This document shows, one piece after another, positions 1-64,000 of a DNA stretch of 64,000 nucleotides (positions are counted from its first letter, which is position 1; each line of letters starts with the position of its first letter). The notes beneath the pieces were generated by a model. The model saw nothing but the letters and a program-made list of their open reading frames with translations. It was not told where the DNA came from and made no database searches. This DNA comes from Bacteroidia bacterium (GTDB lineage: Bacteria > Bacteroidota > Bacteroidia > 2-12-FULL-35-15): assembly GCA_030654175.1 (NCBI GenBank), contig JAURXZ010000013.1:62001-126000 (forward strand). The letters run 5' to 3'. The position numbers were made by a program, and so were the translations under genes.

Positions 1-2017
1 TAACTGAAAATATATATTCGTCCTTTTCTTCTTTGCACGAAATATCTATTTCAGGATTCCGCGTATTTTTGAACTTTATGGCGTTTTGGATTAAATTCTG
101 GAACAGTTGATTTATTAAAATAGGATCACCATTAATTTTAGGTAAATCATTGATATTAATTGTTGCCTTATTTTCTTTAATTGCCGTACTCAGATTCTCT
201 AGTACTTCTTTTAATAATATGTTTACATCAATTATTTCAAAGGCTTTAACCCTGTTAATACGTGAATATTCCAGTAGACTGTGAATAAGAGATCGCATAC
301 GATTACTGCCATCAACAGCAAAAGAAATGAAATCTTTTGCATCTTGGTCTAATTTATCTTTGTAACGGTTTTCTAATAGCTGAAGATAACTAGTAACCAT
401 CCTTAGGGGCTCCTGCAAATCATGTGATGCGATATAGGCAAATTGTTCTAACTCAGTATTAGAGCGTGCCAACTCTTTAGTTTTGTTATCAAGTTCAGTC
501 TGGATTTTTTTTCGGTCGGTTATATCGTTTGCAATACCCAAAATGTAAATCGGTTTGCCGATACTATCTTTTACTAAAACTATTTTAGTTTCAATTATTC
601 GTATTCCTTTATATTTGGTATGAACCGGCTCTTCATCAATTTCAAAAAGCTTTCCCGTCTCCAATAATTTTTTATCGTTAGCTACAAAACGGTCAGCTTC
701 TTCTTTAGGGAATAATTCATAATCACTTTTTCCAATTATTTCTTTTTTTGAAAAACCAAAAAGCTCCTCCACTAACTTATTTACTCTGACGTATCTCAAA
801 TCACTAACATTTTTAACAAAAATAATAATCGGAAAATTTTCTATGATAGAATCAAGAAAATTTTCCGAAATTTTTAACGCATCTAAACTCTTTCTGTTTT
901 CTGTAATATCCCTTGCAAAACAAATAAAATAATACTTTTTATCATCAATTTTATAAGATGAAATGCTGAGAGAAATAGGAAATTCAGTTCCATTTTGATT
1001 TTTAGCTTCTATCTCAAAAGTAGTATTTGAAACGTTTTCTAAATCCTTTGCTAAGAAAGGTTGCATTTCCTTATTATATGATTCATGAAATTGTGCAGGA
1101 ATAATATATTGAATGAGGGGCTTGCCAACAACATCAATAGCTTTCCATCCAAAAACAGTTTCTGCTTTTGGGTTCCATTTTATTACATTGCTTTTATCAT
1201 CAATAACGATAACGGGGTCAGGAGCATTGTCAAAAATGGCTCGAATTTGTTGTTCATTGTTTTTTAATTCATGAATATATTTTTTAAGATTTTCTTCATC
1301 GATCTTTTTTTGAGTAATGTTTCTGAAAATACCACGGGTTGAGATCATTTTGCCATTGATCATCTTTGGCATTGACGCCCCGTTAACTACAATTTTTTGA
1401 TTCCCTTTGGTTAAAAATCCCATTTCAAATTCATTGAAATTCTCTCCTTTCAACAATCGGGAAAAAATATCCCTACATTCTTGTTGATACTCGGGATGAA
1501 TGATATCGAAAATAATTTTAGTTTTTATTTCTTCATCAGTATATCCCAGCGTTTTTTTCCAGGCATTGTTCACATAAAGAAATTTCCCGTGAGGATCCAC
1601 ACATTGTATTAAATCAGATGCATTATCAAAAAGGTCACGATATTTCTCCTCACTTTCATTTAAAGTTACCTCTTCGATTTTGCGTTCTGTAATATCACGG
1701 ACAATCGCATAAATTTTTTTATCAGTTTGGTTAGGAGTTGCGTTCCATTCAAACCATAAATATCCTCCATCTATTTTACGATATCTATTCGTGAAATTTA
1801 AACTAATTTCGCCTGCTTTCAATTTCTCCATTTCTTTAAGTGTGGTTTCAATATCATCGGGATGAATAAAATTTATAAATTTTTTTTCAAGAAGTTCCTT
1901 TTGAGAATAGCCTAATTTCTTTTCGAAATTTGGATTAATAATTTCGAAATAGCCTTCCAAATTAGCAATGCAACAGAGGTCTTGTGAGTTTTGAAAAAAG
2001 TATTCGAATATATTCAT
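1..2017 (-). CDS. Multi-PAS sensor histidine kinase, 3' end cut by window edge
   Basis: Sensor kinase, 672 residues visible, running off the left edge. Translating from the ATG at 2017 I see four PAS domains (about 1-115, 122-240, 253-375, 386-505), each ending in a typical D-I-T-x-x-K/R boundary. A HisKA domain follows with the H-box SHDLQEP (phospho-acceptor His532), then the start of the ATPase domain with an N-box (NLIQNAIKFKN, 641-651). The G-boxes would lie outside the window. No membrane segment is visible, so it is probably a cytoplasmic kinase sensing through PAS ligands or redox state. It is preceded on the same strand by two receiver proteins and a UspA protein, the probable partners. 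The specific signal cannot be told. The family is clear; the partner assignment is inference. Confidence 0.93.
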   Translation of the reverse strand, partial: MNIFEYFFQNSQDLCCIANLEGYFEIINPNFEKKLGYSQKELLEKKFINFIHPDDIETTLKEMEKLKAGEISLNFTNRYRKIDGGYLWFEWNATPNQTDKKIYAIVRDITERKIEEVTLNESEEKYRDLFDNASDLIQCVDPHGKFLYVNNAWKKTLGYTDEEIKTKIIFDIIHPEYQQECRDIFSRLLKGENFNEFEMGFLTKGNQKIVVNGASMPKMINGKMISTRGIFRNITQKKIDEENLKKYIHELKNNEQQIRAIFDNAPDPVIVIDDKSNVIKWNPKAETVFGWKAIDVVGKPLIQYIIPAQFHESYNKEMQPFLAKDLENVSNTTFEIEAKNQNGTEFPISLSISSYKIDDKKYYFICFARDITENRKSLDALKISENFLDSIIENFPIIIFVKNVSDLRYVRVNKLVEELFGFSKKEIIGKSDYELFPKEEADRFVANDKKLLETGKLFEIDEEPVHTKYKGIRIIETKIVLVKDSIGKPIYILGIANDITDRKKIQTELDNKTKELARSNTELEQFAYIASHDLQEPLRMVTSYLQLLENRYKDKLDQDAKDFISFAVDGSNRMRSLIHSLLEYSRINRVKAFEIIDVNILLKEVLENLSTAIKENKATININDLPKINGDPILINQLFQNLIQNAIKFKNTRNPEIDISCKEEKDEYIFSV

Positions 2018-2122
2018 CTAAAAAAACATTAAAATTATTGATGCTCGTATTTTTCCCATATTTCATTAAATATGAACACTATGTAAGAATCCTATAAATA
2101 CTACTTACATTGAAATAATATA

Positions 2123-2629
2123 TTATGGAAACAATTTCATAAACCAATAAATAACAGTAGCCATACCAATGAAAACGAATAGGAACAATGTTAAAAACTT
2201 TGGAACTCCGAATTCCCGAACCATTATTCTGATCGGTTCAGTAATAATTCTATTGATCAATGATATTAGTTTATTCAAGGAATTATCGCCTTTAATCACG
2301 TACTCACTTGCGCCTTCGCGAAAGGATTCAACTGCAACTGCAACATCTTCATTACGAGAAAGCATGATCACTTTTGTTTTGGCATTATGCTTTTTTATTT
2401 CTTTGAGGATTTCAATTCCGTTTTTAGCATTACTATTATCATTATTTAAAAAATAATCAAGTATTACAATATGTGTATTTTCATTGATGTTCTCTAAACA
2501 ACTTTCACCATCATAAAATGTTGATATATTAACATCAGATCCAAACCTGTTTTCAAGATATTTTTTAAGAGAAATAACTAACAGTTTATTATCATCCACG
2601 ATGAAAATATTTGTCTTTGGATTTTTCAT
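2123..2629 (-). CDS. Single-domain response regulator with C-terminal membrane anchor
   Basis: 168 residues. Residues 1-125 form a CheY-like receiver: acidic pair Asp12/Asp13, phospho-acceptor Asp58 (VILDYF), Ser91 in the Thr/Ser position and Lys113. There is no DNA-binding output domain. Instead residues about 144-165 (FLTLFLFVFIGMATVIYWFM) form one strongly hydrophobic helix near the C terminus, so the receiver should be tethered to the inner membrane facing the cytoplasm. It lies 105 bp upstream of the PAS kinase on the same strand, suggesting it receives phosphate from that kinase. Membrane-tethered stand-alone receivers are unusual. The receiver call is sure, the topology is a prediction, the output is unknown. 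Confidence 0.9.
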   Translation of the reverse strand: MKNPKTNIFIVDDNKLLVISLKKYLENRFGSDVNISTFYDGESCLENINENTHIVILDYFLNNDNSNAKNGIEILKEIKKHNAKTKVIMLSRNEDVAVAVESFREGASEYVIKGDNSLNKLISLINRIITEPIRIMVREFGVPKFLTLFLFVFIGMATVIYWFMKLFP

Positions 2630-2751
2630 TTTATGTAATTTTAATTTAAATACTCACCCCACAAAGGAAAACCAACATACGCACCATGAATAATGTTTAT
2701 ATTGCGCCTCACACTATAACAGAGCCTTTGGCAAACTCTTTTCCAGTCCCA

Positions 2752-3201
2752 TTATTGTTTTTTAGGCAGCTTAACAATAGTCAACCAAAAATCTTCAATT
2801 GCTCTCACAACAGTAACAAATTGATCAAAATCTACAGGCTTGGTAATAAAAGCATTGGCGTGACTTGCATACGAACTAATAATATCCTTTTCAGCATCGG
2901 AAGTAGTAAGTACAACTACAGGAATACTCGAAAAATTTGGATCGTTTTTGATTTCAGCCAAAACTTCACGTCCATCTCTTTTAGGTAAATTAAGATCCAA
3001 CAATATAAGATCAGGGGTAGAAACATCTTTATATTTCCCGATTTTTTTTAAAAAAAAAATCGCTTCTTCCCCGTCCATAACCACGCTTAACTTATTTTTA
3101 ATTTTACCTTCTTTAAGAACCTCTTGTGTAAGTCTAACATCACCAGGGCTATCCTCAACGAGTAAAATATCAATTATCCGCAAATCAGTTTCATTATTCA
3201 T
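2752..3201 (-). CDS. Rcp1-like single-domain response regulator
   Basis: 149-residue stand-alone receiver of the cyanobacterial Rcp1/CheY-like subfamily that often partners phytochrome or PAS kinases. The start reads [14 protein letters not shown] (acidic Glu16/Asp17). Phospho-acceptor is Asp69 in [13 protein letters not shown], switch Thr100 lies in [11 protein letters not shown], and Lys121 precedes the TKPVDF segment, a subfamily hallmark. There is no output domain, so it probably acts by protein contact or as a phosphate shuttle. It sits between the membrane-anchored receiver and the UspA gene on the same strand, and so belongs to the same signalling cluster as the PAS kinase. Confidence 0.92.
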
Positions 3202-3244
3202 AACATGTCCTTTTCATAAATATTTTTTTCAATTTGTTATATTA

Positions 3245-4081
3245 TTATTTATCAGTTTGTTCATGCAAAACCAACAAAGGAAGCTGTGAATATAAAGCCA
3301 TGAGCTTAGTATTGCTTTTAGATAAAATCTGTTGAATTAAATTATGACTTCTTTTTATCATTGTAATCATTACAGCATGATTATCAATAGCAAATTCATT
3401 TATGGCTTCCACAATATTTTCATGTTCGGAGAACCAATAGGTATGTTTTAAATTTTCAAATGCATGTTCCAGTTTAATACCTTCTGTGGCCTTTTCTGTT
3501 GTGGGTTTAACGCGGCTATCTTCAATGTTGAAAATCATTATTTCAGAATTGAACAAGGAAGCCAATTCAATAATAGGATCAAATACAGAACTGTTTTTTA
3601 TGGCTTTGTAATCAAAAGCAAAAACGATCTTGTCTATTTTCTGAAATTTCACTTTTTCAGGGACTACCAAAACATTACAATGCGTTTCTTTTATAACATC
3701 AACAGTATTAGTACCTAAAAACCTGCTACTTCCTCCTGCCCCTTTTGTTCCCATAACGATTAAATCACATTTTCTGTCTTTTGCTATATCCACAATTTCA
3801 TCTGAAGTAAAACCGGGCATTGAAAGACTTTCGATCTCCAATCTGTTTTCATATTTTTTTTGAAGATCATCGATTATTAATTTCATCTGTTCATTACTTT
3901 GTTCCTCCAACTGATTTTCTTCTGAAGTTAAAACAAATGGAACTTCCGAAACGATCATAGGAACATGATAAGCATGAAACAAAAACAATTTTGATTTTGT
4001 ATAAATGGCCAGTCTTGCAGCGTAATTAATAGCGTTAGTGGCTATATCTGAAAAATCAGTAGGAACTAAAATTGTTTTCAT
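3245..4081 (-). CDS. Universal stress protein, tandem UspA domains
   Basis: 278 residues with two consecutive UspA-type alpha/beta domains. The first begins KTILVPTDFSDIATNA and ends with the nucleotide-loop pattern G-x2-G-x9-G-x-N (VMGTKGAGGSSRFLGTNT). The second (about 150-278) begins KIVFAFDYKAI, is more degenerate, and lacks a clear Gly-rich loop. The reading frame is open another 171 bp upstream, but the extra segment is hydrophobic, low-complexity and unlike UspA, so I take the ATG at 4081. The family binds ATP or other nucleotides and is linked to stress survival. Its place beside two receivers and a PAS kinase suggests a stress or stationary-phase signalling unit; that is inference. 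Confidence 0.9.
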   Translation of the reverse strand: MKTILVPTDFSDIATNAINYAARLAIYTKSKLFLFHAYHVPMIVSEVPFVLTSEENQLEEQSNEQMKLIIDDLQKKYENRLEIESLSMPGFTSDEIVDIAKDRKCDLIVMGTKGAGGSSRFLGTNTVDVIKETHCNVLVVPEKVKFQKIDKIVFAFDYKAIKNSSVFDPIIELASLFNSEIMIFNIEDSRVKPTTEKATEGIKLEHAFENLKHTYWFSEHENIVEAINEFAIDNHAVMITMIKRSHNLIQQILSKSNTKLMALYSQLPLLVLHEQTDK

Positions 4082-4463
4082 AGAATTTATTTTTTTTAAA
4101 CAAAAAAATGCACTTTTTAACTCTACAATTTTACGCTCAGAAAAATGCAGAATAAAATATTTTCGATGAAATAAGTCTAATACAAGGCGGATTGAAAAAA
4201 ATAGGGTTGGATGAAATAAAAAAAAATGGAATGGCTCGGAATTTATTACCAACTATTGGCATAAGGCAAATATTCAGATCAACTTAAGTATTAAAGAAAT
4301 TTGAGAAGATTTATTTTATATGCGGATTGCTATATTTAGCAAAAAAATTTGTCAACTGATGGAATCAAAAAATGCAAGAACTTAATTATTAAATTGATTG
4401 CGTACCATTTTGAATTGAGGAAAGAAAGATAGAATTTATAAAATCTTTTATTTTGCGAGTAAT
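4082..4463. other. Intergenic region, no gene seen
   Basis: This 382-bp AT-rich gap lies between the UspA gene and the LytTR regulator, both on the minus strand. I see no credible coding frame apart from the rejected upstream extension of the UspA gene, no RNA gene and no strong hairpin. It presumably holds the promoter of the signalling cluster. Confidence 0.5.
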
Positions 4464-5156
4464 TTATAGAAGATTTAATCGATTCATTAAATTCTCTTTA
4501 TAAACAGCACCGACCGTGATCAGTTTTTTACCAAGGATAACAACATTGTCTTCTATAGAAGTAATGTGATCAATAGAAATAATTGAAGAACGATGAACCC
4601 GAATAAATTTATGCGGATCGAGTTTACTTTCTATCATTTTCATTGTGGAGTGGATCGTATATTTTTTTTCAATGGTATTAATTGTCATATAATCACCCAA
4701 GGCTTCAATCCAGAGTATTTCCTTTAAATTGATTTTAACCAGAACACCACTGTTTTTAATAAAAATATAATCTTCATTTGAAAAACCAACAATATGTTGA
4801 GCGTTTTCGAAAATGTCTTTTGCTTTTGTTACAGACTTAAAAAAACGATCCAATAGAATTGGTTTTACCAGGTAGTCAACAACATTGCATTCAAAAGCTT
4901 CTAAGGCATACTCTTTCCTGGATGTCGTTAAAATTGTTATTGGCTGAACTTTGAGGCTCTTAATAAGCTCTAGCCCTGTCATATCAGGCATTTCAATATC
5001 AAGAAGCATTAAATCAATTTTATTCTTATTTAAAACATTCAGGGCTTCGGCCCCGGAGCAGCATGTTCCAACAAGGGTGATAAATTCCACCTGAGAAACT
5101 AAATGTTTCATTGCTTTTCGCGACATCTCATCATCATCAACAACTATGCAATTCAT
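4464..5156 (-). CDS. LytTR-family response regulator
   Basis: 230 residues: receiver domain (about 1-120; acidic Asp7-Asp9, phospho-acceptor Asp53 in LMLLDIEMPDMTG, conserved Lys in the VKPI motif) followed by a LytTR DNA-binding domain (about 130-230) with the typical EALGDYMTI and FIRVHRSSIISI segments. This architecture (LytR/AgrR/AlgR) binds short direct repeats in target promoters. In Bacteroidota such regulators usually pair with LytS/YehU-type histidine kinases of the HisKA_5 class, but none is adjacent, so it is an orphan here. The PAS kinase 2.5 kb downstream has a HisKA domain and is a less usual partner. Transcribed alone, separated by about 380 bp from the UspA gene. Confidence 0.94.
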   Translation of the reverse strand: MNCIVVDDDEMSRKAMKHLVSQVEFITLVGTCCSGAEALNVLNKNKIDLMLLDIEMPDMTGLELIKSLKVQPITILTTSRKEYALEAFECNVVDYLVKPILLDRFFKSVTKAKDIFENAQHIVGFSNEDYIFIKNSGVLVKINLKEILWIEALGDYMTINTIEKKYTIHSTMKMIESKLDPHKFIRVHRSSIISIDHITSIEDNVVILGKKLITVGAVYKENLMNRLNLL

Positions 5157-5300
5157 GAAATATTATTAAAAATTTAAAAACCAAGAATTTGTAGGATTTT
5201 AATAAAGGTAATATTTTATTGTGGTTAGATTTTCTTAATGTCCTAGCAGGGAAATCAAGAAAAGCGGAATTATTTAACAACCAAATTTAAAATCATAAAT

Positions 5301-6200
5301 CTAATGTTGCGTAATAAAATCCCCAACCGCATTTAAATAATTTTGAAAACCAAATGTCTCAGGTATGCTACCATGTCCGGCATTTGGAATCCTATTTGCC
5401 TCTTTGTATATTCCATTATAGTGGCTGTAAACGATTGCACCATGTGTATCAATATTTAAAAAATCATCAGCCTCACCATGGATCCAAAAGAACGGTTGTT
5501 GCACCTTTTTAATTTCTTCTGCATTGTTTATTTGTAAATCTGTAAAAAATATGCCAGGCATTGCAAGGCCTGAGGCGTCCTGAACCATAACTTCAGCGGA
5601 AGCGAATGGGGCTTCCAGTAATAACTTTGCGGGCTTCATACTATAGTCTCCAACACTTAATTTAGTGGCAGGGGCCGAGCCCAGGCTAAAACCATACATT
5701 ATTAATCTGTCATTTGTTAAACCTTTAATTTTAAGCCATTTCAAAGCAGCGTCAACATCAGCATACAATCCTTTTTCTGTGGGTTTCCCTTCTGACAATC
5801 CAAATCCACGATAATCGATCATCAATACTCCAAAGCGATTTTTAGTTTTTGTGTTCGCAAGTAACTTAGCACGTTCCCAGTAAAAATCCATATGGTCTCT
5901 GTTGCCATGACAATACATGATTACACTATCAGAAGAAATACTATCAATATTACCAATGTAAATTGCATAAATATTTGTTGCCTTTGATTCATCAGCCGCT
6001 TGAGAGGACAGTTGGAAAATATGAATTAAACTATCGGGGATCTGATAAGTGACATCTAAACGAAAATCCAGATCGCCAGTGTAATTATCTAATTTGTATT
6101 CCGTAATTTTAATACTGGCGGGATTAAATAAATTATCATCCAAACGCAAGCAGCTTGTGAAGCTCAGCACTGTTAAAGTTAAGAAAATGATTTTTTTCAT
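5301..6200 (-). CDS. Alpha/beta hydrolase lipoprotein
   Basis: 299 residues. A lipoprotein signal ends in FTSC (Cys17), so the protein should be anchored in the envelope. The rest is an alpha/beta hydrolase of the BAAT/dienelactone-hydrolase-like kind: oxyanion strand VIMYCHGNRDH, nucleophile elbow GFSLGS (Ser172), likely acid at Asp245/Asp246 (HGEADD) and catalytic His276 (NAGHGS). A complete triad suggests an active esterase, thioesterase or peptidase; the substrate cannot be told. The stop of this gene lies about 145 bp beyond the LytTR gene start. The envelope protein next upstream is on the same strand with a 59-bp gap, so the two are probably co-transcribed. Confidence 0.88.
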   Translation of the reverse strand: MKKIIFLTLTVLSFTSCLRLDDNLFNPASIKITEYKLDNYTGDLDFRLDVTYQIPDSLIHIFQLSSQAADESKATNIYAIYIGNIDSISSDSVIMYCHGNRDHMDFYWERAKLLANTKTKNRFGVLMIDYRGFGLSEGKPTEKGLYADVDAALKWLKIKGLTNDRLIMYGFSLGSAPATKLSVGDYSMKPAKLLLEAPFASAEVMVQDASGLAMPGIFFTDLQINNAEEIKKVQQPFFWIHGEADDFLNIDTHGAIVYSHYNGIYKEANRIPNAGHGSIPETFGFQNYLNAVGDFITQH

Positions 6201-6259
6201 TATAATTATTTTTTATTCCTGTCAAACAATTTGTTCGGCCGGCCTGTGATCTCTATAAA

Positions 6260-6940
6260 TTAAAATTTGCGTGTATACCCCAAATAAACACCCAAAGCTC
6301 CGTGTTTTTTTAATGGTGTTTCATAATCCACCACCAATTTTTCGTTTGATAAATTAGGAGCAATGATTTTACCTTCGATAATAAAATTCCATTTTTTTCC
6401 TGTAAAACTATGGCCAATAGTTGGCATAAAAATCACATGATTTGATTGTTTGACTTCATAAGCGCGTTTTTGCGCTAATTCAAACCAGTTGTCGAGACCG
6501 ATGTAAACCATGTTTTTTTGTTTTCCATATTCCCAAAAGGCGTTTACTGCTAACTGAGGATAAAGTTTAAATGCTTCTTTGTTACGATAAATAATGTTGG
6601 CAATAGGTGTGATGCTAACAGCAGGTATATATTTTTTTTGATTAAGCAACTGTTTGGTAGCGCCCAATTCTACTTGAAAATTCCCGAATAATGCTGAAGT
6701 AATATTGAATGAAGCAAAGCCTGTTAATGAGCTATCAATTCCGTAACCATAATTACCGACTAAAAAAGGAATTGGAATTGTAGCTGAACCATATTTAATG
6801 AGTGGACCGCCAAAAGATATTGTCGCAGCATGTTGGTTTTTATCTAAAGGCTTTATATATTTTACCGGAGAACAAGAGAATACTATTGACAGGCAGAAAA
6901 AAGCTACCGGACAAAATAATATAGAGTGGTTTTTTTTCAT
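6260..6940 (-). CDS. Predicted outer-membrane (lipo)protein, unknown function
   Basis: About 226 residues from the ATG at 6940; a longer reading from a TTG 18 bp upstream is less likely because the signal peptide starts best at MKKNHS. The signal peptide ends in a lipobox-like SIVFSC. The mature part alternates polar and hydrophobic residues, is rich in Gly and aromatic residues, and ends in Tyr-x-Arg-Lys-Phe. A C-terminal Phe is typical of outer-membrane beta-barrels, so a lipid-modified or plain small barrel is likely. I do not recognise a family. It lies directly upstream of, and probably in one operon with, the hydrolase lipoprotein. Confidence 0.7.
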   Translation of the reverse strand: MKKNHSILFCPVAFFCLSIVFSCSPVKYIKPLDKNQHAATISFGGPLIKYGSATIPIPFLVGNYGYGIDSSLTGFASFNITSALFGNFQVELGATKQLLNQKKYIPAVSITPIANIIYRNKEAFKLYPQLAVNAFWEYGKQKNMVYIGLDNWFELAQKRAYEVKQSNHVIFMPTIGHSFTGKKWNFIIEGKIIAPNLSNEKLVVDYETPLKKHGALGVYLGYTRKF

Positions 6941-7159
6941 AAAATTAAAATTGGTCAATTGATTATGGTATTAGCAATAAGTACAAGAGTTCTAAAACTG
7001 AAGGTTTTAAATTGTCAGAATTTATTACAAATTTCCGGTTTTAAAAATTCTTTGAACTCTACAATCGTGAGAGATCTCACAAACTTTAACTGAACCAACC
7101 TGTTTAATAAATGCAAATGTAATTCTATTTGTATAAAACTCCTTACCTTTGTTGCATCA

Positions 7160-7378
7160 ATGAGAGACGTTTTTTATACTATATTAGTAATTTGGATCCT
7201 ATGGAGGGTGTTTAACAGCATCAGTACTTACAGGGCCAAGCAAGGGAATGGTTTTAATGCCCCTTTTCAAAATAACAAACGCAGAGAAGGTGAAACTTCG
7301 GTTGATTACGTGCCTTCCACCAAAAAGAAAATCAGTGATGATGAAGGTGAATATGTGGATTATGAAGATTTGAAGTGA
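7160..7378 (+). CDS. Small membrane protein, DUF4834-like
   Basis: 72 residues: an N-terminal hydrophobic helix (about 3-20, VFYTILVIWILWRVF) and a charged, disordered tail ending in acidic residues with a VDYEDLK-type C terminus. The layout (one N-terminal membrane helix, basic middle, short conserved acidic end with 'YVDYE') resembles the small DUF4834 proteins of Bacteroidota. A TACCTTTG box at 7144-7151, matching the -7 element TAnnTTTG of this phylum, lies only 8 bp before the ATG, but I find no matching upstream element at normal spacing. Function unknown. Confidence 0.72.
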   Translation: MRDVFYTILVIWILWRVFNSISTYRAKQGNGFNAPFQNNKRREGETSVDYVPSTKKKISDDEGEYVDYEDLK

Positions 7379-7460
7379 TTTTAAATAGCTACGTCCCAGT
7401 AGTATTTCCCTTTTAAGTATTTAATTTATTACCTTTCTCAAAGAAAATTATAAATTTTAA

Positions 7461-7580
7461 TTTGGGCGTTCCTTTTCTTGAAAAAGAAAAGGGCGGGCTT
7501 TTCGATTCAATCTTTTCTAAACCGAAAGGGATTTCCACGGAATTTATCCTGAGCTTGTCGAAGGAATCCCTAACGCAACA
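7461..7580 (+). repeat. Dispersed structured repeat, copy 1
   Basis: First of four related elements (others at 24461, 49199, 53859). Shared plan in this orientation: GGGCGTTCC, a hairpin, CGGGCTTT..GCTTCAATC, a second hairpin, then ATCCCTAACGC, with the termini GCGTT/AACGC able to pair. Here hairpin 1 is CCTTTTCTT (7471-7479), loop GAAA, AAGAAAAGG (7484-7492), a perfect 9-bp stem. This copy is longer because of an inserted stretch at about 7530-7565 that holds the motif CCTGAGCTTGTCGAAGG, a sequence often met in intergenic repeats of unrelated bacteria. It lies between convergent genes and could serve as a terminator for both. Confidence 0.8.
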
Positions 7581-7600
7581 TTAGCAAGTAAACATCACTG

Positions 7601-8395
7601 TTACTCTTTTGTCATTTTTCGCATTAATTTATAAAAGGTTTTTGGGATAACCTGTTTTACAAATACTGCAAATAATTCATAGCCTCCAACATATTTGTGA
7701 TTGCTACCACCTTTTATTGCTTGCACAATTCCTTTGGCACAATCCGCGGCTGTCATTCCTTTTTCCTGGGCATCGCTTTTAATACCATATTGGTTACCAT
7801 CTTCAGTAAGTAATTTCGTACTTACGTCAGTATTAATAAATCCGGGAGAAACAATTAATACTTTTACATTATCAGCATATAGTTCCTGGCGTATCGATTC
7901 GAAATATCCATATAGCGCATGTTTCGAAGCTGCATAAGTAGAATATAATGGCATACCATATTTGCCCATAATACTGGATACTACCACCAGTTTCCCACTC
8001 TTTTGCTTTTGCATCACCCTTGCAACGGCTTTGGAAAGATTAATGGTTCCAAAAAAATTGATCTCCATTACTTTTCTATCTACTTCGGTTTTTGTATTTA
8101 CCGCTTTTCCCCTTTGCCCGATCCCTCCATTGTTTATCAATACATCTATTCGTCCAAACTTTTGAATTACCTGATTCACTTTTTCTTCTATATTAGCGGT
8201 ATGCTCAAGATCTAGTGGGAGAATGAGAATATTCTTTGGATCCGTTTTACAATGATTAGCAACGCGTTTTAATTCATCCTCTCTCCGAGCCGAAATAACA
8301 ATTTGAGCCCCTTCTGTAGCACAGTTATAAGCTAATGCTTCACCAATACCTGAAGATGCGCCTGTAATCCAGATTATTTTATGTTTTAATTCCAT
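7601..8395 (-). CDS. Short-chain dehydrogenase/reductase
   Basis: 264 residues, classical SDR. Cofactor motif TGASSGIG (11-18), structural NNG at 88-90, catalytic Ser140/141 and Tyr154-x3-Lys158 (YAASK) are all present, so it should be an active NAD(P)-dependent oxidoreductase. The segment SARRED after the second strand favours NADP(H). The C terminus (FVKQVIPKTFYKLMRKMTKE) is basic and amphipathic, as in SDRs close to the DHRS7 type that touch membranes. Substrate unknown. It lies 36 bp after the oxygenase gene on the same strand and is probably co-transcribed with it. Confidence 0.93.
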   Translation of the reverse strand: MELKHKIIWITGASSGIGEALAYNCATEGAQIVISARREDELKRVANHCKTDPKNILILPLDLEHTANIEEKVNQVIQKFGRIDVLINNGGIGQRGKAVNTKTEVDRKVMEINFFGTINLSKAVARVMQKQKSGKLVVVSSIMGKYGMPLYSTYAASKHALYGYFESIRQELYADNVKVLIVSPGFINTDVSTKLLTEDGNQYGIKSDAQEKGMTAADCAKGIVQAIKGGSNHKYVGGYELFAVFVKQVIPKTFYKLMRKMTKE

Positions 8396-8431
8396 CCAAT
8401 CATCAAATTTTCAAATTGACACCTCTCTAAA

Positions 8432-9247
8432 TTATTTCTTATTCTTATCTTGAAAATCCAACGATTTAACACCCAAAAACTTTAAAAACTTTTTTGCATT
8501 TATTTTTAATGTTTCTTTAATTTCTGTGATGGCAGTTTTTGTGAGGCTCTCATCAGGGCGTGTTTTAAAACGCGAATCACGATAAACAAAATCTTTACCT
8601 GCAGGGGTGTAATAATAGCAATAAAACGATTTCCTGCTTTCTCCCTCAGGGATGTTTATTTTAGCGTAGCCATGATATGATGTTTCATCGGTAACCATTA
8701 TTGCCGCCTGGTTAAAATTTGGCATCACTTTAGAAATACAATTTTTTACATCTTTATCCCAAAATTCTAAGGCCCCACCGTATTCATCTTTCCAGTTTTT
8801 ATTCAAATAAATAAGTAAATTAATTCTGCGATGCAATTTTGCCGCGGGATTCATATTTACGTCCACATGAACATCAACAAAACTGCCTGGTCCGCCCTGA
8901 TGAACCCCCGAACCTAATGAATCGAATGTGGAGGTTAAACCCTCAATGCCAGTCACTTTACTGATCCATTCGTACATTTGAGGAGTATTGAGAAAGTCGC
9001 GCATTTCATTAAATTGCGAGTGAAAATTCTCCAAATGATATTCTTCCGACTTATTTTCATTGATACTCTTGCGTTTTACATTCAATGTATCCAATTTGGG
9101 GAAATTCTGAAAAAGAGTATTGGCAACATCGTCCACCAAAAAATTATCCAAAGCTATGTGTTTGCATGGCTCTGCATTTTCGAACTGATTACGTATCTCT
9201 TTTATTTTTTCTTCGCTTAAATATAAGGGGTTTATTAAATTTTTCAT
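8432..9247 (-). CDS. 2-oxoglutarate/Fe(II)-dependent oxygenase (prolyl-4-hydroxylase-like)
   Basis: 271 residues with a double-stranded beta-helix oxygenase core. The iron triad is readable: His127-x-Asp129 (VDVHVDVN) and His192 (SYHGY), and Arg205 (SRKSF) fits as the 2-oxoglutarate anchor. The segment INLLIYLNKNWKDEYGG between them is characteristic of P4H-like 2OG-Fe(II) oxygenases (PF13640 type). Such enzymes hydroxylate protein side chains, sugars or small molecules; the target is unknown here. No signal peptide, so cytoplasmic. Likely in one operon with the SDR gene downstream, which could oxidise or reduce the product; that pairing is inference. Confidence 0.88.
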   Translation of the reverse strand: MKNLINPLYLSEEKIKEIRNQFENAEPCKHIALDNFLVDDVANTLFQNFPKLDTLNVKRKSINENKSEEYHLENFHSQFNEMRDFLNTPQMYEWISKVTGIEGLTSTFDSLGSGVHQGGPGSFVDVHVDVNMNPAAKLHRRINLLIYLNKNWKDEYGGALEFWDKDVKNCISKVMPNFNQAAIMVTDETSYHGYAKINIPEGESRKSFYCYYYTPAGKDFVYRDSRFKTRPDESLTKTAITEIKETLKINAKKFLKFLGVKSLDFQDKNKK

Positions 9248-9656
9248 AATTGTTAATAAAAGCTCAATTCAACGCTATCTATTCGTAAAAAGAAGAGGCG
9301 TTTTCAAAAAGCATTGGTTAAAATATAAAAGTTTTCTATCTATTTTGTGTAAAAAGCACTTTTCACAAAAATACAAAAATATTGGGAGCAGATTTAACTT
9401 TATTCAGGTATAAAAACACCTCATTAATAATGCTTTTATTTATTTCATGAGCTTGATTTAAAGGCCATAGCATTTAAAAAAAAATATTCTGATGCATACA
9501 TTTCATAACGCCTTATGATCAAGCCACAATCTTTTTAATTTTGCGCTGTATTTTAATTTATATTTGTTTTTAAAGATCATATAATTTATAATTTACACTA
9601 TTTTTGGCCTTTAAAATTTTGAATCAAAGCATAGAATCATCAATAATAATTAAAAA
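9248..9656. promoter_or_regulatory. Divergent intergenic region with candidate promoter for the YfhO gene
   Basis: 409 bp between the divergently transcribed oxygenase and YfhO genes. A TATATTTG box at 9559-9566 matches the Bacteroidota -7 element TAnnTTTG, and a TTTG lies at 9540-9543, a spacing of 15 bp, which is shorter than the usual 17-23. It would give a leader of about 85 nt for the YfhO gene. No gene or RNA is seen. Confidence 0.4.
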
Positions 9657-12179
9657 ATGAAAAACATCAATTTAAAAGTATTGGTTCCGATTATTGCCGC
9701 AATTGTAATATTTATTGTTTTAACGCTTGGATATTTTTCTCCGGTGTTGAAAGGTAAAGCAATTATACAAAGCGATATGGTTTCTTATAAGGGAATGTCA
9801 AAAGAAGCGAATGATTTTAGGGAGCAATATCAAAAAGAAGCACTGTGGACAAATTCTATGTTCGGAGGTATGCCCACCTATCAGATATCGATGCGGTACC
9901 CAAACAATTTAGTTCAATACGTTAGGGTCGCTTTTAATCTGGGGCTACCAGTTCCAGCCAATATTGTTTTTATATATTTAATAGGATTTTTTATTTTATT
10001 GATGGTTCTCAAGGTCGATCCCTGGCTTAGTATTATGGGTTCGATAGCCTTTGCTTTTTCCGCATATAACATAATAATAATTGATGCAGGACACATTACT
10101 AAAGCCTTGGCTATTGGTTATATCCCAATGGTATTTGCAGGTGTTATTCTTGTAAACAGGGGGAAATACCTGCTTGGGGGGGCTCTAACTGCATTGTTTT
10201 TTGCGGTGCAATTAAATTGCAATCACGTTCAAATTACCTATTATATGTTTATGTTTTTAGGCATTTACATTGCAATTGAATGGATCGAGCGCATTAAAAG
10301 AAAAGAATATAGAGAAATTTTTAAAAGCATCGGAGTGTTCGTAATTGCCGGGGTTTTAGCTGTGGGATGTAATATAAATAATTTATGGAACACCGCTGAT
10401 TATGCTGCTGTTACTATTCGTGGGGCTTCGGAGCTAACTTCTGACCAGGGAAATAAAACTTCCGGTTTGGACAAAGATTATGCAACTCAATGGAGCATGG
10501 GAACATCCGAAACAATGACATTGATGATTCCTGGTTTTAAAGGACGTTCTTCATCTATTAGTGTTAACGAAGATAAATCGGCTTTGAAAAATGTGGATCC
10601 CGAAATGCGGGAAAGTATTGGTGGAACCTCTCAATACTGGGGTGATCAACCTTTTACAATGTCTCCCTATTCTGGAGCTATCATTGTATTTCTATTTATA
10701 CTGGGATTATTTATTGTTGAAGGACGTATGAAATGGGGGCTATTGGCGGCTACAATTTTCTCTATCCTTTTATCATGGGGGCATAATTTTATGCCATTGA
10801 CCGAATTTTTTTTAGATCACTTCCCTGTGTATAATAAATTCAGGGCAGTATCCATGATATTAATAATTGCAGAATTTACAATTCCTTTGCTTGCGGTATT
10901 GGCCGTGGATAAACTATTGAAAACTCCTGAGCTCCTTACAAAAAAAATAAAATTAGCAGTTGTTAAAACCGAAATTAGTGTTAAAAATGCTTTCTTTATT
11001 TCATTTGGCCTAACGGGTGGTTTGTCATTGCTTTTTTACCTCGTTCCATCTTTATCAGATTTTTTTGGCGAAGGCGAATACAATAAAATTTATGATCAAA
11101 TAGCTAAAAGTAATGGTGCGGATATTGCTCAAAAATTCATGGACAATCTGGAGACCGCACGCATCAGTTTATTTAAATCAGGTGCAATTCGCAGCTTCTT
11201 TTTCATATTACTTGGTGCTACAACTCTTTGGTTATTTTTAAAAACGAAGATCACTAAAACGATTTTAATTATAGTATTGAGCTTGCTTGTTTTCATTGAC
11301 TTAGTACAGATCGATCGACAATTTGTAAACGATAAAAATTTCAAAACAAAACAAGAGGCTAAAGTCCCCTTTCCACTTACTACTGCTGATAAAGAAATAC
11401 TGGAAGACACAGATCCTAATTATCGCGTTTTAAATATTGCTGTAAACACTTTTAATGAAGCGGGGACCTCCTATTATCATAAATCAGTTGGAGGGTACCA
11501 TGCTGCTAAATTGAGACGTTATCAGGATCTGATTGATGCACATATTCAAAATAATATTCAAAATATAATGACCACTTTAAGGTCTAATCCAACGGATTCG
11601 TTATTGCGTGCAACATTCGAAAAACAAGGTGTCCTGAATATGTTGAATACCCGTTATATTATTTTTAATAAAGATGCTTCTCCATTACGAAACCGTTATG
11701 CATTGGGAAATGCCTGGTTTGTGAAGGATGTTAAAACTGTTAGGAATGCTGACGAGGAAATTAAAGCTGTAGGTGAAATAAACCCAGCCTATACAGCTAT
11801 TGTTGATGAACGTTATAAAAGTCAATTAGAAGGATTTAATGTAAATACCAATGCATCCGGCACCATTAAATTGATCGATTATAAACCTAATGACCTTAAA
11901 TATGAATCGAATTCTACTGCAGAACTTGTAGCGGTATTTTCTGAGATCTATTATAGTAAAGGTTGGAATGCATACATAGATGGTGAATTGAAACCTCACT
12001 TCTGCGTTAATTATGTCTTGCGTGGAATGCGTGTACCCACTGGAAAACATCTGATAGAATTCAAATTTGAACCAGAATCTTATTTTACAGGTGAAAAAAT
12101 TTCTTTGATATCCAGTATTCTTTTGTTTATTGCCATTGGAGCAGCTATTTTTATGACTTACAAGAAAAAAGAGTTGTAA
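9657..12179 (+). CDS. YfhO-family multi-pass membrane protein
   Basis: 840 residues, in the normal range for the YfhO family (PF09586). An N-terminal helix is followed by a loop with the sequence MFGGMPTYQISMRYP. About a dozen membrane segments come next (near 85-440 and 505-545), then a large extracytoplasmic domain (about 560-805) and a last helix (809-830) before a KKKEL tail. The family has a GT-C glycosyltransferase-like layout; characterised Gram-positive members help glycosylate lipoteichoic acid or listerial cell-wall sugars. In Bacteroidota it may transfer sugars to envelope polymers, which I infer only from the fold. Monocistronic: the nearest plus-strand gene downstream is 334 bp away. 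Confidence 0.9.
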   Translation: MKNINLKVLVPIIAAIVIFIVLTLGYFSPVLKGKAIIQSDMVSYKGMSKEANDFREQYQKEALWTNSMFGGMPTYQISMRYPNNLVQYVRVAFNLGLPVPANIVFIYLIGFFILLMVLKVDPWLSIMGSIAFAFSAYNIIIIDAGHITKALAIGYIPMVFAGVILVNRGKYLLGGALTALFFAVQLNCNHVQITYYMFMFLGIYIAIEWIERIKRKEYREIFKSIGVFVIAGVLAVGCNINNLWNTADYAAVTIRGASELTSDQGNKTSGLDKDYATQWSMGTSETMTLMIPGFKGRSSSISVNEDKSALKNVDPEMRESIGGTSQYWGDQPFTMSPYSGAIIVFLFILGLFIVEGRMKWGLLAATIFSILLSWGHNFMPLTEFFLDHFPVYNKFRAVSMILIIAEFTIPLLAVLAVDKLLKTPELLTKKIKLAVVKTEISVKNAFFISFGLTGGLSLLFYLVPSLSDFFGEGEYNKIYDQIAKSNGADIAQKFMDNLETARISLFKSGAIRSFFFILLGATTLWLFLKTKITKTILIIVLSLLVFIDLVQIDRQFVNDKNFKTKQEAKVPFPLTTADKEILEDTDPNYRVLNIAVNTFNEAGTSYYHKSVGGYHAAKLRRYQDLIDAHIQNNIQNIMTTLRSNPTDSLLRATFEKQGVLNMLNTRYIIFNKDASPLRNRYALGNAWFVKDVKTVRNADEEIKAVGEINPAYTAIVDERYKSQLEGFNVNTNASGTIKLIDYKPNDLKYESNSTAELVAVFSEIYYSKGWNAYIDGELKPHFCVNYVLRGMRVPTGKHLIEFKFEPESYFTGEKISLISSILLFIAIGAAIFMTYKKKEL

Positions 12180-12513
12180 GAAATAGAAAATGTGATTGAC
12201 ATAGGACCGACTTATTATTCGAAATTGCTCAAAGTATTCTTATTTCATCCATATCAGGAAATTGATTTTATTTCCTGATATGGATAAGTAACAAGTCTCT
12301 TTTTACGCCCAAATTTTCAAATCGATGTTTTCAAATAAAATTTACAAGACTCTTTCTTTATTGTAAAATTGGACCACTTGTTCCTATCGTTTACTCCAGC
12401 CTTACAACTCATTTCGATAAGTTTGAATTTTTTCAAAGAATTTAAAAAACTCCATTGATTTAATGGCATCTTTTTTTACTTGCTTTATAGAAATTTAACA
12501 TGCCTATATTTTT
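12180..12513 (+). terminator. Intergenic region with 16-bp perfect inverted repeat
   Basis: 334 bp without a gene. At 12247-12262 and 12270-12285 there is a perfect 16-bp inverted repeat (arm ATCCATATCAGGAAAT) with a 7-nt loop. It lies 67 bp past the YfhO stop, so a transcription end signal is the simplest reading. No T-run follows directly, however (the next T-run is at about 12300), so it may instead protect the 3' end of the mRNA. The rest of the gap shows nothing notable. Confidence 0.55.
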
Positions 12514-13065
12514 ATGGAAAAACAAATAACAAAAAAAAGAGCCGCCATTCTTGCTACAGATGGTTTTGAGCAATCAGAATTTGAAAAACCATTAGAAACT
12601 TTGCTGAAAGAAGGAATTGCTGTTGATGTAATTTCAATAAAAAAGGGAACAATAAAAGGATGGAGAGAAAAAAACTGGGGCGATGAATTTAACGTTGACA
12701 AATCGATTGAGAATGCAATGTCAGCAGATTATGATATATTGATATTGCCAGGTGGAGTTATAAATTCTGATACCTTACGAGTTAATGCTGATGCTGTTAA
12801 TTTTGTTTCTGACTTTTTTGAACAGGGAAAAACTATCGCAGCAATTTGTCATGCACCTTGGATATTAATTGAAACAGGAAAATTAAAAGGGAAAAGGTTG
12901 ACCTCTTATAAAACGCTCAAAACCGATCTGATAAATGCAGGTGCGCTTTGGAGCGATAAAGAAGTGGTAGTGGATAACGGATTGATCACAAGCAGAAGCG
13001 TGAAAGATCTCACAGCGTTTTGTGAAAAAATCATCGAAGAAATTAAACATGAAATTCATTCCTGA
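12514..13065 (+). CDS. DJ-1/PfpI-family protein (general stress protein 18 type)
   Basis: 183 residues of the class I glutamine-amidotransferase-like DJ-1/PfpI fold. The nucleophile elbow is AAICHAPW with Cys112-His113, and the N-terminal Glu motif (DGFEQSEFEKP) supplies the conserved acidic residue next to the cysteine. Length and motifs fit the YfkM/YraA subgroup, whose members are described as stress-induced proteases, chaperones or deglycases; the actual reaction is debated in the literature. Cytoplasmic, no signal peptide. It stands alone between the hairpin at 12247 and the YdeI-like gene 132 bp downstream. Confidence 0.92.
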   Translation: MEKQITKKRAAILATDGFEQSEFEKPLETLLKEGIAVDVISIKKGTIKGWREKNWGDEFNVDKSIENAMSADYDILILPGGVINSDTLRVNADAVNFVSDFFEQGKTIAAICHAPWILIETGKLKGKRLTSYKTLKTDLINAGALWSDKEVVVDNGLITSRSVKDLTAFCEKIIEEIKHEIHS

Positions 13066-13197
13066 TTATAATGGTTAAAAAAAAATCACAATACGAGAAA
13101 TAGGAATATTAAAAGTTTTTCAGGATAATTCATGAACTCGAAAATTATCCTGGTTAATACTTCCCCCTGATCAAAATGTAATTTCAATAAACTTTTC

Positions 13198-13755
13198 ATG
13201 GAGACGTTATATGTAAAAGACAGAAATGAATTGCGCTCCTGGTTCAAAAAAAATCATGATTCCAAAAAGGAAATTTGGTTAATTTATTACAAAAAAGCCA
13301 CTGGCAAAATATCCATTCCTTATAATGAGGCAGTAGAGGAAGCTATTTGCTTTGGCTGGATAGATGGGAAAGTGAAAAATATCGATGCTGAAAAATATAT
13401 TCAACGTTATACTCCCAGAAGAGGCAAAAGTCAGTGGTCTATCCTTAACATTGAAAGAGCGAAAAAAATGATCAAGGCGAAAAAAATGACTAAGCCGGGG
13501 CTTGAAAAATATCAGGAAGGTCTAAAAAATAATAAAATAATTCCCACAACTAAATCTTTTTCAATACCATTGGACCTTACTAAAGTATTGGCTTTAAAAC
13601 CAAACGCACTAGAAAACTTCAACTCCTTTCCCCCTTCCGCTCAGCTTATGTATGCCTATTGGATAAATTTGGCAAAAAAAAAGGAAACACGTAACAAACG
13701 AATTCAGGAAGTTGTAGAAAGGTCTCAACAAAATAAAAAACCGGGAGAGAAATAG
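13198..13755 (+). CDS. YdeI/OmpD-associated family protein
   Basis: 185 residues. The N-terminal part (LYVKDRNELRSWFKKNH, then AVEEAICFGWIDGKVKNID and YTPRRGKSQWS) is diagnostic of the YdeI/OmdA family (PF13376). In enterobacteria members are associated with resistance to peptides or bacteriocins and with OmpD, but the molecular role is not established. The protein is highly basic with a Lys-rich tail (NKKPGEK) and has no signal peptide, so it is cytoplasmic. Transcribed after the PfpI-like gene in the same direction with a 132-bp gap; co-transcription is uncertain. Confidence 0.88.
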   Translation: METLYVKDRNELRSWFKKNHDSKKEIWLIYYKKATGKISIPYNEAVEEAICFGWIDGKVKNIDAEKYIQRYTPRRGKSQWSILNIERAKKMIKAKKMTKPGLEKYQEGLKNNKIIPTTKSFSIPLDLTKVLALKPNALENFNSFPPSAQLMYAYWINLAKKKETRNKRIQEVVERSQQNKKPGEK

Positions 13756-14065
13756 TCAATTAAAAAAAATCAAACCGAAAGAAATATAAAACATATAATT
13801 CAACTCAATAACCTATTAGATAATATATCAAATCTGGAAAGACCACAAAGAAATAAAACGGCCTTAATCCTTCTGTTTAACCTGCTAATGTTAAGAAAGA
13901 ATTAACAATTAACCGAATACTTGAAACTACTATTAGCGATAAAAGCCACCAGGTTATAGTATTTTTTATCGATACATCTATTTCTATACCTCAAGAAGAG
14001 AGAGGGATAAAAAAAACCTCTTGAAATAGATTCAAGAGGTTTTTTTTAATAATAGTATTTGGTGA
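13756..14065 (-). terminator. Intergenic gap containing a bidirectional terminator (14009-14047)
   Basis: 310 bp between convergent genes. At 14009-14047 an A8 run, the arm CCTCTTGAA, a 5-nt loop, TTCAAGAGG and a T8 run form a hairpin of up to 17 bp flanked by A/T runs. This is a classic intrinsic terminator that works on both strands. It ends the groES-groEL transcript 18 bp past the groEL stop and can also stop read-through from the YdeI-like gene. The remaining 250 bp show nothing notable. Confidence 0.9.
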
Positions 14066-15733
<1,668 letters not shown>

Positions 15734-15819
15734 TTATTTTTTTTATTACTTCGACTAATTCGGGCTTTTATCGGATAAGGAATTCGTTATTCGATGAAAT
15801 TCGTTATTCGTTGTTATAC

Positions 15820-16122
15820 TTATACTATTGCGAAAATATCTGTTTCACGCATGATCAGGTAATCTTTTCCTTCTAATTGAACTTCTGTACCTGCATACTT
15901 ACCGTATAATACAGTATCACCCACTTTTACAGACGGTTTGTTACCTTTTTCATCAATATCACTTACTGCAATCACTTTTCCTCTTTGAGGCTTCTCTTTT
16001 GCAGTATCAGGTATAATAATGCCACCTTTGGTTTTTTCTTCTGCCGCAGATGCTTCTACCACAACTCTGTTTTGACTTCCAGCAACGGGTTTGATACTTG
16101 CTTTCGTGTTTTCTTTTGCCAT
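15820..16122 (-). CDS. groES: Co-chaperonin GroES (Hsp10)
   Basis: 100 residues, the usual GroES length. It forms the heptameric lid of GroEL. The mobile loop region reads [23 protein letters not shown] and the core [15 protein letters not shown] and [10 protein letters not shown] are conserved. It is the first gene of the groES-groEL unit: a terminator at 16253-16291 separates it from secG, so the pair has its own promoter somewhere in 16123-16252, where I found no clear -33/-7 pair and no CIRCE element. Confidence 0.99.
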
Positions 16123-16252
16123 TTTCTTATGATTTTAAAGTTTAATTGATTTTTAGAATTTAAAATTTCGCTGTTCTCTTGTCAGTTATTATGCCAAATG
16201 AGTATCAATCCTCATTAAAGACAATTTTGCAGTCTTAGGATTAAAATCAAAC

Positions 16253-16291
16253 AAAAAATGTCAGAGCGTGGTGACACTCTGACATTTTTTT
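16253..16291 (-). terminator. Terminator after secG
   Basis: An A6 run, arm ATGTCAGAG (16258-16266), inner hairpin around GTG/CAC, arm CTCTGACAT (16277-16285) and a T7 run. Read on the minus strand, the hairpin lies about 21 bp past the secG stop and is followed by a U-run, so it ends the miaB/lptE/secG-side transcript before groES. Confidence 0.85.
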
Positions 16292-16311
16292 AATAAAATA
16301 TTTTAAATTCC

Positions 16312-16689
16312 CTATTTAGTGGGAGGTGCTGTATTTGTTGGAGGTACAGAAGTTGGTGCTGTAGTTGGTGCTGCCGTTGGCAAAGCCGTTGGTGCAGGTG
16401 TTTCTGTTCCTGCATTTTCGCTTTTTTGACGGGTAACAGATTCTGTTCCGGTTTCAGTGCCTTCAGAAGGATGGTTATAAGCAGTTGAAACCAAACATAA
16501 AGCCAATAATGAAACAGCCAGGGTCCATGTTGCTTTTTCTAAAAAATCACCAGTTTTGCGCACACCCATTACCTGATTAGATGAAGCGAAAGAGGAGGCC
16601 AATCCACCACCTTTAGAGTTTTGTACTAATACTACAAGTATTAAAAGTAAACAAACTATGATAATTAAAATTGAAATGACTGTTCCCAT
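16312..16689 (-). CDS. secG: Protein translocase subunit SecG
   Basis: 125 residues. Two membrane helices (about 3-24 and 52-71) flank the conserved cytoplasmic loop [21 protein letters not shown] and the FLEKATW segment. It is the small auxiliary subunit of the SecYEG channel in the inner membrane and helps SecA-driven export. Beyond residue 75 it carries an unusual Ala/Pro/Thr-rich tail ([18 protein letters not shown]), a disordered periplasmic or cytoplasmic extension not needed in the E. coli protein. The gene begins 2 bp after the stop of the TPR-protein gene, so the two are co-transcribed and probably translationally coupled. Confidence 0.95.
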
Positions 16690-16691
16690 GT

Positions 16692-18134
16692 TTATTGTTT
16701 TTGTTGGTTAATTAGTTTTCGTAAATTTTTAATTTGGGCTGCAAAGTAAAGCCTTTTTTCTGGATATTTCAAACGTAAATTTTCATAAGCCTTCAATGCC
16801 TTGATATAATTGCCCTGGAGCACGAATATTTTTGCCAAAGTTTCGCTTACAAAAGTAATATCTTCGGCCACACTTTGCTTGGCCATATTCACCGGATTGT
16901 AAAATTCGGTTTTTGGTTTCGACATTCGGGGCTCTTCACGCAAAAACTTGTCGATGAGATCTGCTGCGGTTTTTTTGCTGGAGCTTTCATCTAATTTGTT
17001 TTCTTCAACAGCCGGTTCGTTAACGTTTGATGCATGTTTCAGCCAGTCGGTAAATGAATGTGCCTGAGAATTGTCAAAGTTTTCGGTGATTGTAACTGTT
17101 GCTTCTGATTCAGCTTTTTCAATTTCAGGTGTTTCAATAGCTGCGCCAATTGCACTCTCAATCGGGGTATTAAGAACAAAATTTGCCCGAACAGGTGCTT
17201 GCTCATCTTTAAATTCAACCGGTCTTTCACTTTCGGTAAGCAGTTCTGTATTGGATACTTCCAGTTCTATAACTGAAATAGCGGCTTGTGCTAAAAATTC
17301 CTTTTCCAGTTCATCAATAATAACTTCTTCAGTATTCTCTATGGTATCATTGGTAACGATTTCTTCTTTGCCTGTGGTGATCGGAGCAGAGGTATCAACT
17401 TTTTCAATTACTTCTGCTATCGGTTCAATTGGCTTTTCTGTTAACTTTTCAATTATTACCGGAAGTTCAACAACAATTTCCTTTATTTGTTCTGTAAATT
17501 CAATACGCTCAGCAACAATAGCTTGTTCATCAACCGTGACCTCTGAAATAACTGTTTCTTCTTTTATTTGTATCTCGGCTTCAATTATTTCAGTGGTCGC
17601 TATTTCAGATGTTGTTTTAACGCTCTCAGCAGCAATGTTCTGTACTTCCTCTTTTTCAACAAACTGCTCAACTATGATATTTTTATATTCTTCAGCTATT
17701 TTGTGAGTTTCAGTTTCTTCTGTTATTTGTACTTCAGTTTCAGTTATTTCAGTGACCGTTGTTTCAGGTGTTGTTTGAACGGCCTTAGTAGTAATAGGCT
17801 GTTCAATTTCTTCTTTAACAAGTTGCTCAACTTTAATAATCTTATTTTCCTCTATAGTTTTGTGACTTTCAGAAATATTAACAATTTCAATCTTAGCTTC
17901 CGGTTTATTGGTGATCAAATAATGAAGCACTTTTCGGTCTGTTGCGTATGTTGCAGTTGTTTTTAGCTGTGTATTGTAATGAATACTATGCTCATTATGC
18001 AAGCTTTTAGCATATAATAAATGTGCAGTTTGAAAATAGGGGAAGCTTTTCAATAATTCAGCCAGCAAAATGCCATCATTTCCCGATAATTTATCGGGAT
18101 TGTCCATAAATGATATGAATTGATTACGATTCAT
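16692..18134 (-). CDS. Low-complexity protein with C-terminal TPR-like segment
   Basis: 480 residues; a Bacteroidota-type protein often found between lptE and secG. Residues 1-80 form a helical N-terminal domain ([20 protein letters not shown]). Residues about 90-340 are Glu/Thr/Val/Ile-rich and look disordered. Residues about 420-475 ([21 protein letters not shown]) look like one TPR pair. The middle contains a clean tandem duplication: residues 91-143 and 144-196 (53 residues each) are alignable, about 159 bp per copy at DNA level. No signal peptide or membrane segment, so cytoplasmic. The function is unknown; linkage to envelope genes suggests a role near the membrane, but that is only context. 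Confidence 0.8.
17547..17864 (-). repeat. 159-bp in-frame tandem duplication inside the TPR-protein gene
   Basis: Two consecutive 53-codon units (17706-17864 and 17547-17705). Landmarks repeat in order: H-K-x-x-E-E-x-K, V-E-Q-x-V-x-E-E, T-T-x-E, T-E-I-x-E-x-E-x-Q-I-x-E-E-T. The copies have diverged clearly, so the duplication is not recent. Confidence 0.75.
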
Positions 18135-18160
18135 TTTGGGGATTTCGGAATTTTGATTTT

Positions 18161-18199
18161 TGAACTTTAAACTTAGAACTTTAAACTTTAAACTTTTTT
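18161..18199. repeat. ACTTTAAA-type low-complexity spacer
   Basis: A run of GAACTTTAAACTT-like units fills most of the gap between lptE and the TPR-protein gene. Very similar runs lie at about 18744-18785 (upstream of lptE), 21864-21900 (just before topA) and, inverted, 36128-36156 (just after the ABC-F gene). They look like expanded simple repeats placed only at gene borders. Confidence 0.7.
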
Positions 18200-18203
18200 A
18201 GAT

Positions 18204-18728
18204 CTACCAATCATTTAAAGTTTTGTTAAAAATATCTTGTACCAATTGTTCATTAATATCTCTGATCAACTGATCTTCAACTGCTGCAAGACTCTGTGTA
18301 CTGGAATAATCAAAGAAGCGTGAAAACGTTTGTTCATAGTTTTTCTTTTCATCAAATGCACAGGTATATTTTACATTTACTGTAATTGTCAATCTGTTCA
18401 AAGCCGCTTGATCTGTGCTTTGTATGGCAATTGGTGAAGTCAGATAGCCAACTACGCTGCCTTCAAAAGCCAGGTCGCCACCTTTATTTACAAGTCCCAA
18501 ACGGGTTTGTGAGCTTAGCTTATCGCGCAAAGCTTCAGTAAATGTTTGGCTTAAAGTAGGTGGAGCAAGGGATGCGTTATTTTGAAAATATTCTACCGAA
18601 ACTGTTTTTGCTTCAGGTGGAACAGACGCTCCGCTAAACGAATAACTCATTTTGCAACCTGAGAATAGGATCAGGATACAAGAAACAAGACATAAGATTT
18701 GTTGTTTGTTCACAAAATGAAATTTCAT
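18204..18728 (-). CDS. lptE: LptE-type LPS-assembly lipoprotein
   Basis: 174 residues from the ATG at 18728; the frame can be extended to a TTG at 18746, but that start lies in the low-complexity repeat and is less likely. The signal peptide ends in LFSGC, a lipobox. The mature protein (SYSFSGASVPPEAKTVSVEYFQNN, then FTEALRDKLSSQTRLGLV) matches the Bacteroidota LptE family. LptE is the outer-membrane lipoprotein that plugs the LptD barrel and helps insert LPS. The order sigma-54 activator, lptE, TPR protein, secG on one strand with short gaps indicates an operon. Confidence 0.88.
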   Translation of the reverse strand: MKFHFVNKQQILCLVSCILILFSGCKMSYSFSGASVPPEAKTVSVEYFQNNASLAPPTLSQTFTEALRDKLSSQTRLGLVNKGGDLAFEGSVVGYLTSPIAIQSTDQAALNRLTITVNVKYTCAFDEKKNYEQTFSRFFDYSSTQSLAAVEDQLIRDINEQLVQDIFNKTLNDW

Positions 18729-18788
18729 ATTCTGTTTTTTGTTCAACTTTTAACTTTAAAACTTTAAACTTTCAAACTTTAAATTTTC

Positions 18789-20027
18789 TCACTTAATTGA
18801 GTATTCATTGATCTTACGATACAATGTCCTTTCAGAAATACCTAATTCTTTTGCTGCATTTTTGCGTTTGCCTTTATGTTTTGTCAACGCTTTTTTGATC
18901 ATGTCCTCTTCAATTTCATGCAGCGATAAATTTTCTTCCGTTACAATTGTGTGGAGAGGCGTTTCATCTTTCGACTTCATAAATGCTGGCGTAGATGTGT
19001 TGTATCCCAACTGTATAGGGGTTTCCGGAGTACCCACTTCCTGATATAATTTTTTAATTAAAGATGCATTTTCCGGATGAAAATCCTGATCAAGTTGATT
19101 GTCATTTTCAATCAGATCAACAACGATTTTTTTTAGATCCTGCAGATCTTTTTTCATATCAAATAATACTTTGTACAACAGATCACGTTCGCTGAAATCT
19201 CCACCCTGCGTTGTATTGCTTATTACCATTGGTAATTGGGAAGTAGTACGTTGCGGTAAGTACCCACGTATCATTTCGCCATTAATATCACGCTGCTTTT
19301 CGATCACAGAAATTTGTTCTGTAATATTTTTTAACTGACGTACATTTCCTTGCCAGTAATAATTGATCAGCAATTGCTCCGCCTCTGTATCCAGCTTTAT
19401 TGTTGGCATTCGGTATTTTGCGGAAAAGTCTGCTGCAAATTTCCGAAACAATAAAAATATATCTTGCTTGCGGTCACGTAATGAAGGAACTATGATTGGC
19501 ACCGTATTTAAACGGTAATACAGATCTTCACGAAACTTACCTTTTTCAATTGCTTGAGTGATGTTTACGTTAGTTGCTGCAACCACCCGCACATCCGTTT
19601 TCAATACTTTTGAAGAACCTACTTTGATGAACTCTCCGCTCTCTAAAATACGAAGCAGACGGGCTTGTGTTGCTAAAGGCATTTCAGCAACCTCATCTAA
19701 AAAAATCGTTCCGCCATTCGCTACTTCAAAATATCCTTTGCGTGCTTCATGTGCTCCGGTGAATGAACCTTTCTCATGTCCAAAAAGTTCTGAATCTATT
19801 GTACCTTCAGGGATCGCACCACAGTTTACAGCAATATACTGACCATGTTTGCGGGCACTTAAATTATGTATGATCTGTGGAAAAACTTCTTTTCCTGTAC
19901 CGCTTTCTCCTGTAATTAATACAGTTAGATCGGTTGGTGCCACTTGCTTTGCAATATCAATTGCTCTATCCAGCAAAGGCGAACTCCCGATAATTCCAAA
20001 ACGATTTTTTATTTCTTGTATGGTCAT
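18789..20027 (-). CDS. Sigma-54-dependent transcriptional activator without receiver domain
   Basis: 412 residues. The AAA+ domain starts almost at the N terminus: Walker A GESGTGKE (40-47), the sigma-54 contact loop GSFTGA (87-92), Walker B TIFLDE (Asp111-Glu112) and the sensor segment DVRVVAATN. The C terminus (about 372-412) is a Fis-type helix-turn-helix (KNAAKELGISERTLYRKI). There is no regulatory N-terminal domain, so activity is probably constitutive or controlled through the insert between the AAA+ and HTH parts (about 255-365). It should activate RpoN-dependent promoters. It sits 82 bp after miaB and upstream of lptE on the same strand. Confidence 0.95.
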   Translation of the reverse strand: MTIQEIKNRFGIIGSSPLLDRAIDIAKQVAPTDLTVLITGESGTGKEVFPQIIHNLSARKHGQYIAVNCGAIPEGTIDSELFGHEKGSFTGAHEARKGYFEVANGGTIFLDEVAEMPLATQARLLRILESGEFIKVGSSKVLKTDVRVVAATNVNITQAIEKGKFREDLYYRLNTVPIIVPSLRDRKQDIFLLFRKFAADFSAKYRMPTIKLDTEAEQLLINYYWQGNVRQLKNITEQISVIEKQRDINGEMIRGYLPQRTTSQLPMVISNTTQGGDFSERDLLYKVLFDMKKDLQDLKKIVVDLIENDNQLDQDFHPENASLIKKLYQEVGTPETPIQLGYNTSTPAFMKSKDETPLHTIVTEENLSLHEIEEDMIKKALTKHKGKRKNAAKELGISERTLYRKINEYSIK

Positions 20028-20109
20028 ATTCTACGAAAAATAGGTTTATTTAATTCAATTTTTCTCCGTGCAACTCTTTTTCCTCCGTGTACTCTGTGTT
20101 GAAAAAAAT

Positions 20110-21543
20110 CTACTTAACTACAACACCAATCAAAGTCGCACTCGTACAATCGGTCGCCAACACATTCACATAATCTCCCGGTTTAAAATTTTCTTTCGGA
20201 AACACAACAGTTGTATTTTGTGAATTTCTTCCGGATAATTCATTTGGAGATTTTTTTGATATTTTTTCAGCCAATACCCGGTGAATTTTCCCTACTCCTG
20301 ATTTGGTGCGTTCTCCCGAATGTTTTTGTTGCATATCCACGATCTCTTGCAGCCTGCGTTTTTTAACATCATCTGGCACATCATCTTTATATTTTCGCTC
20401 AGCAAGCGTTTTAGGACGTTCACTGTACGAAAACATATAAGCGAAATCATATTTCACCCATTCCATCAACGATAAAGTATCTTTATGCTCTTCTTCCGTT
20501 TCCGTGCAGAATCCGGTAATGGAATCAGTAGATATAGCACAATCCGGGATGATCCTGCGTATAGCATTGATACGTTCCATATACCATTCACGGGTATAAC
20601 CACGATTCATCATTTCTAAGATACGTGAGTTACCTGATTGAACAGGTAAATGAATATAATTGCAAATATTTTCATATTTATTAACCACATGCAAAACATC
20701 ATCATTCATATCTTTCGGATGTGAAGTGCTGAAACGAACTCGCAGATCAGGATCTATCATCGCTACTTTTTCCATTAACTGAGCAAACGTTGTAGCATTT
20801 TGTAATTCTTCAGCAGTAATGTTTTCTTTTTTTAATCCGCCACCACTCCACAAATATGAATCAACATTTTGTCCAAGCAGTGTAACTTCTCTATATCCTT
20901 CATTGAACAGGTCCTGCGCTTCTTTCACAATTGTTTCCGGATCGCGGCTTCTTTCACGACCACGTGTAAACGGTACCACACAAAATGCGCACATATTATC
21001 ACAACCTCTTGTAATGCTTATGAATGCTGTAACTCCGTTTGAATCCAAACGTACCGGAGCAATGTCGGCATATGTTTCTTCTTTTGAAAGAAGCACATTC
21101 ACTGCTTTTTGTCCGGTTTCAGCGATCTCGATCAGTTCAGGTAAACTGCGATAAGCATCAGGCCCAACTACAATATCCACTAATTTTTCTTCTTCTAAAA
21201 ATTTTGATTTTAAACGTTCTGCCATACAGCCCAATACACCAATAATCAGATCAGGATTGGTTTTCTTAACTTTTTTAAAATCTGTCAATCGCTTACGTAC
21301 ACGTTGTTCAGCGCCTTCGCGAATAGCGCAGGTGTTCACAAAGATCACATCCGCTTCAGTAAAATCTTTGGTAGTTGTAAATCCTTGATCATGCAATATA
21401 GAAGCAACAATTTCGCTATCCGAAAAATTCATCGCGCAACCGTAACTTTCCAAAAATAATTTTTTACCATTTGGAAGTATTGGTTTTTCAATCAAAAGCG
21501 CTTCACCTTGTTTACTTTCATCAATTATTTTATTCTCGCTCAT
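20110..21543 (-). CDS. miaB: tRNA-2-methylthio-N6-isopentenyladenosine synthase MiaB
   Basis: 477 residues. Radical-SAM enzyme that adds the methylthio group to isopentenyl-A37 of tRNAs reading codons that begin with U. The N-terminal UPF0004 domain carries the three auxiliary-cluster cysteines (Cys36, Cys72, Cys106). The radical-SAM motif is Cys181-x3-Cys185-x2-Cys188 ([10 protein letters not shown]), and a TRAM domain occupies the C terminus (about 410-477). It is the first gene of a minus-strand run leading through the sigma-54 activator to secG, behind a good promoter at 21592-21622. Cytoplasmic. Confidence 0.98.
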
Positions 21544-21907
21544 TTTTTATTTTATATTTGCCCCCGTTTAATCAGAAAAAAAATCGGGCTGCAAAGATAA
21601 TACAAAATTTGCGGGTGACAAAATGGCGTATTTTGCATTCTGGCAATTTTTTTTAAAAATCTTATATATATATTTATATATATAGTAAATGACATTTCCA
21701 AATGTTATTTGCAAATGTCAATTTTGATTTGTTTTCTTTGCACTTTCAAAAACAGATGGAATTTTAAAAAAATCATGTTTCATGTTAACGAACAATGCTT
21801 TTCACGTTTCATTTGATGTACTATTTTTTTAGAGTTCCAGGTTCGGGTTTTGTGCTATACACAGAACTTGAAACTTTGAAACTTTTAACTTTAAACTTAT
21901 TTAACGT
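21544..21907. promoter_or_regulatory. miaB-topA divergent region with 31-bp palindrome (21690-21720)
   Basis: 364 bp between divergent genes. Besides the miaB promoter it holds an alternating TA tract (21663-21684) next to a near-perfect 31-bp palindrome at 21690-21720: outer arms TGACATTT / AAATGTCA, inner arms CAAAT / ATTTG, 13 of 15 pairs matched around a GTT centre. Then comes an ACTTTAAA-type simple repeat directly before the topA ATG. The palindrome could be an operator or a cruciform-forming site sensitive to supercoiling. Confidence 0.6.
21592..21622 (-). promoter_or_regulatory. Promoter of miaB, Bacteroidota consensus
   Basis: Read on the minus strand: TTTG (21622-21619), a 19-bp spacer, then TATCTTTG (21599-21592). 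This is a full match to the Bacteroidota housekeeping promoter (TTTG / TAnnTTTG with 17-23 bp between). The start site would fall about 40 nt upstream of the miaB ATG. Confidence 0.75.
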
Positions 21908-24349
21908 ATGAGCAGTAATTTAGTGATAGTGGAGTCCCCTGCAAAGGCGAAAACAATTGAAGGATTTTTAGGGGAAGGTTTTACAGTAAAATCAAGCTAT
22001 GGTCACGTTCGTGACCTTGCAAAAAAAGGGTTTGGAGTTGATATTGAAAATGATTTCACTCCTAATTATGAAATATCGCCCGATAAGGTCAAAGTGGTTG
22101 CAGAATTAAAAAAATTAGCAAAGGGAGCCGACACGGTTTGGTTAGCAACCGATGAGGATCGTGAGGGAGAGGCTATTTCATGGCACTTATTCGAATCCTT
22201 GAATCTGGATGAAAAAAAAACAAAACGTATTGTTTTTCATGAGATCACCAAAACAGCGATCAAAAATGCAATTGCCAATCCAAGAACAATTGATAAGCAT
22301 TTGGTAGATGCTCAACAGGCACGAAGAATATTGGACCGCTTGGTTGGTTTCGAACTTTCTCCGGTATTATGGAAAAAAATTCGTCCGTCCTTGTCTGCAG
22401 GCCGTGTTCAGTCAGTGGCTGTGCGTTTGATCGTGGATCGTGAACGTGATATAATGGGTTTTAAGAGCACATCTTCTTATAAAGTTACGGCAAATTTTAT
22501 TTCAGGTAATTCTCTTGTAAAAGCTGAACTTGGAACAAAATTTAAAACGCTGGACGAAGCTCGCGCTTTTTTGAAAAAATGTTCAAATGCCGATTTTATT
22601 ATCGATAGCGTTGAAACAAAACCTTCAAAAAAATCCCCTTCAGCACCGTTCACAACATCCACCTTACAGCAGGAAGCTAGTCGTAAACTTGGATTTTCAG
22701 TTGCTCAAACAATGGTTGTGGCACAACGATTATATGAAAGTGGAAATATTACATACATGAGAACTGATTCCGTGAATCTTTCTGATACCGCTATTAATCA
22801 GGCAAAAGAAGCGATCACAGGAAATTACGGAGCAAAATATTTGAATGTTCGTCAATATAAAACTAAATCAAAAGGCGCACAGGAGGCTCACGAAGCCATC
22901 CGTCCAACTTATATTGATAAGCCCACAATTACTGCCGATTCGGCTGATAAACGTTTGTATGAATTAATTTGGAAACGTACAATAGCTTCACAAATGAGCG
23001 ATGCGGAGTTAGAAAAAACTACTGCTGTTATTGCTGTTTCAGGTGCTACCGAAAAATTTATTGCACAAGGTGAAGTATTGAAATTTGATGGTTTCCTGAA
23101 AATATACATGGAAGGCACGGATGATGAAGATGAAGAAAATCAAGAAGGTATGTTGCCTCCAATGAAAGTTGGTGAAAAGCTAAATGCAAATGAGATCATT
23201 GCAATGGAGCGCTACACACATCATCCTGCACGTTATACCGAAGCCAGTTTAGTTAAAAAAATGGAGGAGCTTGGTATTGGTCGTCCATCAACATATGCAC
23301 CTACAATTTCAACAATTCAAAAACGTGAATACGTAGTAAAGGAAGATAGGGAAGGGGTTCAACGTAATTTTAATGTAGCTTCTTTGAAAGCCGGTAAAAT
23401 TACTGAGGAAGTGAGAACAGAAGGTACTGGCGCAGAAAAATCAAAATTATTCCCAACCGATATCGGAATGGTGGTGACTGATTTTTTATTAGCACAATTC
23501 CCTCAGATCATGGATTTCAACTTCACAGCCAAAGTGGAAGAAGAATTTGATGAAATTGCGGAAGGGAAAATTTCCTGGACAAAAATGTTGGGAGAATTTT
23601 ACAAACCATTTCATAAAAATGTTGTAGATACTTCCGAAAATTCAGAGCGTGCTTCCGGAGAACGGTTATTAGGCATCGACCCTGTTACAGGCAAAAATGT
23701 ATATGTACGTATCGGCCGTTTTGGCCCAATGGCGCAGCTTGGAGAAGGTAATGACGAAAACAACAAACCTAAATTTGCTGGCCTTCGTAAAGATCAGCGT
23801 ATTGATACCATTACCTTTGAGGAAGCAATGGATCTGTTCAAGTTACCACGAGTAGTTGGTGAGTTTGAAGACAAAGAGATGGTTGTTGCAATAGGCCGTT
23901 TCGGTCCTTATGTTCGTCACAACAGTGTTTTCGTTTCTTTGAAAAAGGAAGATGATCCAATGACAATTTCTTCTGACCGTGCCATCGAATTGATCTTGGC
24001 TAAACGCCAGGCTGAGATTGATAAATATATCAAATCATTCCCTGAAAATCCTGCAGTACAATTGCTAAACGGACGCTGGGGGCCATATCTGGTTATTGAT
24101 GGTAATAATTTTAAATTACCAAAAGGAACTGATCCTTTAGCATTAACATTGGAGGATTGCCTTGCTATTGCAGCAGATCCCAAAAATGCAAGTAAAGGCA
24201 ATCGTTTCAAGAAGAAAGTAATTGCGAAACCATTCAAACAAGCAGTAGCTAAAAAAGTTGCTCCTAAAAAGAGTGCTGCTAAAAAAGTAGCAGCAAAAAA
24301 AGCAGTTGTGAAAAAAGCAGTTGCAAAAAAAGTAGTTAAGAAAAACTAA
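21908..24349 (+). CDS. topA: DNA topoisomerase I
   Basis: 813 residues, type IA topoisomerase that relaxes negative supercoils. TOPRIM domain at the N terminus (LVIVESPAKAKTIEGFL, then TDEDREGEAISWH), active-site Tyr283 in ITYMRTDS, and the QQARRILDRLVGFELSP and LSAGRVQSVAVRL core segments. The C-terminal part (about 570-760) has repeated 'GRFGPY/RWGPY' units of the topoisomerase C-terminal repeat type and no Cys4 zinc fingers. It ends in a Lys/Ala-rich histone-H1-like tail (about 770-813) that probably binds DNA. Transcribed alone; repeat copy 2 lies about 110 bp after the stop. Confidence 0.98.
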   Translation: MSSNLVIVESPAKAKTIEGFLGEGFTVKSSYGHVRDLAKKGFGVDIENDFTPNYEISPDKVKVVAELKKLAKGADTVWLATDEDREGEAISWHLFESLNLDEKKTKRIVFHEITKTAIKNAIANPRTIDKHLVDAQQARRILDRLVGFELSPVLWKKIRPSLSAGRVQSVAVRLIVDRERDIMGFKSTSSYKVTANFISGNSLVKAELGTKFKTLDEARAFLKKCSNADFIIDSVETKPSKKSPSAPFTTSTLQQEASRKLGFSVAQTMVVAQRLYESGNITYMRTDSVNLSDTAINQAKEAITGNYGAKYLNVRQYKTKSKGAQEAHEAIRPTYIDKPTITADSADKRLYELIWKRTIASQMSDAELEKTTAVIAVSGATEKFIAQGEVLKFDGFLKIYMEGTDDEDEENQEGMLPPMKVGEKLNANEIIAMERYTHHPARYTEASLVKKMEELGIGRPSTYAPTISTIQKREYVVKEDREGVQRNFNVASLKAGKITEEVRTEGTGAEKSKLFPTDIGMVVTDFLLAQFPQIMDFNFTAKVEEEFDEIAEGKISWTKMLGEFYKPFHKNVVDTSENSERASGERLLGIDPVTGKNVYVRIGRFGPMAQLGEGNDENNKPKFAGLRKDQRIDTITFEEAMDLFKLPRVVGEFEDKEMVVAIGRFGPYVRHNSVFVSLKKEDDPMTISSDRAIELILAKRQAEIDKYIKSFPENPAVQLLNGRWGPYLVIDGNNFKLPKGTDPLALTLEDCLAIAADPKNASKGNRFKKKVIAKPFKQAVAKKVAPKKSAAKKVAAKKAVVKKAVAKKVVKKN

Positions 24350-24460
24350 AGATTTTGATCTTAACGGAAATTGTTGAGAGTACGTAAAGCAAAAAATATT
24401 TTTTGAAACTGTATCTTTTCAATATATCATCGTTATAGATTAAAATTAAGGTTTAGGTAA

Positions 24461-24557
24461 TGCCGCGTTAGGGATTGCAGCGTAAATTCTTTTCTTTTTA
24501 GAAAAGATTGAAGCGTAAAGCCCGCCACTTTCTTCTTTAAGAAAAGGAACGTCCAAA
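24461..24557 (-). repeat. Dispersed structured repeat, copy 2
   Basis: Inverted relative to copy 1, between topA and the arginase-fold gene. In element orientation it reads GGACGTTCC, hairpin 1 (imperfect, CCTTTTCTT / AAGAAAGTGG), CGGGCTTTACGCTTCAATC, hairpin 2 (TTTTCT / AGAAAA), ATCCCTAACGC. Its first stem is the least perfect of the four copies, which fits decay of an older copy. Confidence 0.8.
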
Positions 24558-24634
24558 TAAATTTTATAGTTATAATTCTTCTTCAAAGAAGATAATAATT
24601 TTTAAGAAAAAATAAAAATTCCAGTTCAGTAATT

Positions 24635-25804
24635 ATGCAAGAATATTTCACACCCATTGATATTACTCAGTTTAACGGTGTTAGTCAGTATACCGATTCT
24701 TCGTATGCTAAAAGGATCAATGCATACCTTCAGGATACCGATTTCCCGGGTTTAGACAATGTGCATCTTGCTATTATTGGAGTTGAAGAAGATCGTAAAG
24801 CCTTGAACAACGAAGGTTGTGGACTAGCAGCTGATTATGTACGCGAAAATTTATATAAATTATTTCAAGGGAATTACTCAACTAAAATTGTTGATCTGGG
24901 GAATATAAAGAAGGGAAATACCATTGACGACAGCTATTTTGCCGTTACTGATGTGCTTTCTCAATTACTGAAAAAAAATATTATTCCGATTGTTATTGGT
25001 GGAGGTCAGGATTTAACGTATTGCAATTATGCAGCCTATAAAAGTCTTGAACAAACTATAAATATTGTTGCCATCGACTCTTGTTTCGATATTGGAGATG
25101 GCGACAAAGAACTCAATTCCCAAAGTTATCTGAGCAAAATAATATTACATAAGCCCAATATCCTTTTTAATTACAGCAATGTTGGCTACCAGACCTATTT
25201 TGTAGAACAGAATGCGATCGAACTAATGAATAAATTGTATTTCGACTCGCATCGCTTGGGCCAGGTTCGTGCAAATATGGAAAATGTAGAACCCATTGTG
25301 CGTAATGCTGACGTAGTAAGTTTTGATATTTCCTCCGTTCGCCAAAGTGACGCTCCCGGTAATGGTAATGCATCACCCAATGGATTTCATGGAGAAGAAG
25401 CTTGTCAGATCGCTAGGTACGCAGGTTTAAGTGATAAACTTTCTTCCATAGGTTTTTATGAAATCAATCCGGCATTTGATACCAATAAACAAACAGCGCA
25501 CCTTGTTGCGCAAATGATCTGGTATTTTATTGATGGTTTTTACAATCGAAAACAGGATTACCCGATTGTGGATAAATCGGAATACACAAAATACCGGGTA
25601 TCCATCAAGGACCATAATCACGAAATAGTTTTTTATAAAAGCAATAAAAGTGACCGCTGGTGGATGGATGTTCCCTATCCAATAAATCATCAGATAAAAT
25701 ATGAGCGGCATCATATGGTTCCATGTTCTTATACCGACTATGAAACAGCTTGCCAGGACGAAATGCCGGACAGGTGGTGGCAAACTTATCAGAAATTGGG
25801 CTGA
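24635..25804 (+). CDS. Arginase/formimidoylglutamase-fold protein with degenerate metal site
   Basis: 389 residues of the ureohydrolase (arginase/agmatinase/formimidoylglutamase) fold. The three metal-binding motifs are in the right order but altered. The usual GGGH is GGGQD (Gln125). The usual D-x-H-x-D is DSCFD (Asp148, Cys150, Asp152). The usual D-x-D is Asp231-Ile-Ser233 in SFDISS. Three of the six manganese ligands are therefore lost, so normal hydrolase activity is unlikely. The residue-by-residue reading is seen directly; loss of activity is inferred. The C-terminal 90 residues (DRWWMDVPYP, CSYTDYETACQDEMPDRWW) are extra and Trp/Tyr-rich. It directly precedes the porP/sprF-like gene and gldKLMN on the same strand (134-bp gap), a layout I recall from other Bacteroidota. 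Confidence 0.85.
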   Translation: MQEYFTPIDITQFNGVSQYTDSSYAKRINAYLQDTDFPGLDNVHLAIIGVEEDRKALNNEGCGLAADYVRENLYKLFQGNYSTKIVDLGNIKKGNTIDDSYFAVTDVLSQLLKKNIIPIVIGGGQDLTYCNYAAYKSLEQTINIVAIDSCFDIGDGDKELNSQSYLSKIILHKPNILFNYSNVGYQTYFVEQNAIELMNKLYFDSHRLGQVRANMENVEPIVRNADVVSFDISSVRQSDAPGNGNASPNGFHGEEACQIARYAGLSDKLSSIGFYEINPAFDTNKQTAHLVAQMIWYFIDGFYNRKQDYPIVDKSEYTKYRVSIKDHNHEIVFYKSNKSDRWWMDVPYPINHQIKYERHHMVPCSYTDYETACQDEMPDRWWQTYQKLG

Positions 25805-25938
25805 TTTTTAAAAATATATTTGGGCTGCAGAACAATAAAATACTCAAATAATTTGTTTTTGTAAACATATTACTTAATTTAGCGACCTAAAGTGTACTCA
25901 AAAAGTGACGAATTGTTAATTATTTAACAAGAATAAAG

Positions 25939-26895
25939 ATGAAAAAAAACATTACTACTGTCGTATTATTCATTACCGGATTAGTGTCCTTTGCCCAGCA
26001 AGATGCGCAATTCAGTATGAACATGTTCAACCGTTTAGCTGTTAATCCAGCTTATGCAGGTATGAATAAAGCACTTTGTGGTACGTTATTGTACCGTCAG
26101 CAATGGACAGCTTTCCCGGGAGCCCCTAAAACAGGCCTTTTGAGTGTTGATTTCGGTGAAGTTCTTTTTGGTGGTGTAGGTTTAACAGTTGATCAGGATC
26201 AATTAGGATTTGATAAAACGTTAAAGGCTAAGTTGGCATACTCGTTCCATTTGCCTGTAGGTCCGGGTACTTTAGGGATTGGTTTGGATGCAGGAATGAT
26301 ACAAAAACAAATAAAAGGTGATTTTATAGCACCTGATGGTACAACAACCACAGGTGGAGGTGGCACTGATCAAGCTATTCCTTGGTCGGGAACTTCTGCA
26401 ACTACTTATGATGTTGGATTTGGTTTGTATTATACAACCAACAGATTGTATGTAGGTTTATCATCTCTGCATTTACCTGAACAAACATTGGCGAAAACAG
26501 GATCTGGGTACGATTTCAATTATAAAGTTGCCCGTCACTATTATATTATGGCAGGTTATACATTCCAATTGGGGCAGCAGTTTGATTTAACTCCATCAGT
26601 ATTGGCGAAATCAGATGCATCTGCAACACAATTAGATTTGAATTTGATTGCTAAGTGGAATAAAATGATATTTGCCGGTTTCTCTTACCGTATAAGTGAT
26701 GCAATGGTTGCAATTGTTGGACTTGAAAAAAGTTTTACACCTAAAGTTACAGCAAAGTTTGGTTACTCTTATGATATAACCACTTCTACCATTAAAAACC
26801 ACAGCAGTGGTTCACATGAAATTATGTTAGGTTTCTGTTATAAAATAAAGGCAGAGGCTAAGCAAACAAGCCATATGAATGTGAGATTTTTATAA
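25939..26895 (+). CDS. PorP/SprF-family type IX secretion outer-membrane protein
   Basis: 318 residues. The signal peptide ends near VSFAQQ. The mature N terminus QFSMNMFNRLAVNPAYAG is the family signature. The rest is amphipathic beta-strand typical of a 14-stranded outer-membrane barrel. PorP is part of the T9SS in Porphyromonas; SprF of Flavobacterium is needed to deliver the adhesin SprB. Position directly upstream of gldK and the length fit the core PorP/SprF member. A TATATTTG box at 25815-25822 may be its -7 element. Spacing to gldK is 119 bp, consistent with an operon. Confidence 0.93.
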   Translation: MKKNITTVVLFITGLVSFAQQDAQFSMNMFNRLAVNPAYAGMNKALCGTLLYRQQWTAFPGAPKTGLLSVDFGEVLFGGVGLTVDQDQLGFDKTLKAKLAYSFHLPVGPGTLGIGLDAGMIQKQIKGDFIAPDGTTTTGGGGTDQAIPWSGTSATTYDVGFGLYYTTNRLYVGLSSLHLPEQTLAKTGSGYDFNYKVARHYYIMAGYTFQLGQQFDLTPSVLAKSDASATQLDLNLIAKWNKMIFAGFSYRISDAMVAIVGLEKSFTPKVTAKFGYSYDITTSTIKNHSSGSHEIMLGFCYKIKAEAKQTSHMNVRFL

Positions 26896-27014
26896 AAATT
26901 AATTTTTTTGTAACTTTTAATTATAAGTTTCGTTAGAGTACATCACTTTCCTTTTTTTATAATCATTTTTTTTTGATGATTTTCTGAAAAGGCGTTTAAA
27001 TTAAAACAACAAAC

Positions 27015-28457
27015 ATGAAAAAATTCATCTTGTTAGGTTCAATGGCTATTATTGCCGCTACAGGTTGTAAAAACAGCAGTAACGGAGAATTAATGGGGGT
27101 TCAGGGTCGTCCGGAATGGTTCGATGTTGATCCGTTTGGGATGTTGCACATTCCAATGGGCAGTTACAATATGGGACCTAGCGATGAGGATGCTCCTTAC
27201 GCTCATACCACAAAGTCAAAAACGGTTTCCGTTCAGGCTTTCTATATTGATCAAACAGAAATTTCCAATAACGAATATCGCCAGTTTGTTAACTGGGTGC
27301 AAGATTCTATAGCTCACCGTGCTTTATTTGAAAGTGGTGTTGCGGAACATGGAATCGAAACCGATGCTTATGAGCAACCAATTGAACCGCCATTAGTTAA
27401 TTGGGAAGAAGGTATCCAATATGGTGAACAGGATGTGAGAGAGGTTTTGGAATTTATGTATCTTCCTCCTGAAGAACGTTTCTACAGTCGTAGACAAATA
27501 GATCCACGTAAATTAAATTATGAATATTATTGGATCAATCTTCGGTTAGCTGCTATTAAATCTAATCGTTTCAGACCTGTAAAATCACCTGATGAAAAAA
27601 CAGGTTTGGATTTTATAAATGGATATCAGTCTACCAGTACCGGTGATAATAAAACATTAGGTCAATATAATGTAAAAGATGAAATCTCTGACGGTAGCGG
27701 GAAATACAGTGTTCGTGAGAGAAATGACAAAGACAGAAGTGTGTTCATTGTAAAGGATATTATAAATGTATACCCTGATACATTAGCTTGGGTTCATGAT
27801 TTCACTTATTCATTCAATGAGCCAATGACAAATATGTATTTTTGGCATCCGGCTTATGATGATTATCCAGTGGTAGGTGTTACCTGGAAACAAGCACGTG
27901 CATTTTGTGTTTGGAGGACTCAATTATTTAATTCTTACCTTTCTTATAATGGTCAGTCAATTGTAAATGATTTCCGTTTACCTACTGAGTCAGAATGGGA
28001 ATATGCTGCTCGTGGTGGAAATGCTTTAAGTCCTTATCCTTGGGGTGGTACTTATATTAGAAATGCTTTAGGTTGTTTCTTAGGTAATTTTAAACCAATG
28101 CGTGGAAGCTATATTGATGACGGAGGTTTCCATACTGTAAAGGTAGTATCGTATAATCCTAATGATTATGGTTTATATTGTATGGCAGGAAACGTTGCTG
28201 AATGGACAAGTAATGCATTTGATGAATCATCATATGATTTTTCACATGACTTAAATCCTGACTATGTATATGAAGCACAGGATAATGAGGCTAACGTGTT
28301 AAAACGTAAAGTTATTAGAGGTGGTTCATGGAAAGATATCGGTTTTTATCTTCAAACAAGTTCAAGAACTTACGAATACCAGGATACTGCAAAGTGCCAT
28401 ATTGGTTTCCGTTGTGTTCAAACTTATTTAGGACGTGCTAAAGGCGATGATATTTAA
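27015..28457 (+). CDS. gldK: Gliding motility / T9SS lipoprotein GldK
   Basis: 480 residues. Lipoprotein signal ending in IAATGC (Cys18), then the GldK-typical VQGRPEWFDVDPFGMLHIPMG. The body is a formylglycine-generating-enzyme-like (FGE-sulfatase) fold, with AFYIDQTEISNNEYRQFVNW, RLPTESEWEYAARGG, GNVAEWT and VIRGGSW. The paired catalytic cysteines of true FGE are absent from the last segment, so it is structural. In the T9SS, GldK (PorK) forms a large periplasmic ring with GldN under the outer membrane. First of gldK-L-M-N, 96 bp before gldL. Confidence 0.97.
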   Translation: MKKFILLGSMAIIAATGCKNSSNGELMGVQGRPEWFDVDPFGMLHIPMGSYNMGPSDEDAPYAHTTKSKTVSVQAFYIDQTEISNNEYRQFVNWVQDSIAHRALFESGVAEHGIETDAYEQPIEPPLVNWEEGIQYGEQDVREVLEFMYLPPEERFYSRRQIDPRKLNYEYYWINLRLAAIKSNRFRPVKSPDEKTGLDFINGYQSTSTGDNKTLGQYNVKDEISDGSGKYSVRERNDKDRSVFIVKDIINVYPDTLAWVHDFTYSFNEPMTNMYFWHPAYDDYPVVGVTWKQARAFCVWRTQLFNSYLSYNGQSIVNDFRLPTESEWEYAARGGNALSPYPWGGTYIRNALGCFLGNFKPMRGSYIDDGGFHTVKVVSYNPNDYGLYCMAGNVAEWTSNAFDESSYDFSHDLNPDYVYEAQDNEANVLKRKVIRGGSWKDIGFYLQTSSRTYEYQDTAKCHIGFRCVQTYLGRAKGDDI

Positions 28458-28553
28458 ACAATAAAACAATTTTAATATCGTTTCTATAATTCACAAGTCA
28501 ACAAGTATCAAATTATTAAAATAAACAATTATTAACTTTTAAAATTTAAAAAA

Positions 28554-29444
28554 ATGGCAGGTCTTATTGGTAGTAAAGGATGGAAAAATTTCATGGCCAA
28601 ATTGTATGGAATTGGAGCGGCAGTTGTAATTATGGGTGCGATGTTTAAAATTATGCACTGGCCGGGAGCTGGTCCAATGCTTGTTATTGGTTTATCTACC
28701 GAGGTTATCATTTTCGTTTTCTCTGCATTTGAGCCATTACATGAAGAAATAGATTGGTCATTGGTATATCCTGAATTAGCTGGTATGCATGGTCAGGAAA
28801 GTGAAATTTTAGGAGATAATCTAATCGAAGATAAAGGTTCCCTTACTGAACAACTTGATAATATGCTTGAAGAAGCTAAAATTGGTCCTGAACTCATTGC
28901 CAGTTTAGGTACAGGATTAAAGCAGTTAAGCGACCAAACAGGTAAATTAACTAACATTACTGATGCAGGTGTTGCATCTGGCGATTTTGCTGACAAAATG
29001 AAGTCAGCTTCTAAATCTGTTGGTAATTTTAATGAGTCTTATGATAAAGCAACCGGCAACATATTGTCTTCCGCTGATGAGTTATCCGGTTCTTATGACA
29101 AAGCAAAAAATGCTATTCAGTCTTCAACTGAAAAATTATCCCAATCAATGGATCATTTGACAAATTCCAATCAGGAATCTCATGTTGCTTATGATCAGGA
29201 AATTCAAAAAGTATCTAAAAACTTAGCTGCATTAAACGCTTCTTATGAATTGCAATTGCAGGGTTCAAGTGAGCATATTAAAACCACTTCCACTTTCCAG
29301 AATGGATTAGAAGATCTATTAAAAAATCTTAGCGAATCTGTTGATGATACAAGGAAGTATAAAGAACAAATTGCTCAGCTATCAGTTAATTTAGAATCCT
29401 TGAACACGGTATATGGTAACATGCTAAATGCAATGAGAAAATAA
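28554..29444 (+). CDS. gldL: T9SS motor protein GldL
   Basis: 296 residues. Two membrane helices near the N terminus (about 14-33 and 40-60), with the HWPGAGPML turn between them and Glu50 in the second helix (LSTEVIIFVF), the position of the conserved glutamate implicated in proton flow. The long cytoplasmic part (about 95-296) is helical with repeated N-x-S-Y-D-K-A stretches. GldL and GldM form the proton-motive-force-driven rotary motor that powers type IX secretion and gliding, in a 5:2 ratio in published structures. A strong hairpin follows the gene before gldM. Confidence 0.97.
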   Translation: MAGLIGSKGWKNFMAKLYGIGAAVVIMGAMFKIMHWPGAGPMLVIGLSTEVIIFVFSAFEPLHEEIDWSLVYPELAGMHGQESEILGDNLIEDKGSLTEQLDNMLEEAKIGPELIASLGTGLKQLSDQTGKLTNITDAGVASGDFADKMKSASKSVGNFNESYDKATGNILSSADELSGSYDKAKNAIQSSTEKLSQSMDHLTNSNQESHVAYDQEIQKVSKNLAALNASYELQLQGSSEHIKTTSTFQNGLEDLLKNLSESVDDTRKYKEQIAQLSVNLESLNTVYGNMLNAMRK

Positions 29445-29457
29445 AAGAGGCTCTCCC

Positions 29458-29574
29458 CTTAATCCCCTCTCCAAAGGAGAAGTGGGCAGGATGTAAAAAA
29501 AATAAATAACAATTAACAATGCCTTAAAACACCTATCTCACTTAATCCCCTCTCCATTGGAAGGGGATTAAGTG
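29458..29574 (+). repeat. Paired CTTAATCCCCTCTCC elements with strong hairpin between gldL and gldM
   Basis: The 159-bp gldL-gldM gap holds two copies of CTTAATCCCCTCTCC (29458-29472 and 29541-29555). The second lies in a long hairpin: 29539-29555 (CACTTAATCCCC..) pairs with 29559-29574 (..GGGGATTAAGTG), 16 bp with one bulged C and a 3-nt loop. There is no T-run, so it is not a standard terminator. It may set the end of a processed gldL mRNA or limit read-through to gldM. Confidence 0.8.
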
Positions 29575-29603
29575 GAGGCTTTAAGGTCTAATAATAGAAA
29601 ACT

Positions 29604-31223
29604 ATGTCAGGTGGAAAAGAAAGCCCGAGGCAAAAAATGATTGGTATGATGTATTTGGTGTTAACAGCTTTGTTGGCAATGAATATTTCAAAAGACGTCC
29701 TTCTTGCTTTTATTACTGTGGAACACGGATTAAATAATACAAACGAAAATTTCGATCAGAAAAATGATGTGTTATATGCCAAATTTGATAAAGCAATGGC
29801 AGAAAATAAAACTAAAACACAACCTTGGGCTGATAAAGCCTTTAAGGTAAGGGAAGAAGCTGATAAATTATGTAAGTTTATTGATGAGACTAAATCTGAG
29901 TTATACATTTTAGCCCAGCCCGAACTTACCAAAGCGATGGCTGATACTTTTCAGTTACACAGAGGGCAGGCGAATGATAATTATGATATCCCTACCAATT
30001 ATTTGATCGGGCCTGAAATCGCTACACCTACAGGTAAAGGTGTTGAAATAAAGAAAAAAATCCACGAATTTAGAACCATGGTAATGGACCTTGTTCCTGA
30101 AAAGGAGAAGGCCGGATTCAAAATGGGCTTGCATACAGATGATGTATTCGACCATCATGCTGAAAAGAATGTTCCCTGGGAAGTTTCTAACTTCGACCAT
30201 ACAACTATGGCTGCATGTATGTGTCTTTTAGCTGGTATCAAAAATGAAGTTAAAAATGCCGAAAGTGATATTGTTACTTTATTGTTGAGAGCAATTGATG
30301 CAGGTGATTTTAAATTTGACATCGTTACTGCAAAGGTAGTTGCACCTACAAGCTATATTGTGCTTGGTGAAGAATACACCGCTGATATATTTGTTGCTGC
30401 TTATAGTTCTACTAAGAATCCTGATATTTCTGTAGGAAATGTAGATACCACCTCTAAAGAATATCCGAAAATGATTGGTGTGGGCACTCCCGTGCCTGTT
30501 ACAGCTGGTTTGGGTAAATATACTGTAAAACCAACCTCAGAAGGAATGCAAACATGGGGAGGTATAATTGACGTAAAAGCACCGGATGGTAGCACTAAAT
30601 CATATCCTTTTTCATCTAGTTATATGGTTGCCCGTCCTTCTTTTGCTGTATCACCAACCAAAATGAACGTGTTTTACATTGGTGTTGCCAATCCTGTTTC
30701 AATTTCAGCAGCTGGCGTTGCTCCAACTAATGTGGTGGCTACTTTGACAGGTGATGGACGTATTGATAGTAAAGGGCAGGGTAATTATGAAGTATTTGTG
30801 AAATCCGGTGCCAAATGTGTTGTAAACGTTTCTGCTAAAGATCCAAGAACCAATTCAACAAAATCAATGGGACAAGGTTTGGAATTCCGTATTAAAAAAG
30901 TTCCAAGTCCCAATGCTAAATTTGCAGGTGTAATTGGTGATGGAGCGGTTACTAAAGGTGAACTTCAATCCGCTGGTGGTATATTTGCTGACTTATCTGA
31001 TTTCGTATTTGACTTAAAATTCCCCGTTACGGCTTGGACAATATCTATGAACGTTAATGGATTATTTATGGATGAGTCTGGAAAAGGACCAGGTCTTACA
31101 GCTGGAATGAAGGCTTTGCTTGCAAAAGCAAAAAAAGGATCCAAAATATTAATTGAGAATGTACACGTACAGGCTCCCGATGGTGATAGAAAAATTACCG
31201 GTTGCAACATTAAAATTAAGTAA
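29604..31223 (+). CDS. gldM: T9SS motor protein GldM
   Basis: 539 residues. One N-terminal membrane helix (about 11-30, MIGMMYLVLTALLAMNIS) preceded by SGGKESPRQ, with Arg9 matching the conserved arginine that pairs with the GldL glutamate. The large periplasmic part (about 35-539) consists of four stacked domains reaching to the GldK-GldN ring. Segments PTKMNVFYIGVANPVSISAAG and GAVTKGELQSAGG are typical. It forms the dimeric rotor shaft of the secretion motor. The gene sits 159 bp after gldL and 58 bp before gldN. Confidence 0.97.
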   Translation: MSGGKESPRQKMIGMMYLVLTALLAMNISKDVLLAFITVEHGLNNTNENFDQKNDVLYAKFDKAMAENKTKTQPWADKAFKVREEADKLCKFIDETKSELYILAQPELTKAMADTFQLHRGQANDNYDIPTNYLIGPEIATPTGKGVEIKKKIHEFRTMVMDLVPEKEKAGFKMGLHTDDVFDHHAEKNVPWEVSNFDHTTMAACMCLLAGIKNEVKNAESDIVTLLLRAIDAGDFKFDIVTAKVVAPTSYIVLGEEYTADIFVAAYSSTKNPDISVGNVDTTSKEYPKMIGVGTPVPVTAGLGKYTVKPTSEGMQTWGGIIDVKAPDGSTKSYPFSSSYMVARPSFAVSPTKMNVFYIGVANPVSISAAGVAPTNVVATLTGDGRIDSKGQGNYEVFVKSGAKCVVNVSAKDPRTNSTKSMGQGLEFRIKKVPSPNAKFAGVIGDGAVTKGELQSAGGIFADLSDFVFDLKFPVTAWTISMNVNGLFMDESGKGPGLTAGMKALLAKAKKGSKILIENVHVQAPDGDRKITGCNIKIK

Positions 31224-31281
31224 AAGATAAGTCCGTTTATAAATTGTTTAATCGTTTAATTGTTTTAAAAGGAGGCATATC

Positions 31282-32151
31282 ATGAAAAAATTGAAATTTA
31301 TTTTAGTGATGTTAATCGTTACTAATTTTACTTTTGATAGCAAGGCCCAAGATCCTGGTGTAATAAAGCCGCCAACATACCCTGATGGTATTTATACGAA
31401 GGAAAATTCGAATAGCAGAAGAGCGATTCCTTATCCATATTTGCGTGAAGCTGATGTGATGTGGAGCAAGCGCGTATGGCGTGTAATTGACCTTAAAGAA
31501 AAAATAAACCATCCTTTATATTATCCTACAGCTCCTTTAGCAGACAGAAAAAGTTTGTTTGATGTTCTTAAAGACGGAGCTATTAAAGAGGGAAGGGTTA
31601 AATGCTTTAGTCCGGTCGATGATGAATTCCGTATGGAGTTGACAAAAAGTGAAGTAGAAGGTTTACTTGTTAATTGGGATTCTACAAATCAAACAGAAGA
31701 TCCAAATAACCCCGGAACGATGATGACCTCTCCTTTAAAAAAGGAAACTACTTCGGAGGAGATCACGAAATACTGGATCAAAGAAGATTGGTTCTTTGAC
31801 AAACAGCGTTCCGTATTAGATGTTCGTATTATTGGACTTCAGGTTGTTATTGCAAAGAAAACAGAGAGTGGAGAAGATGCGGGTGGTGATAAGCCATTGT
31901 TTTGGGTTTATTTCCCAGAAATCAGATCGTTATTGGCCAATCAGGAAGTGTATATGAGACATAACGATTCAGAAAGAAGAACATTAGAAGATATATTTTG
32001 GAAGCGTATGTTTTCAAGCTATGTAATTAAAGAAACAAACGTTTATGACAGATATATTTCAGAATATACATCAGGGATAAATGCTTTATTTGAAGCAGAA
32101 AGAGTTAAAGAAGATATTTTTAAATTTGAACACGATTTGTGGCATTTCTAA
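31282..32151 (+). CDS. gldN: T9SS protein GldN
   Basis: 289 residues with a signal peptide ending near DSKAQ. The mature protein begins with a Pro-rich stretch and the family segments ADVMWSKRVWRVIDLKEKINHPLYYP, VDDEFRMELTKSEVEGL and ENQKxxxR-like DKQRSVLDVRIIG. GldN (PorN) forms the periplasmic ring complex with the lipoprotein GldK. Last gene of the gldKLMN cluster; a Shine-Dalgarno-like GGAGG lies about 12 bp before the ATG, and a strong terminator follows 60 bp after the stop. Confidence 0.97.
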   Translation: MKKLKFILVMLIVTNFTFDSKAQDPGVIKPPTYPDGIYTKENSNSRRAIPYPYLREADVMWSKRVWRVIDLKEKINHPLYYPTAPLADRKSLFDVLKDGAIKEGRVKCFSPVDDEFRMELTKSEVEGLLVNWDSTNQTEDPNNPGTMMTSPLKKETTSEEITKYWIKEDWFFDKQRSVLDVRIIGLQVVIAKKTESGEDAGGDKPLFWVYFPEIRSLLANQEVYMRHNDSERRTLEDIFWKRMFSSYVIKETNVYDRYISEYTSGINALFEAERVKEDIFKFEHDLWHF

Positions 32152-32210
32152 GGTAATGTTGAATCATAAATGTTAAATGGGGAAATAGGCAACAAATAAC
32201 TAATAAAAAA

Positions 32211-32243
32211 ACTCTTCGATGAAAAGTCGGGGAGTTTTTTTTT
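32211..32243 (+). terminator. Terminator of the gldKLMN operon
   Basis: Arms ACTCTTCGA (32211-32219) and TCGGGGAGT (32227-32235) pair over 9 bp including two G-T pairs, with a 7-nt loop and a run of nine Ts at 32235-32243. The T-run ends only 12 bp before the ATG of the next gene, so that gene needs read-through or a promoter overlapping the hairpin. Confidence 0.88.
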
Positions 32244-32255
32244 GAACAAACACAG

Positions 32256-33269
32256 ATGGATTCTTTAACACATTTAGTATTAGGTGCCGCAATAGGCGAA
32301 GCTGTTCTGGGAAAAAAAATAGGGCGAAAAGCTATGTTGTGGGGTGCTGTTGCTGACACCATTCCCGATCTTGATGTATTTGCTTCACCCTGTTTTACCG
32401 ATGCTCAGCAATTGATGGTGCACAGAGGTATAACACATTCACTTTTGTTTGTAATAGTGATGGCGCCATTGTTGGGGTGGTTATTTAGTAAATGGTTTAA
32501 AAAAGCAGAAGTCAACTGGAAAGACTGGACCTTGTTATTCTTTTTTGGGTTGCTTTCCCATACGCTCCTTGATTCTCTTACAGCATACGGTACAGGTTGG
32601 TTTGAGCCATTCAGTGCTTATCGTGTTTCATTTAATACCATTTTTGTTGCTGATCCGTTTTATACAGTACCTTTTTTAATTTGTGTGATTGTTGCCCTTA
32701 TTGCAAAAAATGGCTCTGATAAACGCTTAAAATGGAATAAAGCGGGCCTTATTATCAGTACGTTGTATCTGGCTTTTACAATTGTAAATAAATGGCATGT
32801 ACATGATGAAATGCATGATTCATTAGTTGAAAAAAATATACAAACCGCCAGTTTTGTTACTACCCCAACTCCTTTAAATAATTTTTTGTGGATGGCTTAT
32901 TCAGCCGATAGTTTGGGTTATTGGTTTGGATATTACTCGGTTTTTGATAAAACAAACAACATAGATTATTATCATGTTAATCGAAATGAAAGCCTTCTTG
33001 TTCCTTACAAAAATGATCCACAAGTGAAAATATTGAAGCAATTTTCCAAGGGCCATTATTGTATGACCACCAACGACAGTAATGATGTTTATTTTAATGA
33101 TATCCGTTTCGGACAAATGGGGGGCTGGGACAAACCTGATTCTGCTTTTGTGTTTTCATTTAAATTAAATAATGGAGCAGATAATGCAATGGCACTGGAC
33201 AGAAGTAAATTGAAAATGTCTTATTCTGAAGCAATTTCATCATTGGTGACCAGAATAAAGGGCAAATAG
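32256..33269 (+). CDS. YdjM-family inner-membrane metal-dependent hydrolase
   Basis: 337 residues. N-terminal motif DSLTHLVLGAAIGEA, then a D-x-D (PDLDVF) and HRGITHSLLF with the conserved histidines define the YdjM/LexA-regulated membrane-bound hydrolase family (PF04307). Four or five membrane helices lie in about 60-190, followed by a soluble C-terminal domain of about 140 residues (from about 195). The reaction is not firmly known for the family. The start follows the gldKLMN terminator almost directly. It is 3 bp upstream of the next gene, so those two are co-transcribed. Confidence 0.87.
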   Translation: MDSLTHLVLGAAIGEAVLGKKIGRKAMLWGAVADTIPDLDVFASPCFTDAQQLMVHRGITHSLLFVIVMAPLLGWLFSKWFKKAEVNWKDWTLLFFFGLLSHTLLDSLTAYGTGWFEPFSAYRVSFNTIFVADPFYTVPFLICVIVALIAKNGSDKRLKWNKAGLIISTLYLAFTIVNKWHVHDEMHDSLVEKNIQTASFVTTPTPLNNFLWMAYSADSLGYWFGYYSVFDKTNNIDYYHVNRNESLLVPYKNDPQVKILKQFSKGHYCMTTNDSNDVYFNDIRFGQMGGWDKPDSAFVFSFKLNNGADNAMALDRSKLKMSYSEAISSLVTRIKGK

Positions 33270-33272
33270 TTT

Positions 33273-34004
33273 ATGGGTAGAACTGCAATAATATTAGGAG
33301 CTTCAGGCTTAGTTGGTTCTGAAGTGCTAAAGCAACTGCTTGCAGATATGGATTCTTCAGAGGAGATTGCCATCGGTTCTTCCAATTCGCCACTCAACTC
33401 AGAAAAAGTACCCGATCAACGTTTTGAAAAAATAAAAATTTTTGTCAGAAAACGTATCCCTATCAACCATCCAAATCTGGAACAAATTATTGTTGATTTT
33501 GATATAATTGGAAATTATTCTGATTCTATAAAAGGCGATGTGATTTTTTGTTGTATTGGAACGACCATAGCAGCGGCTGGTTCAAAGGAAGCATTTATAA
33601 AAGTTGATCATACCTATCCATTGGAATTCGCAAAAATTGCGAAGCAAAATGAGGTTGAAACAATGCTTTTGATCTCTTCTATTGGCGCTGATAAAACAGC
33701 ATCTAATTTTTATCTAAAAGTAAAAGGTGATATTGAATTTGAATTGGAAGAATTAAAATTTGAATCATTGATTATTCTACGTCCATCAATGCTTTTGGGC
33801 GATAGGAAGGAATCTCGTTTTGCAGAATCGGCAGGGAAAGTTTTTATGAAATTATTTTCATTTGCATTTATCGGTAAACTGAAAAAGTATAAAGCGATAG
33901 AGGCCTCCGCTGTTGCTAAGGCAATGATACGCCTTTCGAAAATGAAAATAAAAGGATCTGCTATTTTTCCATCTGATAAATTACAACAAATAGCAGAGCG
34001 TTAA
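33273..34004 (+). CDS. NAD(P)-binding atypical SDR protein (HTATIP2-like)
   Basis: 243 residues with a Rossmann fold: GASGLVGSEVLKQLL at 9-23 is the dinucleotide loop, followed by DVIFCCIGTTIAAAGSKEAF (residues 89-108) and FESLIILRPSMLLGDR. This is the pattern of the atypical SDR_a5/HTATIP2 (TIP30)-like proteins. No YxxxK catalytic pair is visible in the expected place, so it may bind cofactor without classical dehydrogenase activity. It begins 3 bp after the stop of the YdjM-like gene. Cytoplasmic; partner and substrate unknown. Confidence 0.85.
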   Translation: MGRTAIILGASGLVGSEVLKQLLADMDSSEEIAIGSSNSPLNSEKVPDQRFEKIKIFVRKRIPINHPNLEQIIVDFDIIGNYSDSIKGDVIFCCIGTTIAAAGSKEAFIKVDHTYPLEFAKIAKQNEVETMLLISSIGADKTASNFYLKVKGDIEFELEELKFESLIILRPSMLLGDRKESRFAESAGKVFMKLFSFAFIGKLKKYKAIEASAVAKAMIRLSKMKIKGSAIFPSDKLQQIAER

Positions 34005-34181
34005 AAAATGTACAAGCATCTTTTAAAATTCATTTGATCAGAAACCGGGGTTTTGTCTCCCAATCATCATTAAAATCAGATGATTTCTCAACCAACCTTA
34101 TTCATTCAAAACATATATTATCGATTTGGGATTAAAATGGAGCCTGAAATTTGACTACCTTTGCAAAATAAACAATTATAG

Positions 34182-36122
34182 ATGATCTCAGTTAATTCGG
34201 TAACAGTATCCTTCGGAGGATCTGATTTATTTGACAATGTAAGTTTTTTGGTAAATCCAAAAGATAGAATAGGCCTTGCAGGAAAAAATGGCGCAGGAAA
34301 ATCCACCATGCTTAAACTTTTAGCAGGACAGCAAAACCCTACTAAAGGCGAAATTTCAAAACCCAATGATTATAAGATCGGGTATTTGCCTCAGGATATG
34401 ATCCATCAGCATGGCCGCACTGTGTATGAAGAAACAGCAACAGCTTATGAGGAAATTCAAAGACTGGAAGATCGCTTAAAAAGTATCAATCATGAATTGG
34501 AGACCAGAACGGATTATGAGAGTGATGCGTACATGAATCTGATCAATGATCTAACGGATATTCATACCCGTTTGGATTATATTGGAGCAGGAAACAGAGA
34601 AGAAGAAATAGAGAAAATATTAAAAGGCCTTGGTTTTGAACGGGCTGATTTTAACAGGCAAACATCTGAATTTAGCGGTGGATGGCGTATGAGAATTGAA
34701 TTAGGTAAAATTCTTTTGCAAAAACCCGACATTCTTTTGTTAGATGAGCCTACCAATCACCTTGATATTGAATCAATACAATGGCTTGAAGAAACAATTG
34801 ATCAATATGCCGGTTCGGTGATGCTTATCAGTCACGATAAACAATTTTTAGATACTGTTACTTCACGTACAATCGAAATATCAAATCAGAAAATTTACGA
34901 TTACAAAACTAATTATTCCCGCTATTTGGTATTGCGCCAGGAGCGCAAGGAGCAGCAGGAATCTGTAGCAAAGAATCAACAAAAAGTTATTGATCAAACG
35001 GAAGCACTTATCAATAAATATCGCGCTAAAGCAAGTAAGGCGGCATTTGCACAATCGCTTATTAAAAAGTTGGATAGAATGGAAATTGTAGAAGTGGAGG
35101 ATAGCGATACTTCCACTATGAATTTCCGTTTTCCTCCTCCCGCTCTTTGTGGAAAAATAGTTTTAACTGTGGAGCATGCAGGGAAAGTATATGGCACTAA
35201 ACGTATTTTTAAAGATGCTAATTTCATTTTAACCAAAGGTGAAAAGATTGCATTGGTAGGAAGAAATGGTGAAGGGAAAAGTACGATCATGAAAATGATC
35301 GCTAAGCAAACGGATTTTGAAGGGGTGATCCAGGTAGGACACAATGTGAAGATGGGCTATTTTGCGCAGGATCAGGCGGAAAAGCTGGATCAGAATAAAA
35401 CCGTTTTTGAAACAATTGATGAGCTTGCTGTTGGTGAGGTTCGTAAAAATGTAAGATCACTTTTAGGATCATTTTTATTTGGCGGAGAGGATATTGATAA
35501 AAAAGTAAGAGTGTTAAGTGGTGGTGAACGCGGGCGTTTGGCTTTGTGTAAATTATTGCTTGAACCTTACAATTTGTTGATCCTTGATGAGCCAACCAAT
35601 CACCTTGATATTAGAAGTAAAGAAGTGTTGAAACGTGCTTTGCTTGCCTATGAAGGTACTGCGATCATTGTTTCTCACGATAGAGATTTTCTTACCGATC
35701 TGACAGAAAAGATGTATGAGTTCCGTAACGGACAGGTAAAGGAGCATTTGGGCGGCATAACAGAATTTATGCAAAAATTAAAGATGCAACGCTTGAATGA
35801 AATGAATACCAAAAGTCCATTTGTGAAAGCGAAAGAAGAGGCTAAGGTTGAAAAACCGAAAGTACTTCCTGTAAATGATGAGCATGAAAAAGAGCTGAAA
35901 CAAATTAAAAACCTGGTTTCAAAAACTGAAATTGAAATTGCACGTCTGGAAGCGGAAATAAAAACAATTGATGAGCAACTTTCTGACTCGGCACAATATC
36001 AAACGATAATCAATGACAAGGAAACATTTGCTAAATATGAGCAAATGAAAAAACAATTGGATGTTGAAATGACCGCCTGGGAGAATTTACAGGAAAAGTT
36101 GGAAGAAAAAAGTTCTTCTTAA
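34182..36122 (+). CDS. ABC-F family ATPase (Uup/EttA-like)
   Basis: 646 residues: two ABC ATPase domains without membrane segments. Walker A motifs are GKNGAGKST and GRNGEGKST; signatures are FSGGWRMRIELGK and LSGGERGRLALCK; Walker B motifs LLLDEPTNHLD and LILDEPTNHLD. Between them lies the ABC-F linker (about 225-310, charged helices ARYLVLRQERKEQQ-like). A C-terminal coiled coil (about 560-640, Glu/Lys-rich) resembles the DNA- or ribosome-binding tail of Uup. ABC-F proteins act on ribosomes as translation factors or antibiotic protectors. A TACCTTTG box at 34156-34163, 19 bp before the ATG, fits the -7 element; TTTG at 34125-34128 is rather far. Confidence 0.95.
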   Translation: MISVNSVTVSFGGSDLFDNVSFLVNPKDRIGLAGKNGAGKSTMLKLLAGQQNPTKGEISKPNDYKIGYLPQDMIHQHGRTVYEETATAYEEIQRLEDRLKSINHELETRTDYESDAYMNLINDLTDIHTRLDYIGAGNREEEIEKILKGLGFERADFNRQTSEFSGGWRMRIELGKILLQKPDILLLDEPTNHLDIESIQWLEETIDQYAGSVMLISHDKQFLDTVTSRTIEISNQKIYDYKTNYSRYLVLRQERKEQQESVAKNQQKVIDQTEALINKYRAKASKAAFAQSLIKKLDRMEIVEVEDSDTSTMNFRFPPPALCGKIVLTVEHAGKVYGTKRIFKDANFILTKGEKIALVGRNGEGKSTIMKMIAKQTDFEGVIQVGHNVKMGYFAQDQAEKLDQNKTVFETIDELAVGEVRKNVRSLLGSFLFGGEDIDKKVRVLSGGERGRLALCKLLLEPYNLLILDEPTNHLDIRSKEVLKRALLAYEGTAIIVSHDRDFLTDLTEKMYEFRNGQVKEHLGGITEFMQKLKMQRLNEMNTKSPFVKAKEEAKVEKPKVLPVNDEHEKELKQIKNLVSKTEIEIARLEAEIKTIDEQLSDSAQYQTIINDKETFAKYEQMKKQLDVEMTAWENLQEKLEEKSSS

Positions 36123-36214
36123 ATTTGGAAAGTTTAAAGTTCAAAGTTTAAAGTTCTGTGTGATGGCAATAACAGCAACATTAAGCTATAGAATGTAATT
36201 TCAAAGCTTTTAAC

Positions 36215-37075
36215 TTACTGTGTTTTCGTCATTGATTCAGGAGTGCATATAATATAATCAGCCAATCCGGCTGCATCTTTTGCAAGTGTGTCTATAGCCG
36301 GCTGCTCGGTTGAAGCGATAGTAAATACTTTTAAGTTCGGATTTTCCTGTTTCAAATACCATTCAATTCCCTGGTGATAATTACTATGATACGTGCCATT
36401 GTAATGAATAAATGTTTTTTTCTTGCTCCAGTTTTTTAAAATAAAATAAGCCATTGTAGCATCTTTTATTGCTTGTGATTTTGGTAAGTTTTCACCTCCA
36501 TGTCCGCCCGCTGATTCAAAAATTTCTTTATAACATTTTAGGTTAGCATCGTATTTCATTGGTAAAGGAGAGATCCATTTTTTTGCTTCAGCATCTATGC
36601 TATCCAACTTTTCAATTCCCTTATTATACACCATATTAGCGTAGCGTCTGGGAATATTTGCCGCTACAAAATTCAGATGATTGGTTTTAGCAAAGTCGAG
36701 CAGAGGTTTATAGTCTGTTTTATAATTCGACCAAAGTTTTACTTCATCTTTCATTGTTTTGTCGGAGAGTTTCCCCTGCAAATATTCATTTAAAGCGATC
36801 TGATCATCCGCTTCAAACATTTCGGCACCTAATACCAAATTGTTTTTTTTGATCTCATACAGATCTTTGGTCAACTCGAGTTGCAGCCAGTGACAAATAG
36901 GATTGTCGTGCAATTCGCCAAACAAAATGATATCAGCTTCCTGCGCCTCTTTCAAGAGCTTATCGTAGCTGCTTTCTTTGCCATTTATATCATAGATCCG
37001 GTATGCCGGTTTATCGCCTTTAAAAGCAAAAAGAATAGTAACAAGTACCAATATGGATATGTTTTTTAGTTTCAT
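36215..37075 (-). CDS. ChaN-family haem-binding protein
   Basis: 286 residues. N-terminal signal (KNISILVLVTILFAF). The ChaN/DUF399 family signature ILFGELHDNPICHWLQLEL is at about 51-69, and NFVAANIPRRYANMV and FIHYNGTYHSNYHQGIEWYL follow. In Campylobacter, ChaN binds two cofacial haems and is regulated by iron. It should face the periplasm or outer membrane and take part in haem/iron handling; no TonB receptor is adjacent. Single gene on the minus strand, divergent from ssb. Confidence 0.92.
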   Translation of the reverse strand: MKLKNISILVLVTILFAFKGDKPAYRIYDINGKESSYDKLLKEAQEADIILFGELHDNPICHWLQLELTKDLYEIKKNNLVLGAEMFEADDQIALNEYLQGKLSDKTMKDEVKLWSNYKTDYKPLLDFAKTNHLNFVAANIPRRYANMVYNKGIEKLDSIDAEAKKWISPLPMKYDANLKCYKEIFESAGGHGGENLPKSQAIKDATMAYFILKNWSKKKTFIHYNGTYHSNYHQGIEWYLKQENPNLKVFTIASTEQPAIDTLAKDAAGLADYIICTPESMTKTQ

Positions 37076-37172
37076 ATTTATGTATAATTAATTTAATTAG
37101 ATAATCAAAAATGAATATCCTTCATCAGGCAAATTTTGAAAACAATATTAACGAATTTTTATTTGAATTTAG

Positions 37173-37206
37173 TTGCTTTTAATTTGATTTGCTTTTTTTA
37201 TATTTG
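37173..37206 (+). promoter_or_regulatory. Candidate promoter of ssb
   Basis: TATATTTG at 37199-37206 matches TAnnTTTG. A TTG at 37173-37175 is 23 bp upstream, at the long end of accepted spacing; a closer TTTG at 37183 is only 12 bp away. The leader to the ssb ATG would be about 20 nt. Confidence 0.45.
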
Positions 37207-37232
37207 CTATAATAAACATATTAAATACCTTA

Positions 37233-37634
37233 ATGATAGCATTAAACAAAGTAATTTTAGTTGGTAATTTAGGTAAAGACCCGGAGGTTAGACATTTGGA
37301 GGGTGGTGTAGCTGTTGCAAGTTTTTCGTTAGCAACTTCAGAGAGCTATAAAGATAAATCAGGACAGCGCATTGAACAAACAGAATGGCATAATATCGTT
37401 GTATGGCGTGCATTGGCGGAGAGTGCTGAAAAGCACCTTAAAAAGGGAATGACGATATATATTGAAGGTAAATTGCGCACCCGTTCATGGGATGATAAAG
37501 GCTATAAACGCTATATGACAGAAATAGTTGGCGATACTTTCACTATTTTAAGTAAAAAAGAGAGTATTTCTCCACCTAAAAACGATATTGATACCAATAT
37601 TGGAAGTAAAACAGGGGATGACCTGCCATTTTGA
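37233..37634 (+). CDS. ssb: Single-stranded DNA-binding protein
   Basis: 133 residues. The OB fold occupies about 1-105 ([56 protein letters not shown]). A short linker leads to the acidic tip DDLPF that recruits replication and repair partners. Binds ssDNA as a tetramer. Located upstream of gldE and gldD, the same order as in Flavobacterium, with a 43-bp gap to gldE. Confidence 0.97.
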
Positions 37635-37677
37635 TTATCTTTGCAGCTAATACATTTTTTAACTAAAAGCCATAATT

Positions 37678-39027
37678 TTGGACCTCATAAGTAGTATTTT
37701 TCTTTTTTATATTTCTCTGCCCATCATCATTGTTGTAAAATCTTTTTCCATAAGTATTTTATTGGCTATGATAACAATATTAGCATTATTGGTTATTGTT
37801 GCTTTAGTATCAGCAGCGGAATCGGCTTTTTTCTCGCTCACTCCAACCGAAATGGAAGAACTAAAAACTTCCGGTACAAAAACTGATGAAAAGATCTTAA
37901 GTTTTATTGATGCTCCCAAACGATTGCTGGCAACACTTTTGATCAGTGTTAATTTTCTAAGTATAGCGATCGTAATTCTCAATTCAACTTTTATATTTGG
38001 TGAGGAAGGATTATTTGATTTTTCACTAAGCCCACTGCTGGGTTTTATTATTCAGGTGGTGGTAATAACGTTTTTAATATTGTTGATAGGTGAAGTAACC
38101 CCGAAAATATATGCTACACAAAACTCTTTGAGGGCAACCCGGGCCCTTGTTTATTTTGTGCAGTTTTTACAAGGTTTGTTTTATCCGATCAGTTCTTTTT
38201 TGATCTTTTCCACTTCTTTGCTTGATAAAGTGATTAAACCTAAAACTCATAACATTTCTATTGGCGAATTATCACAAGCATTGGACCTTACCAATGATGA
38301 GGATATGCCGGAAGAAGATCAGAAAATACTTCAGGGCATTGTAAAATTTGGGAATACAGATGTAAAACAGATCATGAAGCCAAGGATAGATGTTACCGCT
38401 TATGAATTTGGAACAGGTTATAATAAATTGCTTGAAGATATTACCAATTTTGGTTTTTCGCGTATGCCTATTTACAAGGAAACATTAGATAATATAGCCG
38501 GTGTACTTTACACAAAAGATCTTTTACAATATCTGAACAGCCCGGATGATTTTAAATGGCAGGAAATTATCCGGCCACCATTTTATGTTCCCGAAAACAA
38601 AAAAATTGATGATCTGTTACGTGAGTTTCAGCATAAAAAAATTCACCTTGCCATAGTAGTTGATGAGTACGGAGGCACCTCCGGTATTGTTACACTAGAA
38701 GATGTAATTGAAGAAATTGTAGGTGAAATAAACGATGAGTTTGATGATGATGATCTGACTTATTCCAAGTTGGACGACCGTAATTTTGTATTTGAAGGAA
38801 AAGCACATTTGAATGATGTATATCGTATCATAGAAATAGATGGTGAAGAATTTGAAGATGTAAAGGGAGAGGCCGATACCTTGGCTGGTTTGATAATTGA
38901 AATAGAGGGCAGGATCCCGACAAAGAATGAAAAAATAAAATTGAAAAATTTAATTTTCACCATTGAATCGGCAGATAATCGTAAAATTAAAAGAGTAAAA
39001 ATAACTGTTGTGAAAGATGAAGATTGA
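37678..39027 (+). CDS. gldE: Gliding motility-associated protein GldE (CBS/CorC-type)
   Basis: 449 residues from a TTG at 37678 (reading MDLISS..); the first ATG is 30 codons later, inside the first membrane region, so the TTG start is preferred. An N-terminal DUF21 domain with four membrane helices (about 10-190) is followed by a CBS pair (about 210-330, IMKPRIDVTAYEF and AIVVDEYGGTSGIVTLEDVIEEIVGEINDE) and a CorC/HlyC domain (about 345-430). The family includes CorC-like magnesium/cobalt efflux proteins; GldE is linked to gliding and raises GldD function in Flavobacterium. The stop overlaps the gldD start by 11 bp. Confidence 0.93.
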   Translation: MDLISSIFLFYISLPIIIVVKSFSISILLAMITILALLVIVALVSAAESAFFSLTPTEMEELKTSGTKTDEKILSFIDAPKRLLATLLISVNFLSIAIVILNSTFIFGEEGLFDFSLSPLLGFIIQVVVITFLILLIGEVTPKIYATQNSLRATRALVYFVQFLQGLFYPISSFLIFSTSLLDKVIKPKTHNISIGELSQALDLTNDEDMPEEDQKILQGIVKFGNTDVKQIMKPRIDVTAYEFGTGYNKLLEDITNFGFSRMPIYKETLDNIAGVLYTKDLLQYLNSPDDFKWQEIIRPPFYVPENKKIDDLLREFQHKKIHLAIVVDEYGGTSGIVTLEDVIEEIVGEINDEFDDDDLTYSKLDDRNFVFEGKAHLNDVYRIIEIDGEEFEDVKGEADTLAGLIIEIEGRIPTKNEKIKLKNLIFTIESADNRKIKRVKITVVKDED

Positions 39028-39790
39028 TCTAAAATTTTTGGAATCAAGAAGTAAGACACAAGAATCAAGAAACAAGACTCAAGAAGCAAGATTCAAGAAG
39101 CAAGATAAAGAAGGAAGCTTTTTTTCTAATGCAAAAAAATCCTGGTTCTTGATTCTAACATCTAATATCTTTCAAGGATCTTTCATCTTGCTGATATCTT
39201 GTTTCTCTTTAGTTTCATGCAGCAGCGATGATGACGATACTATTGCTCCAAAACCCAGGTCGTATTTCCGACTTTCATTCCCTGAAAAAAAATATGTAAC
39301 CTACGATTCTGTTTGTCCCTTTACATTTGAAATGCCAGTGTATTCTCATATGGATAGAGATAAAAATTTTGGTGCTGAACCTTGCTGGTTGAACCTGAAT
39401 TTTCCAACATTTAATGGAACTTTACATTTAAGTTATAAAGCTGTAAATGGCAATATTAAAGAGTATCTGGAAGACACCTATACACTTGCATCAAAACATC
39501 AGATCAAAGCATCAGGAATAGAGGAACAGCTGATCTCAAGAGATTCAAACAAAGTATATGGTTTAATTTATGAGATCAAGGGGAATGCTGCATCATCCAT
39601 TCAGTTTTTTTTAACGGATAGTACACGTCACTTCATACGTGGGGCATTATATTTTAATGCTGTTCCAAATACGGATTCTATTGCGCCTGTGCTGGAATAT
39701 ATTAAAAAAGATATCTATCAGATGATAGCAACTTTTAAATGGAAAAATGAGGAATCAGGCAATTTTCCTAAGGCTGTGCATAAAAAATAA
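39017..39790 (+). CDS. gldD: Gliding motility lipoprotein GldD, with repeat-derived N terminus
   Basis: 257 residues. From about residue 75 the protein is typical GldD: PKPRSYFRLSFPEKKYVTYD, CPFTFEMPVYSHM, CWLNLNFP, GLIYEIKGNAASSIQFFLTDS. The lipobox is SLVSC (Cys68; LISC at Cys62 is an alternative). The stretch before it is odd: residues 9-29 are three 7-residue repeats (E-S/A-R-x-K-T/K-Q) coded by three 21-bp repeats at 39041-39103, giving an N-region of about 40 residues before the hydrophobic helix. No other ATG exists between. GldD is an envelope lipoprotein needed for gliding and T9SS function. The last 36 bp overlap the convergent ctaA gene. Confidence 0.92.
   Translation: MKIDLKFLESRSKTQESRNKTQEARFKKQDKEGSFFSNAKKSWFLILTSNIFQGSFILLISCFSLVSCSSDDDDTIAPKPRSYFRLSFPEKKYVTYDSVCPFTFEMPVYSHMDRDKNFGAEPCWLNLNFPTFNGTLHLSYKAVNGNIKEYLEDTYTLASKHQIKASGIEEQLISRDSNKVYGLIYEIKGNAASSIQFFLTDSTRHFIRGALYFNAVPNTDSIAPVLEYIKKDIYQMIATFKWKNEESGNFPKAVHKK
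39041..39103 (+). repeat. Three 21-bp tandem repeats at the start of gldD
   Basis: Three consecutive units of the form GAATCAAGAAnnAAGACnCAA; the third has diverged more. They are in frame and code the 7-residue repeats of the GldD leader. The downstream sequence at about 39141-39210 is rich in the complementary TTCTTGATTCT, so the region can fold back on itself. Confidence 0.8.
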
Positions 39791-40783
39791 AATTGCTGCG
39801 AATAAAACAAATGCCCCGGTTTGATGCAACACTCCCAGAGTTACCGGTACCGCATATAGTAAGGTGATAATTCCCAGTAAAAATTGTAAAGAAACTACGC
39901 TTAACATAATATTGGAAGTTTTGCGTTGCAAAGGAGTAAGTTCCATTTTTCGGACTGTTTCCCAAAGAAAAACAACCATAATTACTACAATATACGCAAG
40001 ATAGCGGTGAATGAATTGCACTCCTGAAGGGTTTTCTAAAAAGTTTTTCCAGAAGGGTTCAAAGGATAGCAGGGTATCGGGCAAAAAGGATGTTCCCATT
40101 CTGGGAAATGTATTGTAAAATAAACCTGCTTTTAATCCTGCAACAAAAGCACCGTAAATGATCTGCAGCACAATAAAACCAAATGTTATTTTAGCAAGGC
40201 GCTTTACTTTTTTACTAATTTCATTTTCCTCTAAAATAGTCGGGTATAACAGATCCAGTGCATACCAGAATGTAAAACCAAAAACGGTAAAGGCGCTGAT
40301 AAGATGTGCTGCGAGTCTGTAATGACTCACATGTGGCTCTTTTTGCAATCCGCTTTTTACCATAAACCAACCCAACACTCCTTGCAATGCACCAAGGGCA
40401 AGCAATACAAACATCTTTTTTAAAAATGGTTTGTCAAATTTTTTCTTCACCAGGAAATAGAAGAAGGGAATAAGAAATACAACACCAATGATCCTTCCCA
40501 ACATGCGATGGATAAATTCCCACCAGTAAATGGATTTGAATTCTTCCAGCGAAAATTGATTATTAATGATCTGATATTCGGGAGATTGTTTATATTTTTC
40601 AAATGGTATTAACCAATCAGCCTCGCTGGTTGGGGGCAGGGAACCAATGATCATGTTCCATTCCACCATTGATAAACCCGAATGGGTGAGGCGTGTGATA
40701 CCACCGATCACCACCATTGCGTAAATTAAAAAACATCCGGCAAGCAGCCATATTATTATTGATCTATGAGGATTGTTTTTCAT
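39755..40783 (-). CDS. ctaA: Haem A synthase, COX15/CtaA family
   Basis: 342 residues with eight membrane helices in two four-helix halves. COX15 signatures: VVIGGITRLTHSGLSMVEWN, EFIHRMLGRIIG with a haem-ligand His, GALQGVLGWFMVKSGL, HYRLAAHL, QFIHRYLAYIV and LGVLHQTGAFVLF. It oxidises haem O to haem A for aa3-type cytochrome oxidase in the inner membrane. Length and lack of the N-terminal cysteine pair fit the alphaproteobacterial/Bacteroidota type. The 3' end overlaps gldD tail-to-tail by 36 bp. hemB lies divergently 125 bp away, giving a small haem-biosynthesis pair. Confidence 0.95.
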   Translation of the reverse strand: MKNNPHRSIIIWLLAGCFLIYAMVVIGGITRLTHSGLSMVEWNMIIGSLPPTSEADWLIPFEKYKQSPEYQIINNQFSLEEFKSIYWWEFIHRMLGRIIGVVFLIPFFYFLVKKKFDKPFLKKMFVLLALGALQGVLGWFMVKSGLQKEPHVSHYRLAAHLISAFTVFGFTFWYALDLLYPTILEENEISKKVKRLAKITFGFIVLQIIYGAFVAGLKAGLFYNTFPRMGTSFLPDTLLSFEPFWKNFLENPSGVQFIHRYLAYIVVIMVVFLWETVRKMELTPLQRKTSNIMLSVVSLQFLLGIITLLYAVPVTLGVLHQTGAFVLFAAILFFMHSLRKIA

Positions 40784-40908
40784 TAATTAATTTTAAATAG
40801 CGGAATACAAAATATTAACTTTTATCTTTATGCCTGCAAATTTACCGAAGAATCTAAGAACATAATTAAAAATTGCAAATATTATATAAATAGAAAATCC
40901 TGATTAAC

Positions 40909-41877
40909 ATGATACAACGTCCAAGAAGGTTAAGAAAAAATACTATAGTTCGTGAAATGGTTGCTGAAACAAGGCTTTCGAAAGATATGTTCATCTATCC
41001 TTATTTTGTTATAGAAGGGAAAAACGCTGTTCATCCAATTACTGCGATGCCCGGGATCAACCATTATTCAATAGATGAGTTAGTAAAAGATATTGAGAAT
41101 GGCTTGAAATACGGTATCAACAAAGTTTTATTGTTTGGTGTTGGCGAGCAAAAAACGGAGGATGCCAGTTCATCATTTAGTAATAATTCAATTGTTGTAA
41201 AAGCTGTAAAAGCAGTAAAAGAAAAATTTGGAGAACAAGTTTATGTGATCACCGATGTTTGTGTTTGTGCATATACCACCCATGGGCATTGCGGAATTCT
41301 TCATGATGATTATGTACATAATGATGCTTCTGTGGAAGTGCTTGCAAAAATGGCATTGTCCCATGCCAAGGCAGGTGCCGATATGGTTGCTCCAAGTGAT
41401 ATGATGGATGGACGCATTGCGGCAATGCGTGAATTGCTGGATAAGAGCGGGTTTGAGAATACTGCAATCATGTCCTATTCAATAAAATATGCTTCGGCAT
41501 ATTATGGTCCTTTTCGTGAGGCAGCTAATTCAGCTCCTCAAAAAGGTGATCGTAAATCTTACCAGATGGACTTTAGAAACGGGAATGAATCATTAACCGA
41601 AGGACTGCTGGATGAAGCTGAAGGCGCTGATATTTTGATGGTTAAACCTGCTTTGGCATATATGGATGTGATCTTTAATTTACGTCAGAATACCTTATTA
41701 CCAATAGCCTGTTATAATGTTTCTGGCGAATATTCAATGGTAAAAGCCGCCTCAGCAAATGGCTGGATCGATGAGCAAAAAGTTGTAATGGAAAATATGT
41801 ATTCTTTTGCAAGAGCAGGTGCTAATCTGATCATCACCTACCATGCAAAAGATATACTGGAGAAAGGGTGGTTGTAG
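40909..41877 (+). CDS. hemB: Porphobilinogen synthase (delta-aminolevulinic acid dehydratase)
   Basis: 322 residues. Condenses two 5-aminolevulinate molecules to porphobilinogen in haem synthesis. Schiff-base lysines are Lys193 (SIKYAS) and Lys246 (MVKPALAY). The zinc-type metal site is complete: Cys118, Cys120 and Cys128 in DVCVCAYTTHGHCG. Cytoplasmic homo-octamer in the family. Divergent from ctaA. Confidence 0.98.
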   Translation: MIQRPRRLRKNTIVREMVAETRLSKDMFIYPYFVIEGKNAVHPITAMPGINHYSIDELVKDIENGLKYGINKVLLFGVGEQKTEDASSSFSNNSIVVKAVKAVKEKFGEQVYVITDVCVCAYTTHGHCGILHDDYVHNDASVEVLAKMALSHAKAGADMVAPSDMMDGRIAAMRELLDKSGFENTAIMSYSIKYASAYYGPFREAANSAPQKGDRKSYQMDFRNGNESLTEGLLDEAEGADILMVKPALAYMDVIFNLRQNTLLPIACYNVSGEYSMVKAASANGWIDEQKVVMENMYSFARAGANLIITYHAKDILEKGWL

Positions 41878-41883
41878 CCTTTG

Positions 41884-42318
41884 CTAAGAAGTGACCTTCA
41901 CCATTACTTTTTGTCCGCTTCCGAGTATTGCTCCTGAAATACTTCCAACAATTCCCCAAAAGATACTGGAAATAACACTGTCAACCAGTAAAAAGGGAAG
42001 TTCATAAATATTCCAGAAAGCATACATTGAAAGGTTAAATACAAGGGCAACAAGGAAGGAAACCCATATACTGGTTCTAAATCCTTTCATCATATTTGTG
42101 CTGCCTGTTTTTTGCAAAACCCAGGTGATAAGCAATGCCCATGCAATATTACTGACTGCAACCGCCCACATGTTTGTTGGGCTCTTCATTAATAATTTAG
42201 CCGCTTGATTTGTATTGGACGAATAATACTCGTTAAATATAATTCCGAAAATCAGCCATCCACCAAAAAAAGCCAGGACACTTGCTGCTAATACTGCGAG
42301 AAAAAATTTTGTTTTCAT
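41884..42318 (-). CDS. Small four-helix membrane protein, DUF1761-like
   Basis: 144 residues with four hydrophobic helices (about 5-28, 49-68, 82-103, 108-135). The sequence GGWLIFGIIFNEYY in the first helix and loop, then PTNMWAVAVSNIAWALLITWVL, resembles DUF1761-type membrane proteins of Bacteroidota. No enzymatic motif. The stop lies 6 bp from the stop of hemB, so the two genes converge closely. Function unknown. Confidence 0.7.
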   Translation of the reverse strand: MKTKFFLAVLAASVLAFFGGWLIFGIIFNEYYSSNTNQAAKLLMKSPTNMWAVAVSNIAWALLITWVLQKTGSTNMMKGFRTSIWVSFLVALVFNLSMYAFWNIYELPFLLVDSVISSIFWGIVGSISGAILGSGQKVMVKVTS

Positions 42319-42661
42319 ATATCAATGTTTTTAAATTGGGTTTGTTTTGAATGATCGATACAATGTGTGTGCCATACGCCAAACCCCATGAAACAAGCAT
42401 TCTTAATAGTAGCTGAAAACCAATACCCATTTTTGGGATTAATTTCTACAGTATTGTGCAGGATTTAATTGAAAAGAAAAAAAGGAAGATCTGATCCAAT
42501 AAAAGAGTTTGGAATTATTCGGATAAGAGAAACCGTAAGTAACTCACGGCAATGAATCTGTTTATAGAGTTGTGGAACGAACAATTTAGAATAGAGAATG
42601 CGTGCTAATTTGAAAATTTGATTTTAGCTTCCGGATTTATTGCCAACAAATTATCAACTTA
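42319..42661. other. Intergenic region, no gene seen
   Basis: 343 bp between the small membrane protein and gatC, both minus strand. An overlapping short reading frame continuing into the membrane-protein gene is judged a shadow. I see no RNA gene and no strong terminator; it should contain the promoter of the membrane-protein gene. Confidence 0.5.
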
Positions 42662-42952
42662 TTATTTTTCTATCACCTTTGGTACTTTAAAGTAATCCGA
42701 ATCATGTGCAGGTGCATTTTTTAACGCTTCATGTTGTGTGATCTCCTGCTTAATTTCATCCTCACGCAATACATTAACTTCATCACTCATATAGATCAAA
42801 GGTTCTACGTTTGAAGTATCCAATTCATCCAATTTCCCAACAAGGGCAAGCATATTATTCATATCCTTAATGATTTGAACTTTGGCTTCGTTCTCAAATT
42901 CCAAACGTGCGAGATGAGCTATTTTATCAACTATTTCGTTATCTATTTTCAT
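42662..42952 (-). CDS. gatC: Aspartyl/glutamyl-tRNA amidotransferase subunit C
   Basis: 96 residues, usual GatC length. N-terminal helix DKIAHLARLEF, middle LDTSNVEPL and the C-terminal DSDYFKVPKVIE segment are characteristic. GatC stabilises the GatA-GatB amidotransferase that converts Glu-tRNA(Gln) or Asp-tRNA(Asn) to the amide forms. gatA and gatB are not adjacent, which is common in this phylum. A tRNA-Asn gene lies 1.9 kb away, probably by chance. Confidence 0.95.
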   Translation of the reverse strand: MKIDNEIVDKIAHLARLEFENEAKVQIIKDMNNMLALVGKLDELDTSNVEPLIYMSDEVNVLREDEIKQEITQHEALKNAPAHDSDYFKVPKVIEK

Positions 42953-43002
42953 ATTAGTATTGATGTTTAATCAAGTCGGTTGGTCGGAATGACACTACCC
43001 AA

Positions 43003-43755
43003 TTAGTTTTTGTTATTATAATTATTCAGTTCGTTCAAAATAATTTCACGCACCCTGGTTCGTAAAGGTACTAAATCATTTTCTGTCATTCCTATAGTTG
43101 GAATTGGCGCATGTACTATTACTCTTGAAATCCCCGGTCGGCCGCAGGCTTTAAAAAAACCTCCGTTTTGTAAAAGCTTCCAGTTGTTCAAGTAAGTAAT
43201 CGGAACAATCGGAATTTGTTTGTCAATGGCCAATCGGAACGCGCCATTTTTAAAATTAAGAAGTTTACCGGAACTGGAAATTCCTCCTTCCGGAAAAATA
43301 AAAACATTATGTCCTTTATCAATTTCCTGCCCTGCACGAATAAATGCCCGGTGTGAACCTGAATTACTTTTCCGATCCACTAATATATTCATCTCTCTGA
43401 AAAAAATACGAAATAAGGGAGCTTTGTTTAATTCCTGCTTACCCATAGAAACAAAATAATGCGGCACCGCTAAATAGTTAAGTACAATATCTAAATAAGA
43501 AGCGTGGTTTGCAACATATACAGAAGGGTAGGGAAGGTTTGAGGCAGGTGTTTCACGTTTTATTTTTACGGCTATTCCGGGAACAAATAAAATCCATCGT
43601 GCCCAGAATTTTTTTAACTGAAATGCTTTAGGAAACCATTTTTTTTTTGAAAGTAAAAAATAAAATATCGGATAAAGAATAATTAAGCCAAGCACAAAAT
43701 TGAGGACGAATCCTATTTTCCAAAGAGAGCGTGGTATGATTAATAAATATTTCAT
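43003..43755 (-). CDS. plsC: 1-acyl-sn-glycerol-3-phosphate acyltransferase
   Basis: 250 residues. An N-terminal membrane helix (about 13-34) is followed by the acyltransferase motifs: NHASYLDI (His84-x4-Asp89), FPEGGISSSGKL and VPITYL. Makes phosphatidic acid from lysophosphatidate at the inner membrane. The acyl donor cannot be told. It lies 50 bp before gatC on the same strand, so the two may be co-transcribed; a terminator (43781-43808) separates it from the PfkB gene upstream. Confidence 0.93.
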   Translation of the reverse strand: MKYLLIIPRSLWKIGFVLNFVLGLIILYPIFYFLLSKKKWFPKAFQLKKFWARWILFVPGIAVKIKRETPASNLPYPSVYVANHASYLDIVLNYLAVPHYFVSMGKQELNKAPLFRIFFREMNILVDRKSNSGSHRAFIRAGQEIDKGHNVFIFPEGGISSSGKLLNFKNGAFRLAIDKQIPIVPITYLNNWKLLQNGGFFKACGRPGISRVIVHAPIPTIGMTENDLVPLRTRVREIILNELNNYNNKN

Positions 43756-43780
43756 TGAAAAACAAAAATAGGAAAAATTA

Positions 43781-43808
43781 AGGCGATATAGAAGTTTCTA
43801 TATCGCCT
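43781..43808 (-). terminator. Terminator after the PfkB kinase gene
   Basis: Arms AGGCGATATAGA (43781-43792) and TCTATATCGCCT (43797-43808), a perfect 12-bp stem with a 4-nt loop. On the minus strand it is followed by TTAATTTTTCC. It lies 44 bp past the PfkB stop. Confidence 0.8.
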
Positions 43809-43851
43809 AATGGTGGTTGATCTCAATCAGAAAAATTTCCCGGGAAGGAAA

Positions 43852-44775
43852 TTAAACCAATGCAATATCAAATTGTACAAGGTTAACAAACTCCTGAACA
43901 CGTTTTTCTACCTGGTCCTGAGTTAATCCTATCAATTTTTCTGTGCCAAATTTTTCAACGCAGAATGAAGCCATTGCAGAACCAAAAATGATGGCTCTCT
44001 TCATATTATCAAAGGAAATATCTTGTGATTGGGCCAAAAAGCCAATAAAACCACCTGCAAAACTATCTCCTGCACCGGTAGGGTCAAATACTTCTTCTAA
44101 AGGCAATGCGGGAGCAAAAAATACCTGGTCCTCGTTAAACAATAATGCACCATGCTCACCTTTTTTAATAATTAAGAACTGTGGACCCATTTTAAGGATC
44201 TTTTTTGCTGCTTTCACTAATGAATACTCACCTGAAAGCTGACGTGCTTCTTCATCATTAATAGTTAAAACATCTACCAAAGCAAGTGTTTCTCTTAGAT
44301 CAGGCATTGCTATGTCCATCCAGAAGTTCATTGTATCCAATACAATTAATTTGGGACGTTTTTTTAGTTGCGCTATAACCTGCTGCTGAACTTTAGGTAC
44401 AAGGTTACCCAACATTAAAAATTCACAATCCTGATATGCTTCAGGAACAATTGGGTTGAAATTCTCTAAAACATTCAATTCTGTGGTAATAGTATCACGT
44501 GTATTCATATCATTATGATATTTACCAGCCCAAAAAAACGTTTTTTGACCTTTTAACACCTGTAAACCATCCGTATTTACGCTGTGCTTCTCAAGCATTT
44601 TAATGTTTGAGGTTGGGAAATCGTCACCAACCACAGAAACCAAATTGATATTTTTGGTGAAATAAGATGCTGCCAACGATATGTAAGTTGCCGCTCCACC
44701 TAGTATTTTATCGGTTTTCCCGAAAGGAGTTTCAATAGCATCAAACGCCACTGTACCTATAACTAATAGACTCAT
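43852..44775 (-). CDS. PfkB-family carbohydrate/nucleoside kinase
   Basis: 307 residues, ribokinase fold. N-terminal GGAATYISLAA; C-terminal PfkB signature DPTGAGDSFAGG with catalytic base Asp237 and anion hole GAGD. The substrate is unknown: the sequence lacks the features I would use to call fructokinase, ribokinase or adenosine kinase with confidence. The family phosphorylates sugars or nucleosides with ATP in the cytoplasm. Single gene with its own terminator. A TATATTTG box lies on the minus strand at 44807-44800, 25 bp before the ATG. Confidence 0.92.
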   Translation of the reverse strand: MSLLVIGTVAFDAIETPFGKTDKILGGAATYISLAASYFTKNINLVSVVGDDFPTSNIKMLEKHSVNTDGLQVLKGQKTFFWAGKYHNDMNTRDTITTELNVLENFNPIVPEAYQDCEFLMLGNLVPKVQQQVIAQLKKRPKLIVLDTMNFWMDIAMPDLRETLALVDVLTINDEEARQLSGEYSLVKAAKKILKMGPQFLIIKKGEHGALLFNEDQVFFAPALPLEEVFDPTGAGDSFAGGFIGFLAQSQDISFDNMKRAIIFGSAMASFCVEKFGTEKLIGLTQDQVEKRVQEFVNLVQFDIALV

Positions 44776-44860
44776 ATTATATATTTATAATTATTTGCAC
44801 AAATATATTGCATATTTGCATATAACATAGTAATATTGCACTCCAATTAACGGAAAAAAT

Positions 44861-44934
44861 TCTTCCTTAGCTCAGTTGGTTAGAGCATCTGACTGTTAAT
44901 CAGAGGGTCGCTGGTTCAAGTCCAGCAGGGAGAG
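44861..44934 (+). tRNA. tRNA-Asn (GTT)
   Basis: 74 nt that fold into a complete cloverleaf: acceptor TCTTCCT/AGGGAGA with one G-T pair, D stem GCTC/GAGC, anticodon stem TCTGA/TCAGA with loop CTGTTAA (anticodon GTT), 5-nt variable loop, T stem GCTGG/CCAGC with TTCAAGT loop, discriminator G. The 3' CCA is not encoded. Reads AAC and AAU. Confidence 0.97.
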
Positions 44935-44944
44935 CACTAAAATC

Positions 44945-44973
44945 AAGGGTTACAGAAATGTAACCCTTTTTTT
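44945..44973 (+). terminator. Terminator of the tRNA-Asn transcript
   Basis: AAGGGTTAC (44945-44953), 6-nt loop, GTAACCCTT (44960-44968), then a run of Ts to 44973. A perfect 9-bp intrinsic terminator starting 11 bp after the tRNA. Confidence 0.9.
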
Positions 44974-45033
44974 ATTTCCTAAAGTGTCAAATTTAGAGGG
45001 GGAACCGCGTAACCAAGTCCTTTTTTATTGTTC

Positions 45034-45066
45034 TTAAATAAAAAGAGCCCCACCAACGGCAGAGCT
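45034..45066 (-). terminator. Terminator after the HigA-like fragment
   Basis: On the minus strand: AGCTCTGCC (45066-45058), loop GTT, GGTGGGGCT (45054-45046), then CTTTTTATTT. The 9-bp stem contains three G-T pairs. It ends the transcript of the SBBP-repeat protein and the small gene behind it. Confidence 0.75.
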
Positions 45067-45093
45067 CAATAAAGTATTTTCATCCAATTTACT

Positions 45094-45279
45094 TTACATC
45101 GGGGAATTATTTTTGAAAATTAACGCATCTATTTCCTCATAATCTTTTACCAATACCAACAGCAAAGCTAATTCATCAGCTTCTGCGGTGCCTTCTTCGG
45201 CATGGAAAATTACCATTGTTCTTTTAATGGCTTTTTGATATGCGGCTTCGGTTTTTATTACTTTCCAAGTTTGATTCAT
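45094..45279 (-). CDS. 61-residue protein resembling the N terminus of HigA antitoxins
   Basis: The sequence W-K-V-I-K-T-E-x-x-Y-x-x-A, then HAEEGTAEADELALLLVLVKDYEE, matches the N-terminal helical segment of HigA-family antitoxins. The helix-turn-helix part that normally follows (beginning near '..PIxPPDPIEAI') is missing, because the frame stops after NNSPM. Reading past the stop gives only a short tail, not an HTH, so this is a truncated relic or an independent small protein rather than a simple frameshift. No HigB-type toxin gene is adjacent. It starts 12 bp after the stop of the large secreted-protein gene and may be coupled to it. Confidence 0.6.
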   Translation of the reverse strand: MNQTWKVIKTEAAYQKAIKRTMVIFHAEEGTAEADELALLLVLVKDYEEIDALIFKNNSPM

Positions 45280-45290
45280 AATTCAGCCTT

Positions 45291-47021
45291 TCACCTTAGC
45301 AACTGCAAAAACCCTTTCTCATTAAAATCTTTGCCATTATTATCTTTTGCTGCTATCACATAATAGTAAACTCCTACCGAACATTCCAAACCGCTTGTGC
45401 TGCGCCCATCCCATCCTTCATTTAATTTGGATAGCTCTTCTACCAAAATGCCCCAGCGATCATATATTTTACAATTGAGGAGGGCCATATTTTGGCTTGC
45501 AATTTTAAATACATCATTTACTCCATCATCATTAGGGCTGAATACATTGGAGGGAGAAATTCCACTAGTAATGTCAGGTGGTGGCGGTGGAACAGGGGAG
45601 TCATACGTAAAACAGGCATTTTGTACCTTCAAAGTAAAAGCATCTTTACCTCCAGTGGAAGTGATGGTGCTGGTATTAAAAAGTATGGTGCTTGAATAAT
45701 ATCCATCAACATATACATTACAATTGTTATCACATGCAATACCATTACCACGATCCGAATCAGGGCCGCCACCCTGCATTACCCATCTCCACTTACCTAA
45801 TGAATCAATGGCAGCCACAAAAACCTGGATACTGTCAATACCCGCATTAATTTCCAATGAACCACCAAATTTAGCGCTGTCTTTAAATTGGCCGGTCACA
45901 AAAATATTTCCACTGTTATTTACTACAATACCATTTCCTCTATCGCCACCACTATTAGAGCCGGCCTTTTTGGCCCAATCCCATACCCCGGTTTTTGACA
46001 TGCGTGCCACAAAAATATCGCGGTCCTCATCGCTTCCATAGTTATTGATAGTGTCGGTATCAAAAGCCGCTTTTGCTTTAAACTCACCGGTTATATACAA
46101 ATGATCTTTATGATCAAAGGCGATATCGTTTCCTCGGTCTTCTAAAGGGCTGCCTGCTTGTTTTGCAAAAATGAAACTACCTGAATTATCATATTTTACA
46201 ACATAAATATCTGAACTTCCAAAACTGGTTAAATTGGTAGTTCCGAAAGTTTTTGTTCCTTCAAAACCTCCCGTCACATAAACGTTATTTTCATCATCCA
46301 CCGTAATTCTATTGTCGCGATAACCATTTACACCTTCATTTGTTCTTACCCATTGCCATACTCCTGCATTGGATAGTTTTGCAATAAAAGCCAGGGAATC
46401 AAAAGGAGGAACAGTGACTTGAATATTATCGAAAATAGCAAAATGTGCTGTAGGGTCTTGATTAGAAAGAAAACCGGTGATAAATATATCTCCATTATTG
46501 CCTGAAACCAGGTCATAGCCATGGTCATCATTATAAGGATATCCTGATTCGTCAATACCGGCATTTTTTAACCAGATCTCATTTCCATTCGTATCTAATT
46601 TAAGAACGAAGATCTGATCCGTATAAGCTGAACTGTTGTAAACGGATAGTGTACCGAAGGTGAGGCCTCCCCAACAAGTGCCGGTTACAAATACATTTCC
46701 CATTGAATCTAAACAGATACCAAGACCACGGTCATCGAAATAATTAGAACCACTTTTTACCCAAAGATAATTTCCCTGAGGATCTATTTTTGCAACAAAT
46801 ATTTCTTTACTGCTAGGGTTAACCATTGGGATATAAAACGGTCCAAAGGTGCCTTCTTCATTAAAGTATCCTGTTATATAAGTGTTTCCGCTGGTATCGG
46901 TTGCAATTGAAGTTGCTTTATCAGATAGTGGGCCACCACCTGTGATCAACCAATCAATACTTTGTGAATTAGCAGTAAAAGCAGTAGTTATAAAAAATAG
47001 AAAAATCAGAATTCTATTCAT
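45291..47021 (-). CDS. Secreted SBBP beta-propeller repeat protein with CHU_C T9SS sorting domain
   Basis: 576 residues. Signal peptide to about residue 19 (TTAFTANSQ). Then about eight repeats of the SBBP type, each with G-N-x-Y/F-V/I-T-G-x-F and a preceding A/K-x-x-G-x-x-x-D-x-G motif (about 25-480); these usually build an extracellular propeller. A PPPPPDI linker leads to the C-terminal gliding-associated domain (about 488-576): SNVFSPNDDGVNDVFKI, IYDRWGILVEE, GWDGRS and GVYYYVI. That domain is the type-B T9SS sorting signal, so the protein should be secreted by the machinery encoded here. Function on the surface unknown. Confidence 0.93.
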   Translation of the reverse strand: MNRILIFLFFITTAFTANSQSIDWLITGGGPLSDKATSIATDTSGNTYITGYFNEEGTFGPFYIPMVNPSSKEIFVAKIDPQGNYLWVKSGSNYFDDRGLGICLDSMGNVFVTGTCWGGLTFGTLSVYNSSAYTDQIFVLKLDTNGNEIWLKNAGIDESGYPYNDDHGYDLVSGNNGDIFITGFLSNQDPTAHFAIFDNIQVTVPPFDSLAFIAKLSNAGVWQWVRTNEGVNGYRDNRITVDDENNVYVTGGFEGTKTFGTTNLTSFGSSDIYVVKYDNSGSFIFAKQAGSPLEDRGNDIAFDHKDHLYITGEFKAKAAFDTDTINNYGSDEDRDIFVARMSKTGVWDWAKKAGSNSGGDRGNGIVVNNSGNIFVTGQFKDSAKFGGSLEINAGIDSIQVFVAAIDSLGKWRWVMQGGGPDSDRGNGIACDNNCNVYVDGYYSSTILFNTSTITSTGGKDAFTLKVQNACFTYDSPVPPPPPDITSGISPSNVFSPNDDGVNDVFKIASQNMALLNCKIYDRWGILVEELSKLNEGWDGRSTSGLECSVGVYYYVIAAKDNNGKDFNEKGFLQLLR

Positions 47022-47176
47022 AAGAAGGTTTAGTTGAAAAGTTTTCCAGTTTTGGAAGCATTGTATTCAGGACGAAATAACTGGTCAATACGTTGCATTC
47101 TTTTTAAATAAATTCCTACGAATTACGAGTAAAAGATGAATTACGGATGACATAAAAAAAGATTGAACCTCAAAAA

Positions 47177-47211
47177 AATAACCAAAAATCACGATGTGAT
47201 CTTTGGTTATT
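47177..47211 (-). terminator. Terminator after the PKD/Por-CTD protein gene
   Basis: AATAACCAAA (47177-47186) pairs with TTTGGTTATT (47202-47211). An inner ATCAC/GTGAT (47188-47192 / 47196-47200) extends the hairpin with one internal mismatch. On the minus strand it is followed by TTTTTTTGAG, so it is a good terminator about 70 bp past the stop at 47281. Confidence 0.85.
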
Positions 47212-47280
47212 CTTCTTTGTTTTTTCTTCTCAAATGGATGCCAGATAAAACATTCAGCGCATCTGATTCAAAAGAACGAA

Positions 47281-49044
47281 TTAGTTTTTCAACACTTTAA
47301 ATGTTTTTTTAATTTTTCCTTCAATGGTAAGAAAATAAATTCCTTTTTCATAATCACTAAGTGTTAATTTAACGAGTGTTTCATTAACAAGCCCTTGCTG
47401 TAATGTTCTTCCGATACAATCAGTTAATTGATAGTGATATCCCATCATTTTTTCATTAACACTAAAATTCAACTCATCAGCAGCAGGGTTAGGGTAAATT
47501 GATACAGCGTTCAGGAGTGCCATTTCTTCCATTCCTGCGGGGCTTGTGTATTGAAGGTAATTAGGACTGCTTTCCCTGATACAGCCAAAAGAGTTTTTTG
47601 CTATCACTGAATATACCCCATCCTGAGTGATCTCCAAGGTTTGAAAAGTAGCCCCCGGAATTGGTACGCCATTTAATGTCCATTGCAATGGAAAGCCGGT
47701 TAAAAGGCAGGTTAACATGTTTACATTCGCTAAAAAGCTTGGAAAAGATGGAAGCGGGACAATAAATACATTTTGCGGAGCACTCTGAAATGTACAACCC
47801 GATTGATTGGTTAATTCTACCCAGTAATTTCCTGATTGACTGGTCGTATAGTAAGGAGTATTAGCACCCGCGATCAAAGTAGTGTCATTATACCATTGAA
47901 TGGTATTAATACCTGTGTTATCAGCATAGAGCTGTACGGTATCTCCATCGCAAACACTATCGTTACCAACCGTTGAAACAGTGCTTGTAAGCGGACTGGC
48001 ATAAATATGGATTGTATCGTAATGTGTGAACGATTGGATCACAAAAGTTTCTACGGTAATGGTACCAGATGTTCCGGCCGAACCGGTAAACGGTATTACT
48101 CCTGGTCCGGTAACATTAAATGAGAAATTACCCAAATTATCATTTGCAGAAACGTCATCAATATCCCAAACGTTAATATTATAGGGTGGGGCGGTTAAAT
48201 TAATGTCTAAACCACTCCAGGTGGCGGAAAGGGAGTCCTGAACAAATGGTGAGGTAAATAAATTTGTTGAAGCTGAATTAAAGATCTCAAAAAAGGGATC
48301 GGGATTAAAAAAAGTTTCGCTTGCTTCTTCAATGTCTCCTCCCCAGCCTGGTTGAACACTCGCTAAATTTACACCGGTTACTTTATAACCAAGTATATTG
48401 GTTTCTAAAGAAATTACATAGTCACCGGGAGTAGTGTAATTTTGAGCCGGAGGATTTTTTACATTACTGCTGTCGCCATTTCCAAAATTCCAGTTGTAAC
48501 TTGTAGGATTGGGCGAACCATCTATTAATGCATTGAAATCAGCTGTTAAGGAATCACAAGCCTGATTGGGCGAAAAAGTAAATCCGGAATTACCGCCTGT
48601 TGAAGGATCAATAATTATCGTCATTGGCTGGATGGAGTTGAAATTTCCAACTGTTTGAAGATTGGTTAACACGTATACATTCATAGTAAAACTGCCGGTT
48701 TGCATAGGAGTACCGCATATTTTAACGCAACCTCGTATGTTAACGGCAGGATCGTACTGGCAATTATTACCTGAGTTATTACATTCCCATGTTAAACCAA
48801 ATGGCAAACCCGAAACGGATAATATTTTAAAGTAATTCACAGTATAGCCTGATGTATCGGTAAACATAACAAAAGTAACGTCTGAACTATAGGCCTGTCC
48901 CTGGGTGCCGTTTGGCAAATTGTTAGGGTAGATGCCTGGTGTAGTGAGGGTATTGTCGATGAGACAGCCGGGGCACTGCGCTACACTTTTTTGAATAGAA
49001 TAAAAAGAAAAGAAAAGTACTAATAAGACAGTAATTTTTTTCAT
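47281..49044 (-). CDS. Secreted PKD-domain protein with Por-type T9SS sorting domain
   Basis: 587 residues. Signal peptide (LVLFFSFYSIQKSVAQ), then a conserved Cys-rich start (CPGCLIDNT) and a putative-Ig-like region (about 25-165). A PKD domain (about 170-230) carries SYNWNFGNGDSSN and GDYVISL. An Ig/'Ig-like T9SS' segment (about 360-440) has NTIQWYNDTTLIAGA and SGNYWVELTNQSGC. The C terminus (about 515-587) is the type-A Por secretion signal: VSIYPNPAADELNF, LTDCIGRTLQQG, EKGIYFLTIEGKIKKTFKVLKN. It should be exported by the T9SS and attached to the surface. No catalytic domain seen. Confidence 0.92.
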   Translation of the reverse strand: MKKITVLLVLFFSFYSIQKSVAQCPGCLIDNTLTTPGIYPNNLPNGTQGQAYSSDVTFVMFTDTSGYTVNYFKILSVSGLPFGLTWECNNSGNNCQYDPAVNIRGCVKICGTPMQTGSFTMNVYVLTNLQTVGNFNSIQPMTIIIDPSTGGNSGFTFSPNQACDSLTADFNALIDGSPNPTSYNWNFGNGDSSNVKNPPAQNYTTPGDYVISLETNILGYKVTGVNLASVQPGWGGDIEEASETFFNPDPFFEIFNSASTNLFTSPFVQDSLSATWSGLDINLTAPPYNINVWDIDDVSANDNLGNFSFNVTGPGVIPFTGSAGTSGTITVETFVIQSFTHYDTIHIYASPLTSTVSTVGNDSVCDGDTVQLYADNTGINTIQWYNDTTLIAGANTPYYTTSQSGNYWVELTNQSGCTFQSAPQNVFIVPLPSFPSFLANVNMLTCLLTGFPLQWTLNGVPIPGATFQTLEITQDGVYSVIAKNSFGCIRESSPNYLQYTSPAGMEEMALLNAVSIYPNPAADELNFSVNEKMMGYHYQLTDCIGRTLQQGLVNETLVKLTLSDYEKGIYFLTIEGKIKKTFKVLKN

Positions 49045-49369
49045 CTATTTTTGTTTAAGGTTTAATTAATGAATTTCCTTGTACGTATTTCTTGTGGTCA
49101 AAGATACAATTTTCCTTTTTAAATTATATTTTCTTGATCTTGATGGATATCACCGGGTATGTAAGATGCTTGAATACAATGAGTTGGTCTGAATTCGATT
49201 GGGCGTTCCACTTTCTGAAAAGAAAGTGTCGGGCTTTTGCTTCAATCTTTTCTAAACAGAAAAGGATTTACGCGTCAATCCCTAACGCAAAATACCTCGG
49301 CAACAGCATTCTGTTTCATAATAACAAGATCCCTCGCAAAAGCTCGGGATGACCGAAGGAGTGTCATTG
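49045..49369. other. Intergenic region holding repeat copy 3
   Basis: 325 bp between two minus-strand genes. Apart from the dispersed repeat (49199-49290) I see no gene. A short plus-strand reading frame here runs through the repeat and is not believable. Confidence 0.6.
49199..49290 (+). repeat. Dispersed structured repeat, copy 3
   Basis: Same orientation as copy 1. GGGCGTTCC, hairpin 1 CACTTTCT (49209-49216) / GAAA / AGAAAGTG (49221-49228), CGGGCTTTTGCTTCAATC, hairpin 2 TTTTCT/AAAC/AGAAAA, then ATCCCTAACGC. Eight perfect pairs in hairpin 1 differ at several positions from copies 1 and 4 yet stay complementary. About 80 bp downstream of the MATE gene. Confidence 0.82.
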
Positions 49370-50713
49370 TTACACTCTTTTACTAACATAATTAAATCTC
49401 AAAAACAAAAGCACTGCGGCTATGGTGAGCCCTAATGATAAGCCATACCACACACCCAATACACCAAGATCCCATACAAAGCCAAATACATAACTCATTG
49501 GTAAACCAATCCCCCAATAAGCAATAAGGGTTATAACGGTTGGTATCCTTACATCCTTAATTCCGCGCAAAGCACCTAAACCAACTACCTGCACTCCATC
49601 GCTTAGTTGGAAGAATGCTGCAATTATCAATAAAGAAGAGGTGATAGAAATTACCTCAATTTCTTTATTAAAAAAGATAGGCAATACTTCGCGAAATACC
49701 ACCAGGCAAATAGCTGTAATACTCATAAATACCAATACCATAGCAAAAGCAGAGAAACCCGCCACCCGAACGCCTTCACGGCTTTTTAAGCCCAATTGAT
49801 TTCCAACCCGTACCGATGCAGCTGCAGATAACCCGCTCGCCATCATGTAGGTAACTGCCGCAATTGATAGGGCTACCTGGTGTGCAGCAAGTGCTGCCGG
49901 GCTGATCCACCCGATCATAATTACGGCAAAACTAAAAGCACCTACTTCAAATGCCCATTGCAAGCCTGATGGAATACCAAGGCCTAAGATCTTTTTTGTT
50001 AAGGGGATGGAAATGTTTTTGAAATTAAACCCCTGCCAGTAAACTTTAAAAGGTTTGTTATAATAAACATACAGAAACATCACTAAAGCCATTGCTACAC
50101 GGGAAATAAAACTTGCCCAGCACGAACCCATCAGGCCCATTTCAGGAAAACCCCAATGCCCGAATATCATTAAATAATTAAGTAGAACATTCATCAGGTT
50201 GGCACCAACCGTAATTATCATTGCTATGCCGGTATAAGAAAGCCCCTCGGTAAATTGCTTGAATCCTGAAAACACACACAGCGGTATCATGCCAAGCATC
50301 ATCACATTTAAAAAAGGAATGGCCATATCCACCACTTCCTGTTTTTGGTTAAAGAGGTTCAAAACAGGGGATATTAAAAGTAACAACAAAAATAAAAGTA
50401 CGCCAATAGCAGTATTAATAATGATGCCATGCTTTAATAAGGCCGCGTTTTCTGAATAATTTTTAGTGCTGTCGGCAGCAGCCACCAATGGGGTGATGCC
50501 ATAAGAGATCCCCAGACCAAACACCAAAACCAAATAGTAAAGACTATTTGCCAATGCCACCGCGGCTTGAGGAACAGTGCCAATTTGCCCTACCATGGCC
50601 GTGTCTACAACACCTACCATAATATGCCCTAACTGGCTCAGCATTAATGGTAAGGCAAGAACGAATGTTTTTCGGTAATTGATTTTGTATTCGGAGGATA
50701 AAAGGAGTGCCAT
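49370..50713 (-). CDS. MATE-family multidrug/cation antiporter
   Basis: 447 residues with twelve membrane helices in two six-helix halves. MATE (MatE, PF01554) signatures: PLMLSQLGHIMVGVVDTAMVGQIG at the start, LMNVLLNYLMIFG, and AAHQVALSIAAVTYMMASGLS followed by AASVRVGNQLG in the second half. It exports cationic drugs or metabolites using sodium or proton gradients in the inner membrane; the substrate cannot be told. Closest to the NorM/YdhE type. Single gene; low-complexity tandem repeats lie directly upstream. Confidence 0.95.
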   Translation of the reverse strand: MALLLSSEYKINYRKTFVLALPLMLSQLGHIMVGVVDTAMVGQIGTVPQAAVALANSLYYLVLVFGLGISYGITPLVAAADSTKNYSENAALLKHGIIINTAIGVLLFLLLLLISPVLNLFNQKQEVVDMAIPFLNVMMLGMIPLCVFSGFKQFTEGLSYTGIAMIITVGANLMNVLLNYLMIFGHWGFPEMGLMGSCWASFISRVAMALVMFLYVYYNKPFKVYWQGFNFKNISIPLTKKILGLGIPSGLQWAFEVGAFSFAVIMIGWISPAALAAHQVALSIAAVTYMMASGLSAAASVRVGNQLGLKSREGVRVAGFSAFAMVLVFMSITAICLVVFREVLPIFFNKEIEVISITSSLLIIAAFFQLSDGVQVVGLGALRGIKDVRIPTVITLIAYWGIGLPMSYVFGFVWDLGVLGVWYGLSLGLTIAAVLLFLRFNYVSKRV

Positions 50714-51025
50714 TTTACAATTTTGTAAATTTTACAATTCAACAATTTTACACATTTTATACAACACTAGGCCTAATTTAATTGACTACTAATAAATTGT
50801 CAAATTCTTAAAATGTAAATTTTCACACATTTTATGTAACAATTGCCCTACTTTTAATTGCTTACTGATAAATTGTGAAATTGTTAAATTTGCCTACTGA
50901 TAAATTGGCAAATTGGTAAATTGAATAATAATGCAACCTTTTAATCAAAAAGTACATCTGCCTTTGCAGGTTTAAATAAATGTTTTACATTTACCTTTCA
51001 ACCCAATTTCAACACCCTGATAAAT
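50714..51025. repeat. AT-rich region with ~75-bp near-tandem repeats
   Basis: 312 bp between divergent genes. CACATTTTAT recurs at 50751 and 50826 (period 75 bp). Each time it is followed by a shared pattern: ACAA, CCTA.TTTAATTG, CTACT(A/G)ATAAATTGT. A partial third unit (CTACTGATAAATTGGCAAATT) follows at about 50894. The start (50712-50750) is a run of TTTACAATT-like words. It must also contain both promoters. The unit is too A/T-biased and imperfect to be a CRISPR. Confidence 0.7.
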
Positions 51026-51418
51026 ATGAAAAAATGTTTGATATTAATAACCTTTGTTCTGTTTGCCTGTTCGGTAAATGCGCAAAGTAAAAGTTTTGAT
51101 CCGCGTTTGCTTTCAAAATTTACAAAAGACGAATTGGTTGAAATGGAGGTTGCAAACCCTATTGCTTATGCATATTGGAATTTTTATGTAGCAAATGCCT
51201 TTCAGGTTATGGATCTGCCAATTGATAAAATTGATTCACATGAAATTAAAGGAGTAGTGAAAATACCGAATATGAATAATATAAATATTTTTGATCTGCA
51301 TTATATTCCTTTGGAAAAGGACTACCAGTACTGTCGTATTGAAGGTAGTAACAAATTATTAGTGATCATATCCGAAGAGCAGATTAAAGAAAAGTTTGTA
51401 GCATCAACAAAAAAATGA
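51026..51418 (+). CDS. Small secreted protein, unknown
   Basis: 130 residues. Signal peptide ending near SVNAQ (position 20), then SFDPRLLSKFTKDELVEMEVANPIAYAYWNFYVANAF. No membrane segment after the signal, one Cys in the mature part, no family recognised. It ends 7 bp before the ATG of the large T9SS cargo gene, so the two are co-transcribed. It may be a periplasmic partner or accessory of that secreted protein; this is inferred only from position. Confidence 0.72.
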   Translation: MKKCLILITFVLFACSVNAQSKSFDPRLLSKFTKDELVEMEVANPIAYAYWNFYVANAFQVMDLPIDKIDSHEIKGVVKIPNMNNINIFDLHYIPLEKDYQYCRIEGSNKLLVIISEEQIKEKFVASTKK

Positions 51419-51425
51419 TTCAGTG

Positions 51426-53858
51426 ATGATAAAGAAATTAGTTACCTCCTTGTTTTTTGCAGTATTGATAGTTAATTTATCAGAGGCTCAGATTTTAATA
51501 ACGGGCCCTGATAATGCGCCCTCTAACCCAATCAATTGCCCTTCGTTCAATGATGGATCGGTTCAGAATTTTTTTGATTCAGGGGATGCCGCTTTAGATT
51601 ATGGTAATAATGAAAGTGAGGTCATTACCATTTGTCCGGACCTGGTGAGTGGTAGTAAAATTTCAGTGGCATTTGCTACTAACATTGGTTTTTCATGGAA
51701 CGTGGATGCCTCAGATACACTCTATATTTATGATGGCTCAAGCACATCTGCTGCTCTTTTGGGGGCATACAATAGTATTACCAATCCCAATGGTTTTTTT
51801 ATTACGGCCAGTTTTAATAATCCGAGTGGTTGTTTAACTTTTAAATTTGTTTCGGATGGAGCAACGGCAGGAACAGGTTGGGCTGCAAATATTTCCTGTA
51901 GTAATCCTCCACAACCTTTCAATCCGCATATCCAGGCATTTTTAAATGGTGCAGGACCTGATTTTCTAAGTCCGGTTGATACCGGTTATGCTGATATTTG
52001 TTTTGAAGATTCCATCTTATTTGTTGCAACAGGAACTTATCCTTTTGCACCATTACCACCGGCTACATTTCCGGGATATGTTCAGAATGATAATAACTGT
52101 ACTTATTTATGGAATATCAGTGATGGTTCCACTTCCACTAATGATTCGGTATGGTTTAAACCACCTAACAGATCAGGTTATTTAGTGACATTGAGAATGA
52201 CAGATCCTTCAAATCTTATCCAGGTAATAAAATGTAAGGTAAGGGTTTCAACAATTCCAAGTTTTGCTGAAATGGGAGGAGCGCTTGATGATACCATTTG
52301 TATAGGCCAATCAACTACTATACTTGGTGGAGCTACTAATACAGATACTATTGGCGTTAATGGAACACAAACTTCATTTGAGGTTGGAGGTGTATTTGCA
52401 GGTCTTACCTACTTACCTGATGGTTCAGGGACAAATTATACTACTAATATTGCTATTAGTGATTTTAACTCCGGGCAAACTATTACCAGTGCTTCGGATA
52501 TACAACAAATGTGTGTTACCATGGAACATTCTTTTTTAGGTGATATAGAAATGGTACTTACTTGTCCTAATGGAACACAAACAACGATATTCAACAGTTT
52601 TAATGGTTTTGGAGGTTTGGTTGCCGGAGGATTTGGTGGAGGAGGTACATTTTTAGGACAAGCTGATGATAACGGAAATGGAACACCTGGTATAGGTTGG
52701 GAATATTGTTTTGCTGATAATGCTGTTTGGGGCACCTTTCCGGCTCAGTTTGCTGCCAGTGGTTTTACAGCAGTGACAACCCCATCTTTCGGTCAGGCAA
52801 TGTCGGCTGGAGTTTATAAACCGGAACAAAATTTTTCAAATTTTATTGGTTGCCCTATTAATGGTAACTGGTCAATAACTGTAAGGGATAACCAGGGAGT
52901 GGATGATGGTTATATTTTTGAGTGGGGTATTTTCTTTAATCCGGTGATAAATCCCAATACTGAATATTATACACCTGATATTGTTTCGGAAGGCTGGCAA
53001 GCGGATCCAACAATTATTTCCGGTCAGGGTGATACTGCTATTGTTGTTCAACCTAGCGCTATTGGCCCTCATTCCTATACTTTTTCAGTAACTGATAACT
53101 TTGGTTGCAGTTATGATACTACGGTTACCATTCATGTGGTGGGGCTTACAGGATCAGTATTACCGGTTGAAACATGCGACATGTTTTATCAATTAACAGG
53201 AGTTGGAGCACCAGGCACAGTGAACTGGACTGTTGTGGGCCAGCCTGCTGGAGGCAATGCTGTTTTCGGATCAAGTGCAACTGTATTAAATCCTTTGGTC
53301 ACAGTTGATAAAATAGGTGAATATCAGGTTATTGTTACTGAGAATGTTTGTAATATGACAAACACCTATACAATAGATTTTTTAGATGATCCAAAACCTT
53401 TGGTAAGTGATACCACGCGATGTATCAATGATCTGTTAATGCTCAGTGTAACGGGTGGTGGAGCGGGTTCCAGTTATTTATGGAATACAGGTTCTACCGA
53501 TACAGTGGCGCAGGCAACAGCAAGTGGAACTTATTATGTTAATGTTACAAATGATTGTGCCACTATTACTGATTCGGCCAAGGTTGTTTTCTTCTCCTGC
53601 GATCTGAATGTACCGAATGTATTAACTCCTAACGGAAAAGGGAGTTCATTAAATGAATTGTTTTATTTGAAAAATTTAGATTTTTATCCAAATACAGCCT
53701 TAAGTATTTTCGACAGGTGGGGCTTAAAAATATTTGAAACTACAAATTATCAAAACGACTGGTCAGGAGCTAAATACCAGGATGGGGTGTATTATTTTAT
53801 ACTTTCAGGACCAAAATTAATAGAACCTCAAAAAGGGTTCTTTCATATTATCAGATAA
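51426..53858 (+). CDS. Secreted protein with CUB-like, P-domain and CHU_C sorting domain
   Basis: 810 residues from the ATG at 51426 (a GTG 3 bp earlier is possible). Signal peptide ending at LSEAQ. A CUB-like domain (about 25-160) includes SDTLYIYDGSSTSAALLG and GCLTFKFVSDG. A PKD-like segment (about 195-285) has CTYLWNISDGS. A proprotein-convertase P-domain (about 310-520) shows CVTMEHSFLGDIEMVLTCPNG and GNWSITVRDNQG. Ig/PKD-like repeats follow (about 525-720), then a C-terminal gliding-associated domain (about 725-810: IFDRWGLKIFE, NDWSGAKYQDGVYYFIL). P-domains usually accompany subtilisin-like proteases, but no catalytic triad is present. Likely a large surface or matrix adhesin exported by the T9SS. 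Confidence 0.92.
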   Translation: MIKKLVTSLFFAVLIVNLSEAQILITGPDNAPSNPINCPSFNDGSVQNFFDSGDAALDYGNNESEVITICPDLVSGSKISVAFATNIGFSWNVDASDTLYIYDGSSTSAALLGAYNSITNPNGFFITASFNNPSGCLTFKFVSDGATAGTGWAANISCSNPPQPFNPHIQAFLNGAGPDFLSPVDTGYADICFEDSILFVATGTYPFAPLPPATFPGYVQNDNNCTYLWNISDGSTSTNDSVWFKPPNRSGYLVTLRMTDPSNLIQVIKCKVRVSTIPSFAEMGGALDDTICIGQSTTILGGATNTDTIGVNGTQTSFEVGGVFAGLTYLPDGSGTNYTTNIAISDFNSGQTITSASDIQQMCVTMEHSFLGDIEMVLTCPNGTQTTIFNSFNGFGGLVAGGFGGGGTFLGQADDNGNGTPGIGWEYCFADNAVWGTFPAQFAASGFTAVTTPSFGQAMSAGVYKPEQNFSNFIGCPINGNWSITVRDNQGVDDGYIFEWGIFFNPVINPNTEYYTPDIVSEGWQADPTIISGQGDTAIVVQPSAIGPHSYTFSVTDNFGCSYDTTVTIHVVGLTGSVLPVETCDMFYQLTGVGAPGTVNWTVVGQPAGGNAVFGSSATVLNPLVTVDKIGEYQVIVTENVCNMTNTYTIDFLDDPKPLVSDTTRCINDLLMLSVTGGGAGSSYLWNTGSTDTVAQATASGTYYVNVTNDCATITDSAKVVFFSCDLNVPNVLTPNGKGSSLNELFYLKNLDFYPNTALSIFDRWGLKIFETTNYQNDWSGAKYQDGVYYFILSGPKLIEPQKGFFHIIR

Positions 53859-53954
53859 TGCAGCGTTAGGGATTGCAGCTGAAATCCTTTTCTGTTTAGA
53901 AAAGATTGAAGCGGAAAGCCCGCCAATTCTTTTTCAAGAATTGGAACGCCCCAA
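53859..53954 (-). repeat. Dispersed structured repeat, copy 4
   Basis: Inverted relative to copy 1 and placed directly at the stop codon of the CUB/P-domain gene (stop 53856-53858). Hairpin 1 is CCAATTCTT (53923-53931), 4-nt loop (GAAA in element orientation), AAGAATTGG (53936-53944), a perfect 9-bp stem. Hairpin 2 is AATC-TTTTCT / AGAAAA-G-GATT. Lies between convergent genes. Confidence 0.85.
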
Positions 53955-54016
53955 TAAAAAAATCGTAAAATAGATTAGTATTTAACAGGAAAAATAAAGA
54001 CTGATTTAGTGCGAGA

Positions 54017-56173
54017 TTAAAACTTAAATCTCACCTGCGCTTTAATCTCAGATTTGGTATTGCCTTTAATTTCGGTTAGCGAACCTTCGCTGATAATACT
54101 TTTATTATCGTAATACGTTTGTGAGTAACGTAGCCATATTTCAATTCTCCGGGTAATATTATAATCAAGCATTATGTAAAAGCGTGATCCACGGTAATAA
54201 TTCGATAAAATAGAATAAGCCCCGGGCATATCGCTTTCATAGGCATAAATGCGGGAATCGTAACTATCCGTTTGGAAAAGGGAATAACGTAAGGTCACCG
54301 AAAGAGGCGTCCCTATTTTATTATAAGTAACATCCTGGTAAGCCAAATATCCTTTTTGTGTTTTGTTATTGTCTAATTTATAATCGATCAATTCCACCCT
54401 GTTCTTTAATTTAACGGAAGGCATAATGCTGTATGAAATATTAAAACGATAGTTGGTTTGACTCAATGGTACTAAGTAATCAACGATAGCCTCAGTTTCG
54501 GAGGTGTTTTTTTGTTTATCACGATCGCGGATACGGAAATACATATCCACTTTTTTTGATGGAGTGTAGTTAAGCTGCGCTACATAATCATTTCCATAAG
54601 ATGGTGCATTCGCCTGGTATCTCATCCAGGGGAATTCAAAGCGATCATAATAAGCCGTGAATGTTATCACGTTATTCGGTTTGGCTGCAATTCCGATATA
54701 GGTGCCTTTTTCGTTAGCAGCAATGGTGCTTTCAGCAAAGCCATTACTTAATAAGTTTTGATAATTACGTTGGTAATTACGATGCAAAAGGGTGAATGAT
54801 AAACGTGGATCAAGACTTATTATCACACCATTTAAGAAAGCCATACCACCATTTTGGCTTCTTGCCTCTTCACCGAAAAAATTGAAGTTCCGGAAAACAT
54901 AATTATAGTCAATACCAATATTGAAATTTTGTGTTGACGAAAATTCAAATTGGTTGTAATAAGATAAAGCACGATTAAATTTTTTATCTAAACTGTAGTT
55001 AACGGCTGTAACTCCTAAACTTAATCTTCGCCCTTTGTATGCGATATTTCCTCCATATATGGTTTGCGTTATTGTATGTTTATCGGCTAATTCACTTGAT
55101 GTGGAATGATATCCTGTTTCCTGTAATGATGATATAGCCGCAATCTCACCACTTTCTAATGTATCTGAAACGTTAGCATCAATTTTTTTACGGGAATAAA
55201 ATGCTGTTGCTTCAAACTTTTTAAAGCCAACAGTAGCAGCCGTTCCACGTAAGAACCTGTTTTCATCCACAGAGGTGTAAGGGCGAATTCCTGCTGCTGA
55301 TTTTTTTCCACTCATGATATCAGCGCTTTTACCAAATGCTAATCCACTCCAGCAGGTTAACCCTTGCCCGAAAGTTGCCTGGTAGTCGCCAATGGCCAGC
55401 GCTTTAACAAAACGTATGTTCTTTAAAAATAAGTGAGCAGAGTAGAAATCAAAACCATTGCCTTGATTTCCGTTCAATGATTTTTCGTACCAGTCGTATT
55501 TGAATTTTTGTTTGTTTTTGAACAACAATTCTCCCTGATCTTTTTCCGCTGTTATTCCCCAGCTAACATTAGTTCCATAAGTAAATCGATAACGGGCATA
55601 CAATCTTTGAGGACTTCCGATATAGCGTGAATTAGGGCTTTTATATAAAGCTGCGCTATCTATTGCTGAAAAACCTGTTTGTTTTTCAAGTGTTTGTGCA
55701 AAACGGATCTGAACTACATTTTGTCCGTTGCGGAACATTTCCTGCAAGTCGAAATGTGCTGAAGTAAAGAGGTCTGTAACACGCACATATGGTAATATTT
55801 TTTTTATGGTTTGCAGATCAAAACCAGTGATAGTTTGCAATTCATAAATGGTGATGAGCTTACCATTTTTTTCAATGTGCCTGAGAAGATAATTTATTTG
55901 GATATCATTCAAAAAAGTAAGTTGTTGTAATTCTTCTTTGTTGGTATTATTAAGATTGATAGGATGCTCTTTGTAATAGATCAGACCTTCCAGAAGGTTA
56001 GTGTAATCAGCATCTTCATTTTCGCTGTTTTCTGCAATGTTCTCAAGTTGCTGCTGAATATCGCTATCATCGGTTTTTAAAGGGATGGTATCCTGAGCGA
56101 AAGCGCATGTAATATTTAATATTAAAAAAGTAATAAGTAATGTTACTGCTAAAAATAGAGCTTTTGGTTTCAT
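54017..56173 (-). CDS. Helix-hairpin-helix plus beta-barrel envelope protein
   Basis: 718 residues from the ATG at 56173; a TTG 18 bp upstream extends the frame but the signal peptide starts best here (KPKALFLAVTLLITFLILNI, cut near AFAQ). Residues about 65-135 contain two helix-hairpin-helix-like motifs of the ComEA/PulK type (INLNNTNKEELQQLTFLNDIQINYLL, TIYELQTITGFDLQTIKKILPYV). The remaining 570 residues are amphipathic beta-strand with many Tyr/Arg and end in KAQVRFKF, a C-terminal Phe typical of outer-membrane barrels. HHH motifs normally bind DNA, so the fusion with a barrel is noteworthy; homologues occur widely in Bacteroidota but I know of no proven function. Follows the PorV-like gene with a 40-bp gap, probably one operon. 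Confidence 0.82.
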   Translation of the reverse strand: MKPKALFLAVTLLITFLILNITCAFAQDTIPLKTDDSDIQQQLENIAENSENEDADYTNLLEGLIYYKEHPINLNNTNKEELQQLTFLNDIQINYLLRHIEKNGKLITIYELQTITGFDLQTIKKILPYVRVTDLFTSAHFDLQEMFRNGQNVVQIRFAQTLEKQTGFSAIDSAALYKSPNSRYIGSPQRLYARYRFTYGTNVSWGITAEKDQGELLFKNKQKFKYDWYEKSLNGNQGNGFDFYSAHLFLKNIRFVKALAIGDYQATFGQGLTCWSGLAFGKSADIMSGKKSAAGIRPYTSVDENRFLRGTAATVGFKKFEATAFYSRKKIDANVSDTLESGEIAAISSLQETGYHSTSSELADKHTITQTIYGGNIAYKGRRLSLGVTAVNYSLDKKFNRALSYYNQFEFSSTQNFNIGIDYNYVFRNFNFFGEEARSQNGGMAFLNGVIISLDPRLSFTLLHRNYQRNYQNLLSNGFAESTIAANEKGTYIGIAAKPNNVITFTAYYDRFEFPWMRYQANAPSYGNDYVAQLNYTPSKKVDMYFRIRDRDKQKNTSETEAIVDYLVPLSQTNYRFNISYSIMPSVKLKNRVELIDYKLDNNKTQKGYLAYQDVTYNKIGTPLSVTLRYSLFQTDSYDSRIYAYESDMPGAYSILSNYYRGSRFYIMLDYNITRRIEIWLRYSQTYYDNKSIISEGSLTEIKGNTKSEIKAQVRFKF

Positions 56174-56213
56174 AATAGTATGACTTTTCAAATATTACCT
56201 ATTAAATTCCCTA

Positions 56214-57113
56214 TTACTTAATTGCCTCTTTATTTTCTCCGAATACGTAAGTTAAACCAAACTGCGGGCTGAAACCAAGCACCTGATGATAGTTGGCTGA
56301 AATGTCGAGCTTGAAGTTTTTAAGATTCAATCCAAATCCAAATGAACTTAATGTTGGGTTGGTAGCTATACCTGCGCGTAAATAAAATTCTTTTACTGCT
56401 TTGTATTCTATACCGGCTTTGAATATTGATTTTTTGGACATATCTTTTTCAGTTTCAACGGCTACAGTAACTTTGTCGGAAAAATTATAATCCGCTCCTA
56501 AACGAATGATGGTAGGTATGCGTTCATTATTATAATCGGATAATTTTGCACGGGTAGGATTGAATATGTGAGCGCCAATGGTTAAGCCTTTTATAGGTTT
56601 AGCCTGGATGCCAAATTCTGCAGCTAATGCACCTTTACTTCCATAACCTTCCGAAATTTTGGTAGTTAAATAATCCATGGCAATACCCATAGAGAACTTA
56701 TCACTAAAGGCTTTAGCGAAAGAAAAACAATATTTGTTCTCACTAAAAAGAGAATATCCGAAATTAGAAATTGATAAACCAAATGCTCCACCTTTTATAG
56801 GGAGTGCAATTACCGCTCCTTTCAAACTTAATTCTTTTAATGAAAAGCGGTTTTCGTAATATACCCCGGCAGAAAAATTCTTCATAAATCCTAGTCCTGC
56901 CTGGTTATGCTGCGCGCTCCAAGCATCGCTTAATGAGACCGAGGCATTGCCCATTGCAGCGGAACGGGCACCGATCGGAAAATTTTCATTGCCTGCTTTT
57001 GAAAGAAGAACAAAACTTATTAAACAAACAGATAGTGCCCCTTTCTTAATTTTTCCCCTTAGAAGAAAGGTAATTGCAGAGTATAAATAGTTAAGGAGAC
57101 TTTTAATACGCAT
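56214..57113 (-). CDS. PorV/PorQ-like outer-membrane protein
   Basis: 299 residues. The hydrophobic signal (ALSVCLISFVLLSKAG) is preceded by an unusually long N-region of about 24 residues, so the true start may lie further inside, though no other ATG is available. The mature N terminus NFPIGARSAAMGNASVSLSDAWSAQHNQAGLGF matches the PorV/PorQ/FadL-like family. The rest forms a predicted 14-stranded barrel ending in QFGLTYVF. PorV-type proteins shuttle or hold T9SS substrates; general members have unclear roles. Located upstream of the HHH-barrel gene on the same strand. Confidence 0.85.
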   Translation of the reverse strand: MRIKSLLNYLYSAITFLLRGKIKKGALSVCLISFVLLSKAGNENFPIGARSAAMGNASVSLSDAWSAQHNQAGLGFMKNFSAGVYYENRFSLKELSLKGAVIALPIKGGAFGLSISNFGYSLFSENKYCFSFAKAFSDKFSMGIAMDYLTTKISEGYGSKGALAAEFGIQAKPIKGLTIGAHIFNPTRAKLSDYNNERIPTIIRLGADYNFSDKVTVAVETEKDMSKKSIFKAGIEYKAVKEFYLRAGIATNPTLSSFGFGLNLKNFKLDISANYHQVLGFSPQFGLTYVFGENKEAIK

Positions 57114-57207
57114 CGTTATTGGAGTTAATAGTTGTTCTTCTTTCCTTTTTCTTTAAATCTCGCCCTTTCCTTTGCTGAGGGCTGAGGCTTGGACGCCCCT
57201 TCCTTTG

Positions 57208-57720
57208 TTAATTTGTTTTAAACTCGAACTTTATTTCACTAAGCTCTTTATTTGCTTTTAAAACTTTATTTTTCAGGTTTTCTTTAAAATCAATTACTTT
57301 TTGTAATAAGTCATTATCGCCTGTTGCAAGAATTTGAACTGCAAGTATTCCCGCATTTTGTCCACCATCCAGAGCAACTGTAGCCACGGGAATACCGGGA
57401 GGCATTTGTAGGATCGACAATACAGAGTCCCATCCGTCAATAGAAATAGATGAACGACAAGGCACACCAATAACAGGAATCGGGCAAAAAGCAGCCACCA
57501 CACCCGGTAAATGGGCGGCACCACCTGCACCCGCAATAATTACACGAATTCCCTTAGTATGTGCGTTTTTTGCAAACTCCGCCACTTGTTCCGGCACACG
57601 ATGAGCACTTAATGCATTAATTTCAAAAGGGATCTTAAATTCATTGAGGATCTTTGCAGCCTCTTGCATAACAGGCATATCGCTTGTACTGCCCATAATA
57701 ATACTTACCTTAGGGATCAT
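57208..57720 (-). CDS. purE: N5-carboxyaminoimidazole ribonucleotide mutase
   Basis: 170 residues, class I PurE. Motifs SIIMGSTSDMPVMQEA, SAHRVPEQ and AGAGGAAHLPGVVAA, then GVPCRSSISIDGWDSVLSILQMPPGIPVATVA, are all present. It converts N5-CAIR to CAIR in purine synthesis. Class I enzymes need PurK, which is not in this window. Cytoplasmic octamer. The purine salvage gene hpt lies divergently 198 bp away. Confidence 0.97.
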   Translation of the reverse strand: MIPKVSIIMGSTSDMPVMQEAAKILNEFKIPFEINALSAHRVPEQVAEFAKNAHTKGIRVIIAGAGGAAHLPGVVAAFCPIPVIGVPCRSSISIDGWDSVLSILQMPPGIPVATVALDGGQNAGILAVQILATGDNDLLQKVIDFKENLKNKVLKANKELSEIKFEFKTN

Positions 57721-57869
57721 AATGTTGATTTATAGATTTAGGGATTTTGTGAACTGGTGATGGGAGATTTGAGTAATTTTGAATTATCCAATTCTATATT
57801 TCACCAATTATCCAATTCTGATTGGTAAAAATAGTTTTTTTTCCTTATATAAATAAATAAAATCATACG

Positions 57870-57899
57870 TTTAGTGAAGGCTTATTTTATGTAATTTTG
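57870..57899 (+). promoter_or_regulatory. Candidate promoter of hpt
   Basis: TTTA at 57870-57873, 18-bp spacer, TAATTTTG at 57892-57899. The -7 element matches TAnnTTTG fully; the -33 element has one mismatch to TTTG. The hpt ATG lies 19 bp after the box, so the leader would be very short. Confidence 0.6.
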
Positions 57900-57918
57900 T
57901 AGCCTTAAAAGCAGATTT

Positions 57919-58473
57919 ATGAGTAAGGTAGTAATACACGGACATACGTTTAAAATAAAAATAAGTGCAGCCGAAATTCACAAGGCTGTTTCAGATGTAG
58001 CACGACAAATAAACATTGATTTAAAAGACAAAAAACCTTTGTTTTTAGCGGTGTTGAATGGGTCCTTTATGTTTGCATCAGATCTGATGAAAAAAGTAAA
58101 TGTGGAATGTGAAATTTCCTTTATGAAACTTGCATCTTATGAAGGCACTTCCTCTACCGGCACTATTAAACAGCTGATCGGAATCAACGAAGATATCAAA
58201 GGCCGCACTGTTGTTATTATTGAAGATATTGTCGATACCGGCAATACCATCGAAAATATTGCAGAACAATTGAAAGAATTGGGTGTTTCTGAGATAAAGA
58301 TCGCCACCCTTCTTTTTAAGCCTGAAGCATATACTAAAACTATTCCTATCGAGTACACTGCAATAGTGGTTCCCAATGATTTTTTGGTTGGGTATGGCCT
58401 TGATTACAACGGACTTGGTCGCAATCTGGCTGATATATATGTGTTGGATTATGTAGCTGATGAGAAAAAATAA
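57919..58473 (+). CDS. hpt: Hypoxanthine phosphoribosyltransferase
   Basis: 184 residues. PRPP-binding loop VVIIEDIVDTGNT, flexible loop SFMKLASYEGTSSTG and the purine-contact segment NDFLVGYGLDYNGLGRNL are diagnostic. Salvages hypoxanthine (and guanine) to IMP/GMP. Cytoplasmic. adk begins 28 bp downstream, an order common in Bacteroidota (hpt-adk-obgE). Confidence 0.97.
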   Translation: MSKVVIHGHTFKIKISAAEIHKAVSDVARQINIDLKDKKPLFLAVLNGSFMFASDLMKKVNVECEISFMKLASYEGTSSTGTIKQLIGINEDIKGRTVVIIEDIVDTGNTIENIAEQLKELGVSEIKIATLLFKPEAYTKTIPIEYTAIVVPNDFLVGYGLDYNGLGRNLADIYVLDYVADEKK

Positions 58474-58501
58474 ATTGTAGAATTTTATCAAAAATTTGAA
58501 C

Positions 58502-59077
58502 ATGCTAAACATTGTTTTATTCGGACCTCCAGGCGCAGGGAAAGGAACTCAGTCAGAAAAATTAATTGCGAAATATCAATTGATCCATCTTTCAACAGGT
58601 GATATATTTCGTGCTAATATAAAGGGGGCAACAGAATTAGGTATGCTTGCCAAAAGTTTTATGGATAAAGGGCAATTGGTGCCGGATGAGGTAACAATAC
58701 GTATGCTGGAAAGCGAAGTAAATAAATATCCGGATGCAAAAGGATTTATTTTTGACGGGTTCCCCCGTACAATTGCTCAGGCCCAGGCTTTGGATATATT
58801 TTTATCTAAAAGGGGACAATCTTTATCCGCTGTACTTTCGTTGGAAGTAAAAGAAGATGAATTGCGTCAACGCCTTGCTGAACGGGCTAAATCATCGGGA
58901 CGACCTGATGATGCGAATCCGGAAGTTATCCAGAAACGCATTGATGTATATAAAAACGAAACATTGCCCTTAAAAGATCATTTTACAGCGCAAGGTAAAT
59001 ACAAAGGAATTAATGGAATTGGAGAGATAAATGAAATTTTTAATTCGTTGTGTGCAAAAATTGATGAATTAAAATGA
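58502..59077 (+). CDS. adk: Adenylate kinase
   Basis: 191 residues from the ATG at 58502 (a TTG two codons upstream also fits). P-loop FGPPGAGKGTQ at about 6-16, AMP-binding STGDIFR, and the FDGFPRT motif are clear. The lid is the short form without zinc cysteines (AERAKSSGRPDDANPEVIQKRIDVY). Interconverts ATP + AMP and two ADP. Between hpt and obgE on the same strand. Confidence 0.97.
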   Translation: MLNIVLFGPPGAGKGTQSEKLIAKYQLIHLSTGDIFRANIKGATELGMLAKSFMDKGQLVPDEVTIRMLESEVNKYPDAKGFIFDGFPRTIAQAQALDIFLSKRGQSLSAVLSLEVKEDELRQRLAERAKSSGRPDDANPEVIQKRIDVYKNETLPLKDHFTAQGKYKGINGIGEINEIFNSLCAKIDELK

Positions 59078-59319
59078 TGCGTATCATTTGTTCAACTTAA
59101 TGTTGACTCTAATTTCAAACATTCAAAATAAAACAATTCCTTTTTTCGTTTAGGTAAAGGATCAGTAAAGGTTAAATGCCACTCACACAATCAACAGGCT
59201 CAGTGTGAAATGGGGATTGGTAAATCAAAGCTTGTTGAAGGCAGTGGGTAAGCAAATTGTGTTTAATGCTTTTGAACCACGTCATTAAAAAACAAATCGA
59301 AGTACGAAATATAAAAAAT

Positions 59320-60351
59320 ATGTCTGATAGTAATTTTGTTGATTATGTAAAAATTTGTTGCCGTTCAGGTAAGGGGGGCGCAGGTTCAGCGCATTTGCAT
59401 CGTAGTAAATTAACTGCTAAAGGTGGTCCTGATGGTGGTGATGGTGGACGTGGAGGTCATGTTATTGTTCGAGGCAATAAACAATTCTGGACACTCATTC
59501 ACTTAAAATACCGTAAACACGTAATTGCAGAACCTGGTGGAGGTGGAGGAACTCAACGTATGACAGGTGCAGAAGGTAAAGATGAAATTTTAGAAGTGCC
59601 TTTAGGTACGATCATAAGAGATGCCGAAACAGGGGAAATAGAAGGGGAGATCACAGAAGAAGGGGAAGAGAAAATCGTTGTTCCTGGAGGAAGAGGTGGA
59701 TTAGGTAATGATCATTTTAAATCATCAACCAATCAAACTCCACGCTTTGCTCAACCGGGCGAAGATGGACAGGATATTTGGAAAATTTTAGAATTAAAAC
59801 TTTTAGCAGATGTTGGTCTGGTAGGTTTCCCTAATGCCGGTAAATCTACCCTTCTTTCAGTAGTATCTGCTGCTAAGCCGGAAATTGCAAACTATCCTTT
59901 TACTACTCTTGTTCCTAATTTAGGAATTATTAAATACAGGGATTATCAATCATTTGTTATGGCCGATATTCCAGGGATCATTGAAGGAGCAAGTGAAGGT
60001 AAAGGCTTGGGAATTCGTTTTTTGCGCCATATTGAACGTAACTCTTCTTTATTATTTCTGGTTCCTGCCGATAGCGATGATATCATTAAGGAATATAAAA
60101 TTTTATTGAATGAGTTGGATCTATATAATCCCGAATTACTTCATAAAAAAAGAATTTTAGCGATATCAAAATGTGATATGCTTGATGCAGAATTATTAGC
60201 GGAATTAAAAAAAGACGTTAACAAACGTTTTAAAGAAAAGAAAACGGTTCCTGTAGTTTATTTTTCATCTCAAAGCCAGCAAGGTTTAATTGAATTAAAA
60301 GATGAACTTTGGAAACAGTTAAATAGCAAGGATACCGGCTTTGATTATTAG
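59320..60351 (+). CDS. obgE: GTPase Obg
   Basis: 343 residues from the ATG at 59320; the 21 extra codons upstream are unlike the family and rejected. Gly-rich Obg fold (about 1-160: [46 protein letters not shown]), then a G domain with G1 [10 protein letters not shown]2 [10 protein letters not shown]3 [10 protein letters not shown]4 SKCD. No C-terminal OCT domain. Obg binds the 50S ribosome and links GTP level to growth. The gap to adk is 242 bp with no notable structure. Confidence 0.97.
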
Positions 60352-60387
60352 AATGAGATATATTTTTATTTTTTAATAAAATATTAA

Positions 60388-60969
60388 TTGGATTTTATCA
60401 ACACTATAAAAGACTTCGATACTCAACTGTTTCTTTTTTTTAACAGTAAGCACAATGGATTTTTTGATGTGGTGATGTATTGGTTTAGCCATAAACTTTT
60501 TTGGGTTCCTCTTTATTTATTTCTCTTTTTTTTGGCCTTCAAACAGGTGGGCAAACGAGTTTGGTTAGTGGCACTTGCTGCAGCATTGCTTATTTTATTG
60601 AGCGACCAGATCTCAGTACATGCATTTAAAAATATTTTTCTTCGGTTACGTCCATGTCATAATTTACTGATACAAGCAAAAGTTCATCTGCTAAACGGAC
60701 ACTGTGGCGGTGCTTATGGTTTTGTTTCTTCTCATGCTGCCAACACATTCGCATTGGCTATGTTCTTAAGTTTATTCTTTAGAGGAAGAATCAATTATTT
60801 TGGTTCCCTTATTTTTTTATGGGCTTCATTAGTTGCATACAGTCGCATTTACAGTGGTGTGCATTATCCTGCTGATGTTGCTGTTGGCGCAATTGTAGGA
60901 ATGGGGATTGGTGTTGCTGTTTTTAAAATGTATGTTTTTGTTCAGAATAAAATATATAAAACGGAATGA
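60388..60969 (+). CDS. PAP2-family phosphatase, membrane-bound (first of two)
   Basis: 193 residues from a TTG at 60388 (reading MDFINTIKDFD), which has the family N terminus; no ATG fits better. Five or six membrane helices. Phosphatase motifs: K-x6-R-P in KNIFLRLRPCH; the second motif is S-S-H-A-A-N instead of the usual P-S-G-H; third motif SRIYSGVHYPADV. Likely hydrolyses undecaprenyl pyrophosphate or phosphatidic/lipid-A phosphates at the periplasmic face. Its last 4 bp overlap the next PAP2 gene (ATGA), showing translational coupling. Confidence 0.9.
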   Translation: MDFINTIKDFDTQLFLFFNSKHNGFFDVVMYWFSHKLFWVPLYLFLFFLAFKQVGKRVWLVALAAALLILLSDQISVHAFKNIFLRLRPCHNLLIQAKVHLLNGHCGGAYGFVSSHAANTFALAMFLSLFFRGRINYFGSLIFLWASLVAYSRIYSGVHYPADVAVGAIVGMGIGVAVFKMYVFVQNKIYKTE

Positions 60970-61556
60970 AATATATTTTTCTTTTTTTTATTTCTCTGAA
61001 TCTTAATATATCTGCACAAAATCCGGACATTGATATTTTGAAAAGTATTAATCTCAACCGCAATAAAAAATTAGATAATACATTTATTTTTATTAGCAAT
61101 TCTATTGTTCCTGTTAGCGTGGGAGTTCCCATAGGGGTTCTTGGTGTCGGTTTTTTGAAACAGGATAGCACCATTAAAAATAAAGGCGTATATATTGGAG
61201 CTTCGTTATTGATAGCAGCAGGAATTACAACAGGTTTGAAGTATTCTGTGAAGCGGGAAAGGCCATTTGTCACTTATCCTGTTATAGATAAAGTAATGAA
61301 TGCAGGAAGTCCATCGTTTCCTTCAGGACATACTTCAGATGCCTTTGCAACCGCTACATCCTTATCTTTGGCTTTCCCCAAATGGTATATTGTTGCACCA
61401 TCATTTGTTTGGGCCGGTTCTGTGGGCTACTCAAGGATGGACCTGGGAGTACATTATTCGAGTGATGTTTTAGCAGGTGCTGCCATTGGTGCAGGCACAT
61501 CTTACCTGTGTTTTAAAGCAAATAAGTGGTTACATGAACGACATCGTAAAAAATAA
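60966..61556 (+). CDS. PAP2-family phosphatase (second of two)
   Basis: 196 residues. N-terminal signal or helix (FLFFISLNLNISAQ), so unlike the first copy it may be exported or anchored by its N terminus. Canonical PAP2 motifs: KYSVKRERPF, SFPSGHTSDAFA, SRMDLGVHYSSDV. Hydrophobic segments lie between. It resembles outer-envelope lipid phosphatases of the LpxE/PgpB kind; the substrate is not determined. Overlaps the first PAP2 gene by 4 bp, so the two proteins are made together. Confidence 0.9.
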   Translation: MKYIFLFFISLNLNISAQNPDIDILKSINLNRNKKLDNTFIFISNSIVPVSVGVPIGVLGVGFLKQDSTIKNKGVYIGASLLIAAGITTGLKYSVKRERPFVTYPVIDKVMNAGSPSFPSGHTSDAFATATSLSLAFPKWYIVAPSFVWAGSVGYSRMDLGVHYSSDVLAGAAIGAGTSYLCFKANKWLHERHRKK

Positions 61557-61663
61557 AATTTTATATTTGTAAGAACATTGAAATTGATTGTACTTCTTTT
61601 GAATTTCTGTCCTTACGACCAAAACTAAGATTTAAAGATCTAAAAATAATATTGAATTAACTC

Positions 61664-62029
61664 ATGAATAATTTGCTTTTGATATTTTTGGGTGGCGGAT
61701 TGGGGAGCATTTCCCGTTTTGGTATTGGAGCCTTTGTTCAGTCAAATTTTAAATCTGTTTTTCCTGTTGCTACATTATGTTCAAATATTATCAGTTGTTT
61801 GATACTTGCACTTGCAGTTGGAATGTTTAGTGAAAAATTGATCACTAATCCGGGTTTAAGAATGTTTATTCTGATAGGTTTTTGTGGTGGTTTCAGCACA
61901 TTTTCCACATTTAGTTTCGAAACAGTGGAGCTAATGCGATCGGGGAATTTAATGATCGCGATTGCAAATATTTTGATAAGTGTAACCGTATGTGTTGCAT
62001 TAATTTATTTTTTAACAAAACAAGTATAA
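61664..62029 (+). CDS. crcB: Fluoride channel CrcB (Fluc)
   Basis: 121 residues with four membrane helices. Conserved GGGLGSISRFGIG near the N terminus, the structural-asparagine region (LCSNIISCLIL), and GFCGGFSTFSTFSFE, the fluoride-path motif. Forms an antiparallel dimer that exports fluoride. The 107-bp upstream gap shows no convincing fluoride riboswitch. Confidence 0.96.
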   Translation: MNNLLLIFLGGGLGSISRFGIGAFVQSNFKSVFPVATLCSNIISCLILALAVGMFSEKLITNPGLRMFILIGFCGGFSTFSTFSFETVELMRSGNLMIAIANILISVTVCVALIYFLTKQV

Positions 62030-62049
62030 ATAAGTCATAAAAAAATCAT

Positions 62050-63036
62050 ATGAAAAAATTAGTAATTATTTTTTGTATTGCAGGTTTATCTTCTTTATTA
62101 ATATCCTGGGGTACTTTTGGACATGAACATATTAACAGGGCCGCAGTATTTTCATTGCCGGCTCCGCTTCAAAGTTTTTTCTATAATCACATTGATTTTA
62201 TTACACAGGAAGCTACTGTTCCTGATTTACGTAAACATACAATCAATGATAAGGCCGAAGGACCGCGACATTTTGTTGATCTGGAAAATTTTGGTGCTTT
62301 GGATAGTTTACCGAAAACCTTGACAGAAGCGAAAAGTAGATATGATGAAAAATTTCTTCAGCAAAATGGAATTTTACCTTGGTATATGGAAGATCTAATG
62401 GGCAAACTGACCAAAGCTTTTAAAGAGAAAAAGAAAACAGAAATTCTTTTCATTGCTGCTGATCTTGGCCATTATATTGGCGATGCGCATATGCCATTGC
62501 ATACTTCTGCGAATTATGACGGGCAGATGACCGATCAAAAGGGGATACATGCTTTATGGGAATCACGCTTGCCAGAATTATTTGGTAAGGGATATAATTT
62601 TCATTCAAATGAAGTTAAATTTATTGAAGATGTTCGAAAAGAGACATGGAGAATCATTATGTCATCGCATCGTTTGAAAGATACACTCTTATTTACTGAC
62701 CGTGAATTAAGGAAAAAGATTTCGGAGGTTAAAATTTTTAAAACCGGTAGCGAAGGAAAAGAAGTGAAGAGTAAATATAATTCAAAAATTTTCTCTGATG
62801 AATATGCAACTCAATTGCACAGCGCATTAAACGGAATGGTAGAAAAACAAATGCGTGCATCTATTGATGCCACTGCTAATTTTTGGTATACCGCATGGGT
62901 AAATGCAGGTAAGCCCGATTTGAGCGATCTGGATCCATCTGAGCTAACAAAACGAAACAGTAAATATTTGGAAGAAGAACTTCAACTTTGGAAAAAAGGT
63001 AAATTGTTTGGTGTTGAAAGTGAGAAGGAATTTTAA
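62050..63036 (+). CDS. S1/P1-type zinc nuclease
   Basis: 328 residues. The signal peptide is followed by mature N-terminal Trp (SWGTFGHEH, Trp20), which itself binds zinc. Further ligand motifs: VPDLRKH, GPRHFVD, ADLGHYIGDAHMPLH and HALWESRL, the trinuclear-zinc pattern of S1/P1 nucleases and PC-type phospholipase C. Glu rather than Asp in the last H-x3-E motif is as in phospholipase C, so substrate preference (nucleic acid or phospholipid) is open. Exported to periplasm or outside. Near a PafA-type phosphatase, suggesting phosphate scavenging; inference. Confidence 0.9.
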   Translation: MKKLVIIFCIAGLSSLLISWGTFGHEHINRAAVFSLPAPLQSFFYNHIDFITQEATVPDLRKHTINDKAEGPRHFVDLENFGALDSLPKTLTEAKSRYDEKFLQQNGILPWYMEDLMGKLTKAFKEKKKTEILFIAADLGHYIGDAHMPLHTSANYDGQMTDQKGIHALWESRLPELFGKGYNFHSNEVKFIEDVRKETWRIIMSSHRLKDTLLFTDRELRKKISEVKIFKTGSEGKEVKSKYNSKIFSDEYATQLHSALNGMVEKQMRASIDATANFWYTAWVNAGKPDLSDLDPSELTKRNSKYLEEELQLWKKGKLFGVESEKEF

Positions 63037-63142
63037 AATACAATTCTGAAAGAATGCGGAACTCAACCAATTTAATTTAACAATTTCAAGGTTATTTAAT
63101 CGGTGCAGAAAGAGTAAATAGATTGAAATAATAAAAAATAAA

Positions 63143-63171
63143 CCCTAACAGGGGGGGAAACCCTGTCAGGG
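63143..63171. repeat. CCCTAACAGGG / CCCTGTCAGGG inverted repeat
   Basis: Arms 63143-63153 and 63161-63171 pair at 10 of 11 positions around a GGGGAAA loop. GC-rich against an AT-rich background, 19 bp before the PafA gene start. It resembles the CCCTGACAGGG intergenic palindromes scattered in Bacteroidota. Could be a terminator for the nuclease gene (no T-run) or a repeat element in the PafA leader. Confidence 0.7.
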
Positions 63172-63189
63172 CGATAAATTAAAAGAAAT

Positions 63190-64000
63190 ATGAAATATCA
63201 ATTAAGTATTGTCGCCTGTGTTTTTGCACTAAGTCTTTTTGCTCAAGCACCTGTAAAAACAGAAGCTGCAATTGCAATGCCTTCTAAACCAAAACTGGTT
63301 GTTGGAATTGTGGTTGATCAAATGCGTTACGATTATATTTATCGCTATTGGAATAAGTTTGGGAACGATGGTTTTAAACGTTTAGTGAATGAAGGTTTTT
63401 TCTGTAGAAATACTAATTTTAATTATGTGCCGACCTACACCGGTCCAGGCCACGCTTCGATATACACAGGAACAACCCCTGCAGTACATGGTATTATTGC
63501 AAATGATTGGTATGATAAAACAACTGGAAAAAATTTATACTGCGCAGGAGATAAAAATTCAATGGGGGTAGGAACCACCGCAAATGAAGGTAAACGCTCA
63601 CCTGTTAATATGCTTACAAGTACCATAACTGATGAATTACGTATTTCATCAAATATGAAATCAAAAGTAATTGGTGTAGCCTTGAAAGATCGCAGCTCCA
63701 TATTGCCTGCGGGACATATTGCAAATGCTGCTTATTGGTACGATGGGAGTATTGGTGGTTTTATTACAAGTACTTATTATATGAAAGATTTACCACTATG
63801 GGTTCAGGAATTTAATAAAAAAGAATTGGCTAAAAAATATTTGAGCAAGCCCTGGACCACCTTATTGCCAATAGAAATGTATACTGAAAGTTTACCTGAT
63901 GATAATAAATATGAATTTGTTGCTAAAGGCGAAACTAAACCAGTGTTTCCGCACAATTTACCGGACCTGATGAAAGCCAATGGTGGTTTGAACATGATCA
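63190..64000 (+). CDS. PafA-type alkaline phosphatase, 3' end cut by window edge
   Basis: 270 residues visible. Signal peptide (LSIVACVFALSLFAQ), then the type I phosphodiesterase/nucleotide pyrophosphatase fold: metal-binding Asp43 in VGIVVDQMRYDYI and the nucleophile region PTYTGPGHAS with Thr84 as the probable nucleophile. GDGxxN-like KDRSSILPAGH follows further on. Flavobacterium and Chryseobacterium PafA are calcium-activated, phosphate-independent periplasmic phosphomonoesterases. The C-terminal metal ligands are outside the window. Confidence 0.92.
   Translation, partial: MKYQLSIVACVFALSLFAQAPVKTEAAIAMPSKPKLVVGIVVDQMRYDYIYRYWNKFGNDGFKRLVNEGFFCRNTNFNYVPTYTGPGHASIYTGTTPAVHGIIANDWYDKTTGKNLYCAGDKNSMGVGTTANEGKRSPVNMLTSTITDELRISSNMKSKVIGVALKDRSSILPAGHIANAAYWYDGSIGGFITSTYYMKDLPLWVQEFNKKELAKKYLSKPWTTLLPIEMYTESLPDDNKYEFVAKGETKPVFPHNLPDLMKANGGLNMI

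Follow-up and report, generated by a model that had tools for sequence, protein, structure and literature searches.

The window (the whole stretch of DNA that was analysed, 64,000 nucleotides) contains a gene for a ligand-deficient protein of the ureohydrolase fold, which we named ARG. It is situated between topA and the genes of the core of the type IX secretion system (T9SS), namely a porP/sprF-like gene followed by gldKLMN. The features of the locus and of the ARG coding sequence are presented in Table 1.

Table 1. Features of the ARG locus. Positions are those of the window; residue and codon numbers are those of ARG.
Feature	Position	Strand	Basis or remark
miaB, tRNA thiotransferase, divergent from topA	20110..21543	-	identified by translation
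topA, DNA topoisomerase I	21908..24349	+	identified by translation and conserved place
ARG, ligand-deficient ureohydrolase-fold protein	24635..25804	+	389 aa, ATG start; single copy in genome
Codon 125, Gln, motif GGGQD, at the position of ligand His101 (site A)	25007..25009	+	alignment
Codons 148-152, DSCFD; Asp148 and Asp152 retained, Cys150 replacing the site-B ligand His126	25076..25090	+	
Codons 231-233, D-I-S; Asp231 retained, Ser233 replacing the site-B ligand Asp234	25325..25333	+	
C-terminal extension, residues 313-389, with W342, W343, C364, D368 and Y369	25571..25801	+	predicted compact
PorP/SprF family T9SS outer-membrane protein	25939..26895	+	domain match
gldK	27015..28457	+	TIGR03525, 568.6 bits
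gldL	28554..29444	+	domain match
gldM	29604..31223	+	domain match
gldN	31282..32151	+	domain match

As already noted in a preliminary description of this DNA, ARG lies directly upstream of the porP/sprF-like gene and gldKLMN, all of which (positions 25939-32151) are on the same strand; the gaps are 285 bp between topA and ARG and 134 bp between ARG and porP. The opposite strand carries, at positions 14066-21543, groEL, groES, secG-like and lptE-like genes, a gene for a sigma-54 regulator and the divergent miaB, an arrangement that is retained in many relatives. A second copy of GldM is encoded in the genome of the window at G000:C6:223697-224284 (- strand), away from the gldKLMN cluster, and tandem extra gldM or gldN genes were observed at the related loci L123, L223 and L216. 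A PADLOC search gave no match.

The sole Pfam domain of ARG is Arginase (PF00491; E 4e-26, 92.5 bits against a gathering score of 22). The AlphaFold2 model, generated with 20 relatives, shows an arginase fold with a pLDDT of 90 and a pTM of 0.92, in agreement with the earlier proposal that the fold is retained. The closest solved structure is the formiminoglutamase of T. cruzi (4mxr; Z 35.9, 1.8 A over 268 residues, 20% identity), and the second is the formimidoylglutamase of B. subtilis (3m1r; Z 34.0); the two cover residues 11-307. Compared with arginases, agmatinases and formiminoglutamases, the model gave Z scores of 27-36, which places ARG within the three-layer ureohydrolase fold. The best NCBIfam match was hutG (TIGR01227), whose curated cut-off of 229 bits is not reached by the 95.5 bits of ARG; naming by similarity would give formimidoylglutamase, a name to which the curated score lends no support. 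From the absence of a signal peptide, as judged by inspection, ARG is most likely cytoplasmic. Two more ureohydrolases (L001 and L002), both with six intact ligands, are encoded on other contigs of the same genome and belong to other subfamilies.

Metal ligands and the C-terminal extension

The binuclear centre of catalytic ureohydrolases is formed by six ligands, which are contributed by a His, an Asp-x-His-x-Asp motif and an Asp-x-Asp motif. Rat arginase, whose ligands we take to be His101, Asp124, His126, Asp128, Asp232 and Asp234, was used as the numbering reference. ARG retains D148, D152 and D231, which correspond to D124, D128 and D232 of rat arginase, and lacks the full ligand set of a binuclear ureohydrolase, as Q125, C150 and S233 replace the other three of the six. 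Alignment to H101, H126 and D234 of the rat enzyme locates these substitutions exactly at the residues given in the preliminary description.

The ligand deficiency is conserved across the class. Among 158 aligned orthologs none retains all six ligands; the B-site pair (His126 and Asp234, ligands of site B alone) is never present as a whole and is completely absent in 135, whereas both B-site ligands were found in all 20 sampled other ureohydrolases of the phylum, including the nearest ones found outside the class. Ligand loss in the family is thus far beyond chance. The A-site shell, consisting of Q, H or N at position 125 together with Asp148, Asp152 and Asp231, is complete in 135 of the 158 orthologs. 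At position 125 the residue is Q in 70%, H in 15% and N in 8% of them; columns 148, 152 and 231 belong to the top 12% in conservation, and column 150 lies at the 7th percentile, with R, K, H, Q, S and L observed besides Cys. A changed metal chemistry with Cys and Gln ligands had been suggested for this protein. Gln125 is the majority residue of the family, and Cys at position 150 is not conserved.

At least ten family-level lineages have also lost most of the A-site residues, and the protein persists in them (L083, L086-L092, L190, L199, L200, L203, L204 and L207-L209). The most degraded members are those of families f6 (L083-L087) and f4 (L088-L092). In f6 the ligand motifs can hardly be recognised any more, and some of the proteins are short. 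In f4 the three motif aspartates are replaced by Ser, Ser and Asn; topA is still located near ARG in these loci, and gldKLMN is not. Additionally, in L225 and L230, two otherwise intact ureohydrolases from classes of the phylum other than Bacteroidia, the His of motif 1 is replaced by Asn, as it is in the T. cruzi formiminoglutamase.

All orthologs have some 78 additional aa at the C-terminus, in which Trp and Cys residues are near-invariant; this extension is missing from active relatives, including the 20 sampled ureohydrolases of the phylum. Modelled alone, it is predicted to fold compactly, with four strands and two helices (pLDDT 88.8). A Pfam search with the extension alone returned nothing for the sequence of the window and one sub-threshold match in a relative, its profile reached E 0.29 at best against PDB sequences, and comparison of its model with solved structures (Foldseek, VIA-align) gave nothing above Z 4.5, a result that does not establish a new fold. 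The residues that are invariant or nearly so only in this family are F203, R207, G209, E219, P220, R223, C257, A263 and W296 in the core, all of them distant from the ligand motifs, and F333, W342, W343, C364, D368, Y369, A372 and P378 in the tail.

Distribution, phylogeny and gene order

The family profile matched in 366 of 395 Bacteroidia genomes, and a handful of the weakest matches may be other ureohydrolases. In a tree built by a quick method (LG+G4), 96 orthologs are located on one side of a branch and the 20 other ureohydrolases on the other side (SH-aLRT 100), the stem measuring 1.2 changes per site. The dN/dS ratio was 0.014-0.032 in the three pairs with measurable dS, all of them from lineages without gldK linkage, dS being saturated elsewhere. 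The ARG family is monophyletic, class-wide in Bacteroidia and under purifying selection. Family f2 is probably Sphingobacteriaceae, as judged from the clustering of Mucilaginibacter and Pedobacter loci with f2 in the tree.

The gene order topA-ARG-(porP)-gldKLMN was found in about 70 family-level groups across the class, a count composed of 18 groups established by locus inspection (that of the window included), 11 established by the coordinates of ARG and GldM, and 42 Bacteroidales families, one of them overlapping. The last figure corresponds to half of the 84 ARG-bearing Bacteroidales families; in these, GldM starts 3.3-4.3 kb past ARG on the same strand. The linkage to gldK thus reaches well past close relatives, and its restriction to them, which the preliminary description had named as a refutation, does not apply. 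Many families encode ARG elsewhere, away from gldKLMN, and the linked state requires at least six changes among 92 rows when placed on the tree, which fits an old arrangement that was lost several times.

In 76 of 159 loci the neighbour on the upstream side of ARG is topA, with a median gap of 28 bp (7 overlaps in 75), and the median distance from ARG to porP or gldK is 137 bp. The closer position of topA in relatives, like the class-wide occurrence of the family, the largely spared metal site and the family-specific extension, goes beyond what the preliminary description had seen. In order to have an unrelated-gene control for synteny, we used miaB. In 71 family-sampled loci the gld genes were located downstream of ARG in 19, topA was linked in 18 of those 19, and miaB was found within 6 kb in 11; in 45 close relatives topA was linked in 25, miaB in 20 and the gld genes in 9. 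Synteny alone is no proof of a common function, because miaB, which encodes a tRNA-modifying enzyme, and topA share the gldKLMN block. Scans for promoters and terminators in the topA-ARG and ARG-porP gaps returned about as many candidates as shuffled sequences did.

In 41 loci without gldK linkage, belonging to several families, a divergent gene for an SDR-type epimerase (~320 aa) was observed beside or near ARG, on its upstream side; these loci include L064, L065, L170, L184, L190, L199, L200, L202, L203, L207 and L208. This epimerase gene is a second old neighbour of ARG and the one that recurs among unlinked genomes. The other neighbours of unlinked ARG genes, named from their translated starts (nqrF-, pheS-, mutL- and ruvC-like genes and others), vary by lineage and indicate no pathway.

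Relationship of ARG to the type IX secretion system

In Bacteroidales, represented by one genome per family, ARG was present in 84 of 119 genomes. It was found in 82 GldM-positive genomes and missing from 25, and the corresponding numbers for GldM-negative genomes were 2 and 10 (Fisher p 7e-5, the families not being independent). The two GldM-negative carriers have SprA and probably have a T9SS, so that GldM or SprA is present in all 84 ARG-bearing genomes; in the six genomes checked that have neither GldM nor SprA, ARG was absent. These counts favour a tie between ARG and the T9SS. Together with the breadth of the gene order described above and the regular distance to GldM, they are the main points in favour of ARG being an accessory protein or regulator dedicated to the T9SS. 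It could, for instance, be a partner of the GldL-GldM motor on the cytoplasmic side, and its place beside gldKLMN would then serve co-expression.

Several observations argue against this possibility. About 27 of 111 T9SS-positive Bacteroidales families, as well as family f11, lack ARG, and the ARG-less genomes with GldM and a full-length SprA include G443, G492, G608, G388, G249 and G660; because of such SprA- and GldM-positive genomes, ARG cannot be said to be present wherever there is a T9SS, as a core component would be. Conversely, genomes G002 and G517 have no SprA (and G517 no GldM either) and contain an intact ARG; G002 retains GldM and GldK despite the absence of SprA. In the genus of G002, which belongs to f2, SprA is missing from 42 of 60 genomes, ARG was kept in both SprA-negative genomes tested, and loss of the T9SS seems to have occurred either several times or at an early stage. 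Between the ARG copies of G002 and G517, 34% of the residues are different, dN is 0.27 and dS is saturated, so that these copies have not decayed freely. The proposition that ARG occurs only where a T9SS exists was weakened by these two SprA-negative genomes of the f2 genus. Moreover, miaB and topA share the same block, and ARG, although the next gene upstream of the T9SS core in so many groups, is often encoded elsewhere and is unnamed among the components in the T9SS literature that we found.

The earlier suggestion that conserved placement would imply a role in T9SS assembly does not follow from the linkage, in view of topA and miaB in the block, the ARG-less T9SS lineages and the SprA-negative carriers. 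Direct complexes of ARG with GldK, GldN or PorP, which had been put forward for structure prediction, appear unlikely, since ARG shows no signal peptide and those proteins are periplasmic or belong to the outer membrane. We regard a dedicated T9SS accessory as possible and doubtful, and its more specific form, a cytoplasmic regulator of the T9SS motor that would use the old A site as a sensor for a metabolite or for one metal ion and act through GldL, as unlikely. A search of the open literature found no text linking ARG or its enzyme names to gldK or the T9SS and no ARG mutant data; no paper on the ARG family or its place beside gldK was found there, and one may be available elsewhere.

A putative binding protein derived from a ureohydrolase

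The explanation that we consider the best, and somewhat probable, is that ARG belongs to one old Bacteroidia family derived from formimidoylglutamase-like ureohydrolases, that it is a cytoplasmic protein which binds a partner and does not hydrolyse, and that ancestral gene order accounts for its place beside gldKLMN. On the stem branch of the Bacteroidia, the formimidoylglutamase-like ancestor would have given up the chemistry that depends on two manganese ions, and the C-terminal extension would have been gained. We infer that the soluble, cytoplasmic ARG would act by binding instead of hydrolysis, core and tail forming a fixed surface (R207, E219-P220, R223, W296, W342-W343 and C364) to which a partner, either a protein or a small molecule, would bind. 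MetCb of metformin hydrolase (PMC11271267) sets a precedent for an arginase-family binder that is free of metal. With its three Asp and a Gln, His or Asn, the A-site shell would probably keep one metal ion or a hydrogen-bond cluster in most lineages and would be dispensable in some. An accessory role at the T9SS motor would be possible and not required, the cytoplasmic tail of GldL being the main T9SS part that ARG could reach. It counts against ARG as a binder that a true mononuclear enzyme could equally have kept the A-site shell, and that the breadth of the gldKLMN linkage and the absence of ARG from T9SS-negative Bacteroidales are more readily expected of a component of the T9SS than of a neutral neighbour.

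The ureohydrolase superfamily works with a metal-bridging hydroxide, and an active mononuclear metalloenzyme, in which the A site would hold one metal and catalyse a changed reaction, would therefore need a new mechanism. Most of the A-site residues are also gone in the ten or more lineages mentioned above, which keep the protein. Such an enzyme would be in line with the A-site tetrad in 135 of 158 orthologs and an always broken B site, and with the T. cruzi formiminoglutamase, the nearest structure, which binds Mn despite an Asn at the corresponding residue of the first motif (PDB titles 4mxr and 4myn, N114H); on balance, we find it distinctly unlikely.

As a further alternative, ARG could be the pseudo-subunit in a pair whose active partner would be another ureohydrolase of the cell. 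The precedent for this is MetCb, the arginase-family subunit of metformin hydrolase, which has lost five of six ligands, has no bound metal and binds MetCa (PMC11271267). MetCb (8ryi, 8x3g) resembles ARG as an arginase-family protein with lost metal ligands, and the genome of the window offers two ligand-intact ureohydrolases as candidate partners. However, MetCb pairs with an adjacent active paralog, whereas ARG mostly keeps its A-site shell and has no adjacent second ureohydrolase in 159 loci (family profile, E 1e-6; a very distant one could escape), and L001 and L002 are neither on the contig of ARG nor in its subfamily. This pairing is highly improbable in our estimate, and both it and the mononuclear enzyme are less likely than a role at the GldL-GldM motor. 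An ordinary formimidoylglutamase (HutG) of histidine degradation, to which the best NCBIfam match and the best structures point, is hardly credible with a score far under the cut-off, three of six ligands gone, a class-wide pattern, and a branch of its own with a support of 100.

The binding protein that we favour is similar to HutG (4mxr, 3m1r; TIGR01227) in fold, over residues 11-307 (~20% identity), and in motif order, and it shares an amide residue at the first ligand position with the T. cruzi enzyme; unlike HutG, it has lost the B-site ligands, scores under the cut-off, carries the extension of ~78 aa and forms a separate branch. Ligand-deficient arginase-fold proteins are already known, MetCb being one and the arginase-like protein of Trypanosoma brucei another (PMC10820115; Hai et al. 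2015, also cited in PMC11271267). The latter belongs to one eukaryotic lineage, whereas ARG occurs in nearly a whole bacterial class; ARG has a tail domain. ARG stands out by its breadth, by the lopsided loss of its metal sites and by its tail.

Deep conservation of gene order near gldKLMN is weak evidence by itself, because topA and miaB share it. Lineages that have a T9SS without ARG, and others that have ARG without SprA, are natural controls. The pattern of one site broken everywhere, the other mostly spared and an invariant tail provides clear point changes to test. ARG is a protein under strong purifying selection in most of the class, is often encoded beside the core of a hallmark secretion machine, and invites a wrong enzyme name.
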